64,000 nt of DNA from Gammaproteobacteria bacterium. GTDB lineage: Bacteria > Pseudomonadota > Gammaproteobacteria > Enterobacterales > Permianibacteraceae. Below are positions 1 through 64,000 of this stretch, one piece after another. Made by a program: the position numbers and the translations under genes. The notes under the pieces were generated by a model, which saw only the letters and a list, made by a program, of their open reading frames with translations, was not told where the DNA came from and did not search any database. Position 1 is the stretch's first letter; every line of letters starts with the position of its first letter. The stretch lies in contig JACPFT010000017.1 of the NCBI GenBank assembly GCA_016182845.1, forward strand, positions 124,001 to 188,000, read 5' to 3'.

Positions 1-561
1 GCGCCATTCATGGCCATGTACCGACCTGCCAAGCTGCCACGCCTTGATGCTCTGATGCGCGCCGCCCGCGAGCGCCTGGGCGCCAGCCTGGTGCCCGCCA
101 ATGCCGGCGGCGTGAAGGCCCTGATGCGCCACTTGAGCGCCGGCGGCGTGTCCATCCTCCTGCCGGACCAGGAGCCGGAGCCGTCCGGCGGCGTCTTCGC
201 GCCCTTCTTCGGCCAGACGGCACTGACGCCGACCCTGTACGCGCGCCTCGTGCAAAAGACCGGCGCCGCGCCGATCTTCGCCGCTGTGGAACGCCTGGAG
301 CGGGCCAGATACCGGCTCCATTTCCGCGCCGCCCCGGCGGGCATCGCCGACGCCGATCCGCTGCTAGCCGCCACGGCCCTGAATGCCGGCATCGAAGCCT
401 GCGTGCGCGCCCTGCCCGAGCAATACCAGTGGAGCTACAAGCGTTTCAGCACCCGCCCCCCCGGCGAGCCGCGGCCCTATGCCCTGTACCGGCAGGGCGG
501 CGAGGCGGCGCTCACGCGGCTGCGACAAGAAGCACTGGCACGGCGCCAGCCTAAGGCCTAG
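1..561 (+). CDS. Lipid A biosynthesis acyltransferase (LpxL/HtrB family), 3' part
   Basis: The gene enters from the left edge, and the first in-frame codon is at base 1, so the true start lies outside the window. The 186 visible codons match the C-terminal half of inner-membrane acyltransferases that add secondary acyl chains to Kdo-lipid A. Visible hallmarks are the LLPDQEP segment followed by FAPFFG, and the PEQYQWSYKRF motif near the end, which is typical of this family. The HxxxxD catalytic motif would be upstream and cannot be seen. Which acyl chain it transfers (lauroyl or myristoyl) cannot be decided. The gene ends 34 bp before trkH with no terminator between them, so co-transcription is possible. 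Confidence 0.85.
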   Translation, partial: APFMAMYRPAKLPRLDALMRAARERLGASLVPANAGGVKALMRHLSAGGVSILLPDQEPEPSGGVFAPFFGQTALTPTLYARLVQKTGAAPIFAAVERLERARYRLHFRAAPAGIADADPLLAATALNAGIEACVRALPEQYQWSYKRFSTRPPGEPRPYALYRQGGEAALTRLRQEALARRQPKA

Positions 562-595
562 ACTGCCCGGCCATCGACTCAGGATAAAGCTCGCG

Positions 596-2044
596 ATGGG
601 TCCCATACTTCAAGTCTTCAGCCGTCTCGTGCTCCTGGCCTCGGGCTTCTTCCTGTTCCCGCTCCTGGTGTCCCTGATCTACCAGGACGGCACGGCCTGG
701 GAATGGCTGTTGTCCCTGTTCCTGACCCTGGGCCTGGGCCTCGCCCTGTGGGCGCCGACCCGTATCCATGGCACGGATCTGAAGACCCGCGACGGCTTCC
801 TGCTGGTCGTGCTGATGTGGACCGGCTTCGCCGCCGTGGCCACCCTGCCCCTGCTGCTGTCCATCAAGGGTCTGTCCTTCACCGACGCCTATTTCGAGAC
901 CGCCTCGGGCCTGACCACGACCGGTTCCACCGTGCTCACCGGCCTGGACCAACTGCCGGAAGCCATCAATTTCTGGCGGCATTTCCTCAACTGGATCGGC
1001 GGCATGGGCATCATCGTCCTGGCCGTGGCCATCCTGCCCCTCTTGGGCGTGGGCGGCATGCAGCTGGTCAAGGCCGAGACCCCCGGCCCCATGAAGGACG
1101 ACAAGCTGGCGCCGCGCATCGCCGTGGTCGCCAAGAACCTCTACCTGGTCTATTCCGGCATCACCCTGGCCTGCATCCTGGCCCTGAAAGCCGCCGGCAT
1201 GAATTGGCTGGATGCCATCTGCCACGGCTTCGCCACCCTGAGCCTGGGCGGCTTCTCCACCCACGACAGCTCGGTGGGTTATTTCCAGTCCCTCAGCATC
1301 GAACTCATCATGATCTTCTTCATGATGCTGGCGGCCATGAACTTTCCCACCCATTACCAGGCACTGCGCGATCGCTCTCTGAAACCCTATCTGCGCGACC
1401 CGGAGGCCAAGGCCCTGTGGCTGTTGATGCTGGTCTCGGCCCTGGGCCTGAGCCTCTACCTGGTCGCCCAGGGCACTTACAACGACTTCGGCAAGGCCCT
1501 GCGCGATGTCGGCTTCAACCTGGTCTCGGTGGGCACCGACTCCGGCTTCGCCAGCATGGACTACGGGCAATGGCCGATCTTCGTGCCCCTGTGGATCCTC
1601 CTGGTCAGCTCCATCGCCGCCGGTTCCGGCTCCACCGGCGGCGGTATCAAGATGATCCGCACCCTGGTCATCGCCAAGCAGGGCGAGCGCGAAATCCAGC
1701 GTCTTATACACCCGGCCGGCATCTTCCCCCTACGCCTGGGCAAGACCGTCATCGCCAACAAGGTGGTGTTCGCAGTCCTGGCCTTCGTGTTCTTTTATTT
1801 CATGAGCATGGTCATGCTCACCCTGATCCTGACTGCCTCGGGCCTGGATTTCCTCACCGCCCTGAGCGCCATCGTCGCCACGCTCAACAATGCCGGCCCC
1901 GGTCTCGGCCAGGTGGGACCAGCCGGCAATTACCAGGGCCTGAGCGATTTCCAGACCTGGATCTGTACCCTGTCCATGCTCCTGGGGCGTTTGGAGTGCT
2001 TCACGATCTTCGTGGTGTTGTCGCCGGCGTTCTGGCGTCGCTAG
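596..2044 (+). CDS. trkH: Trk potassium uptake channel subunit TrkH
   Basis: This is the membrane subunit of the Trk K+ uptake system, 482 aa, close to the 483 aa of E. coli TrkH. Many hydrophobic helices are visible, with four glycine-rich selectivity-filter loops: SGLTTTGST near residue 102, ATLSLGGFS, SVGTDSGFAS, and ATLNNAGPGLG. The segment GSGSTGGGIKMIR precedes the last repeat, and the C-terminus SPAFWRR is typical. An open frame extends upstream to 383, but family alignment places the start at the ATG at 596 (MGPILQVFSRL). TrkH works with the NAD-binding RCK protein TrkA, encoded 135 bp downstream. A hairpin repeat lies between the two genes. Confidence 0.96.
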   Translation: MGPILQVFSRLVLLASGFFLFPLLVSLIYQDGTAWEWLLSLFLTLGLGLALWAPTRIHGTDLKTRDGFLLVVLMWTGFAAVATLPLLLSIKGLSFTDAYFETASGLTTTGSTVLTGLDQLPEAINFWRHFLNWIGGMGIIVLAVAILPLLGVGGMQLVKAETPGPMKDDKLAPRIAVVAKNLYLVYSGITLACILALKAAGMNWLDAICHGFATLSLGGFSTHDSSVGYFQSLSIELIMIFFMMLAAMNFPTHYQALRDRSLKPYLRDPEAKALWLLMLVSALGLSLYLVAQGTYNDFGKALRDVGFNLVSVGTDSGFASMDYGQWPIFVPLWILLVSSIAAGSGSTGGGIKMIRTLVIAKQGEREIQRLIHPAGIFPLRLGKTVIANKVVFAVLAFVFFYFMSMVMLTLILTASGLDFLTALSAIVATLNNAGPGLGQVGPAGNYQGLSDFQTWICTLSMLLGRLECFTIFVVLSPAFWRR

Positions 2045-2063
2045 GGCTTGTACGATGCGGTTT

Positions 2064-2167
2064 CCGTTCGTGCTGAGTAGCGGGCCCCGGGCCCGCGTAT
2101 CGAAGCACTCCCACTGTCCACCCGTCCTTCGATACGCCGCCTGCCGGCGGCTACTCAGGACGAACGG
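2064..2167. repeat. Intergenic inverted repeat, CCGTTCG / TCGAAGG family, copy 1
   Basis: The arms CCGTTCGTGCTGAGTAGC and GCTACTCAGGACGAACGG face each other across a GC-rich spacer holding the GTATCGAAG and CTTCGATAC cores. Related copies occur near 3611, 20786, 33546, 34801, 56585 and 62748, always between genes. In the trkH-trkA transcript it would form a long hairpin. Confidence 0.85.
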
Positions 2168-2179
2168 AGTTTAGCGGCC

Positions 2180-3553
2180 ATGAAAATCATCATCCTAGGC
2201 GCCGGCACCGTCGGCGGCACCCTCGCGGAGACCCTGTCCGGCGAGAAGCACGACATCACCATGGTGGACATGAACGGCGCCCGCCTGGCCGAGCTCCAGG
2301 ACCGCCTGGACATCCGCACCATCGTCGGCCAGGGCTCCTATCCGCGCGTGCTGCGCGAGGCCGGGGCCGACGACGCCGACATGCTGATCGCGGTGACCAA
2401 TTCCGACGAGATCAACATGGCGGCCTGCCAGATCGCCTACACCATGTTCCACACCCCCACCAAGATCGCCCGGGTGCGCGCCACCGAATACCTGCGCCAC
2501 CCGGATCTCTTCGACCGGGAAGGTTTCGTGGTGGACGTGGTGATCTCCCCGGAACAGCTGGTCACCGAATCCATCCTGCGCCTGCTGGAATACCCGGGCG
2601 CCCTGCAGGTCCTGGACTTCGCCGAGGGACGGGTACGCCTGGTCGGCCTCAAGGCCTATTACGGCGGGCCCCTGGTGGGCAATGCCCTAGCCACCCTGCG
2701 CCAGCACATGCCCAAGATCGACGCCCGCGTCGCCGCCATCTTCCGCAACGGCAAGCCCATCAAGCCCGAGGGCACGACCCTGATCGAGGCCGACGACGAG
2801 ATCTTCTTCGTGGCCGCCAGCGAGAACATCCGCGCGGTGATGAGCGAGCTGCAGAAGCTGGAGAGCCCCTACCAGCGGGTCATGATCGCCGGCGGCGGCC
2901 ATATCGGCACCGGCATCGCCAAGAAGCTGGAAAAAACCTGCAAGCTCAAGCTCATCGAGCGCAATGCCGACCGGGTCAAGGCCATCGCCGAGGAACTCGG
3001 GAAGACCCTGGTGCTCAAGGGCGATGTCACCAGCCAGGAGCTCCTGGAGGAAGAGGATATCGAGCAGATCGATCTGTTCATCGCCGTCACCAATTCCGAC
3101 GAGGCCAATATCATGTCGGCCCTCCTGGCCAAGCGCCTGGGCGCGCGCAAGGCCCTGGTGCTAATCAACCGCACGGCCTATGTGGACCTGGTCAACGGCG
3201 GCGACATCGACGTGGCGGTCTCGCCCCAGTCGGCGACCATCTCGGCCCTGCTCACCCATATCCGCCACGGCGACATCGTGGCCGTGCACTCCCTGCGGCG
3301 CGGCGCGGCCGAGGCCATCGAGGCCATCGTGCGCGGCGACGAGAAGACCTCCAAGCTGGCCGGCCGCGCCATCGGCGAGCTGGAGCTGCCGCCCGGCTGC
3401 ACCGTCGGCGCCATCGTGCGCGGCGAGGAAGTGCTCATCGCCCATGACAAGACGCGCATCCAGAGCGAGGACCACATCATCCTCTTCCTCACCGAGCGCC
3501 GGTACATCGGCGAGGTGGAGAGGCTGTTCCAGGTGGACGTGCGCTACCTCTAA
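2180..3553 (+). CDS. trkA: Trk system potassium uptake protein TrkA
   Basis: This is the cytoplasmic regulatory subunit of Trk, 457 aa, against 458 in E. coli. It has two tandem RCK units, each a Rossmann TrkA_N domain followed by a TrkA_C domain. The nucleotide-binding glycine motifs are visible at residues 7-12 (GAGTVG) and 238-243 (GGGHIG). Acidic residues at the ends of the following strands (VDMNG, LIERN) fit NAD(H) binding. TrkA gates the TrkH channel. In many betaproteobacteria trkA follows def-fmt-rsmB-ntrYX; here it sits with trkH, about 20 kb from def-fmt-rsmB, and no ntrYX is seen. Confidence 0.96.
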
Positions 3554-3854
3554 GCCGGCAAGCGAAGCCATCGGGGCAGCCCCATCGCCTTAGGAAATGC
3601 TTCGACTTGGCCCGTCCTGAGCTTGTCGAAGGGCGCCTAAGGCGCTACTCAGCACGAACGGTTTGTTTTACTCCTTTACGTTTTTTGGAGCCGTTCGCCC
3701 TGAGTAACCCGCTTTAGCGGGTGTATCGAAGGGCTCCTCGCGCGTTAACCGGTTTGGAGGCGGTTGCCCTGGCTCGGGCATCGGCGCCCCAGGCAGGCGC
3801 CCACGCCATGCCCTACACTCAAGCGAGCATCACCCGCCGCAGCCCAAGACCCGC
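3554..3854. other. Gap between trkA and the hybrid kinase gene, mostly repeats
   Basis: No convincing gene is present in these 301 bases. Bases 3611-3734 hold a copy of the CCGTTCG/TCGAAGG inverted repeat, with a T-rich stretch in its middle. It may serve as a trkA transcription stop. The remainder is GC-rich leader of the kinase gene, with no clear promoter that I can defend. Confidence 0.6.
3611..3734. repeat. Intergenic inverted repeat, CCGTTCG / TCGAAGG family, copy 2
   Basis: CCGTCCTGAGCTTGTCGAAGG, then GCTACTCAGCACGAACGG, then CCGTTCGCCCTGAGTAAC and GTATCGAAGGGC form two back-to-back half-elements around an AT-rich centre (TTTGTTTTACTCC). Confidence 0.85.
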
Positions 3855-6800
3855 ATGCCGCTAAGCCCCGAGCACAAGCGCCGGCTCTACCGCCTGGCCG
3901 TCGTCAGCCTGGTCCTGGTCCTGGGCCTGGCCCTGAACGGCCTGAGCATGCCGGCGCCGGGCTTCATGCCGCTCTTCCCCGGCGCCATCGCCTTTTATTT
4001 CCTCAGCCTGCGCTACGGCCTGGGCCATGGCCTGCCGGCCGCCCTGCTTCTGGGACTGGCTCTCTGGCCCGAACCCCTGAGCCTGCTGTTTCCCCTGGAA
4101 GCCCTGATGGCAGGGCTGTGCATCAACCGCTGGCGCTGGCCGACCTGGAAGGCCGTGCTGGTGTTCTGGCCTTGCATCGGCCTGCCGCTCGCCGTCCTGC
4201 TCAGGCCGGACATCCGCTCCCAGGAACTGGGCAGCCTCAGCCTGGTGCTCCTGGCCCAGGGCCTGGTGGGCCTGTTCAACCTGACCCTGGCCCAGCTGCT
4301 GCTGCGCGTCAGCCAGCCGGAGGCCCGGGACTGCGAACAGCCCCTGCGCCAGCTACTGGCCGATCGCCTGGCCCTGTTCGCGGTCCTGCCCCTGGTCCTG
4401 GCCAGCGTCGGGGTCGCCGCCTATTTCACCCAGCGCCAGGGCACGGAGACCGCGCGCAACACCCAGATCCAGGCCGCCCGCGCCGCCCGGGAGATCGAGG
4501 CCACCCTGGAGCAGCACCTGGGCGTGGTGCGCCAGACCGCCCGCCAGCTGGGCCTGCCCCTGGGCCGCCACCAGGAACCTCAGCTGGCCGCCGCCCTGGA
4601 AGGCGGCCCCGGTTTCATGTCGCTCATCGCCGTCGATGCCGCCGGCATCATCGTCGCCATCGCCGGCCGGCCCGAGCTGAAGCTAAACACCCGGGCCAGC
4701 ATGGGCGCCCTGGTTCAGGATCGCAGCTATTACCGCGAGCCCATGGCCGATGGCCAGGCCCATCTCAGCGACGTGTTCCAGGGCCGGGGCATGGGCCGCG
4801 ATCTGCTGGTGGCCATCTCGGCGCCGGTCCTGGACGACGAGGGCCGGCCCCAGGGCGTCGTCAACGGCGCCCTGGCCCTGAAGACCATAGGCGCCGCCGT
4901 CGCCTCCCTGTTCGCCGGCCAGGCGAGCGACACTGAGTACGTGATCCTGGACCGTGTCGGCCATGTGGTGTTCAGCTCGGTGCCCACCTACCCGATCCTG
5001 AGCCAGGCGAGCGGTGACCCGGGCCTGAATGCCCTAGTCGAGGGCCCCCTGGCCGGCTTCGAGCCGGCGGGCCGCTACCGGGTGTTCCGCACCGCCCTGC
5101 CGGCCTTCGGCTGGACCATCGTCCTGCGCCACAATGCCGCCGGCGACGCCAGCCGCTTCAACCGTGCCGCCATAGCCCTGATCTCAAGCGGCCTGATGCT
5201 GCTGTTCGGCGCCCAGCGCCTGGCCTGGCGCTTCTCCCTGCGCCTGGGCGCGCCGCTGAACGAGTTGGCCGAACAGGTCCGCTCCGTCAACCTGGAAAAC
5301 CCGGAGACCTTGCCGGGCGTGCTCAGCCTGCCGGGCACGCGCGAGATCCGCAGCCTGACCGAGGACATCACGCGCATGGTGCAGCGCCATGCCGGCCTGC
5401 ACCTGGAACGGGCCTTCGCCCTGGCCGATGTCAACCAGCTCAATGCCCGGCTGGAACAGGCCAACCGCGATCTGGAAGCCGCCAACCGCGATCTGGAGCG
5501 GCGCGTCGAGGAGCGTACCGCCGAGCTCTCCGCCGCCCGCGAGCGCGCCGAGGAACTGGCCCTGGCCAAGGGTCAGTTCCTGGCCAATATGAGCCACGAG
5601 ATCCGCACGCCCATGACCGCCATCCTGGGCTATACCGAGAGCCTGCTGCGCAAGGAAATCCCGGCCAAGGACGTCGACGAGGCCCTGGAAATCGTCCTGC
5701 GCAACGGCCGCTACCTCCTGGAGCTCATCAACCAGCTCCTGGACCATGCCAAGATCGAGCGCGGCCAGCTACACCTGGAGCGCCTGGCCTTCTCCCCGGC
5801 CGAGCTGGTCCAGGACGCCGCCGCCCTGCTGCGCCGACTGGCCGCCAACAAGGGCCTGGAGCTGCGCCTGGACGGCTTGGCGGCACTGCCGCCGGCGGTC
5901 TACGGCGACCCGACCCGGCTGCGCCAGATCCTGCTCAACCTGGGCGGCAATGCGGTGAAATTCACCAGCGAGGGCCGGGTCACCATCGCCGCCCGCTACG
6001 ACAGCCGCAGTCACCGGCTCTGCCTGGACATCCAGGACACCGGCATAGGCATGGACGCCCCGGCCCTGGACAAGCTGTTCCAGCCCTTCAGCCAGGCCGA
6101 TGCCTCCACCACCCGGCGCTTCGGCGGCACGGGCCTGGGGCTGGTCATCTCCCGCGAGCTGGCCCGGGCCATGGGCGGCGATGTAAGCGTCAGCAGCACG
6201 CCCGGGCTGGGTAGCCATTTCGCGGTCAGCCTCCTGGCCGAGCCGGCGCCCGTGGAGGCCATGCCCCGGGAGGAACGGACCGACGCCGCGCCGCGCCTGA
6301 CCGGCCGCGTCCTGCTCGCCGAGGACCAGAAGGACAACCAGGCCCTGCTCAGCCTGCTGATCCGCGCCACCGGCGCCGAGGTGGAGGCCGTGGACGACGG
6401 CGCCCAGGCCGTGGACAAGGCCTTGCACGAGCATTTCGACCTCGTGCTCAGCGACATGCAGATGCCGGTCTTGGACGGCGCGGAGACCCTGCGGCAGCTG
6501 CGCGCCGCCGGTTACGACAAGCCGGTGGTCGTGCTCACCGCCAATATGAGCCCCACCGACGTGGAGCAGTACCGAACCCAGGGCTTCGACGCCTGCGAGG
6601 GCAAGCCGATCAAGCGCGCCAGCTTCTACGCCATGCTGCGCCGCTTCCTCAAGTCCGCCGACACCGCCAGCCCCAGCGCGCCGGCCCTCCCCGCCGGCTT
6701 CTCGCAACACCTGGAACGCCTCTCCGTCCAGTTCGCCCAGCAGCTGCCGCAACGCCTGGACGCCCTGGAGGCCAGCGTGCGGCAAAGGAACAGCGCCAGC

Positions 6801-6983
6801 CTGCTGCGCCTGGCCCACGCCCTCAAGGGCAGCGCCGGCTCCTTCGGTTTCACCGAGCTGTCGCGCCGCGCCGCCGGCTTGGAAAGCCTGGCCAAACAAG
6901 AGGACTGGCCGGCCGTGGACAGCGCCCTGGACAGCCTGCTGGCCGAGGGTCGGCGCGCCGCCCCCAGCGCCGCGAACAGCTGA
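3855..6983 (+). CDS. Hybrid sensor histidine kinase with Cache-like sensor, receiver and HPt domains
   Basis: This is a 1042-aa membrane kinase. About seven hydrophobic segments fill residues 10-190. A periplasmic region of roughly 195-430 looks like a dCache sensor (segments [12 protein letters not shown] and [19 protein letters not shown]). A further membrane helix lies near 440-460, then a coiled coil. HisKA follows with the phospho-acceptor His at 581 (NMSHEIRTP), then HATPase with its N box ([11 protein letters not shown]), DTGIGM and GGTGLGL. A receiver domain has its phospho-Asp at 867 (LSDMQMP), and a C-terminal HPt has its His at 988 ([12 protein letters not shown]). All relay modules are thus in one chain except the final receiver. 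The HsbR-like and CheY proteins downstream are plausible targets (inference). The ligand is unknown. Confidence 0.93.
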
Positions 6984-7115
6984 ACAATTCCCCGGAAAAC
7001 AAAAGCTTGGTTTCTTGACGGCCCTAGGCCCTCTGCTAGGTTTAAAAAAGCCGCCCACCCGTCCCCCCATTCGCGACTCTGGGCTTCCCCCGTTCCCGAG
7101 ACACAGGAACACGAT

Positions 7116-8285
7116 ATGCCCGACTCCGGTTTCGCGCTGGCACGCCTTATCGCCCTCGCCTTGCTCGCCTTCCTGGCGGGCTGGGGTCTGCACGTCCTGG
7201 ATCTGCCCCTGGTCGGCCTGGGCCTGAGCAGCCTCGGCGCCGTGGGCCTCGCGGCCTGGGCCGGCTCCGGCGCGAGCCCGGCGCCCGAGACCCAGGCCGC
7301 CCCGCCCTCCCCAACCTGGGCCGAGCAACTGCTGCGCCAGCTGGCGCAGAGCGCGGAGCGGCTCTCCCAGCAGACCAGCGAGGAACTGGCCCGGCTGCGC
7401 AACCTGGAGGACGACGCCATCAAGACCCTGTCGGAGACCTTCTTCCGCATGGAGCGCCAGGCCCGCGAGCAGCATGAGCTGGCCTTGAGCCTGCTGTCGG
7501 ACCACCAGCGCAGCGCCAAGCTCGGCGAGGAATCGGTCACCTTCCCCATGTTCGTGCAGCAGACCTCGGAAACCCTGGATCGCTTCGTCGACACCACGGT
7601 GGAGATCAGCCATATGTCGGCCCAGCTGGTGGACCGGGTGGGACGCATCACCGTCATGATGCCCGGGATCCTCAAGGCCCTGCAGGACATCGACACCATC
7701 GCCAGCCAGACCAATCTTCTGGCCCTGAACGCCGCCATCGAGGCCGCCCGCGCCGGCGAGAGCGGCCGAGGCTTCGCCGTGGTCGCCGACGAGGTGCGCG
7801 CCCTGTCCAACCGCTCCGCCGGCTTCAGCTCGGAAATCCGTCAGCTGATCTCCGACGTCCAACACGGCATCAACGAGGTGGAAAAAAGCATCAGCGCCCT
7901 GGCCGGCCGCGACCTGTCCTTCACCATGCAGTCCAAGAAACACGTCTCGGCCATGATGGAGGCGCTGACCGGCATGAACCAGAGTCACCAGCATTCCGCC
8001 GAGGCCCTGCGTAGCCTGACCGAAAGCGCCGAGGAAACCATCCACCAGGCCGTGCGCAGCCTGCAGTACCACGACCTGAGCACGCAGATCCTCGAACACC
8101 TGCGCCAACGCCTCGGCGAATATCGAAACCTGAACGGGCGTCTGCACGGCGAGGATCTGAGCCTAGCCAGCCGCCGCGAGGAATGGGCCAAAGCCCTGGA
8201 GCGCTATCACGGCGATGCCCGTAGCCACCGCGCCCACCACGTCAGCTCCAGCTCGGTTTCCGCCGGCGACATCGAACTCTTCTGA
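7116..8285 (+). CDS. MCP-like signalling protein with short membrane anchor and GDIELF tail
   Basis: This 389-aa protein has two close hydrophobic segments (about 8-27 and 32-48) with almost no periplasmic loop, then a proline-rich stretch and long coiled coils. The MCP hairpin tip is clear at about residues 190-230 ([30 protein letters not shown]). The periplasmic ligand domain and HAMP of ordinary receptors are absent, so it may sense an internal or membrane cue. The chain ends GDIELF, almost the same as the end of CheD in this cluster. A weak sigma-70-like site (TTGACG at 7015, TAGGTT at 7037) precedes the gene. AGGAA before the ATG acts as ribosome binding site. It heads the STAS/HsbR/che gene run. 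Confidence 0.85.
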
Positions 8286-8298
8286 AGGATCCGCCCCC

Positions 8299-8607
8299 AT
8301 GAATCAATCCAGCGAGAACAAACCGGACAGCATCGCCACGCTGCGCCTTTCCGGGCGTTTCGACTTCAATTGCTTCAAGAGCTTCCAGAACCAATACGAA
8401 CCCCATCTCGCCGATCCCCAGGTCGAGACCATCGACATCAACATGGCCGGCGTCAGCTATCTCGACAGTTCGGCCCTGGGGATGCTCATGCTCCTGCGCG
8501 AAAAGGCCGAGACCGCCGGAAAGCGCGTGCGCATCGCCCAATGCCAGGGCATGGCCCGCGACATCCTGGATCTGGCCAATTTCCACAAGCGTTTCGAGTT
8601 CGTCTGA
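8299..8607 (+). CDS. STAS-domain anti-sigma factor antagonist (HsbA-like)
   Basis: This 102-aa single-domain STAS protein starts at the ATG at 8299 behind GAAGGA; a longer reading into the previous gene is unlikely. The switch motif YLDSSALGM carries the Ser (residue 57) that anti-sigma kinases phosphorylate in SpoIIAA-type partner switching. The stop codon overlaps the start of the next gene (TGATG). That gene encodes a protein with both a PP2C phosphatase and an anti-sigma-type kinase domain. The pair resembles P. aeruginosa HsbA/HsbR, where HsbA controls FlgM and a diguanylate cyclase. Here the final partner is not visible in the window. Confidence 0.9.
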   Translation: MNQSSENKPDSIATLRLSGRFDFNCFKSFQNQYEPHLADPQVETIDINMAGVSYLDSSALGMLMLLREKAETAGKRVRIAQCQGMARDILDLANFHKRFEFV

Positions 8608-10283
8608 TGATGCCGGACCTGGCCCCCATCAAGGTGCTGATCGTCGATGACGACGAGCTGCTCTGCCAGCTCATCGCCTCCTTCGTGACCGATCGGGGCT
8701 GCGAGGCCCTGTGCGCCTTCGATTTCGGCCATGCCGTGGAATTGTTCGAGACGGAACGGCCCGACGTGGCCCTGCTCGACTACACCCTGCCGGAAGGCAA
8801 TGGCCTCAGCCTGTTGCAGACCTTGCGCGAGCTCAACCACCAGCAATGGTTCCCCGCCCTCATCATCAGCGGCCACGAGGACAAGAGCTTCATCCAGGCC
8901 TGCTTCGAGGGCGGCGCCGACGATTACATCGTCAAGCCCTTCGATTTCCTGCTGCTGGACGCCAAGATCAAGGCCATGGCGCGCATCGCCGAGATGCAGA
9001 AGAATATCGTCCAGCAGGCCGCCGAGCTGCAGCTCTATTACGAATTCACCGAGGCGGAAAACCAGTATGCCCATTACCTCTACGAACGCCTGGTCGCCCA
9101 TGACACCCAGGCGCCCGGCGTCACGCGCTGGGTCCAGGCCTCGACGCGCTTTTCCGGCGACGTGGTCTTGTTCGAACGCGGCAAGAACGGCGACCTGTAT
9201 TTCCTGCTCGCCGACGCCACCGGCCATGGCCTGGCCGCGGCCATCAGCCTGATCCCGCTGATCCAGGTGTTTTCCGCCATGAGCACCAAGGGCTTCCAGC
9301 TGCCCTTCATCGTCGCCGAAATGAACCGCGCCCTGCGCCGCTTCACGCCCGGCGATCGCTTCGTGGCGGCCCTGGTGGGCCAAGCCTCCCACGCCCATGA
9401 CAGCCTCTCGGTCTGGAACGGCGGCATCCCCCCCGCCCTGTGGCTGGACGCCGAGGGCCGGCTGCTGCGCCAGCTGAAATCCCATCACCTACCCCTGGGC
9501 GTGCTCCGTCCCGAGGAATTCGAAGGCGATGTGGAATCCTGGCCCTGCAAGGAATCCGGCATCCTGCTCTGCCATTCCGATGGCGTGCACGAAGCCCAGG
9601 CGCCGGACGGCGAATTCTTCGGTTATGAGCGCCTGCACCAATGCATCGAGGGCCCGGTGGCTCAGCTGCTCACGCGGCTGCGCGCGAGCCTGGACGCCCA
9701 TACCCAGGGGCAATACGCCGACGATGTGTCCATCGCCATGCTGGATTTCGCGCGGATCTTCACCGAGAGCGACGCGGCGCCGGCTAGTACCGGTGCCCTG
9801 ATCCCGCCCTGCGAATGGGGCCTGACCCACACCGGCCGCCAACTGGGCGAAATGGATCTCGTGCCCCTGTGCCTGCACTGGTTCCAGTCCCTGGGCGTCA
9901 GCGAGAATCTCACCGCGCGGCTGTTCACCGTGCTCTCGGAACTGGTCACCAATGCCATAGACCACGGCGTCCTGGGCCTGTCCTCGGAACTCAAGGAACA
10001 GCCCGAGGGTTTCTTGCGCTACCTCGGCCTGCGCGAGGAAAAGCTGCATGCCCTGCCCGAGTCGGCGCGGATCAGCGTCAAGTTGAGGCTGGACCAGGCG
10101 GACGGCCGGCAACGGATCCGGCTGGAGGTCGAGGACTCCGGCGCCGGTTTCGATTATTCCCGGGAAGCCACCGAAAGCAGCCGTTCCGGACGCGGCATCG
10201 CCCTGGTCCGGCGCATGGCCGACTCGGTCGACTATCGCGGCAAGGGCAACCATGTCGTCGTCACGCTCAGCCCCAACCACTGA
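8607..10283 (+). CDS. Response regulator with PP2C phosphatase and anti-sigma kinase domains (HsbR-like)
   Basis: This is a 558-aa cytoplasmic switch protein. Residues 1-125 are a receiver with D14/D15 and phospho-Asp 58 (LLDYTLPEG). A linker helix leads to a SpoIIE/PP2C phosphatase at about 170-390, with metal-site motifs FSGDVVLF, DATGHGLAAA and YADDVSIAML. The C-terminus (about 420-555) is a GHKL ATPase of the RsbW/SpoIIAB type with an N box (ELVTNAIDHG), DSGAGFD and SGRGIALVRR. By analogy with HsbR, phosphorylation of the receiver should decide whether the neighbouring STAS protein is phosphorylated or dephosphorylated. Translation starts at the ATG overlapping the STAS stop, implying coupling. 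The hybrid kinase at 3855 is the nearest phosphodonor candidate. Confidence 0.92.
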   Translation: MMPDLAPIKVLIVDDDELLCQLIASFVTDRGCEALCAFDFGHAVELFETERPDVALLDYTLPEGNGLSLLQTLRELNHQQWFPALIISGHEDKSFIQACFEGGADDYIVKPFDFLLLDAKIKAMARIAEMQKNIVQQAAELQLYYEFTEAENQYAHYLYERLVAHDTQAPGVTRWVQASTRFSGDVVLFERGKNGDLYFLLADATGHGLAAAISLIPLIQVFSAMSTKGFQLPFIVAEMNRALRRFTPGDRFVAALVGQASHAHDSLSVWNGGIPPALWLDAEGRLLRQLKSHHLPLGVLRPEEFEGDVESWPCKESGILLCHSDGVHEAQAPDGEFFGYERLHQCIEGPVAQLLTRLRASLDAHTQGQYADDVSIAMLDFARIFTESDAAPASTGALIPPCEWGLTHTGRQLGEMDLVPLCLHWFQSLGVSENLTARLFTVLSELVTNAIDHGVLGLSSELKEQPEGFLRYLGLREEKLHALPESARISVKLRLDQADGRQRIRLEVEDSGAGFDYSREATESSRSGRGIALVRRMADSVDYRGKGNHVVVTLSPNH

Positions 10284-10321
10284 TCGACACACACCGATAG
10301 ACAAACTTTGACGAAAACACC

Positions 10322-10687
10322 ATGAGCAAGAACATTCTAATCGTCGACGACTCTCCCTCCATTCGCCAGATGGTGAGCTTCACGCTCCGCTCCGCCGGCT
10401 ATTCGGTATCCGAGGCCAGGGACGGACAGGAAGGCGTTACCGTCGCGCAGCGCAATCAGTTCGACTGCGTGTTCACCGATCAGAACATGCCCATCATGGA
10501 TGGCCTCACCCTGATCAAAACCCTGCGCGGCAGCGCGAGTTACGCCCGGACGCCGATCCTCGTGCTCACCACCGAAGCCAGCGACGAGATGAAGATGAAG
10601 GGCCGGGCCGCCGGCGCGACGGGTTGGCTGGTCAAACCCTTCGATCCGCAAAAACTCCTGGAAGTGCTCAAGAAGGTCCTGCCCTGA
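10322..10687 (+). CDS. cheY: Chemotaxis response regulator CheY
   Basis: This is a 121-aa stand-alone receiver. The acidic pocket is D9/D10, the phospho-Asp is D53 (FTDQNMP), the switch Thr lies in LVLTTEAS, and the invariant Lys is in LVKPFDP. It directly precedes cheA with a 19-bp gap, as in che2-type clusters. It should take phosphate from the CheA P1 domain. Whether it acts on the flagellar motor or on a non-motility output cannot be told from sequence; no flagellar gene is in the window. Confidence 0.93.
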   Translation: MSKNILIVDDSPSIRQMVSFTLRSAGYSVSEARDGQEGVTVAQRNQFDCVFTDQNMPIMDGLTLIKTLRGSASYARTPILVLTTEASDEMKMKGRAAGATGWLVKPFDPQKLLEVLKKVLP

Positions 10688-10706
10688 ACTTCTGGAAGGA
10701 ACGCGC

Positions 10707-12647
10707 GTGAACATCGACATGAGCCAATTCCATGGCGTGTTCTTCGAGGAAAGCGAGGAACACCTGGCGGACATGGAGCGCGTGCTCATGGCCCTGGATC
10801 TCAGCGAACCGGATTCGGAGGAGCTCAACACCATTTTCCGTGCCGCCCATTCCATCAAGGGCGGCAGCGGCATCTTCGGCTTCGATGCCCTGGCCAGCGT
10901 CACCCATGTCCTGGAGAACCTGCTGGATCGGATCCGCAAGGGCAGCCTGGCCCTGCGCGCCGACATGGTGGACACCTTCCTGCTCTCCGTGGATGTCCTG
11001 CGCGGCATCGTCGATGCCTACCGCCATGGCGACGCCATCGACATGCCCGCCGCAAACCGGGTCTGCGAGCGGCTGGAGCGCCTGACCGATGCCGGGCCGG
11101 CCCAGCAAGCGCCGGAGGAAGGCTTCGGGCTTTTCGTCGAGCCCCAGGAGGCCACGGCCGGGGCCGAGGCCTATGGCCTGTTCGAGGACAACCCGCCGGC
11201 TGGCGAGTCCGCCTCCTCCCAAGCGCCCGGTGACGAAGGCTACGGCTTCTTCGAGGCCCTGGAGCCGGCCGCGCCGCCGTCCGCGCCCGTCCAAGATCCG
11301 GGCTACGGCTTCTTCGACCCCCTGCCCGCCGACACGACGCCGCCGTCCGAAACCCCGGCGGAAATCCCGCAACGGCGCGCCAGCGATCAGGGCGAGGCGC
11401 GAACCGACCGGCGGGCCCAGAACCGCCGCGAGGCCGACAAGACCCCTGGCGGCGACACCAGCTCGATCCGCGTCGGCGTGGAAAAAATCGACCAGCTGAT
11501 CAACCTGGCCGGCGAACTGGTCATCACCCAATCCATGCTCAGCCAGCTGGGCAAGGAACTGGAAGGCTCGCCCCTGCACGAGAAAATGCAGAGCGCCCTG
11601 ACCCTGCTGGAGCGCAACACCCGGGAAATGCAGGAATCGGTGATGTCGATCCGCATGCTGCCCATCTCCTTCGTGTTCAGCCGCTTCCCGCGCGTGGTGC
11701 GCGATCTGGCGCAAAAACTCGGCAAGGAGGTGGATCTGATCCTGGAAGGCGAGAATACCGAGCTGGACAAGGGGCTCATCGAGAAGCTCGTCGATCCCAT
11801 GACCCATCTGGTGCGCAACGCCATCGACCACGGCATCGAGACTCCCGACATCCGCGCCCAGCGCGGCAAGGCCCCCAGCGGCCGCCTGTCCCTGTCGGCC
11901 TTCCACCAGGGCGGCAATATCGTCATCGAAATCCTCGACGACGGCGGCGGCCTGAATCGCGAGCGCATCCTCGCCAAGGCTCGGGAGAATGGCCTGGCCT
12001 TGAGCGAAAATCCCAGCGATCAGGAAGTCTGGCAGCTGATTTTCGCGCCCGGCTTCTCGACTGCCAGCGTCGTCACCGATGTCTCGGGGCGCGGCGTGGG
12101 CATGGACGTGGTGAAGAAAAACATCGCCGCCATGGGCGGGCGCATCGAGATCGAATCCTATGCCGGCATGGGCTCGAAATTCAGCATACGCCTGCCCCTG
12201 ACCTTGGCCATCCTGGACGGCATGAGCCTCGCGGTGGGCGCGGAAACCTATATCGTGCCCCTGGCCTGCATTATCGAATCCCTACAGCCGCGGCCGGAGG
12301 ACATCAAGTCCCTGGCCGCCAGCGGCAGGCTGGTTAGGGTGCGCGGCGAATATCTGCCGCTCATCGCCCTGCACGAATTCCTCCATGTCGAGCCGCGATC
12401 CCGCGAGCCCTCCCAGGGCATCGTCCTGATCCTGGAGGCCGACAACCGCAAGTTCGCCCTGTTCGTCGACGAGCTGCTAGGTCAGCAGCAGGTCGTGATC
12501 AAGAGCCTGGAAACCCATTACCGGCGCATCCCCGGCATGTCCGGCGCGACCATACTCGGCGACGGCCGGGTCGCCCTGATCCTCGACGTCGAGGCCCTGA
12601 TCCCCCAGGACGCCATCGCCAGCAACGGAGGCCTCTCCCATGATTGA
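10707..12647 (+). CDS. cheA: Chemotaxis histidine kinase CheA
   Basis: This 646-aa kinase begins with GTG after GGAAGG. P1 (HPt) has its phospho-His at residue 48 ([14 protein letters not shown]). A P2 domain is not recognisable. Instead a low-complexity linker at about 110-250 carries four short aromatic peptides (GFGLF 139, AYGLF 155, GYGFF 178, GYGFF 199). P3 dimerisation starts near 252 (INLAGELVI). P4 ATPase has its N box in [12 protein letters not shown], then DDGGGL and GRGVGMDVV. The P5 CheW-like domain covers about 510-640. The stop overlaps cheW by 8 bp. The aromatic peptides may replace P2 as CheY/CheB docking sites (inference). Confidence 0.96.
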
Positions 12648-13125
12648 AGCCAAGGCGCATGCCGGGCGCGAAATTCCCCAGGAATTCCTCACCTTCTCCC
12701 TGGGGAAGGAGGAATACGCCATCGACATCCTGCGCGTCCAGGAGATCCGCGGCTACGAATCGGTCACCGCCATCGCCAATGCCCCGGAATTCATCAAGGG
12801 CGTCATCAATCTGCGCGGCGAGATCGTGCCCATCGTCGATCTGCGCATCAAATTCAGGGTCGGCGAGGCCAAATACGATCAATTCACCGTGGTGATCATC
12901 CTGAATATTTTCAAGCGCGTGGTGGGCATCGTGGTGGACGGCGTCTCCGACGTCACCGCCCTGGTCAGCGAGCAGATCAAGCCGCCCCCGGAATTCGGCA
13001 TCGCCTTCGACAGCCAATACCTATTGGGTCTTGGCACGCTGGACGAGCGCATGCTGATCATCGTCGACATCGAAAAGCTCATGTCCTCGGAGGAAATGGC
13101 CCTGGTGGCTCAAGCGGAGAATTGA
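12640..13125 (+). CDS. cheW: Chemotaxis coupling protein CheW
   Basis: This 161-aa CheW-like SH3-fold protein couples receptors to CheA. Typical segments are [20 protein letters not shown], then [19 protein letters not shown], and VVDGVSDV. It starts inside the last codons of cheA (8-bp overlap), which fits translational coupling and near-equal expression. The next gene, the receptor, begins 69 bp later after a strong AGGAGGA ribosome binding site at about 13183. Confidence 0.95.
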
Positions 13126-13194
13126 ATCACCGGACATTCTGTTTACTCGAACCCGTCTTGATGGAACTGATAGAAACCGCAACAGGAGGAAACC

Positions 13195-15540
13195 ATGTTG
13201 CAAAAACTCTCGCTAAAACAGCGTATGCTCCTGTTGAGCGGCGGATTCCTGGCCATACTCGTCGCCGTCGCGACTTACGCCATCCTGGCCATCAACCAGA
13301 ATCGCATAGGCAGCGCCAGCTATCTCGACATCATCAACAGCAAAAACATGGTGGCCGACATCCTGCCGCCGCCCCTGTTCCCGGTGGAGGCCCAGGCCAC
13401 GGCCGCGGCCATCATGGAGCGGCCCGATCACGTGTCGCGCGACGAGCTCCTGCTCAAGCTTGCCTCCCTGCGCGAAGACGCCCTGAAGCGCCAGGGTTAT
13501 TGGAAAGGCATCGCCCTGCCCCCGGATTTGCAGGAGCCGTTCCAAACCCTCGTCATCCCCTCCGCCCTGGCCTATCTGGACTACGCCACCAATGATTTCA
13601 AGCGGGCCATCCTGAGCGGCGACGATGCCTTGCGCGGTGCCGCCTATGCCGAGCTGAGCGCGCGCTTCGTCAAGAATTACGCCGATGTCACCAAGTTGGC
13701 GGCCACCGCCGAGCGCTATCTCGGCGTGAAGGAAGTCGACAGCGAGTCGGCGAGTAAGAACGCCGCCTTCGGCCTGATGCTCTCCGTCATCGTCGCGACC
13801 CTGCTGAGCGCCGTGCTTGGCCTTAGCATCGCCCGGCAGCTGTTCCGAGAATTGGGCGCCGATCCGCGCGAGCTGAAAGCCGTGGTGTCGCGCATCGCCG
13901 CCGGCGACCTGACGGTCGGCCTGGAACTGGATCCGCGCATGGCCGGCAGCGTCAGCCATGGCTTGGTGGACATGTTGGCCCATTTGCGCCGGGCCGACGC
14001 CGAGGCCGCCAGCAATGCCCGCATCAAATCGGCCCTGGACAATGTTAGCTCCAATGTGCAAATCGCCGATGCCGACTGCAATATCATCTACATGAACCGG
14101 GCGGTCATGCAGATGTTCGAGATCGCCGAGCCCGATATCCGCAAGCAGCTGCCGCAATTCGATCGCCGCAATCTGATCGGCCAGCCCATAGACCGCTTCC
14201 ACAAGAATCCCAGCCACCAGCGCAGCCTCTTGGCCTCGTTGAACAGCAGCTACACCGCCCAGATCGTGCTGGGCGGGCGCACTTTCGCCCTGACCGCCAA
14301 CCCGGTCACCAATGACAAGGGCGAGCGCCTGGGCGCGGTGGTGGAATGGGCCGATCGCACCAACGAGGTAGCCGCGGAAAATGAGGTGGCGAATCTGGTG
14401 CGCGCCGCCGGCGCCGGGGACTTTACCCAGCGCATCCCGACCACGGGCAAGGACGGCTTCTTCCGGAATGTGGCCGAGGGCCTCAACGGCCTGATGGAGA
14501 TCTCCGCCAAAGGCCTCAGCGACGTGGCCCATGTCCTGGGCGCCATCTCCAACGGCGACCTCACCGCGCGCATAGGCGCCGATTACCAGGGCACCTTCGG
14601 CGAGCTGAAGACCTATACCAATAACACCGTGGACTCCCTGTCCATGATGATGCGCCAGATCCGCGAGTCGGCCATGACGGTGACCGCCGCCTCCAGCGAA
14701 ATCGCCGCCGGCAATGCCGACCTCTCGGCGCGCACCGAACAGCAGGCCGCCAACCTGGAGGAAACCGCCTCGTCCATGGAGGAGCTGACCTCCACGGTCA
14801 AGCAGAATGCCGACAATGCCCGCCAGGCCAATCAGCTGGCCCAGAACGCCAGCCAGATCGCGGTCAAGGGCGGCTCGGTGGTGGGCGACGTGGTCACCAC
14901 CATGACCGCCATCAACGACTCGGCGCGCAAGATCGCCGACATCATCTCGGTCATCGACGGCATCGCCTTCCAGACCAATATCCTGGCCCTAAACGCCGCC
15001 GTGGAAGCGGCCCGCGCCGGGGAGCAGGGCCGCGGCTTCGCCGTGGTCGCCGGGGAAGTGCGCAACCTGGCCCAGCGTTCCGCCGCCGCCGCCAAGGAGA
15101 TCAAGACCCTGATCACCGATTCCGTGGACAAGGTGGAATCGGGCAACAAGCTGGTGGCCACCGCCGGCAGCACCATGGCCGACATCGTCGCCGCCATCCA
15201 GCGCGTCACCGACATCATGAGCGAGATCGCCGCCGCCTCCGAGGAACAGAGCACGGGCATCGAGCAGATCAATGCGGCCGTGGTGCAGATGGACGAGATG
15301 ACCCAGCAGAACGCCGCCCTGGTGGAACAGGCCTCGGCCGCCGCCGAATCCTTGCGCGAGCAGGCCGACAGTCTGGGCGAGGCGGTCGCCGTGTTCCGCT
15401 TCGAGGGCGCCGGCCTGGCGCCGCGCCTAGTCGCACAGGCGATGCCGGCTTCCGCGCTGAGCGCGCGGGGCGGTAAACCCGCCGCCAGGAAGCCCGCGCC
15501 GCGCAAGGTGAAGACCGAGGACGATTGGGAAGAGTTCTGA
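13195..15540 (+). CDS. Methyl-accepting chemotaxis receptor with PAS, multiple HAMP and CheR-binding tail
   Basis: This 781-aa receptor has TM1 at about 13-33, a helical periplasmic sensor to about 195 and TM2 at 195-215. HAMP follows, then a PAS domain at about 275-390 ([17 protein letters not shown]). Two more HAMP-like units precede the signalling domain. The tip reads [20 protein letters not shown] with [20 protein letters not shown], essentially the Tsr/36-heptad form. The chain ends DWEEF, the pentapeptide that tethers CheR in E. coli Tsr/Tar and P. aeruginosa Aer2/McpB. It occupies the position of aer2/mcpB in the che2 gene order, but its sensor layout differs from Aer2. It may respond through PAS to a redox or small-molecule cue (inference). 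Confidence 0.94.
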
Positions 15541-15542
15541 GC

Positions 15543-16412
15543 GTGATCGAGGAACGCTACGCCCCGCCCACCCGCCGCCCAGCTCCCGTGACGGCGGAAC
15601 CGGCCCGGGAATTCCGCTTCACCGAGGCCGATTTCGACCGCGTGTGCCGCCTCATCTACCGGCATGCCGGCATCAGGCTCAATGCCAACAAGGAATCCCT
15701 GGTGTATTCGCGACTCACGCGCCGGCTGCGTGCCCTGGACCTGTCCAGCTTCGCCCGCTACCTGGACCGGGTCGAGGCCGACGCCGAGGAATTCCAGGCC
15801 TTCGTCAATGCGCTGACCACGAATCTGACGGCCTTTTTTCGGGAGAACCACCATTTTCAGAAGCTGAGCGGCTTCCTGGAAAACCGCCGCGACCGGGGCG
15901 AGCTGCGCATCTGGTCGGCGGCCGCCTCCACCGGCGAGGAGGCCTATTCCATCGCCATCACCGCCGCCCAGACCTATGACCGCCACGACCCTCCGGTGCG
16001 CATCCTGGCCACCGATGTCGACACCAAGGTCCTGGAGACCGGCCAGCTTGGCATCTACCCGCTGGAACGGGTGGAACGCCTGCCCCTGGAGCTGAAACGC
16101 GGCTATTTCCTGCGCGGCAAGGGCGCGCGCGCGGGGCAGGTGCGCGTGGTCGACGAGCTGCGCGAGCTCATCGAGTTCCGCCCGCTCAACCTGCTGGCCG
16201 AGGCCTGGCCCGGGATCGGCCAGTACGACGCGATTTTCTGCCGGAATGTCATGATTTATTTCGACAAGCCCACGCAGCTGCGCCTGCTGGAGCGCTTCGT
16301 CCATCACCTGAAACCGGGCGGGCTGTTTTTCGCCGGGCACTCGGAAAGTTTCTTCCGGTTGCCCGCCGGCCTGAAACCGCTGGGGAAAACCAGTTTCGAG
16401 AAGTCTCCATGA
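15543..16412 (+). CDS. cheR: Chemotaxis protein methyltransferase CheR
   Basis: This SAM-dependent enzyme methylates receptor glutamates. Residues of note are the N-terminal helical domain (FDRVCRLIYRHAGIRL), TTNLTAFFRENHHF, the SAM loop WSAAASTGEEAYSIAI, FCRNVMIYFDKP, and LFFAGHSESF near the end. I prefer the GTG at 15543 (289 aa), which follows GGAAGAG by a normal gap. A TTG at 15525 inside the receptor gene would add six residues. The stop overlaps cheD (ATGA). The receptor just upstream carries the DWEEF tail that CheR should bind. Confidence 0.94.
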   Translation: MIEERYAPPTRRPAPVTAEPAREFRFTEADFDRVCRLIYRHAGIRLNANKESLVYSRLTRRLRALDLSSFARYLDRVEADAEEFQAFVNALTTNLTAFFRENHHFQKLSGFLENRRDRGELRIWSAAASTGEEAYSIAITAAQTYDRHDPPVRILATDVDTKVLETGQLGIYPLERVERLPLELKRGYFLRGKGARAGQVRVVDELRELIEFRPLNLLAEAWPGIGQYDAIFCRNVMIYFDKPTQLRLLERFVHHLKPGGLFFAGHSESFFRLPAGLKPLGKTSFEKSP

Positions 16413-17017
16413 CCGCCCGCGAGTATGAGGAGCACCTGGCACCCAACCGGTATTTCGACCGGCTTTTCGACACCGAGGCGGTCAAGATCCTGCCGGGCGA
16501 ATATTACGTCACGCGCCGGGAAACCCTGATCGTGACCGTACTGGGCTCCTGCATCGCCGTTTGCTTGCGCGATCGCGACAGCGGCGTAGGCGGCATGAAC
16601 CATTTCATGCTGCCGGGTTCCGGCGATGAAAACGGCCCGGCCAGTACCTCGGCCCGCTATGGCAGTTACGCCATGGAAGTCCTGATCAACCATTTGCTCA
16701 AGCTGGGCGCCGATCGCCGGCGCTTCGAGGCCAAGATCTTCGGCGGCGGCAAGGTGCTCAAGGATTTTCACTACAGCAATATCGGCGAGCGCAACGCCGA
16801 GTTCGTGCTCAAATTCCTCGATATGGAGCGCATTCCCATCGCCGCCCAGGATCTGCTCGATATCTATCCGCGCAAGGTGTATTTCTTTCCCTCCAGCGGC
16901 CGGGTCCTGGTGAAGAAACTCAAGGAAATGCACAACTCCACCATCGTCGACCGGGAGATGGAATACTCCCTGCGCCTGCGCAAGGCCAAGGTCGAGGGCG
17001 ATGTGGAACTTTTCTGA
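16409..17017 (+). CDS. cheD: Chemoreceptor glutamine deamidase CheD
   Basis: This 202-aa CheD deamidates receptor glutamines. The Cys-His pair is visible at C48 (LGSCIAVCLRD) and H65 (GGMNHFMLPG), with T43 nearby. FGGGKVLKDF is also family-typical. No CheC is encoded nearby, so the CheC-CheD phosphatase loop of Bacillus is not indicated. The C-terminus reads GDVELF, nearly identical to the GDIELF end of the MCP-like protein at 7116, which may mark a shared binding partner. The gene overlaps cheR by 4 bp and is followed by cheB after a TAGGAG site. Confidence 0.94.
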   Translation: MTAREYEEHLAPNRYFDRLFDTEAVKILPGEYYVTRRETLIVTVLGSCIAVCLRDRDSGVGGMNHFMLPGSGDENGPASTSARYGSYAMEVLINHLLKLGADRRRFEAKIFGGGKVLKDFHYSNIGERNAEFVLKFLDMERIPIAAQDLLDIYPRKVYFFPSSGRVLVKKLKEMHNSTIVDREMEYSLRLRKAKVEGDVELF

Positions 17018-17036
17018 TTGGTTTTAGGAGCGAGTA

Positions 17037-18092
17037 GTGCCTATCAAGGTCTTGATCGTCGATGACTCGGCGCTGATCCGCAGCCTGCTCACCCAGATCC
17101 TGAATCACCAGGAGGGCATCGCGGTGGTGGGCGCGGCGCCCGATCCCTATGCGGCCCGCGAGCTGATCAAGCAGCTCAATCCGGACGTCCTGACCCTGGA
17201 CGTGGAAATGCCGCGCATGGACGGACTGGAATTCCTGGAAAAGCTCATGCGCCTGCGGCCCATGCCGGTGGTGATGATCTCCTCGCTGACCGAGGAAGGC
17301 TCCGAGATCACCTTCCGGGCCCTGGAACTGGGCGCCGTGGACTTCATCGCCAAGCCCAAGCTGGGCATCCAGGCCGGCCTGGAGGCTTATGCCGAAACCA
17401 TCGCGGAGAAGATCCGCGCCGCCGCCCAGGCCCATCCGCGCCCGATCGCGCCCGCGCCGCCCGCCAGCCGGGCAAGCCCCGCCCAGGCCGGCTTCGTCGG
17501 CACGGAAAAAGTCCTGATGATCGCCGCCTCCACCGGCGGCACCGAAGCCATACGCGAGGTCCTGCAAGGCCTGCCCCCCGATGCCCCGGGCATCCTCATC
17601 GCCCAGCACATGCCGCCCGGCTTCACCCGCTCCTTCGCCCAGCGCATGGATCGGCTCACCGGCCTGACCGTGCGCGAGGCCCAGGGCGGCGAGCGCCTCT
17701 TGCCCGGCCATGTGTACATCGCGCCCGGCGATGCCCACCTCTGCCTGGCGCGCAGCGGCGCGAATTATGTCACCGAGCTTTCCCAGGCCCCGCCGGTCAA
17801 CCGCCACCGGCCCTCCTGCGACGTCCTCTTCGACTCGGCGGCCCGCACCGCCGGCGCCAATGCCTTCGGCCTGATCCTGACCGGCATGGGCAAGGACGGA
17901 GCCGCCGGCCTCCTGGCCATGCGCCAGGCCGGCGCCTGGACCCTGGCCCAGGACGAGGCCTCCTGCGTGGTCTATGGCATGCCCAAGGAGGCCGCCCAGA
18001 TCGGCGCCGCCTGCGACATCGCCCCCCTGGAGCAGATCGCCGAGCGCCTGCTGGCCCAATGGCAGAAGAACGGGCGCGGCAATCGGGTCTGA
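17037..18092 (+). CDS. cheB: Chemotaxis methylesterase CheB
   Basis: This 351-aa enzyme starts with GTG behind TAGGAG. The receiver domain has D9/D10 and phospho-Asp 55 ([11 protein letters not shown]). An Ala/Pro-rich linker (about 130-155) leads to the methylesterase domain. The catalytic triad lines up with Salmonella CheB: S165 (AASTGGTEA), H191 (AQHMPPGF) and D287 (TGMGKDGA). It removes methyl groups from, and can deamidate, receptor glutamates. It is the last gene of the che run; the next 370 bp hold a long inverted repeat and the promoter of a PEP-CTERM gene. Confidence 0.96.
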
Positions 18093-18122
18093 GCGCAGGC
18101 CCCGCGCGACATCGGCTTGCGA

Positions 18123-18278
18123 CTAGTGGTCCATGCGGGGTGTCAGTTATCGGCGCCTGAAACCCTGATACAGCGTTGCCGCTCCTCGCCATAGCCCTGC
18201 TATGACTCGTCGCGGCGCCTTGTCTCAGGACTTCATGCATCCGAACTGACGTTAACCACACCCCACATGGACCACTAG
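18123..18278. repeat. Long imperfect inverted repeat element
   Basis: The arms CTAGTGGTCCATGCGGGGTGT (from 18123) and its near-perfect complement ending at 18278 match at 20 of 21 positions. The interior holds a smaller hairpin (CATAGC-CCT-GCTATG) and paired GGCGCC segments. No open frame spans it. It may be a MITE-like insertion or the structured 3' end of the che transcript. Confidence 0.75.
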
Positions 18279-18279
18279 C

Positions 18280-18352
18280 TGTCGGATTTTTTTACAGATT
18301 TCGGGGCGGGTCAGTGATAAGCCCAATTTATTGGCATGTCTTCTTTACAGAT
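18280..18352 (+). promoter_or_regulatory. Candidate upstream activator sites for the sigma-54 promoter
   Basis: Two TGTC...TTTACAGAT motifs (18280-18299 and 18337-18352) lie 53 bp apart, about five helical turns. They sit 60-135 bp upstream of the -24/-12 element, where an enhancer-binding protein would act. PrsR, the usual regulator of PEP-CTERM genes, is the natural candidate but is not in the window. Confidence 0.45.
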
Positions 18353-18414
18353 GAAACTTATTACGCGTCAGTACATGGCACATAACAGTTTGTTTTATAT
18401 GATATATATTTTTT

Positions 18415-18430
18415 AGGCACGTATTTTGCC
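18415..18430 (+). promoter_or_regulatory. Sigma-54 (-24/-12) promoter of the PEP-CTERM gene
   Basis: AGGCACGTATTTTGCC has GG at 18416-18417 and GC at 18428-18429 with ten bases between, matching the RpoN consensus. Transcription should start near 18440, about 27 bp before the ATG at 18467. Sigma-54 control of PEP-CTERM genes through PrsK/PrsR is known in related bacteria such as Zoogloea. Confidence 0.8.
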
Positions 18431-18466
18431 TACACTGTGGACTTTGCCACGCAGTCCGGAGCCCCC

Positions 18467-19201
18467 ATGAACCTGAAGTCCCGCATTCTGAGCGGTGTGT
18501 TCGCCATCGGTAGCCTGTTGTCCCTCGACGCCTCCGCCATCACCCTGCCCTTCACCCTGACCGGCGGCTGGATGCAGGGCACTCAGACCCAAACGCAACC
18601 CGGCGGCCAGGGCCAGGTCTCCTTCATCGAAGCCGACGGCTCGGTGCCGGGCGCCAGCCACGAACTGCGCTGGGGCGTACCGGCCAGCACCGGCAATGGC
18701 CAGCAGAGCGGCCTGCGCATCGACAACGAGCAGGGTTTCATCAGCTCCGACGGCGTGCCCGTCCTGCTGTCCACCCTGACTCACTTCAACAACATCATCA
18801 AATCCGGCACGTCTTCCCTGACCGGCGTGATGCTGCGCAGCCAGCTGGAACTGGCCGGCCTGTTCGACTCCACCGACATCGGCGTCAGCTTCACCGAGAC
18901 CCCCAACGTCGCCCAGTGCGCCACGCCGACGCCGAACGGCTCGAACTGCGATGATTTCTTCACCTTCGGCGCCGCGCTGCCCTCCTTCACCTTCGTGATC
19001 GGCAACCACAAGTACCGCCTGGACGTATTCCTGGTCCCGGGCGACGGCGTCGAGATCATCGACGGCGTGGTCTACACCCGCGAGAACGGCACCAGCCAGT
19101 TCTTCACTTACGGCCGCCTCATCGAGATCGCCGAACCGGGCACCCTGGCCATGCTGGGCTTGGGCCTGCTCCTGGCCGGCCGCCTGCGCCGCCGGATCTG
19201 A
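18467..19201 (+). CDS. THxN-family PEP-CTERM exported protein
   Basis: This 244-aa secreted protein has a signal peptide with a likely cut after DASA (about residue 24). The name-giving THFNN motif is at residue 105. The C-terminal sorting signal comprises AEPGTLAMLGLGLLLAG followed by RLRRR: a Pro-containing motif, a membrane helix and a basic tail. Such proteins are processed by exosortase (EpsH/Xrt) and tied to extracellular polymer or floc formation. I start at the ATG at 18467, which gives a proper signal peptide. It has its own sigma-54 promoter and its own terminator, so it is a single-gene unit. No exosortase gene is in the window. Confidence 0.88.
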   Translation: MNLKSRILSGVFAIGSLLSLDASAITLPFTLTGGWMQGTQTQTQPGGQGQVSFIEADGSVPGASHELRWGVPASTGNGQQSGLRIDNEQGFISSDGVPVLLSTLTHFNNIIKSGTSSLTGVMLRSQLELAGLFDSTDIGVSFTETPNVAQCATPTPNGSNCDDFFTFGAALPSFTFVIGNHKYRLDVFLVPGDGVEIIDGVVYTRENGTSQFFTYGRLIEIAEPGTLAMLGLGLLLAGRLRRRI

Positions 19202-19217
19202 GCCTCGCGCTGCAAAA

Positions 19218-19248
19218 CGAAGGGCGCCTAGGCGCCCTTCGTGCTTTT
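19218..19248 (+). terminator. Terminator after the PEP-CTERM gene
   Basis: A perfect 11-bp stem (CGAAGGGCGCC, then TA, then the complement) is followed by TGCTTTT. It stops the PEP-CTERM transcript ahead of the convergent hemF. Confidence 0.85.
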
Positions 19249-19262
19249 CGGTGGACCGGATC

Positions 19263-20743
<1,481 letters not shown>

Positions 20744-20785
20744 GGTGTTCAACCTGCGGCCGCTAAAAGTCGAATCGGCGACAAC

Positions 20786-20818
20786 CCGTTCGTCCTGAGC
20801 CAGTCGAAGGGCGAACGG
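20786..20818. repeat. Intergenic inverted repeat, CCGTTCG / TCGAAGG family, short copy
   Basis: CCGTTCGTCCTGAGCCAGTCG then AAGGGCGAACGG: a compact form of the dispersed repeat, between smg and tsaC. Confidence 0.75.
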
Positions 20819-20839
20819 ACCATACCCGCGTACGGCCCA

Positions 20840-21352
20840 TCAGTGAAAGGCGATCTGGGCATCGCCCATGCTCTCCACCCAGGCATAGGCACCTTCATAT
20901 CCGGGCAAGGCATAGAGCACCATCATCACGATCCACTTAAGCTGTTCCACATCCAGCTCCTCGGGCGAATCCAGGGCCATGACCCGGTCGATGGTGAGCT
21001 CGCGGGAGAAGTCATTGAGCACGCCCATCTGCTCCAGGAACAGCAGAAAGCCACGGCACTCGGGCGTGAGGCGCTCGCATTCCTGGGCGGTGAACACGCG
21101 CATGGCGGTGTCGGCCAGGGGACCGGGCGGGAACTCGTCGTCGCGCAGGGCGGAGAGATCGTCCAGCCAGCGCAGGGCCTTGAGGATCTCGCCCTGGGCG
21201 AAGCCGGCCTGCTCCAGCATCTCGGTCAGGGCCGCCTCGGTGGGCGGCGCGACCGCGATCTCGCCCGGGGCCATGCCCTCGTGCAGAGCCTGTTCTTCGT
21301 CCTGGAAGTGATCGAACAGATACAGCAGGACTTCGAGTACATCTTCTTTCAT
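20840..21352 (-). CDS. smg: Smg family protein
   Basis: This 170-aa acidic cytoplasmic protein belongs to the conserved Smg/DUF494 family, almost always next to dprA in beta- and gammaproteobacteria. It opens MKEDVLEVLLYLFDHF and contains CRGFLLFLEQMGVL and ALDSPEELDVEQLKWIVMMVLY, all family-typical. The function is not established. The start overlaps the dprA stop (ATGA), so the two are translationally coupled. The usual next gene, topA, is replaced here by tsaC. Confidence 0.93.
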   Translation of the reverse strand: MKEDVLEVLLYLFDHFQDEEQALHEGMAPGEIAVAPPTEAALTEMLEQAGFAQGEILKALRWLDDLSALRDDEFPPGPLADTAMRVFTAQECERLTPECRGFLLFLEQMGVLNDFSRELTIDRVMALDSPEELDVEQLKWIVMMVLYALPGYEGAYAWVESMGDAQIAFH

Positions 21353-22458
21353 GGGGCTAGACGCTGGTAACCGCCGGCGCTCAAGGCGAGCAAACCGCGC
21401 AATTCTAACCCCAGCAGGCTGCCGGAGACCACCGGCGCCGGCAGGCCTGTCCGAGCGATGACCCGATCCACCGAGGTGGGCGCATGGTCCACCGCCGCCA
21501 GCACGGCTTGCTCTTGGGCATCCAGCCCAGGCAATGCCGTGGGCATGCCCGGCGCCGGCGCGGCGGCAAACTCCAGTCCCGCCAGCGCCCCCAGCTCCTC
21601 CAGCACGTCCTCGGCGCACTCCACCAGCTTGGCGCCCTCGCGGATCAGGGCATGGCAGCCGCGTGCCAGGGGATTGTGGATGGAGCCGGGAATGGCGAAG
21701 ACCTCGCGGCCGTAGTCCAGGGCCAGGCGGGCGGTGATCAGGGAGCCGCTCTGCAGGGCCGCTTCCACCACCAGGGTGCCCAGGGACAGGCCGGCGATCA
21801 GGCGGTTGCGGCGCGGGAAGTTGCTCGCCTGGACCAGGGTGCCGGGCGGGAATTCCGAGATCAGGGCGCCCTGGGCGGCGATGCGGTGGGCCAGGGCCTT
21901 GTGGCGCGCCGGGTAGACCCGGTCCAGGCCCGTGCCGCAGACCGCCAGGGTATGCCCGGCGCGCAGGGCACCCTCGTGGGCCGCGCCGTCTATGCCCAGT
22001 GCCAGGCCGCTGGTGATGACCAGGCCGGCCTGGGTCAACCCCGCCGCGAAGGCTTCGGCGGTCTCCCGGCCCAGGGCCGTGGGATTGCGCGAACCGACCA
22101 CGGCCAGCTGCGCCGCGCGCAACAAGGCGGCGTCGCCCAGGACGTAGAGCACGGTAGGCGCATCGGAAAGCTGGGCCAGGAGCGGCGGATAGCGGGGATC
22201 GCTCAAGCAGAGGACATGCTTGTCCGGGCTGTCCCGCCAGGCGAGATCCGCCTCGGCGCCCGCCCAATCCGGCTGGCGCAGGCCGGCGATGACAGCCGCG
22301 CCTAGCGACTCGCCCAGGCAATGCTCGGGCCTCTCCGCCAGCACGGCGCTTGCTGAGTCCGACTCGCCGACCAGGGCGCGGCAGCGCGCGGCCCCAAGAC
22401 CAGGCACGCGCGCCAAGGCCAGCCAGGCCAAGAGTTCATCATCGAAAGCCAGGGACAT
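21349..22458 (-). CDS. dprA: DNA processing protein DprA (Smf)
   Basis: This 369-aa protein loads RecA onto incoming single-stranded DNA in natural transformation. An N-terminal SAM-like helical domain (ARVPGLGAARCRAL) precedes the Rossmann core with VGSRNPT, SGLALGIDGAAHEGAL, GTGLDRVYPARH, SEFPPGT, FPRRNRLIAGLS and GSLITARLALDYGREVFAIPGS. A C-terminal winged-helix-like part follows. I use the ATG at 22458 (MSLAFDDELLAWL), because the further upstream reading runs into a terminator hairpin. DprA alone does not prove competence; no com genes are in the window. Confidence 0.95.
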   Translation of the reverse strand: MSLAFDDELLAWLALARVPGLGAARCRALVGESDSASAVLAERPEHCLGESLGAAVIAGLRQPDWAGAEADLAWRDSPDKHVLCLSDPRYPPLLAQLSDAPTVLYVLGDAALLRAAQLAVVGSRNPTALGRETAEAFAAGLTQAGLVITSGLALGIDGAAHEGALRAGHTLAVCGTGLDRVYPARHKALAHRIAAQGALISEFPPGTLVQASNFPRRNRLIAGLSLGTLVVEAALQSGSLITARLALDYGREVFAIPGSIHNPLARGCHALIREGAKLVECAEDVLEELGALAGLEFAAAPAPGMPTALPGLDAQEQAVLAAVDHAPTSVDRVIARTGLPAPVVSGSLLGLELRGLLALSAGGYQRLAP

Positions 22459-22489
22459 GGGCTCGCTCCATGAGCGGATCGCGACAAGA

Positions 22490-22514
22490 AAAAGGGCGCC
22501 GAACGGGCGCCCTT
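22490..22514 (-). terminator. Terminator after the LysM gene
   Basis: Read on the minus strand: AAGGGCGCCC, GTTC loop, GGCGCCCTT, then TTTTCTT. It separates the LysM gene from dprA. Confidence 0.8.
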
Positions 22515-22536
22515 CCACCGATCCAAAGCCTTGTTT

Positions 22537-23643
22537 TTACTCCGGCGGACGCACGGCGTCCAGCACATGGATGGGACGCTTGGCGGCCATGACCAGGGCC
22601 AGGCTGACCTTGTCGAAAGTGCGGAACACCATCAGCTCGCCAGCCGGCTCGTCGGGCAGGGCCACGGCTTCCTTGGCGCTGCCGCCGAAGAAATCGCCCA
22701 GGCGCTGGAACATGCCGCGCTCTTCCGTCTTGCCGGCGCGATGCTCCTTGGCGAAATCGTCCATGACCGTGTCGCCCTTGCGGAACACGGTCATGACATG
22801 GCCGACTTCGACGCCTTCGCGCTCGCCCCTGTTGAGCACGACCACGTTGTACTGGCCGATCTGGCTGACGCCGCCATAGACCGAGATGATGCGGCCGGCA
22901 AAGTCGGACTTGACCGCATGGGGCAGGAAGACCGGGCGCAGATGCTGCTCATCGGTAGGCATCAGGCGATCGCCTTCCAGGATTTCCAGGGCGATGCGCT
23001 TGATGGCCACGGTGGACGGGTCGCCGCCGCGCACCAGCTGGCCGCTGCCCAGGTGCAGGCCCTCGAAGCCCAGGAGCTCCTCGGTTTCCGGATCCACGTA
23101 GGCCCCGCCCTTGCGGAAGAAGGACAGACCCTTGACGACCGTGTCTTCGAGACCGCGCACATAGACCTGGTCGCCGAGGCCGGTGGCCAGGCGATCGCCG
23201 TCGGTGCCGACCACGTAGGCGGATTGCAGGTATTCGTCCTCGCCGACGATGCGCGCGCCCACCAGGAAGGGTTGCACCACGTCCAGGGGCAGGGTAGTCA
23301 CGGCCTGACCCTGGGAGAGGATGCGAGCGCCGGGGCTGAGCTTGAGGGTCCCGCCGCCGCCGACGCGCTTGCCCAGAACCAGGCGCGGTTGGCCGTCGAC
23401 ATAGACCAGGGATAACTGGTCGCCGGGGTAGATGAGGTGGGGGTTCTCGACCTGGGGATTGGCCTGCCAGATCTCCGGCCACTGCCAGGGCTTGGTGAGG
23501 AAGCGTCCGGCGATGTCCCAGAGCGTGTCACCCTGCTGGACGATATAACTGTCCGGGTGATCGGCGCGCAGCTCGGCGGCCTGGGCCCAGGCACTCGCGG
23601 CAGCCATGGCCAGGGCGCACAAGGAAGCGGTGAGTTTTTTCAT
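22537..23643 (-). CDS. LysM domain-containing exported protein
   Basis: This 368-aa protein has a signal peptide (cut after AWAQA, about residue 22). One LysM domain follows (SYIVQQGDTLWDIAGRFL through LIYPGDQLSLVYVDG, about 33-83) for peptidoglycan binding. The remaining 280 residues are a conserved beta-rich region without a recognised catalytic motif. Orthologues often sit between def and dprA in betaproteobacteria, transcribed away from def, as here. It has its own terminator, and its start faces def across 139 bp. A role in cell-wall binding or assembly is inferred only from LysM. Confidence 0.9.
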   Translation of the reverse strand: MKKLTASLCALAMAAASAWAQAAELRADHPDSYIVQQGDTLWDIAGRFLTKPWQWPEIWQANPQVENPHLIYPGDQLSLVYVDGQPRLVLGKRVGGGGTLKLSPGARILSQGQAVTTLPLDVVQPFLVGARIVGEDEYLQSAYVVGTDGDRLATGLGDQVYVRGLEDTVVKGLSFFRKGGAYVDPETEELLGFEGLHLGSGQLVRGGDPSTVAIKRIALEILEGDRLMPTDEQHLRPVFLPHAVKSDFAGRIISVYGGVSQIGQYNVVVLNRGEREGVEVGHVMTVFRKGDTVMDDFAKEHRAGKTEERGMFQRLGDFFGGSAKEAVALPDEPAGELMVFRTFDKVSLALVMAAKRPIHVLDAVRPPE

Positions 23644-23782
23644 GATCCGATCCCGATGGTCTAAGGGTCTGGGGATTGCGTTGCGGCGCCGCGAAAAACC
23701 TTATCGGGCCGCTACTTATCCAGTATGATCCCCATAGTAGACGGTATTTTCGAACTTATACTACAAACGTAGTCACAAACCT

Positions 23783-24289
23783 ATGGCCAAGCTTGAAATA
23801 TTAACCTTTCCGGACCCGCGTTTACGGCTGAAAGCTAAACCGGTTACTCAAGTCGACGACGCCGTGCGCGCCATCGTCGACGACATGTTCGAAACCATGT
23901 ACGCGGCCCCCGGCATCGGCCTGGCCTCGACCCAGGTCAACGTCCAGCAGCAGATCGTGGTCATCGATGTCTCGGAAGACAAATCCGAACCCCTGGTGCT
24001 GATCAATCCGGAGATCCTGGAGAAGCGCGGCATCGAGGAGATGGAGGAAGGCTGTCTGTCCTTCCCGGAAGTCTATGCCAAGGTGGAACGCGCCAACGAA
24101 GTGCGGGTGCGCGCCCTGGACCGCAACGGCGATGCCTTCGAGCTGGACACCGGCGGCCTCTTGGCCGTGTGCATCCAGCACGAGCTGGATCACCTGGACG
24201 GCAAGGTCTTCATCGACTACCTCTCCCCCATGAAGCGCGAGCGCATCCGCAAGAAGCTGGAAAAAGAAGCGCGCCAGACGGTGCGTTGA
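23783..24289 (+). CDS. def: Peptide deformylase
   Basis: This 168-aa metalloenzyme removes the formyl group from new proteins. All three active-site motifs are present: [18 protein letters not shown] (Cys ligand) and QHELDHLDG (HExxH). The upstream gap shared with the LysM gene is AT-rich and likely holds both promoters. fmt follows after a 205-bp gap filled by an inverted-repeat element. Confidence 0.97.
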
Positions 24290-24308
24290 GACGAAAGCCG
24301 ATTTTTAA

Positions 24309-24463
24309 CCGCCAAGGCGCCAAGAACGCCAAGAAATGAACGGCAGACCCCTTCTCGGAACCTGCGACTGTCGCGGCAAGGCCTGGGGCGGGGTTGGATT
24401 TGCGCTGAACGGAAAATCCTCCCTATTCTTTTGCTTTCCCTGGCGTTCTTGGCGCCTTGGCGG
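24309..24463. repeat. Inverted repeat, CCGCCAAGGCGCCAAGAACGCC family, copy 1
   Basis: The left arm at 24309-24333 and right arm at 24440-24463 are complementary over 24 bases around a spacer of about 106 bp. The same arms recur at 38790-38946 and, in diverged form, at 40356-40584. It lies between def and fmt. Confidence 0.9.
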
Positions 24464-24494
24464 TCAATCCTTTCTTCCTCCTAAACCGAGCCCC

Positions 24495-25439
24495 ATGAGC
24501 CTACGCATCGTCTTCGCCGGCACGCCGGAATTCGCCGCCCTGCACTTGCAGGCCCTGCTGGACGCCGGGCATTCGGTCGTGGCCGTCTATACCCAGCCGG
24601 ATCGCCCGGCCGGGCGCGGCCAGAAGCTGCAGCCCAGCCCGGTGAAGGCGCTCGCCCTGGAGCATGGCCTGCCCGTCCGCCAGCCGGCCTCGCTGAAAGC
24701 CCCGGAGGCCCAGGCCGAGCTGGCGGCCTTCGCTCCCGATCTGATGATCGTGGTGGCCTATGGCCTGCTGCTGCCGCAAGCCGTGCTGGACATCCCGCGC
24801 CTGGGCTGCGTCAACGTCCATGGCTCGCTCCTGCCGCGCTGGCGCGGCGCGGCGCCCATCCAGCGCGCCGTGCTGGCCGGCGACGCCGAGTCGGGCGTGG
24901 GCATCATGCGCATGGAGGCGGGCCTGGACACCGGGCCGGTGCTGCTGGAAAAGCGCCTGAGCCTCGCCGCCGACGAGACCGGCGGCAGCCTGCACGACCG
25001 GCTCGCGGCCCTGGGCTGCGAGGCCCTCGTCGAGGCCCTGCCGGGCATCGCCGACGGTAGCCTGAAAGCCAGCCCCCAGCCGGAAGCCGGCGTCAGCTAT
25101 GCTCATAAGCTGGCCAAGGAGGAGGCGCGCCTGGACTGGCGCAAGACCGCCGCCGAGCTGGAGCGCCAGGTGCGCGCCTTCAATCCCTGGCCGGTGGCCG
25201 AGACGGCCCTGGGCGGCGACAAGCTGCGCATCTGGCAGGCGGCCGCCGAGACCGGTTCCGGCCAGCCCGGCGGCATCCTGAGCGCCGACCGAAACGGCAT
25301 CCTCGTCGCCTGCGGTAGCGGCGCCCTGCGCCTTGAACAACTGCAATTACCCGGCGGCAAACCCTTGTCCGCCCAAGAAATCTTGAACGGCCGCGGCGAA
25401 CGTTTCGCGCCCGGCCAGCGCCTTGGAGAGACCGAATGA
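24495..25439 (+). CDS. fmt: Methionyl-tRNA formyltransferase
   Basis: This 314-aa enzyme (E. coli 315) formylates initiator Met-tRNA. Typical segments are [27 protein letters not shown], the catalytic [31 protein letters not shown], and a C-terminal OB-like tRNA-binding domain (RAFNPWP). The ATG at 24495 is chosen by family alignment; the open frame upstream runs through the repeat. It overlaps rsmB by 4 bp. Confidence 0.97.
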
Positions 25440-26728
25440 ACACCCGCGCCGCCTGTGCCCGCGCCCTGGTCCTCGTGATCCGCGACGGCCGCTCCCTGTC
25501 CTCGGCCCTACCCGCCGAGATCAAGAACCTGCCCGGCCAGGACCAGGGCCTGGCCCAGGAGCTGGCCTATGGCGTGCTGCGCTGGTTCCACCGCCTGAAC
25601 GGCATCATCCCCAAGCTGATGTCGCGCCCGCTGAAAGCCGCCGACACCGACATCCAGGCCCTGATCCTCATGGGCTTCTACCAGCTGCTGCACACGCGCA
25701 TCCCGGCCCATGCCGCCGTGGCCGAGACTGTCGAGGCCACGCGCAAGCTGGGCAAGCCCTGGGCCGAAAAGCTGGTCAACGGCGTGCTGCGCACTTTCCA
25801 GCGCGAACAGGATGCCCTCCTGGGCGGCGTCGATGCACAAGTGCATCTGCGCTATGCCCACCCGCGCTGGCTGGCCGAGGCCTTCGAGACCTGCTATCCC
25901 GGCCATGGGGAGGACGTGATGGCCGCCAACCAGGCGCGCCCGCCCATGAACCTGCGCGTCAACCGGCAAAAGACCAGCCGCGAGGACTATCTGGAGCTGC
26001 TGAAAGAAGCGGACATCGAGGCCCTGGCCTCGGACTTCGCCCCGGAGGCGATCCGACTCGTGCACCCGGTCGACGTCTCGCGCCTGCCCGGCTTCGACGA
26101 GGGCCTGGTCTCGGTCCAGGACGAGGCGGCCCAGCTGGCCGCCCATCTGTTGGAACTGGCGCCCGGTCTGCGCGTGCTCGACGCCTGCGCCGCACCGGGC
26201 GGCAAGTCCGCCCATATCCTGGAGACCGAGCCGGGCGTGCAACTCCTGGCCCTGGACTCCGACGAGCGCCGCGCCGGCAAGATCGAGCAGACCTTCGCGC
26301 GCCTGGACCTGGACGGCGACTGGGGCGTGTTCGATGCCGCCAAGCCCGACACCTGGTGGGACGAGGAGCCCTTCGACCGCATCCTCGTCGACGCGCCCTG
26401 CTCGGCCACCGGCGTGATCCGCCGCCACCCGGACATCAAGCTGCTGCGCAAGGCGAAAGACATTCCCAACCTGGCGGTGGAACAGGCGCGGCTGCTGCAC
26501 AAGCTCTGGCCGCTGCTCAAGCCGGGCGGCATCCTCGTCTACGCCACCTGTTCGGTGCTGCCGGCCGAGAATTCGGCGCAGATCGCGAATTTTCTGGAGC
26601 GCCATGCCGATGCCGAGGAAATCGCCATCGCCCCGGACGGTGCCCCGGAGGGCCCGGGCTGGCAGATCCTGCCCCAGAACGAGGGCCCGGACGGCTTCTA
26701 TTACGCCAAGCTGCGCAAGAACCCCTGA
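25436..26728 (+). CDS. rsmB: 16S rRNA m5C967 methyltransferase RsmB
   Basis: This 430-aa protein has an N-terminal NusB-like RNA-binding domain (about 1-140) and a C-terminal SAM methyltransferase domain. The SAM loop is [13 protein letters not shown]. The two cysteines of RNA m5C enzymes are C322 (DAPCSATG) and C372 (YATCSVL), matching E. coli C325 and C375. It is translationally coupled to fmt. The usual downstream ntrYX-trkA genes are missing: the next gene is on the opposite strand, stop codon against stop codon. Confidence 0.96.
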
Positions 26729-28168
26729 TCAACGGGCATAGGCGCCCGGCGCCAGTTGGCGATTGCCATGCAGATAGCCCTGGTAGCCGGGGCTATCGGT
26801 CTCGCAGAGGGAGAACAGGAAGCGCGCCGGGCGGCCCACCAGCAGGGCGGTTTCGCTGGCCTTGAGGGCGACGCCGGCCAGGTCCAGGCGGCTGCCGCGA
26901 TTCTCGATGGCGACCCGCCCGCTTAACAGGCCATTGGTCATGCGCAGCACGCTGCCCTCGGCATAGAGGGCCGTGCCCGAGCCTTCCACCCGCAGGTTCT
27001 CCGCCTCCACCCGCGACTGGCGCAGCCACAGGCTCTCGGCCTGGACGTCGCGCAGCGTGATCTCGGTGCAGCCCTCCAGGCGTAGCTGTCGGTAACGCCC
27101 GCTATAGACTCGCCCACTTTCCTTCTTGCAGACCAGATCCCCCAAAGACTCGCCAGGGGCGGGCTCGGCCGATTCCAACTCGAAGACCCGCGGCTGCAAG
27201 GCTTCCAACAGCAGCGGCAGGAGCTGGGCCCCCGCCTCGCGCATGGGGTTGTGGCCCACGCCCGACAGGACCGTGAGGCGCGCCTGGGGCAGATGGGCGG
27301 CGAGGACCTTGCCGGTGCGCAGGGGTGCCACCGGATCGTCCTCGCCCCAGAACAGCTCCACCGGCGGCAGCAGGGTGTAGACCGCCTCGGAAAAATCCTC
27401 GCTGACCAGCCCCAAGGCGGCATTGGCATTGCTCTTGTCGCGCATCAGCAGGCCCCAGGCGCCGTCGCTCTGGGCCAGGAGTTCGGTGGGATCGGTGGCG
27501 CCCACGGCCTTCTCCACCAGGGTCTGGCCAAAGCGGCGCAGGCCGGCGTTGAGTCTCTGCAAGGGCGCCAAGCCGAAGTCTTCCAGGGGCGGCAGGGCCG
27601 TGGCGTGCTTGATGAAGGCGGTGCGCTCCAGGATGCCGGCCGCGTCGATCAAGACTAGCTGGCTGACTTGGCCGGGGTAGTCGGCGGCGAGGCGCAGGGC
27701 CGCCGCGCCGCCCATGGAATGCCCGATCACCAGCATCGGCCCACCGACCCGCTCGCGGCCCAGGTCGGCCAGGACCCGGGCATAGTTGGTCGGCGAGTAC
27801 TTGCCCTCGGGCTTGTCGGAGAAGCCGAAGCCGGGCAGATCCAGGGCCAGGACCCGGTACTCACCGGCCAGGGCCGGCAGGACGGGCAGCCAATCGCGCA
27901 GGCCGTTCTGGCCCAGGCCGTGCACCAGGAGGACGGTCGGCCGCCCATCGCCGGGCCGGCCGGTATCGAGCACCAGGATCTCGCCGCCGAACACCGGCTC
28001 GCGCTGGCGGTTCAAGCGCCAGCCGGCAGGCAGCTGGGCGCGCAGCGTGCTCAGGGCCATGCGCCCGCCTGGGCATTCGGCACAGTCGGCGCTGGCTTCG
28101 AAGGCCTGGGCCGGCGGCGCCAACAGGGCGGCCAGGAACAGGACCGCCCCGATACCCGCTAGTCTCAT
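26729..28168 (-). CDS. Exported alpha/beta hydrolase with C-terminal beta-helix-like region
   Basis: This 479-aa protein has a signal peptide (cut near AQAFEAS, residue 22). The hydrolase core spans about 65-320: LLVHGLGQNG (oxyanion), nucleophile S151 in GHSMGGAAAL, acid in GEDDPVAPL, and His in GVGHNPM. The last 120 residues hold short repeated beta segments (CTEITLRDVQAESLWLRQSR, then VEAENLRVEGSGTALYAEG) that look like a small parallel beta helix, uncommon on this fold. It starts at the ATG at 28168, overlapping the GST stop. The substrate is unknown; an esterase or lipase acting in the periplasm is the cautious reading. Confidence 0.85.
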   Translation of the reverse strand: MRLAGIGAVLFLAALLAPPAQAFEASADCAECPGGRMALSTLRAQLPAGWRLNRQREPVFGGEILVLDTGRPGDGRPTVLLVHGLGQNGLRDWLPVLPALAGEYRVLALDLPGFGFSDKPEGKYSPTNYARVLADLGRERVGGPMLVIGHSMGGAAALRLAADYPGQVSQLVLIDAAGILERTAFIKHATALPPLEDFGLAPLQRLNAGLRRFGQTLVEKAVGATDPTELLAQSDGAWGLLMRDKSNANAALGLVSEDFSEAVYTLLPPVELFWGEDDPVAPLRTGKVLAAHLPQARLTVLSGVGHNPMREAGAQLLPLLLEALQPRVFELESAEPAPGESLGDLVCKKESGRVYSGRYRQLRLEGCTEITLRDVQAESLWLRQSRVEAENLRVEGSGTALYAEGSVLRMTNGLLSGRVAIENRGSRLDLAGVALKASETALLVGRPARFLFSLCETDSPGYQGYLHGNRQLAPGAYAR

Positions 28169-28821
28169 GCGCCGGGCAGCAGGCAGTAAGGCGCCGGAAT
28201 GCCTTCCTGCTCGAAGCTGCGCCGCACCGCCGGGCGCTCGCTCATCAGGGTCACGAGCCTGGCGACGGCCGGCAGCACGGTCACTGGTGGGGTGGCGAAC
28301 CAGCGGCCCCAGCGCACCAGCATCAGCAGGTAAAAGTCCGCCACGCAGGGCGCCTCGCCCAGCAAATAGGGACCGGCCTGGGCCAGGTCGGCGTCCACCT
28401 GGCGGTAGAGATTGAGGGCGGTCAGCTCGGCCTGGGTCTTGATGGCGGAAGCATGGGCCGGATCGGTGGAGAAACGCTCCGGATAGAAATAGGCGATCAG
28501 GGCAGGCTGCAGGGTATTGGTCAAGAAAATCAGCCACTTGTAGGCCTGACCGCGTGCCGTCGTGCCGACCGCCGGCAGCAGGCCGGATTCCGGGCATTTA
28601 TCGGCCAGATGCAGGCAGATCGCCGCCGCTTCGTAGAGCACCGCCTCACCGTCCACCAGGGTGGGCACCCGGCCGTTGGGATTGAGCTTCAGGTACTCGG
28701 CGGAACGCTGCTCGCCCTGCTCCGTATCGACGCGCCGAAATTCGTAAGCCAGGCCCAGTTCCTCCAGCAGCATATGGGGCGCCAGGCTGGCCGTGCCGTA
28801 GTTGCCGTAAAGTCGCATCAT
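28165..28821 (-). CDS. Glutathione S-transferase family protein
   Basis: This 218-aa cytoplasmic protein has a thioredoxin-like N-domain (MRLYGNYGTASLAPHMLLEE; NPNGRVPTLVDGEAVLYEA with the glutathione cis-Pro) and an all-helical C-domain (about 88-205) with ADFYLLMLVRWGRW. The residue activating glutathione is probably Ser or Thr near position 11. Two ATGs lie in a row (28821 and 28818). It is the middle gene of a metalloprotease-GST-hydrolase operon; the functional link is not obvious. Confidence 0.88.
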   Translation of the reverse strand: MMRLYGNYGTASLAPHMLLEELGLAYEFRRVDTEQGEQRSAEYLKLNPNGRVPTLVDGEAVLYEAAAICLHLADKCPESGLLPAVGTTARGQAYKWLIFLTNTLQPALIAYFYPERFSTDPAHASAIKTQAELTALNLYRQVDADLAQAGPYLLGEAPCVADFYLLMLVRWGRWFATPPVTVLPAVARLVTLMSERPAVRRSFEQEGIPAPYCLLPGA

Positions 28822-28846
28822 GGTCCGTTCTCCCTCGTGCTTGGTC

Positions 28847-31270
28847 TTAAATCGGCGCGCCCGGCGGGATCGCCGGCTTGGCGCGGGGCTTGTAGCGGCC
28901 CGGCTCCCTGAGGGCCAGGTTGATGGCGGCCGCCGCCTCGCGGGCATTATCACCCCAGAGGCCCTCGCCGTCCTGTCTTTCCAGCTGCTTGGCCCATCGC
29001 GCCAGGCGCTGGCGCAGCTGGGCCTCGGCGGGAGCATGCAGCTCATGCCCATCCAGGAGGCCCAGCAGCCCGTCCAGCACCACCCAATTGGCCGCCAGCT
29101 GCACCGCCGCGCCACCCGGCGCCGGCAGGGAGTCCGGCTCTCGGCCCCAGGTGCCATCGAACAAAGCGTCCAAGGTCTCGCCCAGGCCCAGCTGGGCCGG
29201 GTCGGCGGCCTCCTGCCAGGCCAGGCGGTTCAGGCGCGCCGGGTCCAACAGGTACTGGCTGGCCTGGGCAGCGGCCGACTCCACCGCCGCCAGGGCGTCG
29301 AAGAGCGGCGCCGTCTTGGTGGCGAAATATTCCCGGCCCCGGGCGTGGCCATAGGCCGGCGGCGTCATGAGCTTGAGCACGTGCTCCGGCAGGGCCAGCT
29401 CCTCGGCGCTCAGGGCCGCCAGCACCCGCTGCAATGCCGCGCGCTGGCGCTCGGGCGGGACGCTCTGCGTGCCCGCCGGCGTGTCGCCGGCCAGGCCATA
29501 GCGGTAGCTGGCGCCGCCCATGAGCCGGGCCACGGCCTCCAACTGGTAACGGTGCAGCAGATAGACCGGTGCCAGGCGCGCCTCCAGCTCGCCCAACTGG
29601 CGTTCCGGCGGCAGGACCGCCGTGGAGAAACCGGCCAGGGCCGTGCGGCGCAGGCCCATCAGGGCATCGAAGCTGGCCACCGAATCCGGGCCGAAGTCCC
29701 AGAGCAGGCCGTCCGGATGGGCATCGCCGGGGCCGCGCGCATCGGCGTCGCTGACGTAACCCAGGCCATCCCTGGCCGCCTGGGCGCGCAGGGCGGCGAG
29801 ACCGGTGGCCTCCTGCCCGGCCGGGAACTGGCCGTAGGCATGTTTCACCGCGAACCGGTCCCAGGGCCCGAGGCCGACGCCATAGGCTTCGGCCAGCTGG
29901 GGGCGGCCCTGGGCGTCGACGCGGATCAGCGGATGGGGATAGTCCATGACCGAGCCGTTGCCGCCCCGGCTGGATGCGAAGTTATGGGCAAATCCCAGGG
30001 TGTGGCCCACCTCGTGGGCCGCCAGCTGGCGCAACCGCGCCAGGGCCATGGCCTCGGCGGCGGCCTTGAGCGCCGCCTCGTCCGGCTTGCCATAGGGGGC
30101 GAGCAGGCTCTCGGCGATGAGGATGTCCTGGCGCACGCGCTGGCTGCCCAAGGTCACCGCGCCCTTGAGGATCTCGCCGGTGCGCGGATCGGCGACGAAG
30201 GCGCCGTAGGACCAGCCGCGCGTGGCGCGATGCACCCACTGGATCGTGTTGTAGCGGATGTCCATGGGGTCCACGCCCTCGGGCAGGAGCTCGACCCGGT
30301 AGGCGTCCTGGAACCCGGCGGCCTCGAAGGCTTTCTCCCACCAGCGCGCCCCGTCCAGGAGGGCCGAGCGCACCGGCTCGGGCGTGCCCCGATCCAGGTA
30401 GAAGACGATGGGTTTCTTGACCGGGCTGGGGGCCGCGCCGGGCTCGGTCTTGTCCAGGCGGAAGCGCGCCTGGTAGCGCGTGTCCAGGCTCGCGGCCAGG
30501 GGCGTGGCGAAGTCGTAGAAGCTCAGGTCGAAGCCGCCCGAGGCCGGGTGATAGGGGCGCGGCTGGAAACCTTCCTTCGGCAGGCGCACGAAGCTCAGGT
30601 GCTGGCGCAGGGACAGGCTGGTGGCGTCCATGGCCACCTGCTGCACGAACTCGCCCTCCCCCGGGCCGGCGAAGCTCAGCAGCGCCTCCAACTCGGTGTT
30701 GTCGGGGAAGCTCTTGGCATGCTCCAGGAGCGGCGCGCTGCGCTCCTTGTCCACGGCATAGGCCCCCTGCTTACTGCCCGCCAGGCGCGCGGCGATGCCG
30801 TGACGGTCGGCCAGCAGGAAGGGGGTGAAATCCACCAAAAACCCACCCTTCTCCTCCGCGAGGATCTCCCCGGCCCAGAGCACCGACTCGGCGAAGGCCT
30901 CGCGCACCGCCGCCCGCTCCTCGGGCGCATCCGACAGGGCGCGGAAACGGGTATTGGGCTGCACCAACAGCAGGCGCTTGCCGATGCGCCGGAACTCCAC
31001 CAGGCGCGGCTCGCCGCCCTGACCCCGATCCAGGCCCACGTCGTTGGAGCCCAAGCCATAGGGCAGGGAGGACAGCATCAAGAGCGGCGTATCCAGCTCG
31101 TCCACGCCCAGCAGCACCCGGCCCTTGGCCTGGTCCCGGTAGACGTCCAGGAGGCCGGGCTGGGCCTGTGTTCCCTTTGTCAGTTCGGCATAGCTCGCCG
31201 CGAGGACCGGCGAGGCCGCCAGCCACAGGCCGCCCAGGGCCAGGGCCCCTATCCCCATGTTCATGCTCAT
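28847..31270 (-). CDS. Exported metzincin-like zinc metalloprotease (DUF5117/DUF4953 type)
   Basis: This 807-aa protein has a signal peptide (MSMNMGIGALALGG to SPVLAAS). The zinc site HEVGHTLGFAH fits the metzincin pattern HExxHxxGxxH exactly, with SVMDYP downstream as a Met-turn. The N-terminal half carries the LVDFTPFLLAD and LRQHLSFVRLP segments usual in these large zinc-dependent proteases. I start at the ATG at 31270 because CAGGGA precedes it; an in-frame GTG further upstream is weaker. No natural substrate is known for most members. It leads an operon with a GST and a hydrolase, 25 bp apart from the GST. Confidence 0.88.
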   Translation of the reverse strand: MSMNMGIGALALGGLWLAASPVLAASYAELTKGTQAQPGLLDVYRDQAKGRVLLGVDELDTPLLMLSSLPYGLGSNDVGLDRGQGGEPRLVEFRRIGKRLLLVQPNTRFRALSDAPEERAAVREAFAESVLWAGEILAEEKGGFLVDFTPFLLADRHGIAARLAGSKQGAYAVDKERSAPLLEHAKSFPDNTELEALLSFAGPGEGEFVQQVAMDATSLSLRQHLSFVRLPKEGFQPRPYHPASGGFDLSFYDFATPLAASLDTRYQARFRLDKTEPGAAPSPVKKPIVFYLDRGTPEPVRSALLDGARWWEKAFEAAGFQDAYRVELLPEGVDPMDIRYNTIQWVHRATRGWSYGAFVADPRTGEILKGAVTLGSQRVRQDILIAESLLAPYGKPDEAALKAAAEAMALARLRQLAAHEVGHTLGFAHNFASSRGGNGSVMDYPHPLIRVDAQGRPQLAEAYGVGLGPWDRFAVKHAYGQFPAGQEATGLAALRAQAARDGLGYVSDADARGPGDAHPDGLLWDFGPDSVASFDALMGLRRTALAGFSTAVLPPERQLGELEARLAPVYLLHRYQLEAVARLMGGASYRYGLAGDTPAGTQSVPPERQRAALQRVLAALSAEELALPEHVLKLMTPPAYGHARGREYFATKTAPLFDALAAVESAAAQASQYLLDPARLNRLAWQEAADPAQLGLGETLDALFDGTWGREPDSLPAPGGAAVQLAANWVVLDGLLGLLDGHELHAPAEAQLRQRLARWAKQLERQDGEGLWGDNAREAAAAINLALREPGRYKPRAKPAIPPGAPI

Positions 31271-31367
31271 GATTCCCTGCCCGCGCAAAACTCCTTTTAT
31301 AGCCTTAGGGCCGCCTCGGATATAGGCAATAAGCGACTCATTTGTCAGTAAAATTCCAAAAACGGCC

Positions 31368-32264
31368 TCAGCCTTCCGGCATGGCCAGGTGCGCCACGAG
31401 CAGATCCCTCAGGCGCCGCGCCGCCCGTCCCGGGGCCGGCTCCCGGCGCAGCACCAGCTGGGGCGTGAAGGCATAGCGCCCGCCGCCCTCGAAGGGCAGG
31501 ACGATGAGCGCGCCCTGGGCCAGCTCCTCCCGGACCAGGAACTCCGGAAGCCAGCCGAAGCCCAGGCCCATGGCGATGGCGGCCTTCTTGTTGTGGAAAT
31601 CGCTCATGAAAAACACGCGATCGCCGCCGAACAGGCGCTTATCGCGCGGCTCGCCGGCCTCCCGGGCCGAGTCGTGCACACTCAGCTCCACGGCCTGGCG
31701 CAGGTCCATGAGGCTCACGGCAGCCAGGGCCGCCAGGGGATGCTCCCGGGCCGCGCAGAGCACCGCCTCGTAAGCCGGCAGGGCCGTCGCCTCCAGGCTG
31801 GCCTCCGGCCGGTAGTCCTTGACCAGCATCATCTGCGCCTGGTCCTGCTCGAAGCGCCATTGCACGCCGCGCCGGTACTCCACCTTCACCTGGATGCGCG
31901 TCGGCACGCCCTCGTCGGCCATCTGCTTCAGGGCCGCCATGATCGGCGCCTGGGGCAGGATGCCGTCGACGACCAGAGCCAGCTCCCCCTCCCAACCCTG
32001 GCGCAGCTCCTCGGCGGTGCGCGCCAGGCGCTCGGCCTGGTCCAGGAGGGCACGGCCCTCGCGCCAGATGCGCTGCCCGGCGTCGGTCAGGCGGGCGCGG
32101 TGCTGGCTGCGGTCGAAGAGGGCTAGCCCCAGGGCGTCCTCCAGCTTACGCACCTGGTAGCTCACCGCCGACTGGGCCTTGTGCAAGCGCGTCGCGGCGG
32201 CGGCGAAGCTGCCCTCGCGCAGGATGCAGTCCAGGACTTCCAGGGCGTCCAGATCGATGCGCAT
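31368..32264 (-). CDS. LysR-family transcriptional regulator
   Basis: This 298-aa regulator has an N-terminal winged helix (LDALEVLDCILREGSFAAAA, then KAQSAVSYQVRKLEDALG) and a substrate-binding domain at about 90-290. I start at the ATG at 32264; a longer reading to 32336 lacks family support. It is divergent from the homogentisate dioxygenase gene across 174 bp, the classic LysR arrangement. It may control homogentisate/phenylalanine catabolism (inference). The co-inducer is not predictable from sequence. Confidence 0.9.
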   Translation of the reverse strand: MRIDLDALEVLDCILREGSFAAAATRLHKAQSAVSYQVRKLEDALGLALFDRSQHRARLTDAGQRIWREGRALLDQAERLARTAEELRQGWEGELALVVDGILPQAPIMAALKQMADEGVPTRIQVKVEYRRGVQWRFEQDQAQMMLVKDYRPEASLEATALPAYEAVLCAAREHPLAALAAVSLMDLRQAVELSVHDSAREAGEPRDKRLFGGDRVFFMSDFHNKKAAIAMGLGFGWLPEFLVREELAQGALIVLPFEGGGRYAFTPQLVLRREPAPGRAARRLRDLLVAHLAMPEG

Positions 32265-32361
32265 GGGCTTGTGTTCTCCATCGAAGCAAACCAGAACCGG
32301 GTGTATTGAGCGGCGCCCAGGCGTCCGCTCGAACACACTATCAATAATTCAGATAAACACC

Positions 32362-32384
32362 CTCAGAAAATTATAATTTCTTTC
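32362..32384. promoter_or_regulatory. Candidate LysR operator in the divergent promoter
   Basis: AGAAAATTATAATTTCT (32365-32381) is a near-palindrome in the AT-rich gap between the LysR gene and the homogentisate dioxygenase gene, placed where a LysR protein would bind. It could instead be plain promoter AT-richness. Confidence 0.35.
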
Positions 32385-32438
32385 GATTAAAGCTAGCCCT
32401 AGCATCGACGCCATAACCACACGTAAACTAGGGTTTTT

Positions 32439-33536
32439 ATGTACTACAGCAAGGGCCGCGTCACCCGCCAGGCGCATGTCGATGTCCCGGACGGCCTGTT
32501 CGAAGAGGAATACGCCCGCGACGGCTTCTTCGGCCGGGTCAGCCACCTCTACCGCGACCAGCCGCCGGTGGCCTGGAGCGCCATTGAGGGCGAGCTGCGC
32601 CCCGAAGCCCTGCACTTGGCCGACCTGCCGGGCCTGAAGGCCGGCGACTACCTAGAGGGCCGCACGGTCTTCCTCGCCAATGCCGATATCCAGATCGGCA
32701 TGAGCCGCTTAGCCAGCGCCATGCCCTATTATTTCCGCAACGCCGACGCCGACGAATGCCTGTTCGTGCACCGGGGCGAAGGCCGCTTGGAAACCGATTT
32801 CGGCCCCCTCAACTACGAAACCGGCGACTACCTGGTGATCCCGCGCGGCACGGTCTACCGCTTCGTGCCGGCCGCCGAGACCGAGCTGCTCACCATCGAA
32901 TCCTCCGGCGAGATCTCCATTCCCGACCGCGGCCCCCTGGGACCCCATGCCCTCTTCGATCTCAATGTCATCACCGTGCCCAGCCCCGACCCGGACAGCC
33001 TGGAGCGCGATCGCCCCTGGGACTTGAAGATCAAGCGCTTAGGCCGGCTCACCACGGTGACCTACCCCTTCAACCCCATCACCACCGTCGGCTGGCGCGG
33101 CGATCTGACGGTCTGGCAGCTCAATATCCGCGACATCCGCCCGGTGATGAGCGAGCGCTACCACCTACCGCCCACGGCCCATATCACCTTCAAGCTCAAG
33201 AACGCGGTGATCTGCACCTTCCTGCCCCGCAGCCTGGAAAACGGCGACCCGGGCGCCATGAAAGTGCCCTTCTACCATTCCAACATCGACTTCGACGAGG
33301 TCCTGTTCTACCACGAAGGCGACTTCTTCTCCCGCGCCGGCATCGCCCCGGGCATGGCCACCTTCCATCCCCAGGGCATACACCACGGCCCCCACCCCAA
33401 GGCCATCGCCGCCGCCAAGGCCAAGCGGGAAACCAACGAGAAGGCCGTGATGATCGACACGCGCTACCCGCTGGAACTGACCGCCGCCGGAAAGGCCGTG
33501 CGCTGGCTGGATTACTGGAAGAGCTGGAGCGAGTGA
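32439..33536 (+). CDS. hmgA: Homogentisate 1,2-dioxygenase, short form
   Basis: This 365-aa cupin-fold iron enzyme cleaves the homogentisate ring to maleylacetoacetate. Visible motifs are GDYLVIPRGTVYRF in the N-domain, and FDEVLFYHEGDFFSRAG followed by FHPQGIHHGPHPKA, where the iron ligands cluster. It is shorter than the common form of about 430 aa and belongs to the shorter bacterial group, so another ring-cleaving cupin is a small possibility. Its place next to hpd and phhA supports the call. No fumarylacetoacetase or maleylacetoacetate isomerase gene is in the window. Confidence 0.85.
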   Translation: MYYSKGRVTRQAHVDVPDGLFEEEYARDGFFGRVSHLYRDQPPVAWSAIEGELRPEALHLADLPGLKAGDYLEGRTVFLANADIQIGMSRLASAMPYYFRNADADECLFVHRGEGRLETDFGPLNYETGDYLVIPRGTVYRFVPAAETELLTIESSGEISIPDRGPLGPHALFDLNVITVPSPDPDSLERDRPWDLKIKRLGRLTTVTYPFNPITTVGWRGDLTVWQLNIRDIRPVMSERYHLPPTAHITFKLKNAVICTFLPRSLENGDPGAMKVPFYHSNIDFDEVLFYHEGDFFSRAGIAPGMATFHPQGIHHGPHPKAIAAAKAKRETNEKAVMIDTRYPLELTAAGKAVRWLDYWKSWSE

Positions 33537-33545
33537 GCCTTAAGG

Positions 33546-33612
33546 TCCGTTCGCCCTGAGTAGGGCGCCCTTCGACAGGCTCAGGACAGGCTGCGCCCGT
33601 ATCGAAGGGTCG
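33546..33612. repeat. Intergenic repeat, CCGTTCG / TCGAAGG family
   Basis: CCGTTCGCCCTGAGTAGGGC, CCCTTCGACAGGCTCAGGAC, then GTATCGAAGGGTCGTTCTGA: a composite copy between hmgA and hpd. Confidence 0.8.
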
Positions 33613-33738
33613 TTCTGAACCTATCGCAGGGACCAGGGCGTAACAGCAAATAGCCGCCAATTGATCGAAATCAAGCGTCCATCCGAAAGCCTTGCCTAGG
33701 CTGCGAACATAGGCGCGCTCTGTCCGCCGGAGATTGAT

Positions 33739-34776
33739 ATGACCACGAATGAAAACCCCCTAGGCCTGCGCGGTATCGAATTCACCGAGTTCGCCAGCCT
33801 GAACAGCGATTTCATGGACCAGGTGTTCACCGCCTTCGGCTTTTCCCTGCTGAAAAGCCATAAGAGCAAGGACATCCTCTACTACAACCAAAACGACATC
33901 CACTTCCTGCTCAACCGGGAAAAACAGGGCTACTCGCGGCGCTTCACCGAGGCCCACGGCCCGGCCATCGCGTCCATGGGCTGGCGCGTCGACGACGCCG
34001 ACTTCGCCCTCGTCGAAGCCGTCAAACGCGGCGCCCGCGCCGCCTCGGACGCCGACAAGGACCTGCCCTACCCGGCCATCTACGGGATCGGCGACAGCCT
34101 GATCTATTTCATCGACCGCTTCGGTCTCAAGGGCAGCATCTACGACGAGGATTTCCTGGCCCTGGACGCGCCGCGCCGCGTGCCCGACATGGGCTTCATC
34201 GCCGTCGACCACCTGACCAATAACGTCTACAAGGGCACGATGCAGACCTGGGCGGATTTTTATAAAAACGTCTTCGGCTTCACCGAGGTCCGCTATTTCG
34301 ACATACGCGGCGTCGCCACCGGCCTCGTTTCCTACGCCCTGCGCTCCCCGGACGGCAGCTTCTGCATCCCCATCAACGAGGGCTCGGAGGAAAAATCCCA
34401 GATCGAGGAATATCTGCGCGACTACCACGGCCCCGGCGTGCAACACCTGGCCTTCCTCACCGAGGACATCCTCGGATCCCTGGACAAACTGGATCGCAAG
34501 ACCATCGAAACCCTGGACATCGCCCCGGAGTATTACGCGGAAGTCTTCGAGCGCGTGCCCGGCGTCGTCGAGGATCACGAGCGCATCCAGGCGCACCAGG
34601 TCCTCGTCGACGGCGACGAGCGCGGCTATTTATTGCAGATCTTCACCAAGAACCTGTTCGGCCCGATCTTCATCGAGATCATCCAGCGCGTGCACAACCA
34701 GGGCTTCGGCGAAGGCAACTTCAAGGCCCTGTTCGAGTCCATCGAGCGGGACCAGGCAAGGCGCGGCGTGCTTTAA
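33739..34776 (+). CDS. hpd: 4-hydroxyphenylpyruvate dioxygenase
   Basis: This 345-aa iron enzyme converts 4-hydroxyphenylpyruvate to homogentisate. Two vicinal-oxygen-chelate halves are visible. Iron-binding His residues are in FIAVDHLTNNV and GVQHLAFLTEDI, and the Glu is in the C-terminal segment GPIFIEIIQRV. The ending (NQGFGEGNFKALFESIERDQ) is typical of bacterial HPPD. GGAGATTGAT precedes the ATG. It supplies the substrate of the enzyme encoded just upstream. Confidence 0.96.
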   Translation: MTTNENPLGLRGIEFTEFASLNSDFMDQVFTAFGFSLLKSHKSKDILYYNQNDIHFLLNREKQGYSRRFTEAHGPAIASMGWRVDDADFALVEAVKRGARAASDADKDLPYPAIYGIGDSLIYFIDRFGLKGSIYDEDFLALDAPRRVPDMGFIAVDHLTNNVYKGTMQTWADFYKNVFGFTEVRYFDIRGVATGLVSYALRSPDGSFCIPINEGSEEKSQIEEYLRDYHGPGVQHLAFLTEDILGSLDKLDRKTIETLDIAPEYYAEVFERVPGVVEDHERIQAHQVLVDGDERGYLLQIFTKNLFGPIFIEIIQRVHNQGFGEGNFKALFESIERDQARRGVL

Positions 34777-34800
34777 GTAACTCATTGTCTCACCGTCATA

Positions 34801-34840
34801 CCCGCCCTTCGACCTGGCTCAGGACAGGTCGAAGGGCGGG
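34801..34840. repeat. Hairpin repeat after hpd
   Basis: CCCGCCCTTCGACCTG and its complement CAGGTCGAAGGGCGGG enclose GCTCAGGA. It belongs to the TCGAAGG repeat family and could end or protect the hpd message before phhA, 54 bp on. Confidence 0.7.
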
Positions 34841-34893
34841 TATGACGGGAATTAAGAGTCATTAGCCAGGAAAGGCAACGCGAGAAAACCGTT

Positions 34894-35721
34894 ATGAAAG
34901 CCACCAGCTACACCGCCAGAACCCCGGACGTTCACGGCTATGTCGATTACAGCGCCGAGGAAAACCAGACCTGGGCCTTCCTCTACGAGCGGCAGATGAA
35001 GCTCATCGCCGACCGGGCCTGCGACGAATTCCTCAAGGGCCTGGAGGTCTTGCAGCTGACGCCGGACCGCGTGCCGCAACTGCCGGACGTGAACCGGAAC
35101 CTGTCCGCCGCCACCGGCTGGGAAGTGGCCGCCGTGCCCGCCCTCATCCCCTTCGGGGCCTTCTTCGAACTCCTGGCCAATCGCCGCTTCCCCGCCGCCA
35201 CCTTTATCCGCCGACCCGAGCATATCGACTATTTGCAGGAACCGGATATCTTCCACGAGATCTTCGGCCACGGCCCGTTGCTGACCGATCCCGTGTTCGC
35301 GGATTTCTGCCAGGCCTATGGCAAGCTGGGCCTGGCCGCCAGCAAGCCCGAGCGCGTCTACCTAGCGCGGCTGTTCTGGTTCACCGTGGAATTCGGCCTC
35401 ATCGAGACGGCCAAGGGCCGGCGCATCTATGGCGCCGGCATCCTGTCCTCGAAAGGCGAAAGCGTCTATGCCCTGGACTCGGAACTGCCGGAACGCCGGC
35501 CCTTCGAGCTCATGACCGCCCTGCGCACCCCCTACCGCATCGACATCTTCCAGACCGTCTACTACGCGATCCGCGATTTCCGGCAGATCTTCGAGGTTAT
35601 GAACGCGGATCTCCTGCCGGCGATCGCCGAGGCCATGGTCCTGGGCGATTTCCCGCCCACCTATCCACCGAAAACGCCGCCCGCGCCGGTGGAAGCCGAG
35701 CGCAAGACTCACGTCTGCTGA
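34894..35721 (+). CDS. phhA: Phenylalanine 4-monooxygenase
   Basis: This 275-aa pterin-dependent enzyme makes tyrosine from phenylalanine. The iron site is HEIFGHGPLL (two His) plus the Glu in VEFGLIE; RRPEHIDYLQEPDIF precedes it, as in bacterial PhhA. It uses tetrahydropterin, yet no pterin carbinolamine dehydratase (phhB) is adjacent as it is in Pseudomonas. With hpd and the homogentisate dioxygenase it covers phenylalanine to ring opening, apart from the tyrosine aminotransferase step. Confidence 0.96.
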   Translation: MKATSYTARTPDVHGYVDYSAEENQTWAFLYERQMKLIADRACDEFLKGLEVLQLTPDRVPQLPDVNRNLSAATGWEVAAVPALIPFGAFFELLANRRFPAATFIRRPEHIDYLQEPDIFHEIFGHGPLLTDPVFADFCQAYGKLGLAASKPERVYLARLFWFTVEFGLIETAKGRRIYGAGILSSKGESVYALDSELPERRPFELMTALRTPYRIDIFQTVYYAIRDFRQIFEVMNADLLPAIAEAMVLGDFPPTYPPKTPPAPVEAERKTHVC

Positions 35722-35797
35722 AGCCCGCTTGACCGTGATCAGGGCCGCCACCGCGCGCCGGCCCTAGGCTGAGCGCTCCGCAACACCGGAGCGCGCC

Positions 35798-36076
35798 ATG
35801 CCCCATGTTCCCGATGCCCTGTTGGCCCTGAGCCGGCTAGAAACCCCCGGATGCGACATCAGCTTCGCCGCCCGGGAAAACCTGGTCGTGCCCGCCCACC
35901 GCCACGACACCAGCAACCACGTCCTGGTCAGTGAAGGCGTGCTCTACCTGACCCTGGACGGCGTCGAGCGGCCGGTGCGCGCCGGGCAGTGGTGCACGAT
36001 CCCGGCCGGCGCCGAGCATGCCGAACGCTTCGAGGAGCGGACCACCCTGTTGGTGTTCTGGCTGAAGGCGGGGTGA
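35798..36076 (+). CDS. Small cupin-domain protein
   Basis: This 92-aa protein is made almost wholly of one cupin barrel: PAHRHDTSNHVLVSEGVLYLTLDG (with metal-type His residues), then GQWCTIPAGAEHAERF. GGAG precedes the ATG. Function is unknown; such proteins bind small ligands or metals. It follows the phenylalanine block in the same direction and is followed by a second cupin 49 bp later. Confidence 0.8.
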   Translation: MPHVPDALLALSRLETPGCDISFAARENLVVPAHRHDTSNHVLVSEGVLYLTLDGVERPVRAGQWCTIPAGAEHAERFEERTTLLVFWLKAG

Positions 36077-36125
36077 GCGAAATGGGCCTAGGCTTATGCC
36101 AGACCCATGCCGCCCCGGAGGACCC

Positions 36126-36485
36126 ATGCGACCGGGCAATCTGTTCCAGGACCTAGGCCCGCGCCAGGACACTGAACGCGAGGACCCGTTGCTGACCGGG
36201 ACCGGCCTGCGCCTGATGCGCATCCTGTCCTGGGGCCAGGCCTCGCCGCCGGGCTTCTATTACGATCAGGCCGAGGACGAATGGGTGCTCCTGGCCCAGG
36301 GACGGGCGCGGCTGCGCTTCCTGGAGCCGGAGGAATGCCTGGAGCTCGGACCCGGCGACCAGGTGTGGCTTCCAGCCCACCGCCAGCACCGGGTGGACTG
36401 GACCGACCCGCAGCAGGCCTGCGTCTGGCTGGCCCTCTACCTGGCGCCAGGCAGTGCTCAGCCGCCACCGTGCGCCTCGTCGTAA
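36126..36485 (+). CDS. Second small cupin-domain protein
   Basis: This 119-aa single-cupin protein (WGQASPPGFYYDQAEDEWVL, then GDQVWLPAHRQHRVDWTD) resembles the phosphoribosylaminoimidazole-carboxylase-like or ethanolamine-type cupins often left as hypothetical. GGAGG at 36116 selects the ATG at 36126 over an earlier in-frame ATG. Its 3' end overlaps the oppositely oriented hicA-like gene by 28 bp. Confidence 0.78.
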   Translation: MRPGNLFQDLGPRQDTEREDPLLTGTGLRLMRILSWGQASPPGFYYDQAEDEWVLLAQGRARLRFLEPEECLELGPGDQVWLPAHRQHRVDWTDPQQACVWLALYLAPGSAQPPPCASS

Positions 36486-36742
36486 AGCGACAAGGTCACT
36501 CCGGCCCCCGCCAGGCACTCGCGCAGATGCTTGATGTCCTGCTTGCTGCAGACATTGCCGCCGTGAGGATGATGCAGGTAGAACTCGGCCTTGTTGAGCA
36601 GGACGCGGAAACGCGCGCCCTGGGAGGGCTCGACGGTGGCGCCCAGATGGCTGAGCAGGGACTCCACTTCGCGCCAATGGATATTGCTATTGGGCGGATC
36701 GTGGTAGATCGCCGCCAGCAGGTTGCGGTGTTTGTGACTCAT
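36458..36742 (-). CDS. HicA-family toxin-like protein, unpaired
   Basis: This 94-aa protein matches the HicA/YcfA dsRBD-like mRNA interferase family. NIHWREVESLLSHLGATVEP and the His-bearing stretch FYLHHPHGGNV are the key parts, although the usual catalytic GSHH/Y form is altered. No HicB antitoxin gene lies on either side, so it may be a domesticated or antitoxin-free member. It starts at the ATG at 36742, below the glmS terminator, and overlaps the cupin gene tail to tail. Confidence 0.75.
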   Translation of the reverse strand: MSHKHRNLLAAIYHDPPNSNIHWREVESLLSHLGATVEPSQGARFRVLLNKAEFYLHHPHGGNVCSKQDIKHLRECLAGAGVTLSLYDEAHGGG

Positions 36743-36823
36743 GGAGCCCCCCGTTTTTCGACTTGCCCGGATAATGTCAGTGTGGTTTCCAAGTCCGGGC
36801 CTGTCCACGAACCCCAGACAGCA

Positions 36824-36851
36824 AAACACCCGCGCGAGGCGGGTGTTTTTT
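36824..36851 (-). terminator. Bidirectional terminator after glmS
   Basis: A stem of AAACACCCGC with its complement at 36839-36848 and a 5-base loop, with T runs on both strands. It lies just beyond the glmS stop on the minus strand. Confidence 0.85.
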
Positions 36852-36864
36852 CGTCGGATTCGAC

Positions 36865-38697
36865 TTATTCCACCGTCACCGACTTCGCCAGGTTCCTCGG
36901 CTTGTCCACATCCGTGCCCCGTGCCAGGGCCGCGTGGTAGGCCAGGAGCTGGACCGGGATGGCGTGCACCACCGGGGAGAGCAGGCCGACGTGGCGGGGG
37001 GTGCGGATCACGTGCACGCCTTCGCTCTCGGCGAAATGGCTGTCGGCGTCGGCGAAGACGAAGAGCTCGCCGCCTCGGGCGCGCACTTCCTGCATATTCG
37101 ACTTCACTTTTTCCAGGAGCACGTCATTGGGGGCGATGACCACCACGGGCATCTCGCTGTCGACCAGGGCCAGGGGGCCGTGCTTGAGTTCGCCGGCGGC
37201 ATAGGCCTCGGCGTGGATGTAGGTGATCTCTTTCAGCTTGAGCGCGCCCTCCATGGCGATGGGGAAGTGCAGGCCTCGGCCTAGGAAGAGCGCATGCTGC
37301 TTGGGCGCGAAGCGCTCGGCCCAGGCCTTGATCTGGGGTTCGAGGTTGAGCGCATGCTGCACGCTGCCGGGTAGGTGGCGCAAGCCGTCGAGGAACTCGT
37401 TCTCCTGAGCGGCGCTGAGGCGGCCGCGCAGCTTGGCGAGCACGCCGGTGAGGGCGAACAGGGCGATGAGCTGGGTGGTGAAGGCCTTGGTGGAGGCCAC
37501 GCCGATCTCGGCGCCGGCGCGGGTCAGGAAGCAGAGGCGCGAGGCGCGCGGGATGGCCGACTCGGGCACGTTGCAGATCGACAGCGTGTGCTCGCAGCCC
37601 AGGCCCTTGGCGTATTTCAGGGCCTCCATGGTGTCCAGGGTCTCGCCGGACTGGGAGATGGTGACGACCAGGTGCTTGGGGTTGGCGGCCACCTCGCGGT
37701 AGCGGTATTCGGAGGCGATTTCCACCTGGCAGGGCAGGCCGGCCAGGGCCTCGATCCAGTAGCGGGCCACGGAGCCGGCGTAGAAGCTGGTGCCGCAGGC
37801 GATGATCTGCACGCCCTCGACCTGGGACAGCACTTCCGCCGCGTCTTCGCCGAACAGCTCGGGCACGAAGCCGCGCTCCAGGACCGGGTCGATGGTGTCG
37901 GAGATGGCCTTGGGCTGCTCGTGGATTTCCTTCTGCATGAAGTGGTTGTAGGGGCCCAACTCCAGGGAGGCCAGGGACACGTTGGAGACGTGGAGCTTGC
38001 GCTCGACGCGGTCGCCATGCCTGTCGAAGATGCTCACGCCCTCGCGGCGCACTTCCGCCACGTCGCCCTCTTCCAGGTAGATCACGCGGTTGGTGGCGGA
38101 GAGGATGGCGGAGACGTCGGAGGCGACGAAGTTCTCGCCCTCGCCGACGCCGACCAGGAGCGGGCAGCCCATGCGCGCCACGGCCATGCTCTCCGGGTGG
38201 TCCAGGGCGATGACGGCGATGGCATAGGCGCCCACCAACTCGCGCACGGCGCTCTGCACGGCGCGGAACAAATTGCGCTCGGCGTCGTGGGTATAGTGAT
38301 GATGCACCAGGTGGGCGATGACCTCGGTGTCGGTCTGGGACTCGAAGACATAGCCCTTGGCCTTGAGCTCGGCGCGTTTCTCGTCGTGGTTCTCGATGAT
38401 GCCGTTGTGCACGACGGCGACGAGCTCGCCGGACACATGGGGATGGGCGTTGAACTCGGTGACGCCGCCATGGGTCGCCCAGCGGGTATGGCCTATGCCG
38501 GTCAGGCCGGTGAGGCTTAAGGCCTCGGCGGCGGATTCCATCTCGGCGACGCGGCCGGTACGGCGCACGCGCTTGATCGTGCCGTCGATGACCGCCACGC
38601 CGGCGGAGTCATAACCGCGATACTCCAGGCGCTTCAGGCCTTCCACGAGGATGGGCACTACATTCCTTTGCGCAACCGCGCCGACGATACCGCACAT
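36865..38697 (-). CDS. glmS: Glucosamine-6-phosphate synthase GlmS
   Basis: This 610-aa enzyme (E. coli 609) makes glucosamine-6-phosphate from fructose-6-phosphate and glutamine, the entry to cell-wall amino sugars. The start is fixed by the catalytic Cys right after Met (MCGIVGAVA). The glutaminase domain has HTRWATHG, and two SIS domains follow ([47 protein letters not shown]). The C-terminus [15 protein letters not shown] is fully conserved. It follows glmU in the same direction, with a 261-bp repeat-bearing gap. No glmS ribozyme is expected in this group and none is seen. Confidence 0.97.
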
Positions 38698-38789
38698 GGG
38701 GCTGACTCCGGGATAAGAGGGGTTCGAATCTAGGGGATTGTAACTGACTGGGGGATGAAAGGCAGGGGGCTGGCGATAAGAGGGATTAA

Positions 38790-38946
38790 CCGCCAAGGCG
38801 CCAAGAACGCCAAGGAAAATCTGAGGATAGAAACCGCCAAGGCCGCAAAGGGGAGAAATCGAGCTTGGCTTTAATGCCAGAGCAAGACTTCGCGGCCTTG
38901 GCGGTGAACTCGCTTTCTCCACTTGGCGTTCTTGGCGCCTTGGCGG
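38790..38946. repeat. Nested inverted repeat, CCGCCAAGGCGCC family, copy 2
   Basis: The outer arms at 38790-38814 and 38922-38946 are perfectly complementary over 25 bases. Inside them, 38834-38850 pairs with 38888-38904 (CCGCCAAGGCCGC core). It fills the glmU-glmS gap. Confidence 0.92.
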
Positions 38947-38958
38947 TTGAAACCCTTC

Positions 38959-40323
38959 TTACTTCTTCGCCGGCTTCTCCCACCCCAGGATCGAGCGCTG
39001 CTCCCGCGCGCGGCAGATGGTCAGGGCCTCCGCCGGGGCGTCCTTGGTGATGGTGGAGCCGGCGGCGATGTAAGCGCCTTCGCCGATCTGGACCGGCGCC
39101 ACGAGCTGGGAGTCCGTGCCGATAAAGGCGTCGTCGCCGATCACGGTCTGGTGCTTGTTGGCGCCGTCGTAGTTGCAGGTGATGACGCCCGCCGAGATAT
39201 TGACCCGCTCGCCCACGGTGGCGTCGCCGATATAGGCCAGATGCCCGGCCTTGGCGCCGGCGCCCAGGTGCGCCTTCTTCAGCTCCACGAAGTTGCCGAT
39301 GTGCACGGACCCGGCCAGGACCGTGCCCGGGCGGATGCGCGCGAAGGGGCCGATGTCCGAGCCGTCGCCGATGATGGCGTCCTCGATGACGGTGTTGGCC
39401 TTGATTTCCACGCCGTCGCCCAGGGTGACGTTCTTGAGAACGACATTGGGGCCGACGCGCACGTTGTCGCCAACCCGCACCCGGCCTTCGAGGATGACAT
39501 TGACGTCGATCTCGACGTCGAGACCATGCTGGAACTCGCCGCGAACATCGAGGCGGGCCGGATCGCGCAGGGTCACGCCGGCCACCATGAGGGCATGGGC
39601 CCGCGCCGCCTGGTAGGCGCGCTCCAGGGTGGCGAGCTGCACGCGGTTGTTGACGCCCTCCACTTCCATGGCGCTGGCCGGATGGCGGGTGTGGATCACC
39701 CCGCCCTGGTCGTGGCAGGCCTTGATGATATCGGTGAGGTAGAACTCGCCCTGGGCATTGTCGTTCCTGAGCGCCGCCAACCAGCGCACCAGATCCGCGC
39801 CCGAAGCGCAGAGGATGCCGGTGTTCACTTCCCGGATCTGGCGCTCGGCCTCGTTGGCGTCCTTGTGCTCGACGATGCCGGTGACCCGATGCCCGGCATC
39901 GCGCACGATGCGGCCGTAGCCGCTGGGATCGGGCAGGGACACGGTGAGCAGGGCGATGTCCTTGCCGTCCTGGATCGCCACCAGCTCCTTGAGGGTCTCG
40001 GCATTGGTCAGGGGCACGTCGCCGTAGAGAATCAAGACCTTGTCGGCGGCATTCAGATGCGGCACGACCTGCTGCACGGCATGGCCGGTGCCCAGCTGCT
40101 CGGCCTGCAGCACCCAGTTCAGGGCCGGATCGGCGATGGCGGCCTGGACCTGCTCACCGCCGTGGCCGTAGACCAGGTGTATCTTATCGGCGTTCAAGGC
40201 CTTGGCGGCGTCGATGACATGTTGCACCAGGGGCCTGCCGGCGAGTCGGTGCAAGACCTTGGGCAGCTTGGAGCGCATGCGGGTGCCCTGACCCGCGGCG
40301 AGAATGATGACGGACAGTCCCAT
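38959..40323 (-). CDS. glmU: Bifunctional GlmU acetyltransferase/uridylyltransferase
   Basis: This 454-aa enzyme (E. coli 456) makes UDP-N-acetylglucosamine in two steps. The N-terminal pyrophosphorylase domain opens [18 protein letters not shown] and includes [13 protein letters not shown]. The C-terminal half is a left-handed beta helix of hexapeptides ([46 protein letters not shown]). The ATG at 40323 is the family start. It lies upstream of glmS on the minus strand and supplies the precursor for peptidoglycan and lipid A. Confidence 0.97.
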
Positions 40324-40355
40324 GTTATTCCCTACTGAAAAGCGAAGAAGAATTA

Positions 40356-40584
40356 GCCGCCAAGACGCCATGACACAAAGTAAGAGAGCCCAAGGCCTTA
40401 GCCAGTCAGTTAAGCCGTTTTTTCGTCGTCCCCGCGAAGGCGGGGACCCAGTCGGTAGTAGCTGTTACAGACTGGATACCCGCCTTCGCGGGTATGACGG
40501 GCTACTAACTGATCGGCATTTGGCCTAAGGCCGCCAACAAAGTCTCTTGCAACTTCTTGACTTGGCGTCTTGGCGCCTTGGCGG
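40356..40584. repeat. Diverged inverted repeat, CCGCCAAG family, copy 3, with a nested second element
   Basis: The right arm at 40561-40584 matches copies 1 and 2 (CTTGGCGTCTTGGCGCC), while the left arm at 40356-40373 is degraded. A CCCCGCGAAGGCGGGG element sits inside at 40429-40503, which suggests one repeat inserted into another. Confidence 0.75.
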
Positions 40585-40607
40585 TTAATTCCAATTTCCC
40601 AAAAACG

Positions 40608-40637
40608 AAAAAGGGCGGCACGAAGCCACCCTTTTTC
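40608..40637 (-). terminator. Terminator of the atp operon
   Basis: Read on the minus strand: AAGGGTGGC, TTCGT loop, GCCGCCCTT, then TTTCG. It lies 40 bp beyond the atpC stop. Confidence 0.85.
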
Positions 40638-40676
40638 TTATACCACGGCGGGCAAGTTATCCCGCAACAGCCATGC

Positions 40677-41108
40677 TTAGCGGGCGCGGTTGGCCAGCTT
40701 GCGCAGCTCGTCGATGGCCTTGAGCTGGGCCGAGGCTTCGGCCAGCTCGGTCGCGGCGGCGCCATACTCGAACTCGCTGGTGCGGTTCTGCATGGCGGCC
40801 TCGGCGGCCTTCTTGGCTTCCTGAGCGGCAGCTTCGTCCAGGTCATGGGCGCGAGCGGCCTTGTCGGCCAGGATCGTCACCAGGTTCGGCTGGACTTCCA
40901 GCATGCCGCCGGACACGTAGAAGAAATCGACTTCGCCGCCCAGCTTGGTCACCTTGACCGTGCCCGGACGCAGACGGGTCAGCAGGGGCGCGTGCCCCGG
41001 CAGGATACCCAGCTCGCCGGCCAGACCGTTGGCAACCACCAGCTCGGCCAAACCGGAGTAGATCTCCTCTTCGGCGCTGACGATGTCGAGATGCACATTC
41101 ATCCCCAT
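40677..41108 (-). CDS. atpC: ATP synthase epsilon subunit
   Basis: This 143-aa epsilon subunit of F1 (E. coli 139) has an N-terminal beta sandwich (VHLDIVSAEEEIYSG, LGILPGHAPLLTRL, VSGGMLEVQPNLVTILAD) and a C-terminal two-helix arm rich in Ala and Glu. It belongs to the central stalk and can inhibit ATP hydrolysis. It is the last gene of the operon; a 181-bp gap with two hairpins separates it from atpD. Confidence 0.96.
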   Translation of the reverse strand: MGMNVHLDIVSAEEEIYSGLAELVVANGLAGELGILPGHAPLLTRLRPGTVKVTKLGGEVDFFYVSGGMLEVQPNLVTILADKAARAHDLDEAAAQEAKKAAEAAMQNRTSEFEYGAAATELAEASAQLKAIDELRKLANRAR

Positions 41109-41177
41109 TTTTCGATTCTCCCCTCGTTACGAGGTCACCAGAGGCAACTAGTTCCAAGCCAGGGATAGCCTGGCCGT

Positions 41178-41279
41178 GAAGCGCCCCTGGCGCTTCATCG
41201 CGAGCGGTGCGGACGCTCATCGCAGCGATTAGCGTTCGAACCGCGACCTTGGCGCAGGGCAGGAAAGCCCTGCGCCAAG
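41178..41279 (-). other. Intercistronic hairpins between atpD and atpC
   Basis: Two stem-loops lie in the 181-bp gap: GAAGCGCC/GGCGCTTC at 41178-41196, and a perfect 13-bp stem at 41248-41260 with 41267-41279 (CTTGGCGCAGGGC). Neither has a U tail on the operon strand. They may set the 3' end or stability of the upstream message. Confidence 0.7.
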
Positions 41280-41289
41280 CTAGACCGTC

Positions 41290-42708
<1,419 letters not shown>

Positions 42709-43575
42709 TTAGACTGCCGCGGCACCGGACACGATTTCCGAGATTTCCTGGGTAATCGCGGCCTGACGGGCCTTGTTGTAAATCAGCTGCAGCTCGTTGA
42801 TGATGTTGCCGGCATTATCGGTCGCGGCCTTCATGGCCACCATGCGCGCGGCCTGCTCGCAGGCGATGTTCTCGACCATGCCCTGGTACACCACCGATTC
42901 CACGTAGCGGATCATGACCATGTCGAGCAGTTCCTTGGCGTCCGGCTCGTACAGGTAATCCCACTTGTGCTTGGCGCTGACGGCATCGTCGGCATTGCGC
43001 TGCACCGGCAGCACCTGCTCCACCACCGGCTTCTGCGTCATGGTGTTGACGAAGACGTTGTGGGACAGGAACAGGCGGTCGATCTGGCCGGCCTCGAAGG
43101 CATCCAGCATGACCTTGGTGACGCCGATGATGTCCGCCACGCTGGGCGCATCGCCGAGCCTGGACACCTGGGCCACGATATTGCCGCCGTAGCGCTTGAA
43201 GAAACCGGCGGCCTTGGAGCCGATCAGGCACAGGTCGATCGCGACGCCCTGGTCCTGGAATTCCTTCATGCTGGCGACGACCTGCTTGAACAGATTGGTG
43301 TTCAAGCCGCCGCACAGGCCACGGTCGGAGGAAACGATAACGTAACCGACGCGCTTGACCTCGCGGTCCAGCGTGTACGGGTGCTTGTATTCCAGGGAAC
43401 CCATGGCCACGTGGCTGATCACCTTGCGGACGCGTGCGGCATAGGGACGGGTCGCCTTCTGACGCTCCTGAGCCCTGCGCATCTTGGAGGTGGCAACCAT
43501 CTCCATCGCCTTGGTGATCTTCTGGGTATTCCGGATACTCGCGATCTTGGTACGGATCTCTTTAGCGCCGGCCAT
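42709..43575 (-). CDS. atpG: ATP synthase gamma subunit
   Basis: This 288-aa rotor shaft of F1 (E. coli 287) opens [20 protein letters not shown]. It contains [17 protein letters not shown] and the C-terminal helix EIINELQ-type segment [20 protein letters not shown] with ISEIVSGA. Between atpA and atpG, 43632-43661 forms a perfect 9-bp hairpin (CCGGCCGGC). Confidence 0.97.
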
Positions 43576-43631
43576 TCTTCATACTCTTCACGTAGGAGCG
43601 GGCACCCTCGGCCCCCGATCCAGATGAACAA

Positions 43632-43661
43632 CCGGCCGGCACCCACCAGGGAGCCGGCCGG
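43632..43661 (-). other. Intercistronic hairpin between atpA and atpG
   Basis: CCGGCCGGC (43632-43640) pairs with GCCGGCCGG (43653-43661) across 12 bases. It has no U tail and lies within the operon transcript. Confidence 0.65.
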
Positions 43662-43667
43662 AGCGCC

Positions 43668-45215
<1,548 letters not shown>

Positions 45216-45227
45216 GCTCGATTCCTC

Positions 45228-45764
45228 TTAGGCTCGCAGGGCGTCGCCAAGCTCACCGAGCTTGCCGCGCACCGAACCGTCAATAACCATGTCGCCGGCG
45301 CGGATGATGAGACCGCCCAGCAAAGAAGGGTTGATGTCGTAGCTGAGATTGACCTTGCGGGCCAGCTTGGCTTCCAGCTTGGCGGCGAGCTTGGCCTTCA
45401 GATCGGCATTCAGCTCGGCGGCCGCCGTCACGCGAACGTCCACGCTCTTCTCATGCTCGGCCTTCATGACCTCGAACAGCGCCACGATTTCGCTTATCGC
45501 GTTCAGGCGGTTGTTGTCGGCCAGGAGGCTCAGGAAGTTCTTGCCATGTTCGTCGAAGCTCGCGCCGCCGACGTCGTGGAAGAGTTCCGCCAATTGGCTG
45601 CTGCTGATGCGCGGGTTGCCCAGCAGCGCTTGCACGCCGCTATCCGCCGCGATAACCGCCGCGAGCTGGAGCATGCCCGACCATTGGGTCAGGGCATTGC
45701 CGGCCAGCGCGTGTTCGAAAGCGGCTTTCGCGTAGGGACGGGCGATGGTGGTTAATTCAGCCAT
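45228..45764 (-). CDS. atpH: ATP synthase delta subunit
   Basis: This 178-aa subunit (E. coli 177) tops the peripheral stalk and binds alpha and b. It opens MAELTTIARPYAKAAFEHAL and ends with PSLLGGLIIRAGDMVIDGSV, the conserved OSCP signature. The ATG at 45764 is set by alignment; the open frame continues upstream into atpF. Only 10 bp separate it from atpF. Confidence 0.96.
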   Translation of the reverse strand: MAELTTIARPYAKAAFEHALAGNALTQWSGMLQLAAVIAADSGVQALLGNPRISSSQLAELFHDVGGASFDEHGKNFLSLLADNNRLNAISEIVALFEVMKAEHEKSVDVRVTAAAELNADLKAKLAAKLEAKLARKVNLSYDINPSLLGGLIIRAGDMVIDGSVRGKLGELGDALRA

Positions 45765-45774
45765 GGACCATCCC

Positions 45775-46245
45775 TTACAGTTCGGCAACCAGCTTCTCGA
45801 CCAGATCGGCCTGAGCCGATGCGTCGATGTTGCGGGCCAGGATCTTCTCGGCGCCGGCCACAGCCAGGCTGGCCACTTGGCCACGCAGGGCTTCTTTGGC
45901 GCGGTTCACTTCCTGCTCCAGCTCGGCGAGGGCGCCGGCCTTCACGCGGTCGGCTTCCACCTTGGCTTCAGCCTTGGCTTCCTCGACCATGGCGACGCCA
46001 CGCTTGTTGGCATGCTCGAGAATCTCGGCAGCCTGGTGCTTGGCGTCTTTCAGGATGTTCCCGGCTTCTTTCTTCGCCAGATCCAGATCGTGCTGGCCGC
46101 GCTCGGAAGCGGCGAGGCCGTCGGCGATCTTCTTCTGGCGCTCTTCGATCGCCTTGATCAGCGGCGGCCACACGAACTTCATCGTGAACACCACGAAGAT
46201 CGCGAAGGAAATCGCCTGGGCGAGCAGCGTCATATTGGGATTCAC
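45775..46245 (-). CDS. atpF: ATP synthase b subunit
   Basis: This 156-aa peripheral stalk subunit has exactly the E. coli length. One N-terminal membrane helix ([20 protein letters not shown]) is followed by a long charged coiled coil. I take the GTG at 46245 rather than the ATG at 46233, because the longer form aligns with the E. coli start and has GGGGGA upstream. Confidence 0.95.
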
Positions 46246-46284
46246 AAGGAGTTCCCCCTAAACAAGGTGTGGGTGAGTCGCCGA

Positions 46285-46563
<279 letters not shown>

Positions 46564-46625
46564 CTAGTTACAGGTTTTAGTTAAAACAAAGCGTGAAAAG
46601 AAACCGTTTATTCTCGTGTCGCGTC

Positions 46626-47450
<825 letters not shown>

Positions 47451-47466
47451 TTAAAGTTGTTCGGGT

Positions 47467-47883
47467 TCACTTATTGCCGGTGAACAGCAGCGGGGCAAAC
47501 CATTGCGCCTGCAGGCAGACGATGAAGCTGATCAGGACCGCCGGCGCCACGACCGGCAGCAGGACCAGGACGGCCGCGAACAGCACGCCGGTCAGGATCA
47601 GCTTCAGGGCTTCCCCCAAATAAAATGCCCGGGCTATCTGCCGGGCTGCGCGCGCCCCCGCATGCCGCAACGCCAACCAGGCGAAGATCCCGTGGGGGAT
47701 GATGCAGACGGCGCCGCCGAGGAGGGCCGAGCCGGCCGCCGGGATTCCGGACCAGAACCAGGCCACGCCGGCGCAGAGCAGGGCGATGGCACACTGGATC
47801 AGGAGCAGTCGCTGGGCGGCGCGACGGGCTGGCGCGTTCAATCGGTCCAGACTGGATGACCCGGATGCTCGTGTCGCGATCAT
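47467..47883 (-). CDS. atpI: ATP synthase subunit I
   Basis: This 138-aa protein has four hydrophobic segments and belongs to the AtpI family, thought to help assemble the c ring. It is the first gene of the atp operon, 37 bp before atpB. The chain is rich in Arg near the start and between helices 2 and 3. The promoter and a Fur-like palindrome lie 50-116 bp upstream. Confidence 0.88.
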   Translation of the reverse strand: MIATRASGSSSLDRLNAPARRAAQRLLLIQCAIALLCAGVAWFWSGIPAAGSALLGGAVCIIPHGIFAWLALRHAGARAARQIARAFYLGEALKLILTGVLFAAVLVLLPVVAPAVLISFIVCLQAQWFAPLLFTGNK

Positions 47884-47932
47884 TCAGGCCTCAGGCTTGT
47901 CCACACTATCAGTCTGGTCTATCGAACGTTAC

Positions 47933-47947
47933 TGAGAATTATTCTCA
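47933..47947 (-). promoter_or_regulatory. Fur-box-like palindrome
   Basis: TGAGAATTATTCTCA is a perfect 7-1-7 palindrome. It matches the Fur core TGATAATnATTATCA at 13 of 15 positions. It lies about 17-31 bases downstream of the predicted atp transcription start. Confidence 0.6.
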
Positions 47948-47970
47948 ATAACTCCCCGCGCGTCCGGCGA

Positions 47971-47999
47971 ATTATAAAGATTTGATACGTTTTTTACAA
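47971..47999 (-). promoter_or_regulatory. Sigma-70 promoter of the atp operon
   Basis: On the minus strand: TTGTAA (47999-47994), 17 bases, then TATAAT (47976-47971). The -10 is perfect and the -35 matches 4 of 6. Expected start is near 47964, giving a leader of about 80 bases before atpI. Confidence 0.7.
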
Positions 48000-48245
48000 T
48001 GTAGAAATCCGGCTCCAGGCCCAGGAATTCCTGGTGACACAAGATATTGCGATAAGGGGTTCGGATTACACTAGGTAATGTGTTTTGCATTTCAAGTCGG
48101 CGCTCCGCTGCGCGCGATGCGCCTGCCTCCACAAAGCCTGAACGCCAAGCTGGCCAAGTAAACGCGGATCGGCTATATCCGGGGGCTGGTAAGCAGGCGT
48201 CGACGCTTAGGCTTATCTCCCATTCTGCTCACTAAGGACAAACCC

Positions 48246-49052
48246 ATGCGGAAAATGACTTCTCTCTGGCTGGCCTGCGGCCTGGCACTCGGCTCGGGCG
48301 CCTGCCTGGCCACCAGCGCCACCAGCAACTACTTCATCAACCAGATCGTCCAGGGCGGACCCGTGACCCTGCGCGATGTCGCCAAGAGCATCTACCAGAG
48401 CGGCGAGCGGGACCGCGAGGTGTTGGACACGCTGGCCGAGGCCGTCGCACAGCGGGCCCCGACGGCCGCCGACAACACCAGCAGCGATGCCGTCGCCTGG
48501 TCCTGCAAGGCCTTGGCGCAGAGCGGCGACAAGCGTTATTACACCCTGCTGAAGCAGACCGCCGACAAGGCCAGCCAGCGGGCCATCCGCAAGCATTGCG
48601 ACAAGGCCGCCGACGGCCTGGGCGGCGTCGAGGGTGAACAATATTCCCCGGGCATGGCCAAGCTGGAGCTGCGTCAGGACGCCCCCGGTCAGGCCGGCAC
48701 TCGGGTCCAGGCGCCGGCCAATGCCCTGGAGGCCGCCGCCATGGCCCAGTATGGCGCGCCGGCCCAGGCTGCCGCCCAGCAGACCGCCGCCAACCTGCAA
48801 CCCATCACCGTGGTGCGTCACGGCATGAGCCTCCAGCAGGTCTACGACCTCTGCGGCATGCCCATGAACACGACCAGCTACCAGACCGGCAAGGCCTGGA
48901 ATCCCTTCAACGTCAAGGGCAAGGACGTAATGCGCACGGCAGCTTTATATAAAGGCCAGGGCCGCATCGTGTTCGCCAACGAAAGCGCCTATTCGGGCGG
49001 CATGCGCGTCGTGGAAGTGCTGGTCAATGCCAACGAGAGCGGCTACCCCTAA
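48246..49052 (+). CDS. Exported protein with C-terminal BamE/SmpA-like region, function unknown
   Basis: This 268-aa protein has a signal peptide ending near CLATSA (about residue 24). The middle (40-130) is helical and may be HEAT-like, with a Cys pair (AWSCKAL, RKHCDKA). An Ala/Gln-rich linker leads to the last 75 residues (GMSLQQVYDLCGMPMNTTSY, GQGRIVFANESAYSG), which recall the small BamE/SmpA fold. I do not recognise a named family. The ATG has AAGGA upstream. It is divergent from the atp operon and stands alone. Confidence 0.8.
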   Translation: MRKMTSLWLACGLALGSGACLATSATSNYFINQIVQGGPVTLRDVAKSIYQSGERDREVLDTLAEAVAQRAPTAADNTSSDAVAWSCKALAQSGDKRYYTLLKQTADKASQRAIRKHCDKAADGLGGVEGEQYSPGMAKLELRQDAPGQAGTRVQAPANALEAAAMAQYGAPAQAAAQQTAANLQPITVVRHGMSLQQVYDLCGMPMNTTSYQTGKAWNPFNVKGKDVMRTAALYKGQGRIVFANESAYSGGMRVVEVLVNANESGYP

Positions 49053-49100
49053 GCAGAGGCCGCCCTCGGGATCGGGGCGGCGATGCCGCCCCGCAGCCTC

Positions 49101-50315
49101 TCAATCCCGGGCGCTATCCAGGTAATAGGCCTTGAGCGGCGGGAAGCCGTTGAATTCCACGGCGCTGTAGCTGGTGGTGTAGGCGCCGGTCGAGCCCCAG
49201 TACATCCGGTCGCCGGCGGCCAGGCTCAGGGGCAGGCTGTAGGGCGCGTGCTCATAGAGGATGTCCATGGAGTCGCAGGTGGGACCGGCCAGGACCACGG
49301 GCTGCACGGGGCCAACCCGGTCGGTGTAGATCGGGTACTTGATGGCCTCGTCCAGGGTCTCGATCAGGCCGCCGAACTTGCCGATGTCGGTATAGACCCA
49401 GCGCGGATCCGGGTCGGTGCCCTTGCGCGCCACCAGGACCACCTCGCTGACCAGGACGCCGGCATCGCCCACCAGGGAGCGGCCCGGTTCGAAGATGAGC
49501 TCGGGCATCTGCTCGCCGAATTGCTGCTCCAGGCTGCGCCGGATCAGTCCGCAGTAATCGGACAGCTCCGGGGTCGCGGTCCGATAGCGGGCCGGGAAGC
49601 CGCCGCCCAGGTTGACGAGCCTGAGCTGTATGCCGCAGCTCGCCAGGGTGTCGAACACGGCCTTGACCTTGGCCAGGGCCGCCGGCCAGACCGACAGGTC
49701 GCGCTGCTGGGAGCCGACATGGAAGGACAGGCCGTGGGGCGCGAGTCCCAGGGCACGGGCCTTGATCAGCAGTTCCACGGCCTTGTCGGGCGTGCAGCCG
49801 AATTTCTTGGACAAGGGCCAGTCGGCGCCCTCGGAGCCGTCCACCAGGATGCGCGCATAGACCTTCGCGCCGGGCGCCAGCTCGGCGATATTGGCCAGAT
49901 CGGCCTCGGAGTCGGTGGCGTACAGCCGCACGCCCTTGGCGTAGAAATACTCGATGTCCTTGCGCTTCTTGATGGTGTTGCCGTAGCTGATGCGCTCCGG
50001 GCGCACGCCCTCGGCCAAGACCTTGTCCAGCTCGTAGATGGAGGCGATGTCGAAGCAGCCGCCTTGATCGCGCAGCAGGCGGATGATCTCCACGGCCGGG
50101 TTGGCCTTCACCGCGTAATAGATGTTGGCCTGCGGGAATTCGTTGTGCAGGGCGAAGTAGCGTTCACGAACGACGTCCAGATCGATGACCACGAAGGGCG
50201 TGTCCTTCGTCTCGGCCAGGGCGCGCATCTTGGCCCAGCGGGCCTCGCCCAGGCGGGCGGCAGGGCTTTCCGGGAGGGCATCGGTTCGGGCGGGCGGGGG
50301 TTCGTAAACGGTCAT
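49101..50315 (-). CDS. Type III PLP-dependent ornithine/lysine-type decarboxylase
   Basis: This 404-aa alanine-racemase-fold enzyme has the PLP Lys at 70 (YYAVKANP), SFHVGSQ, the Gly loop LVNLGGGFPARY, EPGRSLVGDAG, and the catalytic Cys loop GPTCDSMD. These fit the eukaryote-like ornithine decarboxylase group, which makes putrescine; lysine can be an alternative substrate. It lacks the extra arginine-decarboxylase domain. I start at the ATG at 50315; a GTG at 50324 is possible. A LysR gene lies divergently beyond a 317-bp gap. Confidence 0.9.
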   Translation of the reverse strand: MTVYEPPPARTDALPESPAARLGEARWAKMRALAETKDTPFVVIDLDVVRERYFALHNEFPQANIYYAVKANPAVEIIRLLRDQGGCFDIASIYELDKVLAEGVRPERISYGNTIKKRKDIEYFYAKGVRLYATDSEADLANIAELAPGAKVYARILVDGSEGADWPLSKKFGCTPDKAVELLIKARALGLAPHGLSFHVGSQQRDLSVWPAALAKVKAVFDTLASCGIQLRLVNLGGGFPARYRTATPELSDYCGLIRRSLEQQFGEQMPELIFEPGRSLVGDAGVLVSEVVLVARKGTDPDPRWVYTDIGKFGGLIETLDEAIKYPIYTDRVGPVQPVVLAGPTCDSMDILYEHAPYSLPLSLAAGDRMYWGSTGAYTTSYSAVEFNGFPPLKAYYLDSARD

Positions 50316-50632
50316 CGCAGGCACTCGCTACAGGCAGTCGGAAGGACTTGGTTAAAAAGTGAGCGCGCGATTGTAGGGCGAAACGCATAGATATGCAACG
50401 CGATGCATGTACCGTTACGGCTGTGCAAAATCCTGATGCCTGCACGATACTGTGACAGGCTGCCGAACGCGGTTTAGCGTTACCGGGGGCGACGGGTATT
50501 TTCCCTGTATATTCAGATACCTATCCGCTGGCAGCGACTCGGCTTGCGTCCGGCTGAAGCCGGACCTGCAGCACCTGTCTCGTAGGTCCGGCTTCAGCCG
50601 GACAACCCAAAGGACTCGAACCGGAATCCGCG
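50316..50632. other. Gap between the decarboxylase and LysR genes
   Basis: The gap has no gene. It has an AT-richer part near 50335-50440 that probably holds the decarboxylase promoter. At 50562-50606 it carries a repeat pairing GGCTGAAGCCGGACCT with AGGTCCGGCTTCAGCC, the same type as at 57982-58042. Confidence 0.6.
50562..50606. repeat. GTAGGTCCGGCTTCAGCCGG-type inverted repeat
   Basis: GGCTGAAGCCGGACCT and AGGTCCGGCTTCAGCC are perfect 16-bp complements around a 13-base loop. It lies in the leader of the LysR gene, ending about 27 bp before its ATG. Confidence 0.85.
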
Positions 50633-51556
50633 ATGAAAGGAACCCTGCTGTCCAAGAACCTGGAGGCCTTCCACAGCGCCGCCCAGCTCTTGCACTTCGG
50701 GCGCAGCGCCGAGGCCTTGTGCATCACCGCCTCCGCCCTGTCCCAGCGCATCGCCAGCCTGGAGGAGCAGTTGGGCACGCGCCTGTTCGAGCGCAACAGC
50801 GCCGGCATCCAGCTCACCGAGGCCGGCGAGCGCTTGCAGCGCTATTGCCTGGTGACCCACGGCCTGCAGGACGAGCTGCTGCACGATCTGCTGGGCGCCG
50901 AGGGGCAGATCTCCGGGGCGGTCACCGTGGCCGGCTTCTCCTCGGCCGTGCGCTCGGTGCTCATGCCCTGTCTGAGGGACTGCTTGCTGAAGAACCCGAC
51001 CCTGCGCGTGCATTTCGTGGTGGCCGACATGCTGGAACTGCGCGACAAGCTGCTGCGCGGCCATGCGGACTTCATCCTCACCCACTTGCCTTTGGACCGC
51101 TGCGGTTACCGCTCCCTGGAGATCGGCGTGGAGTGCAATGTGCTGGTCGAGGGCACGGCGCCCGGCGCGCTGACCGAGGTCTACCTGGATCACAACCAGG
51201 CGGATGATTTCTCGGAGACCTTCCTGCGCCGCGCCAAGTCCGACCTGGGCGCGATCAAGCGCGGCTTCTGCCACGACATCTACGGCATTCTGGACGCCGT
51301 AGGCCATGGCTTCGGCCGCGGCGTCGTGCCCCTGCATCTGCTGGAACCGGGCATGGCCATTCGCCAGGTCGCGGATTACCCACAGGCCCTGATGACCCCG
51401 GTGTACCTGCAATACGCCGAGGCCCAGCACCGCCCCAAGGCCCAGCGCCTGGTGGCGGAAATCCTCAAGACCCAGGCCGGCGCGTACTTCGAGCGCAATG
51501 CCCTGGGGCTCGCCTACCAGGCCCTGGATAGACGAGAAAGCCACCGATCCCTGTAA
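50633..51556 (+). CDS. LysR-family transcriptional regulator
   Basis: This 307-aa regulator has its winged helix at the N-terminus (SKNLEAFHSAAQLLHFGRSA, ASALSQRIASLEEQLGTRLF) and a type-2 periplasmic-binding-like effector domain at about 95-295. It is divergent from the decarboxylase gene, so control of that gene is a reasonable guess, although the gap is long and contains a repeat. It resembles no LysR protein of known effector that I can name. Confidence 0.88.
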   Translation: MKGTLLSKNLEAFHSAAQLLHFGRSAEALCITASALSQRIASLEEQLGTRLFERNSAGIQLTEAGERLQRYCLVTHGLQDELLHDLLGAEGQISGAVTVAGFSSAVRSVLMPCLRDCLLKNPTLRVHFVVADMLELRDKLLRGHADFILTHLPLDRCGYRSLEIGVECNVLVEGTAPGALTEVYLDHNQADDFSETFLRRAKSDLGAIKRGFCHDIYGILDAVGHGFGRGVVPLHLLEPGMAIRQVADYPQALMTPVYLQYAEAQHRPKAQRLVAEILKTQAGAYFERNALGLAYQALDRRESHRSL

Positions 51557-51982
51557 GCCTTTTACTCCTTCAGTTTTTCTAACACGTTCTGTAATTCTTC
51601 GAAATTGCCGATATTTATTCGGAGAATTAATCTTCGCTCCGCAAGCAGCACGGAATCTACGGCACAGGAAGTCGCCGTAGCAGGGAGCAAAGAGCATAGG
51701 GAGTTTGCGCCCGGCTGTGATGAGCCCTCACTCATGACAGCCGCGTATCTAGCCTTCACTCCGAATTCCAGCCGCACGCCCGGCAATGATGGCCCGCCAC
51801 GGGGGTAGGCCGCGCCGGACAGTGAGCCCGTTCTGGTGCTCGTTCAAGGGATGGGACGCAAGGCGGGAAGGGACGAAAAAGCGCAGTTTACACCTCGTAA
51901 ATGAGCATTTTGAGTCCCTTCCCAACGCCGCGTACCGCCCTTCAGCGAGCTCCAGAATGGCTCACTCACACGGAGTGAAATC
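51557..51982. other. Gap before the subtilase gene with a long imperfect hairpin
   Basis: There is no gene in these 426 bases. Bases 51848-51874 and 51913-51939 form an imperfect stem (GGGAAGGGAC pairs exactly with GTCCCTTCCC, outer parts with mismatches) around a 38-base AT-rich loop. The rest shows nothing I can assign. Confidence 0.55.
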
Positions 51983-53797
51983 ATGGCTACTCGTTCCAAC
52001 CGCCTCTTCATCCTGTCCAGCCTGTCCTTCGGCCTGCTCTCCGCCCTGTCGGCGCAGGCCGCCCAGGTCGTGGAAGCCCAGGACGCCCGGCTCGACGGCA
52101 AGACCTACCGCTTCGAAAAGCAGATGGACGCCGCCGGCAACATCCGCGAAACCATCACCCGGGACGGCAAGCCGGTGAAGGTCCTGCCGGTTCAGCCGCG
52201 CCAGATCGCCAAGCCCTCCCTGCTGGCCGCCCTGAAGAACGCCGGCGACGAGCAGATGCTGGACCTGGTCGTGGCCCTGCGCGCCCCGCTGCTCGCCAGC
52301 CAGGCCAAGCCGGAAAGCGGCGAATTCGTGATCCGCGAATTTCTGGCCGAAAGCCACCGCGTGGACGGCAAGGAGCTGAGCGAGGCGGAAGCCAAGTCCG
52401 CCCTCGCCGCCGCCGACGCTCAGGCCCGCCAGCTACGCGCCCAGCGCCAGGCGGCCGCCGGCAAGCTGGTGAACGGTGTCGCCAAGCGCCTGGGCCTGAG
52501 CGCCCGCCCGGAATGGCAGGAAGCGGCCCGCCAGGGCGCGATGAGCGTGCAGACCCGGCTACCCGCCGGCGAGATCAAGGCCCTGCTCGCCAAGCACGAC
52601 AAGGACGTGGCGGGCCTGGAGCTGAGCTTCCCGGTACACGACGACGTCACCAGCGCCATGGTCGACACCAATATCACCGACTGGGCCCTACCCTTCGCCG
52701 GTACGAAAGGCAGCGGCGTCGGCATCTACATGACCGAGAGCGGCTGCGCCGACGAGGCCGGGCGCACGAACTACGACCGCCTGGCGGGCAGCGAAACCGC
52801 CCACTCCCAGAACGTCTTCGGCATCCTGCGCGCCGTGTCGCCCTCCTCCTACATCTATTGCCGCGGCGGCGCGGTCCTGCCCCAGCTCTCCGACCTGGAC
52901 GGCGTCAACGGCAATCCGGCCATCCGCATCATGAGCCGCTCCAACGGCGGCAACGACAGCACGACCTATTCGACCCTGGACCGGGACTGGGACCAGTTCG
53001 CCTACGACCACAATATCGCCATCTTCAATGCCGCCGGCAACGAGGGCAATGGCACGGGCAACACCATCTCCCCGGCCAAGGGCCATGGCGTGTTCGCGGT
53101 GGGCAATTACATGGACAGCAACGACACCATCAATTCCTCCTCCTCCTTCGTGAACCCGGCCACCAAGAACGCCAAGCCCGAACTGTCGGCCCCGGGCACC
53201 AACATCACCGCCGGCGGCTACACCATGACCGGCACCAGCATGGCCACGCCTCACGCCTCGGCCTTCCTGGCCGACATGATGTCCGGCTTCCCGGCCTTCA
53301 CCAGCCGCCCGCACATGGCCTATGCCGCCATGCTGGCCGGCGCCACCGACGCCATCGCCGGCGGCGTGGACAAGGTCGGCGCGGGCGGCATCGACTTCCT
53401 GTCCGCCTATTACAACGGCTGGTTCTGGTACTGGCAGGGCAGCAACGGCGCCTTCAGCGGCTTCGACTCCGGCGACGGCGCGGCCGACGGCTATATCACC
53501 AAGACCCACACGCTAAACGCCGGCACCCCGGTCCGCGTCGCCATCGCCTGGCTGAACCGCGGCACCTACACCTACGACCACATGGCCGACGCCCATCCCA
53601 TCGGCCAGGACCTGGACCTGACCGTGCTCGCCCCCAATGGCAGCGTGGTGGCCAGCTCGGCAAGCTATGACAATGCCTACGAGGTGGTGAACTTCACACC
53701 CAGCGTCAGCGGCCAGTACAAGATCCGCGTCAAGCGCTTCGCGAACCGGGATACGGCGGGGGATTTCAGGTTGGGGATGGCGGTGAATTTGCACTGA
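51983..53797 (+). CDS. Exported S8 subtilase-family protease with a Glu at the Asp position
   Basis: This 604-aa protein has a signal peptide (cut after SAQA, about residue 26) and a propeptide-like helical region to about 235. The subtilase domain spans about 236-480. Catalytic positions read E252 (GSGVGIYMTESG, where Asp is usual), H274 (TAHSQNVFG), oxyanion N353 (AAGNEG) and S419 (GTSMATPH). The last 110 residues are a beta-rich C-terminal domain (IGQDLDLTVLAPNGSVVASS). His, Asn and Ser are intact, so activity is likely but the Glu needs testing. It stands alone and is followed by a terminator. Confidence 0.88.
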   Translation: MATRSNRLFILSSLSFGLLSALSAQAAQVVEAQDARLDGKTYRFEKQMDAAGNIRETITRDGKPVKVLPVQPRQIAKPSLLAALKNAGDEQMLDLVVALRAPLLASQAKPESGEFVIREFLAESHRVDGKELSEAEAKSALAAADAQARQLRAQRQAAAGKLVNGVAKRLGLSARPEWQEAARQGAMSVQTRLPAGEIKALLAKHDKDVAGLELSFPVHDDVTSAMVDTNITDWALPFAGTKGSGVGIYMTESGCADEAGRTNYDRLAGSETAHSQNVFGILRAVSPSSYIYCRGGAVLPQLSDLDGVNGNPAIRIMSRSNGGNDSTTYSTLDRDWDQFAYDHNIAIFNAAGNEGNGTGNTISPAKGHGVFAVGNYMDSNDTINSSSSFVNPATKNAKPELSAPGTNITAGGYTMTGTSMATPHASAFLADMMSGFPAFTSRPHMAYAAMLAGATDAIAGGVDKVGAGGIDFLSAYYNGWFWYWQGSNGAFSGFDSGDGAADGYITKTHTLNAGTPVRVAIAWLNRGTYTYDHMADAHPIGQDLDLTVLAPNGSVVASSASYDNAYEVVNFTPSVSGQYKIRVKRFANRDTAGDFRLGMAVNLH

Positions 53798-53846
53798 GGG
53801 CTGAGAGGTTGAACCGTGGGGAGTCCGGTTGAAGACTCCTGGGAAA

Positions 53847-53882
53847 CCAGCGCCATGGGGAGTCCGTGGCGCTGGCTTTTTT
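53847..53882 (+). terminator. Terminator after the subtilase gene
   Basis: The stem CCAGCGCCA (53847-53855) with TGGCGCTGG (53867-53875) is followed by CTTTTTTGG. Confidence 0.85.
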
Positions 53883-53946
53883 GGCCTTGGGGAAGGCGGC
53901 CAGAGAGACCAGTACTGGGACAATGGTGCAGACGGATTCGACCTTC

Positions 53947-54032
53947 CCCGTAGGTCGGGTTAGCCGATAGGCGTAACCCGACACTCCGCCTTGAGCCATG
54001 TCGGGTTACGCTGCGCTAACCCGACCTACGGG
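53947..54032. repeat. CCCGTAGGTCGGGTTAGC inverted repeat
   Basis: The arms at 53947-53964 and 54015-54032 are perfect 18-bp complements. The spacer carries further GGCGTAACCCGAC / GTCGGGTTACGC pairing. A half copy lies near 55847-55876. Confidence 0.88.
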
Positions 54033-54080
54033 ACTGAGGGCTTGAACCGTGGGGAGTCTGGTTGAGAACTTCCAGGAAGA

Positions 54081-54107
54081 AGCGCCACCGAAGACCCGTG
54101 GCGCTTT
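54081..54107. terminator. Second terminator-like hairpin
   Basis: AAGCGCCACC and GTGGCGCTTTT form a T-tailed hairpin in a near-duplicate of the first terminator unit. On the minus strand it lies 3' of the AT-rich orphan gene. Confidence 0.6.
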
Positions 54108-54127
54108 TGTGTTTAATGATGCTCGCA

Positions 54128-55027
54128 CTAACCGGCGGGTTTGAGTGACGCGCCGCAGCGCACAGCACCCAAGCTCGTCTCTGTACAGCCCGTCAATCGG
54201 CTTGTGTTGTTGTTTTGCTTATTGATCAGTTCAATTCGTACTGGTCCCCAACTTGCAATCTTCTCGTTAACAGATTGAATGACCTTTTGCCACTCGGCCA
54301 TGAGGTGACGACCAAACGTAATATCCACCACCAACTCAGGCCTTGATGAAAGATTGAACGTTACCCTACACGCAGGGGACGGTGTATACGGAGTGCACTC
54401 AAATAAATACTTCACTTCACCGTTCCTATCCCTTGCTATCAGATATTCCTCGCTTGACGCCTTGCCACCCTTTGACTTCGCTTCGATGACGGGATATCTG
54501 ATTTGAAAATGCTCGTCGATGCCAAATTCGGGAGTCAGATCTTCAAACTTGTACAATGAACTCCCCTGCTGTCTATCATGCGAAATCCGCTCAAGAACAC
54601 GAGAACTTAGAGCATGCGCACTATTCTGATTTGTTTGAATGAATGCACGGATGTAGCCTCCGCAATAGCCACTACATTTTGCCAGATTTGCATTATCAGA
54701 GTGAAACTTTCCATTCAACCCTGGGTAATACATCGATGCAGATGCTGAATAACTTTTTACGATTCGGTCCGTTATATTGGTGTTATGCACGTAATGATTG
54801 GGGAGCGCCAAGTGGATTACATACACATTCTCCTCGTACTTCGGATATAGGATATAGTTTTTCGCATTTGCCTTAGTCAATATTGGCGGCAATGACTCAT
54901 TCCCTTTTGGCCCCAACCTTTCGGCTTCAAGTCCATATGGATTTTTGACCCAACTCGCCAATGTTTCAGCCAGAATCACTGCAACAATGGCCAAGGCACT
55001 AACCGTCAGTACGATCCTTTTGAACAT
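54128..55027 (-). CDS. AT-rich orphan, membrane-anchored or exported protein of unknown function
   Basis: This 299-aa protein has one N-terminal hydrophobic helix (VLTVSALAIVAVILAETLAS), then a long soluble, probably periplasmic part. Six cysteines occur outside the helix (KCSGYC, FEC, PAC, GC, RC), enough for three disulfides. I recognise no family. The codon use and base composition are clearly more AT-rich than every neighbour, pointing to recent acquisition. It is flanked by repeat-filled gaps on both sides. No partner gene is adjacent. Confidence 0.75.
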   Translation of the reverse strand: MFKRIVLTVSALAIVAVILAETLASWVKNPYGLEAERLGPKGNESLPPILTKANAKNYILYPKYEENVYVIHLALPNHYVHNTNITDRIVKSYSASASMYYPGLNGKFHSDNANLAKCSGYCGGYIRAFIQTNQNSAHALSSRVLERISHDRQQGSSLYKFEDLTPEFGIDEHFQIRYPVIEAKSKGGKASSEEYLIARDRNGEVKYLFECTPYTPSPACRVTFNLSSRPELVVDITFGRHLMAEWQKVIQSVNEKIASWGPVRIELINKQNNNTSRLTGCTETSLGAVRCGASLKPAG

Positions 55028-55900
55028 TAGAAGTGGCTCGCTTATAAGAATGCATTACGCCAAATTCAAATGACGCGTTCAAACTCGCCCAGTTGATACC
55101 CATGGGACGTTCGGGGCCTGACATCAAACATGGAAAACAATGGTTTTACGGCAGGGAGTCGGCTTTGAAAGGCAAGATACTGGCGGCGGCGCATTGTGGC
55201 AAGCGTCACCGTTGCCGCAGGCTTTGCACGGTCGGGTCTCGCCCCGACGGGCGCCCTACTTTCTTTGCTTGTGCAAAGAAAGTAGGCAAAGAAAGCACAC
55301 CCCGAGGCTTGCCGGCTTCGCCGGTTCCCTGCGCTTCTCGGTCAAACCGGGGGTCTGGCCAGGAGGACATCCCTGTCCCCGGGCCAGACGCGCGACATCC
55401 ATGTCGCGCCCCTTCGGGCTATTCCCGGTTTGCCCTGCGATGCTCGGCGGCGCCTAGGGGATCTTAAATCCCCCCTCTCCCCAACCGGCCCCCTCGCTTC
55501 GCTCTCCCCCGCGAGGAGGGAGGGGCTTTGATCGGCGCGCGCAGCGCGCCTCTTGTGCCCTCTCCCTTGATGGGAGAGGGCTAGGGAGAGGGTGATCTTC
55601 GGGTGCCCTGTGCGGCGTCGAGCACTGGAAGCCAAAGCGGAATCGGCCCGAAGGGGAGCCCCATGGATGGGGCTCTTCCGGCCCGGGGACAGGGATGTCC
55701 TCCTGGCCGGAACCCGCTTTGGCTGAAGCGCGCAGGGGCGAGACCCGGCCGTGCGACGGCAATTAATAACCCAAAGCTTTCCATTGCCACCGACTGGGTC
55801 CCCGCCTGCGCGGGGACGACGGCGGCTTGATGGTTCAGGAATGTCGGGTTACGCCCTTCGGGCTAACCCAACCTACAAAAATGCGCGGGGACGACGGGGT
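55028..55900. other. Repeat-rich 0.9-kb gap with nested inverted repeats
   Basis: I see no gene in these 873 bases. Bases 55226-55754 form a composite element with terminal and internal inverted repeats. Then come part of a GGGTCCCCGCCTGCGCGGGGAC repeat (about 55796-55820) and a half copy of the GTCGGGTTA repeat (about 55847-55876). Open frames here look like chance readings through repeats. Confidence 0.7.
55226..55754. mobile_element. Non-coding composite element with inverted-repeat ends
   Basis: The ends GCACGGTCGGGTCTCGCCCC (55226-55245) and the complement at 55735-55754 match at 19 of 20 positions. A second pair follows: GGCCAGGAGGACATCCCTGT near 55356 against 55679-55711. Between them is a CCCTCTCCC/GGGAGAGGG repeat block. 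Left of centre is a CTTTCTTTGC...GCAAAGAAAG stem. It has no transposase; it may be a MITE-like or nested REP element. Confidence 0.6.
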
Positions 55901-56470
55901 TTAGGCCTTCCCGCTGTCGAACAGCGCCAGCGTCCCCACCGAGATCACCTCCGCCGGAAGCTCCCCGGCATTGCGCAGGCAGTGGCGCTTGCCGCCGTCG
56001 AAGTGCAGGGAGTCGCCGGCGCCGAGGGGAAAGCGCTCGCCGCCCACCTCGTACTCCACCGTGCCGCTCAGGACATAGACCAGCTCGTCGCCCTCGTGGC
56101 TGACCGTCTCCGAGACATAGCCGGGCGGCAGACTCATCTTCACGGCATTGATCTGGCTGCCCGGAAACTGACTGGACAGGCGCTCATAGGCGGGCACCAG
56201 GGCGGCGCCGGCATCGACCGCGTAGCGCGGGCGCTGGCCTTCGTGGGTGTCGGGACGGGCCAGTTCCGGCGCTTCGAATAGGCTGGACACGGGCACGCCC
56301 AGGGCGCGGGCGATCCCGGCCAGGGAGGACAGGGACACGCCGGTCAGATCGCGCTCGGCCTGGGACAGGAAGCCGGCGGAGACCCCGGCCTGGTCGGCGA
56401 CGGCTTGCAGGGTCTTCTTGGCGGCGCGGCGCGCGAGTCTTAGGCGCTGGCCCAGGGTGGTATCGGGCAT
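55901..56470 (-). CDS. XRE-family regulator with cupin sensor domain
   Basis: This 189-aa regulator has an N-terminal helix-turn-helix (GQRLRLARRAAKKTLQAVAD, GVSAGFLSQAERDLTG) and a C-terminal cupin (SHEGDELVYVLSGTVEYEVG, ERFPLGAGDSLHFDGGKRHC) that probably binds a small ligand. This architecture includes PuuR and similar catabolic repressors. A run of three related palindromes lies 11-75 bp upstream of its start, suggesting autoregulation and control of the divergent M24 peptidase gene (inference). Confidence 0.9.
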   Translation of the reverse strand: MPDTTLGQRLRLARRAAKKTLQAVADQAGVSAGFLSQAERDLTGVSLSSLAGIARALGVPVSSLFEAPELARPDTHEGQRPRYAVDAGAALVPAYERLSSQFPGSQINAVKMSLPPGYVSETVSHEGDELVYVLSGTVEYEVGGERFPLGAGDSLHFDGGKRHCLRNAGELPAEVISVGTLALFDSGKA

Positions 56471-56480
56471 GGACGGCTCT

Positions 56481-56548
56481 TTTTAAGTGGTGCTTAAAAT
56501 TTCACTTGATCGAATTTTAAGTCGGACTTAATTTTAAGCGGGACTCGA
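56481..56548. promoter_or_regulatory. Operator array for the XRE regulator
   Basis: Three copies of a TTTTAAG(n)10 unit begin at 56481, 56515 and 56532, i.e. in steps of 34 and 17 bp. The first is TTTTAAG-5-CTTAAAA and the second TTAAGTC-G-GACTTAA. The array overlaps where the regulator promoter should be. Confidence 0.7.
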
Positions 56549-56584
56549 GGCGAAGTCGAATGTTGGCACGCAGGTCGACGAAGA

Positions 56585-56695
56585 GTCCTTCGATACGCCC
56601 GCTGAAGCGGGCTACTCAGGACGAACGGTTTCCTTGAGCCCCATTCCTTGGCGATACCCATTCGCCCTTCCACAGGCTCAGGACGAACGGGTTTT
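56585..56695. repeat. Intergenic repeat, CCGTTCG / TCGAAGG family
   Basis: TCCTTCGATACGCCC, GGGCTACTCAGGACGAACGG and later CGCCCTTCCACAGGCTCAGG with ACGAACGGG. A composite copy ahead of the M24 peptidase gene. Confidence 0.8.
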
Positions 56696-56745
56696 CACAT
56701 CCGGGTCCGGCAGCGCGCACCCATCCATCCCATGAGGAGCATTCC

Positions 56746-57978
56746 ATGACCACAGGCATAGGCGGCAAGACCCCGGAGCAGGCCCTGGCCGGCCTGCGGG
56801 ACATGAGCGCAGGGCTCGTGCCCATCACCCTCCCCGAATACCGGGCGCGCATCGCGAAGGCCCAGGCCCTGATGCGCGATCAGGGCATAGACGCGCTCTA
56901 TGTCCATGCCGGCACCAATCTGCGCTATTTCACCGGCACCATCTGGTATCCCAGCGAGCGCATGGTGGGCGCCCTGATCCCGGCGACGGGCGAGCTGCTC
57001 TACATCGCCCCGGGCTTCGAGGAGGGCACGCTGCTGGGCTACCAGGTCGTGCCCGGCGCGGTGCGCGTTTGGCAGGAGCACGAGAGCCCCTATGCCCTAT
57101 TCGTGCGCCTCCTGGACGAGGCCGGCATCGCCCCCGATGCGGCCCATCCGCCGCGCATCGCCCTGGACGAGGCCTCGCCCTTCTTCGTCACCGAGGGCAT
57201 ACGGGCGGAAGCCGCCGGCTATGCCCTGGTCAATGGCAGCGCGGTGACCGCGCCTTGCCGCATGCGCAAGTCGCCAGGGGAGCTGGCCCTGATGCAGCGG
57301 GCCTTCGACATGAGCCTGGAAGTGCACAAGGCCGCAGCCACGATCCTACGTCCCGGCATCACCACCGCCGAGGTGGAGGCCTTTATCGACGCGGCGCACC
57401 GCAAGGTCGGCGCCCCGGCCGGCTCCTATTTCTGCATCGTGCTGTTCGGCCCGGACTCGGCCTTCCCCCATGGCGTGAAGAGCCCCAAGGCCCTGGAGCT
57501 CGGCGACATGGTCTTGATCGACACCGGCTGCAAGCTGGAGGGCTATACCTCGGACATCACCCGCAGCTATGTCTTCGGCGCGGCCACCGCCCGCCAGCGG
57601 GAAATTTGGGGCCTGGAGAAGGCCGCCCAGGCCGCCGCCTTCGAAGCCGCCCGGCTGGGGACGCCCTGCGGCGAGGTGGATGTGGCGGCGCGGGCCGTCC
57701 TGGAGGCCGGCGGCCTGGGGCCGGACTACGCCCTGCCCGGCCTGCCCCACCGCACCGGCCACGGCATCGGCCTGGACATCCACGAATGGCCCTATCTGGT
57801 GCGCAGCGACCGCACGCCCCTGGACGTGGGCATGTGCTTCAGCGACGAGCCCATGATCTGCCTGCCCGGCGAGTTCGGCGTGCGCCTGGAGGATCATTTC
57901 TATATGACCGAGGCCGGGCCGCGCTGGTTCACCGCGCCCAGCCATGCCATCGACGATCCGTTTGGGCTGGGGGTGTAG
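56746..57978 (+). CDS. M24-family metallopeptidase (Xaa-Pro aminopeptidase/creatinase-like)
   Basis: This 410-aa cytoplasmic protein has an N-terminal creatinase-like domain (about 30-165) and a C-terminal pita-bread domain. All five metal ligands are present: D259 (LIDTG), D270 (TSDITR), H339 (RTGHGIG), E368 (SDEPMI) and E382 (RLEDH). A peptidase acting on Xaa-Pro peptides is therefore likely, as creatinases lack the metals. GAGGAGC precedes the ATG. It is divergent from the XRE-cupin regulator. Confidence 0.92.
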   Translation: MTTGIGGKTPEQALAGLRDMSAGLVPITLPEYRARIAKAQALMRDQGIDALYVHAGTNLRYFTGTIWYPSERMVGALIPATGELLYIAPGFEEGTLLGYQVVPGAVRVWQEHESPYALFVRLLDEAGIAPDAAHPPRIALDEASPFFVTEGIRAEAAGYALVNGSAVTAPCRMRKSPGELALMQRAFDMSLEVHKAAATILRPGITTAEVEAFIDAAHRKVGAPAGSYFCIVLFGPDSAFPHGVKSPKALELGDMVLIDTGCKLEGYTSDITRSYVFGAATARQREIWGLEKAAQAAAFEAARLGTPCGEVDVAARAVLEAGGLGPDYALPGLPHRTGHGIGLDIHEWPYLVRSDRTPLDVGMCFSDEPMICLPGEFGVRLEDHFYMTEAGPRWFTAPSHAIDDPFGLGV

Positions 57979-57981
57979 GCC

Positions 57982-58042
57982 CCGTAGGTCCCGCTTTAGC
58001 GGGACTGCGGTGGAGATTGTCCGACTGAAGTCGGACCTACGG
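57982..58042. repeat. GTAGGTCC-type inverted repeat
   Basis: CCGTAGGTCCCGC and GTCGGACCTACGG face each other with inner GCTTTAGC and GACTGAAGTC stems. Related to the element at 50562. Confidence 0.75.
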
Positions 58043-58064
58043 TTCCCCTTGATAGGAGGCATAC

Positions 58065-58571
58065 ATGCTGCTCACCACCGAACGCCTGCTGTTGACCGAG
58101 CTGAACGCAGGCGACGCGGCCTTCATGCTCGATCTGCTCAACCAGCCGTCGTTTCTGCACAACATCGGCGACAAGGGCGTGCGCGATCGGGCCCAGGCCG
58201 AGGCCTTTATCGAGAATGGCCCGCGCCGCAGCTATGCCGAGCGCGGCTTCGGCCTGTACAAGCTGGTGCGCAAGGCCGACGGCGCCAGCATGGGGTTGGC
58301 CGGTCTCGTCAAGCGCGACAGCCTGGAGGACGTGGATCTGGGCTATGCCCTGCTGCCTCGGTACTGGGGCGGGGGTTATGCCCGCGAGGCGGCCCAGGCG
58401 ATCCTGGGCCAGGCGCGGACCTTAAGCCTGCCGCGCCTGGCGGCCATCGCCAATGCCGACAATGCCGCCTCGGAGCGCGTGCTCCTGGCCCTGGGCTTTC
58501 GCGGGCAGGGCTGGCACCAGCTGCCCGGCGAGGCCCAGCCGGTGAGGCTTTACACCCTGGCGCTGGCGTAG
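58065..58571 (+). CDS. GNAT-family N-acetyltransferase
   Basis: This 168-aa protein opens LLTTERLLLTELNAGDAAF, as in the RimJ/RimL-type GNAT group. It has acetyl-CoA-binding motif A in LPRYWGGGYAREAAQAILG and motif B in IANADNAASERVLLALGF. TAGGAGG before the ATG is a strong ribosome binding site. The substrate is not predictable; it could be a protein N-terminus or a small amine. It follows the peptidase gene after a repeat. Confidence 0.88.
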   Translation: MLLTTERLLLTELNAGDAAFMLDLLNQPSFLHNIGDKGVRDRAQAEAFIENGPRRSYAERGFGLYKLVRKADGASMGLAGLVKRDSLEDVDLGYALLPRYWGGGYAREAAQAILGQARTLSLPRLAAIANADNAASERVLLALGFRGQGWHQLPGEAQPVRLYTLALA

Positions 58572-58715
58572 TGCACGGACTTTGAACGGCGATGCCGTGA
58601 CCAGGCCTCTGTTCATTTTTTCCGCAATCCCTCTGGGAAGCCGGGCCGCGAGCCGCTATCTTAGGCGCTCCGTCCGCCGGCCCCCCGGCGGTCCGCCCAC
58701 GAACGAGTCTTGCCC

Positions 58716-60227
58716 ATGAACGAGCTTTCCATAAAAGCCATAGTCGATGCCCTCAATGGCTATGTCTGGTCCCCCGCACTGATCTACCTCTGCCTGGGCG
58801 TCGGCCTGTACTTCTCGGTGCGCACGCGCTTCCTGCAGCTGCGCCACGTCAAGGAGATGGTCCGCCTGATGTTCGACGGCAAGAGCTCGGACGCCGGCGT
58901 GTCCTCCTTCCAGGCCCTGTCCATGACCCTGGCCGGGCGCGTGGGCACCGGCAATATCGCCGGCGTCGCCACCGCCATCACCTTCGGCGGCCCGGGCGCC
59001 CTGTTCTGGATGTGGGCCGTGGCCCTGCTGGGCTCGTCCTCGGCCTTCGTGGAATCCACCCTGGGCCAGGTCTATAAAGAGAAGCTGGACGGCGAATACC
59101 GCGGCGGCCCGGCCTTCTATATCGAGAAGGGTCTGGGCATGAAGCGCTATGCCCTGGTCTTCGCCTTCGCCACCATCCTCGCCTGCGGCCTGCTCCTGCC
59201 CGGCGTGCAGGCCAATTCCATCGGCTCCAGCCTGCAGACCGCCTTGGGGCTAGACCCGAACTACACCGCCGCCGGCCTGGCCGTGCTGCTGGCCTTCATC
59301 ATCTTCGGCGGGGTCAAGCGCATCGCCAACTTCGCCAGCCTGATCGTGCCCTTCATGGCCTTGGGCTATATCCTCGTCGCCGTGGGCATCATCGCCCTCA
59401 ACATCGGCGAACTGCCGGCGGTCATCGCCCTGGTGTTCAAGAGCGCCTTCGGCATGGACGCGGCCTTCGGCGCCATCCTCGGTTGGGCCATCCAGTGGGG
59501 CGTCAAGCGCGGCGTCTACTCCAACGAGGCCGGCCAGGGCACCGGCCCCCATGCCTCCTCGGCCGCCGCCGTCAGCCACCCGGCCAAGCAGGGCCTGGTG
59601 CAGGCCTTCTCGGTCTATATCGACACCTTGTTCGTTTGCTCCGCCACCGGCTTCATGCTGCTGATCACCGGCCTGTACAACGTGCAGGGCCCGGATGGCC
59701 TGGCCATGCACACCGGCGTCGCCGGCGTCGCCGCCGGCCCCGGCTATGTGCAGACCGCCATGGAGACCATGATGCCCGGCTTCGGCTCCATCTTCGTGGC
59801 CGTGGCCCTGTTCTTCTTCGCCTTCACCACCATCGTGGCCTACTACTACATCGCCGAGACCAATATCGCCTACATCAACCGCGCCACGAAGCGGCCCTGG
59901 ATGGTCTTCCTGCTCAAGGCCGGCCTCATCGCCGCCACGGTCTACGGCACGGTGAAGACCGCCGACCTGGCCTGGGGCCTGGGCGACTTGGGCGTCGGCC
60001 TCATGGCCTGGCTGAACATCACCGCCATCATCCTGCTGCAGAAGCCGGCCCTGGCCTGTCTGCGCGACTACGAGGCCCAGAAGGCCGCCGGCCTGGACCC
60101 GGTCTTCCACCCGGAGAAACTGGGCATCAAGGGCGCCGACTACTGGGCCGGTCAGAGAGCCGAGCATAATGCGGCGGCACACCCGGCGCCGGTGGTCATC
60201 GCCGAGAAGGCCAGCGAACCGGCCTGA
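58716..60227 (+). CDS. Alanine/glycine:cation symporter (AGCS family)
   Basis: This 503-aa membrane protein has about eleven hydrophobic helices. Family signatures include SSFQALSMTLAGRVGTGNIA, GGPGALFWMW, RGGPAFYIEKGLG and GVYSNEAGQGTGPHASSAA. Members import alanine or glycine with Na+. I use the ATG at 58716; a TTG two codons earlier is less likely. It has its own terminator at 60246 and stands alone. Confidence 0.94.
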   Translation: MNELSIKAIVDALNGYVWSPALIYLCLGVGLYFSVRTRFLQLRHVKEMVRLMFDGKSSDAGVSSFQALSMTLAGRVGTGNIAGVATAITFGGPGALFWMWAVALLGSSSAFVESTLGQVYKEKLDGEYRGGPAFYIEKGLGMKRYALVFAFATILACGLLLPGVQANSIGSSLQTALGLDPNYTAAGLAVLLAFIIFGGVKRIANFASLIVPFMALGYILVAVGIIALNIGELPAVIALVFKSAFGMDAAFGAILGWAIQWGVKRGVYSNEAGQGTGPHASSAAAVSHPAKQGLVQAFSVYIDTLFVCSATGFMLLITGLYNVQGPDGLAMHTGVAGVAAGPGYVQTAMETMMPGFGSIFVAVALFFFAFTTIVAYYYIAETNIAYINRATKRPWMVFLLKAGLIAATVYGTVKTADLAWGLGDLGVGLMAWLNITAIILLQKPALACLRDYEAQKAAGLDPVFHPEKLGIKGADYWAGQRAEHNAAAHPAPVVIAEKASEPA

Positions 60228-60245
60228 GGCCCCGCCTCGCAAGAC

Positions 60246-60273
60246 AATGGCAGCTTCGGCTGCCATTTTTTTT
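60246..60273 (+). terminator. Terminator after the AGCS symporter gene
   Basis: AATGGCAGC, TTCG loop, GCTGCCATT, then a run of eight T. A textbook intrinsic terminator. Confidence 0.93.
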
Positions 60274-60341
60274 GCATCGGCCCGGCTTGACCCTCACCCC
60301 ACGTGAGGCCTTATCGTCCCGGCCAGTTCAAGGAGAGCACT

Positions 60342-61100
60342 ATGCCTTACACCATCGGCGAGCTGGCCAAGCGCACCGGCGTCACCGTGCGCAGCCTGCA
60401 TCATTACGACGAGCTGGGCCTGCTCAGGCCCTCGGGGCGCAGCGAGGGCGGCTATCGCCTCTACGGCGATGCCGACGTGGCGCGGTTACACCGCATCCTG
60501 GCCTATAAGCAGATGGGCCTGGGCCTGAAGGCCATCCAGACCCAGCTCGGCCAGGACGCGCCGCCCCTGCGCGAGCTGCTGGAGCAACAAGTCGCCGCCC
60601 TGGAGGCCCAGATCCGCCAGCAGCAACGCCTGGTGGACCGGCTCGCCTCCCTGGCCACAAGCGCCCGGGACGGCCGGGACGTCAGCGCCGAGCAGCTGAT
60701 CCACGCCATGGCGGTGATGAACCGCCTGCCCGACTACTTCGACGAGGCGGAGATGCTGCGCCTGGACCAGCGCCGGCGCGAGCTTGGCGAAACCCAGGTC
60801 GAGGACATCATGCGCGGCTGGGAGGTGCTGATCCCGGAAGTGCGCGACGCCATGGCCGCCGGCCTGCCGCCCGACTCCGAGACCGTGCGCGAGCTGGCCC
60901 GGCGCTGGCTCGGCCTGGTGCAACAATTCACCGGCGGCGATCTGGCCCTGACCCACAAGGTCGGCCAGATGTACCAGGCCGAGACCAGCCTGCAGACTCA
61001 TTCGGGCATAGACCAGGCCATGATGCAGTTCCTGGGCCCGGCCTTCGCCTATTGGTGGCCGGAACAGGCCGCCGCCGCTACCCGCAAGGAACCGTCATGA
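60342..61100 (+). CDS. MerR-family regulator with TipAS-like effector domain
   Basis: This 252-aa regulator has an N-terminal MerR winged helix (YTIGELAKRTGVTVRSLHHY, YDELGLLRPSGRSEGGYRLY). A dimerisation coil (about 80-115) and a C-terminal all-helical TipAS-type domain (DYFDEAEMLRLDQRRRELGE, THSGIDQAMMQFL) follow; in TipA this domain binds thiopeptide-like ligands. AAGGAGAG precedes the ATG at 60342. The stop overlaps the MATE transporter start (ATGA), so it likely controls that exporter. No MerR spacer promoter could be assigned with confidence. Confidence 0.92.
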   Translation: MPYTIGELAKRTGVTVRSLHHYDELGLLRPSGRSEGGYRLYGDADVARLHRILAYKQMGLGLKAIQTQLGQDAPPLRELLEQQVAALEAQIRQQQRLVDRLASLATSARDGRDVSAEQLIHAMAVMNRLPDYFDEAEMLRLDQRRRELGETQVEDIMRGWEVLIPEVRDAMAAGLPPDSETVRELARRWLGLVQQFTGGDLALTHKVGQMYQAETSLQTHSGIDQAMMQFLGPAFAYWWPEQAAAATRKEPS

Positions 61101-62452
61101 ACGATCTGACCCAGGGCTCCATCCCCCGCCATCTGCTAACCATGGCCCTGCCCATAGGCATCGGCATGCTGGTCCAGACCCTGTATTTCCTCATCGACCT
61201 GTATTTCGTCGGCCGCCTGGGCGATGCCGCCCTGGCCGGGGTCAGCGCCGCCGGCAATGCCGTGTTCCTGGTTCTGGCCTTGACCCAGATGCTCAGCGTC
61301 GGCGCCGTGGCCTTGATCGCCCAAGCCGCCGGGCGCAAGGACAGGGACGATGCCAACCGGGTGTTCAACCAGAGCATCGGCCTCGCCCTGGTCTTCGGCC
61401 TGGCCGTCCTGGCCGCCGCCTATACGCTGAGCGGCGCCTACCTGGACGCCCTGGGCAGCGACGCCGCGAGCCGCGCCGCCGGCCTGGCCTATTTGTACGC
61501 CTATGCACCCGGCCTCGCCGGGCAGTTCGCCCTGGCGGTCATGGGCGCCGCCCTGCGCGGCACCGGCATCGCCAAGCCGACCATGGTGGTGCAGATGCTC
61601 GGCGTCCTGGTCAACATCCTCCTGGCGCCGGTGCTCATCGCCGGCTGGGGCACGGGCTTGGCACTGGGTACGGCCGGCGCCGGCCTGGCCAGCACGCTGG
61701 CGGTCCTGACGGGCATCATCTACCTGGGCCGGCACTTCCGCCGCGAGGAAAAATACGTGGGCTTCGCGCCCGGCGCCCTGCGGCCCGAGCTCGCCCAGTG
61801 GCGGCGCATCCTGGGCATCGGCTTCCCGGCCGGCGGCGAGTACGCCTGCCTATTCCTGTACATGGGCCTGATCTACGCCATCATCAGCCCCTTCGGCGCG
61901 GCGGCCATGGCCGGCTTCGGGGTGGGTGCGCGCCTGATGCAATCGGTCTTCCTGCCGGGCATGGCCATCGCCTTCGCCGCCACCGCCGTGGCCGGCCAGA
62001 ACCTGGGCGCCGGCCTTCATGAGCGGGTCCGGGCCACGGCACGCCTCACCCTGCTCGCCGAGGCGGGGCTCATGGCCGTCCTGGCCCTGCTCTGCAAGCT
62101 GCGCCCGGAATGGCTGGTCCAGCCCTTCGCCGACGATCCGGCCGTGCAGGCCTTCGCCGCCCAGTTCCTCGCCATCATCTCCTGGAATTTCGTGGCCTCG
62201 GGGCTGATCTTCGCCTGCTCCAGCCTGTTCCAGGCCCTGGGCAACACCTGGCCGGCCTTGTTCAGTACCGCCACCCGCCTGCTGAGCTTCGCCGTCCCGG
62301 CCTTCTGGCTGTCCCGGCAGGAGGGCTTCGCCATGACCCAGATCTGGTGGTTGTCGGTAGCCACGGTGGCGGTCCAGGCCCTGCTCAGCCTCTACCTGCT
62401 GCACGCCAACCTGCGCCGGCGGCTGGGCGGTTTGACGCCGGCGCTCGCCTGA
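61097..62452 (+). CDS. MATE-family multidrug efflux transporter
   Basis: This 451-aa protein has twelve hydrophobic helices in two halves. It opens with SIPRHLLTMALPIGIGMLVQTLY, and FVGRLGDAALAGVS and AAFAVAGQNLGA-type motifs (here AFAATAVAGQNLGAGLHERV) match the MATE family. It exports cationic drugs or metabolites with Na+ or H+. It is coupled to the MerR/TipAS gene by a 4-bp overlap, consistent with drug-inducible expression (inference). Confidence 0.94.
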   Translation: MNDLTQGSIPRHLLTMALPIGIGMLVQTLYFLIDLYFVGRLGDAALAGVSAAGNAVFLVLALTQMLSVGAVALIAQAAGRKDRDDANRVFNQSIGLALVFGLAVLAAAYTLSGAYLDALGSDAASRAAGLAYLYAYAPGLAGQFALAVMGAALRGTGIAKPTMVVQMLGVLVNILLAPVLIAGWGTGLALGTAGAGLASTLAVLTGIIYLGRHFRREEKYVGFAPGALRPELAQWRRILGIGFPAGGEYACLFLYMGLIYAIISPFGAAAMAGFGVGARLMQSVFLPGMAIAFAATAVAGQNLGAGLHERVRATARLTLLAEAGLMAVLALLCKLRPEWLVQPFADDPAVQAFAAQFLAIISWNFVASGLIFACSSLFQALGNTWPALFSTATRLLSFAVPAFWLSRQEGFAMTQIWWLSVATVAVQALLSLYLLHANLRRRLGGLTPALA

Positions 62453-62519
62453 ACCCGGCTTGGAGACGGGGAGGATTCCGGCTACTGTAGGGCCTCCCCC
62501 ACCCCAGCAGAGTACAAGA

Positions 62520-62717
62520 ATGAACAACAGCCTCCGCCTGCTCGCCACCCTGGCCGGCTTCGCCGGCCTCGCCATCTGCGCCGTCTTCGCCCTGCTGCGT
62601 CTGGCCGGCCATTACTCCATCGCCGGCTTCGAGACCATGACCATCTTCGAAGGCGGCGTGGGCCTGATGGTGGCCGGCTGCTTCCTGAAGCTGCATGCCC
62701 AGGAGGCGCGTCAGTAA
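62520..62717 (+). CDS. Small membrane protein, function unknown
   Basis: This 65-aa protein has two predicted membrane helices (LLATLAGFAGLAICAVFALL and FEGGVGLMVAGCFLKL). The start at 62520 lacks an obvious strong ribosome binding site, but composition and hydrophobic pattern look real. It follows the MATE gene after 67 bp in the same direction and may be part of that transcript. No family recognised. Confidence 0.6.
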   Translation: MNNSLRLLATLAGFAGLAICAVFALLRLAGHYSIAGFETMTIFEGGVGLMVAGCFLKLHAQEARQ

Positions 62718-62747
62718 CCCGGTGCAGAGGACGACTGGCGAAGAGCC

Positions 62748-62851
62748 CTTCGATACGGTCGCGTAGCGACCTACTCAGGGCGAACGGGGTATAGATTAAG
62801 TAAACCGTTCGCCCTGAGTAAGCCGCGTAGCGGCTGTATCGAAGGGCCGTG
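62748..62851. repeat. Intergenic repeat, CCGTTCG / TCGAAGG family, double copy
   Basis: CCCTTCGATACGGTCGCGTAGC with ACTCAGGGCGAACGG, then ACCGTTCGCCCTGAGTAAGC with GTATCGAAGGGCC: two half-elements in opposite orientation around an AT-rich centre, at the convergent end of two transcription units. Confidence 0.85.
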
Positions 62852-62873
62852 GCGAGCGGGAGCCCCTGCTGAA

Positions 62874-64000
62874 TCAGCGCGCCGCCAGACTCTCCCGGTC
62901 CAGGGCCTCGCCGTCCAGGATCACCGTGGCGATGCGGTTCCAGGCGGTCACGTCCTCCAGCGGATTGGCGCTGAGCAGCAGCAGGTTGGCGCGCTTGCCG
63001 GCGCTGACCGTGCCGTATTCGGCCTCCAGGCCGAACTGCCGGGCATTATTGAGCGTCGCGGCGCGGAACACGGCGTCCAGGGGAATGCCGGCCTCGGCCA
63101 TGGCGCGCAGTTCCTGGTAGCTGTTATAGCCAGGCTGGTTGCCGTAGGTGGGCGCCGAGGGCGTGTCGCTGCCCAGGAGGAGGGGATGGCCCAGGCCATG
63201 CAGATGGCGCAGGGCGCGCTGGGCCGTTCCCGTCGACGCATGATCGGCCGGCAGCACGATGGGTTCGCCCCCCGTGTCCGCGCTCAGGGCTTCCGCGAAC
63301 CACCGGGCCTCGGGGTGCCCATACCAGGCCAGTAGGGCCGGCGGCACGACCTTGGCGTAGGCCGGATCGGCCAGGGTCTCAGCCTGGAACAGGGCGGCCA
63401 GGCCCGGCAGGACGCGTAAGGTCGGCTGATAGCCCAGGCCCTGTTCGTGCACCCGCGCCATCAAGGCCGCGACGCTGGCCGGCACGCCTTGCCCGTGCTC
63501 CGCCGCCCAGCTCCGCTCCGCCGGCGTCCAGTTCCAGTCGCCATGGGCGATCACGTCAACCCCGCCGTCCAGGGCCTTGGCCAGCATGTCGCTGGCATTG
63601 GCATGGGCGACCACCAAGAGCCCCCGGGCATGGGCCGCGTCACGCACCCGGCGCAGCGTGTCCTTGCTGGGGATGGGCCAGTGATGGGCATCGCCGAAGC
63701 CGTCCTCGACGAAGACCTTGACGCAGCGCGCACCGCTCTCGGCGATGCGCGCCACGATGGCCTCGGGCGTGTGCGCCTTGTCCTCGGTGCCGGCGCTGGC
63801 CTCGACCACCACATTGTCGCGCCAGCGCTCGGCCATCTCCGGCGGCATCAGGGCCAGGGGATAGCCGCCCCAGACCGCCAGCGGTCCGCAGCGGAACACC
63901 GCCGGGTGTTGCGCCTGGGCCTCGAAGGCGGCCGTGCCCTGGGCATCGGCGGCCAGATCCACGACCTGGGTGACGCCGTGATAGAGGTAGCTGCGCGGCT
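62874..64000 (-). CDS. Amidohydrolase-family protein, 5' end outside the window
   Basis: The frame stays open to the right edge, so the start and the first metal ligands (HxH) are not seen. The visible 375 codons contain LYHGVTQVVDL, VVAHANASD (His ligand), DVIAHGDW (His ligand), LLGSDTPSAPTYGNQPG (metal Asp) and the closing GTVSAGKRANLLLLS, typical of imidazolonepropionase/Xaa-Pro dipeptidase-type amidohydrolases. The substrate is unknown. No neighbour in the window explains its role. Confidence 0.85.
   Translation of the reverse strand, partial: PRSYLYHGVTQVVDLAADAQGTAAFEAQAQHPAVFRCGPLAVWGGYPLALMPPEMAERWRDNVVVEASAGTEDKAHTPEAIVARIAESGARCVKVFVEDGFGDAHHWPIPSKDTLRRVRDAAHARGLLVVAHANASDMLAKALDGGVDVIAHGDWNWTPAERSWAAEHGQGVPASVAALMARVHEQGLGYQPTLRVLPGLAALFQAETLADPAYAKVVPPALLAWYGHPEARWFAEALSADTGGEPIVLPADHASTGTAQRALRHLHGLGHPLLLGSDTPSAPTYGNQPGYNSYQELRAMAEAGIPLDAVFRAATLNNARQFGLEAEYGTVSAGKRANLLLLSANPLEDVTAWNRIATVILDGEALDRESLAAR

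Follow-up and report, generated by a model that had tools for sequence, protein, structure and literature searches.

What switches on a PEP-CTERM gene whose upstream region joins a sigma-54 promoter to two similar motifs spaced 53 bp apart? Bacteria of sludge and sediment build their flocs and biofilms with PEP-CTERM/exosortase proteins. The window, that is, the whole 64-kb stretch of DNA analysed (G000:C23:124001-188000), belongs to a gammaproteobacterial genome of 3.82 Mb in 26 contigs, hereafter the host. Very probably, the region upstream of the gene is a sigma-54 promoter that depends on an enhancer and belongs to the PEP-CTERM (PrsK/PrsR) regulon; PrsR would act there over a short face-of-helix loop, often aided by IHF. 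The parts of this region and its neighbours are the following.

18123-18278, unstranded: MITE-like inverted-repeat element of 156 bp, with 21-bp arms at 18123-18143 and 18258-18278
18280-18296, plus strand: distal full predicted PrsR box TGTCGGATTTTTTTACA (TGTC-N7-TTTACA), 119 bp before the -24 GG
18344-18349, plus strand: proximal half-site TTTACA, inside TTTACAGAT (18344-18352), 66 bp before the -24 GG, on the canonical rung
18383-18395, minus strand: IHF-type site TAACAGTTTGTTT, one mismatch to YAANNNNYTGATW, 33 bp upstream of the -24 GG
18416-18429, plus strand: sigma-54 -24/-12 element GGCACGTATTTTGC (GG-N10-GC)
18467-19201, plus strand: PEP-CTERM gene (244 aa; ATG at 18467), THxN family, choice-of-anchor K domain

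An earlier note on this DNA had claimed a -24/-12 element ahead of a PEP-CTERM gene, and both claims hold. GGCACGTATTTTGC is the sole match without mismatch to GGCACGNNNNTTGC within the window, and the downstream protein exceeds the cut-offs of both NF038125 (126.5 bits; cut-off 85) and TIGR02595 (20.8 bits; cut-off 16), with GGAG as the Shine-Dalgarno sequence of its gene (by eye). The note had also described two motifs of the form TGTC...TTTACAGAT. Both copies of TTTACAGAT are present, at 18291 and 18344 (two matches in the window against 0.02 expected, a number reached in 0 of 100 shuffles; four copies in the whole genome, these included), but the proximal TGTC (18337-18340) lies 4 bp out of register, with three bases between it and TTTACA where the distal copy has seven. 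On a weight matrix built from 166 promoters the distal box scores 26.0 bits (median of the set 23.2) and the proximal copy, with GGCA in the place of TGTC, -1.8 bits. As for TTTACAGAT being the PrsR recognition core, this candidate was rejected: its other two genomic copies lie away from promoters, columns 18-20 are unconserved, and the conserved core is TGTC-N7-TTTACA, which does not include the GAT. Such a core, thought by the note to be undefined, had in fact been predicted; the accessible text of Haft et al. 2006 (PMC1569441) describes, before PEP-CTERM genes, a motif of 17 nt with TTTACA at its end, which may be repeated and is predicted to be the PrsR site; after a spacer of 62.8 ± 10.6 a -24(GG)/-12(GC) motif follows. 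The TGTC-N7-TTTACA box is their motif 1, and box and regulon are already known.

The box occurs at 13 sites in the host genome. At eight of them, together with a -24/-12-like element, it precedes a PEP-CTERM-like gene: seven of the host's ten PEP-CTERM hits carry it in this position, and the eighth gene (C24:335810), missed by TIGR02595, was recognised from its C-terminus by eye, several PEP-CTERM families matching its product weakly and all below cut-off. Eight of the 11 PEP-CTERM-like genes found in the host thus have the box and three lack it. Of the other five sites, three have no promoter-like element, and the remaining two precede genes for an S8 protease and a 71-aa protein. The host encodes PrsR (736 bits; cut-off 502.6), PrsK (735; 300) and PrsT (679; 312) in adjacent genes at one locus on contig C4; PEP_O_lig_1 and an acyltransferase, both exosortase-system-associated, are encoded nearby. 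The earlier note had cited the dependence of PEP-CTERM genes on RpoN and PrsK/PrsR in Zoogloea and relatives; the host itself is not a Zoogloea, the closest named relatives of its PrsR being gammaproteobacterial (Plasticicumulans, 71 and 68% identical; Thioalkalivibrio, 70%).

Two of the boxes outside PEP-CTERM genes deserve description for themselves. The S8 subtilase with a PA domain (L122:1142-2695, host C26) stands behind a full box and GGCATGAAAATGGC at a gap of 67, and is a possible protease of the PEP-CTERM regulon. The 71-aa protein (L128:1224-1436, host C23) has a 60-aa counterpart in a distant genome (L205:1747-1929), 38% identical over 58 residues; both genes lie behind predicted PrsR boxes, at gaps of 55 and 63, and neither protein matches a known family in Pfam or NCBIfam.

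For the comparison among genomes we used a strict pattern made of the box, a gap of 48-78 and GGCA-N7-TGC, the gap being counted between the last base of TTTACA and the -24 GG. Among the 394 genomes of the host's order this pattern gave 148 matches in 81 genomes, against five for a reversed-pattern control; in a sample of the phylum it matched 42 of 398 genomes (control, one). All strict searches together yielded 201 distinct matches (148 + 12 + 2 + 39, the 39 lying outside the order). Left out of the promoter table were L072 (gap 111, no PEP-CTERM-like gene) and the host promoters L016 and L015 (gaps 65 and 66); the 198 promoters formed 166 clusters at 60% identity. PrsR exceeds its cut-off in 97 of the 394 genomes, and extended gap ranges were searched in 80 of these, namely the 76 that are box-positive and four others.

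The note's assignment of the promoter to the RpoN/PrsR type is supported at this scale. PrsR occurs in 76 of the 81 box-positive genomes and in 21 of the 313 others (Fisher 4e-55, kinship ignored), and a PEP-CTERM-like protein is encoded downstream of 137 of the 166 clustered promoters, against 3 of 166 in a divergent control. We consider it very unlikely that another NtrC-family regulator binds the box instead of PrsR. Such candidates exist, the host having nine matches to the PrsR model with the sigma-54 AAA+ part, PrsR included, and a PrsR match at E<=1e-150 is missing from five of the 81 box-positive genomes; the co-occurrence just given speaks for PrsR, and so does DAP-chip of the PrsR homologue of D. 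vulgaris, in which five predicted PEP-CTERM targets were enriched, although, in the part of that study that is accessible, the PrsR motif was not validated (PMC3333781).

The distances between box and promoter follow a ladder. In the 165 promoters whose gap does not exceed 98 bp, the distances fall on rungs at 52.5 (n=21, sd 1.05), 63.8 (n=107), 74.4 (n=25, sd 0.79) and 84.6 (n=10), with two further promoters near 96 and none at 56-59 or 71-72; gaps of 79-109 were scanned in the 80 genomes. The slope is 10.7 bp per rung, one helical turn, and none of 5000 smoothed resamplings at each of three bandwidths matched the observed periodicity. Spacers rich in GC run slightly longer (66 to 67 versus 63), as do those of the host, at 65 and 66. 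These rungs are masked in the published spread (mean 62.8, SD 10.6), and the helical quantisation of the gap appears to be a new property. Common descent of a few promoters, with no selection for helical phase, is the least probable of the alternatives weighed here: the genomes are related, and 32 of the 198 promoters joined existing clusters, but the rungs persist in the 166 clusters and outside the order, and they recur within single genomes, such as G320 with gaps of 53, 64 and 74.

On this ladder the window's half-site sits at 66 and its full box at 119, five turns farther, which upholds the note's suggestion that the two copies are helically phased, 53 bp being five turns of about 10.7 bp. 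The spacer from the most 3' copy of motif 1 is thus 66 with the half-site counted and 119 from the full box, the range of Haft et al. being 32-92 nt. A full box at 119 lies outside the scanned rungs; since gaps of 110-140 gave a single other match in the 80 genomes (G105, gap 111, with no PEP-CTERM-like gene behind it), its position is nearly unique.

Between box and promoter a second register appears. With no model assumed, conserved columns emerge at -32/-31 (AA), -25/-24 (TG), -22 (W) and -20 (W), counted from the GG, and they hold in three of the four tabulated gap classes (62-64, 65-67 and 73-76). We take them to be the IHF consensus in reverse, YAANNNNYTGATW. An IHF-type site with at most one mismatch stands at fixed register in 83 of the 166 promoters (shuffles: mean 3.0, maximum 10, in 200 sets), in reverse form at -34 to -32 in 59 and in forward form at -22 to -19 in 27; the register of the window's site, -33 or -32, accounts for 53 of 84 such matches. 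The commonest cores, -33..-21 (reverse) and -20..-8 (forward), mirror each other about -20.5 from the GG, so that both orientations would serve one bend centre. The IHF bend centre would adjoin the W of WATCAR. In the 12 promoters with gaps of 79-100 no site occupies the standard places and three have forward sites at -31, one turn farther. As to the other promoters of the host, which has a GC-rich genome and encodes both IHF alpha (TIGR00987, 168 bits) and IHF beta (TIGR00988, 152 bits) above cut-off, one has a perfect forward site at -31, one a single-mismatch site at -22 and the rest sites with two or three mismatches.

A contact of the polymerase alpha-CTD (UP-like), or the site of another nucleoid protein, might also produce an element in this AT-rich spacer, and the other 83 promoters have no IHF-type site with up to one mismatch at the register. 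We nevertheless find such an element unlikely, for the model-free columns have the spacing of the IHF consensus, and cores mirrored about -20.5 are what an asymmetric protein making one bend would leave. An IHF-type site at fixed register in two mirrored orientations appears, like the ladder, to be a new property of these promoters.

The full box and half-site of the window have one parallel in the host. The note had proposed a genome-wide search for motif pairs before other PEP-CTERM genes, and the outcome is mixed: the 53-bp pair recurs at one other promoter only, that of a paralogue (gene C4:18390-19115; protein 66% identical to the window gene product), and six more PEP-CTERM-like genes have a single box. 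The paralogue has its full box at 118 and its half-site at 65. Only 16 of the 47 bp between the boxes are identical in the two promoters, yet both TTTACA, the 53-bp spacing and the -24 are kept, which argues that the half-site serves some purpose; the chief rival to this view is descent alone. It is possible, if rather doubtful, that the distal box alone matters, the proximal TTTACA being a decayed box or a coincidence and the 53 bp inherited through duplication. The low scores of the proximal copies as full boxes (-1.8 bits in the window, 4.8 in the paralogue) fit that reading, as does the rarity of paired boxes elsewhere, since at 17 bits or more the 166 promoters have ten second boxes on the same strand and one on the opposite strand. 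It accords less well with the proximal TTTACAG kept at exactly 53 bp across such diverged DNA, or with a half-site that occupies the host's canonical rung (gap 65-66). The window gene has no close relative in the named genomes searched, and its matches in 59 related genomes, the host aside, reach 33-36% in four only, so that footprinting by orthologues is limited to the paralogue.

Paired, phased boxes were also considered as a rule for the whole class and rejected, second boxes of at least 9 bits in the 166 promoters numbering 18 on the same strand versus 13 on the opposite strand (five versus six in a first pass on 61 loci). The ten strong same-strand second boxes, at offsets from -54 (L202) to -232, show no helical phasing by eye. 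A separate observation concerns the paralogue promoter (L281:5235-5440, host C4), which carries a perfect IHF-type site, CAAATATTTGATT, between its boxes, by eye some seven turns farther upstream than the standard register.

One base separates the right arm of the MITE-like element from the distal box; the element is a neighbour and lies outside the promoter proper. It occurs at 20 places in the host genome and was not found in the two family members searched. A further copy (C1:128421-128586) lies 74 bp from C1:128660, a TGTC-N7-TTTACA site without a promoter-like element.

From these sequence patterns we infer the following course of activation. Phosphorylated PrsR would bind the TGTC-N7-TTTACA box and assemble an AAA+ hexamer, which would touch the sigma-54 polymerase at -24/-12 by way of a short DNA loop. 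For the loop to function, box and promoter would have to keep a fixed helical face, which would permit gaps only about every 10.7 bp, and IHF would often assist by bending the DNA near -20 from the GG. In the promoters of the window gene and the paralogue, the full box lies five turns past the canonical rung, and the half-site in the canonical place is perhaps a second, cooperative contact of PrsR.

On the whole, we think it reasonably probable that the PEP-CTERM promoters of Pseudomonadota share one grammar, in which a PrsR box, an IHF bend and a sigma-54 promoter are set on a helically quantised ruler, IHF lying either way round one centre. The window's promoter would be its extended form, with box and half-site five turns apart, and promoters of this kind would also drive genes other than PEP-CTERM genes and, within a single alphaproteobacteria-like family, a structured small RNA that is unannotated.

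The loci behind this last proposal have features of their own. Nine of them (L105, L106, L107, L108, L109, L111, L112, L114 and L262), outside the host's class, mostly of family f63 and probably alphaproteobacterial, have a consensus box and a sigma-54 promoter (gap 65-67) with no evident gene downstream. A structured stretch lies about 10-130 nt after the -12 (fold z <=-2.8 in eight of nine; L108, -1.4), L109, L111 and L112 have GC hairpins resembling terminators, and several of the loci face a gene resembling, by eye, a Grx4-type glutaredoxin. Rfam gave no family for these stretches and tRNAs only; they are candidates for a PrsR-driven small RNA. Seven further boxes (L207, L223, L225, L178, L116, L167 and L067) precede genes without PEP-CTERM, whose products carry RR in the N-terminal part (by eye Tat-like) and share the motif SPG-x-W, with S69, P70, G71 and W73 (L207 numbering) invariant in all seven. 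No Pfam or NCBIfam family matches these proteins above cut-off, and they may represent an undescribed partner of the regulon.

Hitherto, the site of the PEP-CTERM activator was a prediction only. The regulon can now be sought by rule, from a sharply defined box, distances in steps of 10.7 bp and an IHF-type site at fixed register. These features also delimit hundreds of enhancer-promoter geometries, a natural library served by one activator family, in which the effects of loop phase and bending on sigma-54 activation can be tested. The window offers a switch for a biofilm-matrix gene, of a type predicted in 2006, in which a regulator site placed at whole turns and a frequent bend site make the mechanism easy to test.

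In the open-licence literature, the scope of this statement (subscription work, for example on Zoogloea, lies outside it), we found no report of a ladder or an IHF register for PEP-CTERM promoters, and the accessible part of the D. vulgaris sigma-54 regulome paper (PMC4641369) mentions neither PEP-CTERM, PrsR nor IHF. The nearest known system is the element of Haft et al. 2006, with which the window's promoter shares motif 1, motif 2, the PEP-CTERM gene and a genome encoding PrsR, PrsK and PrsT. It differs in that its full box lies at 119 and only a half-site at 66, the spacers of Haft et al. from the most 3' copy reaching 92 at most; their text (PMC1569441), as far as accessible, has neither helical quantisation nor an IHF site, both features coming from the present analysis. 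In Aquincola tertiaricarbonis, pepA is an RpoN1-dependent PEP-CTERM gene with mapped start and -24/-12 and an enhancer predicted upstream (PMC9850573); judging from the available sections of that paper, it is a single gene whose enhancer geometry and IHF lay outside the analysis. The IHF-assisted sigma-54 promoters of the NifA and XylR types, for which looping is established (review, PMC7057263), run in the order UAS, IHF site, -24/-12. The window's promoter has in common with them an IHF consensus between UAS and -24, here as a predicted site; they have other activators and boxes, whereas here a single geometry recurs throughout the PEP-CTERM regulon, and IHF-type sites of either orientation share one centre.
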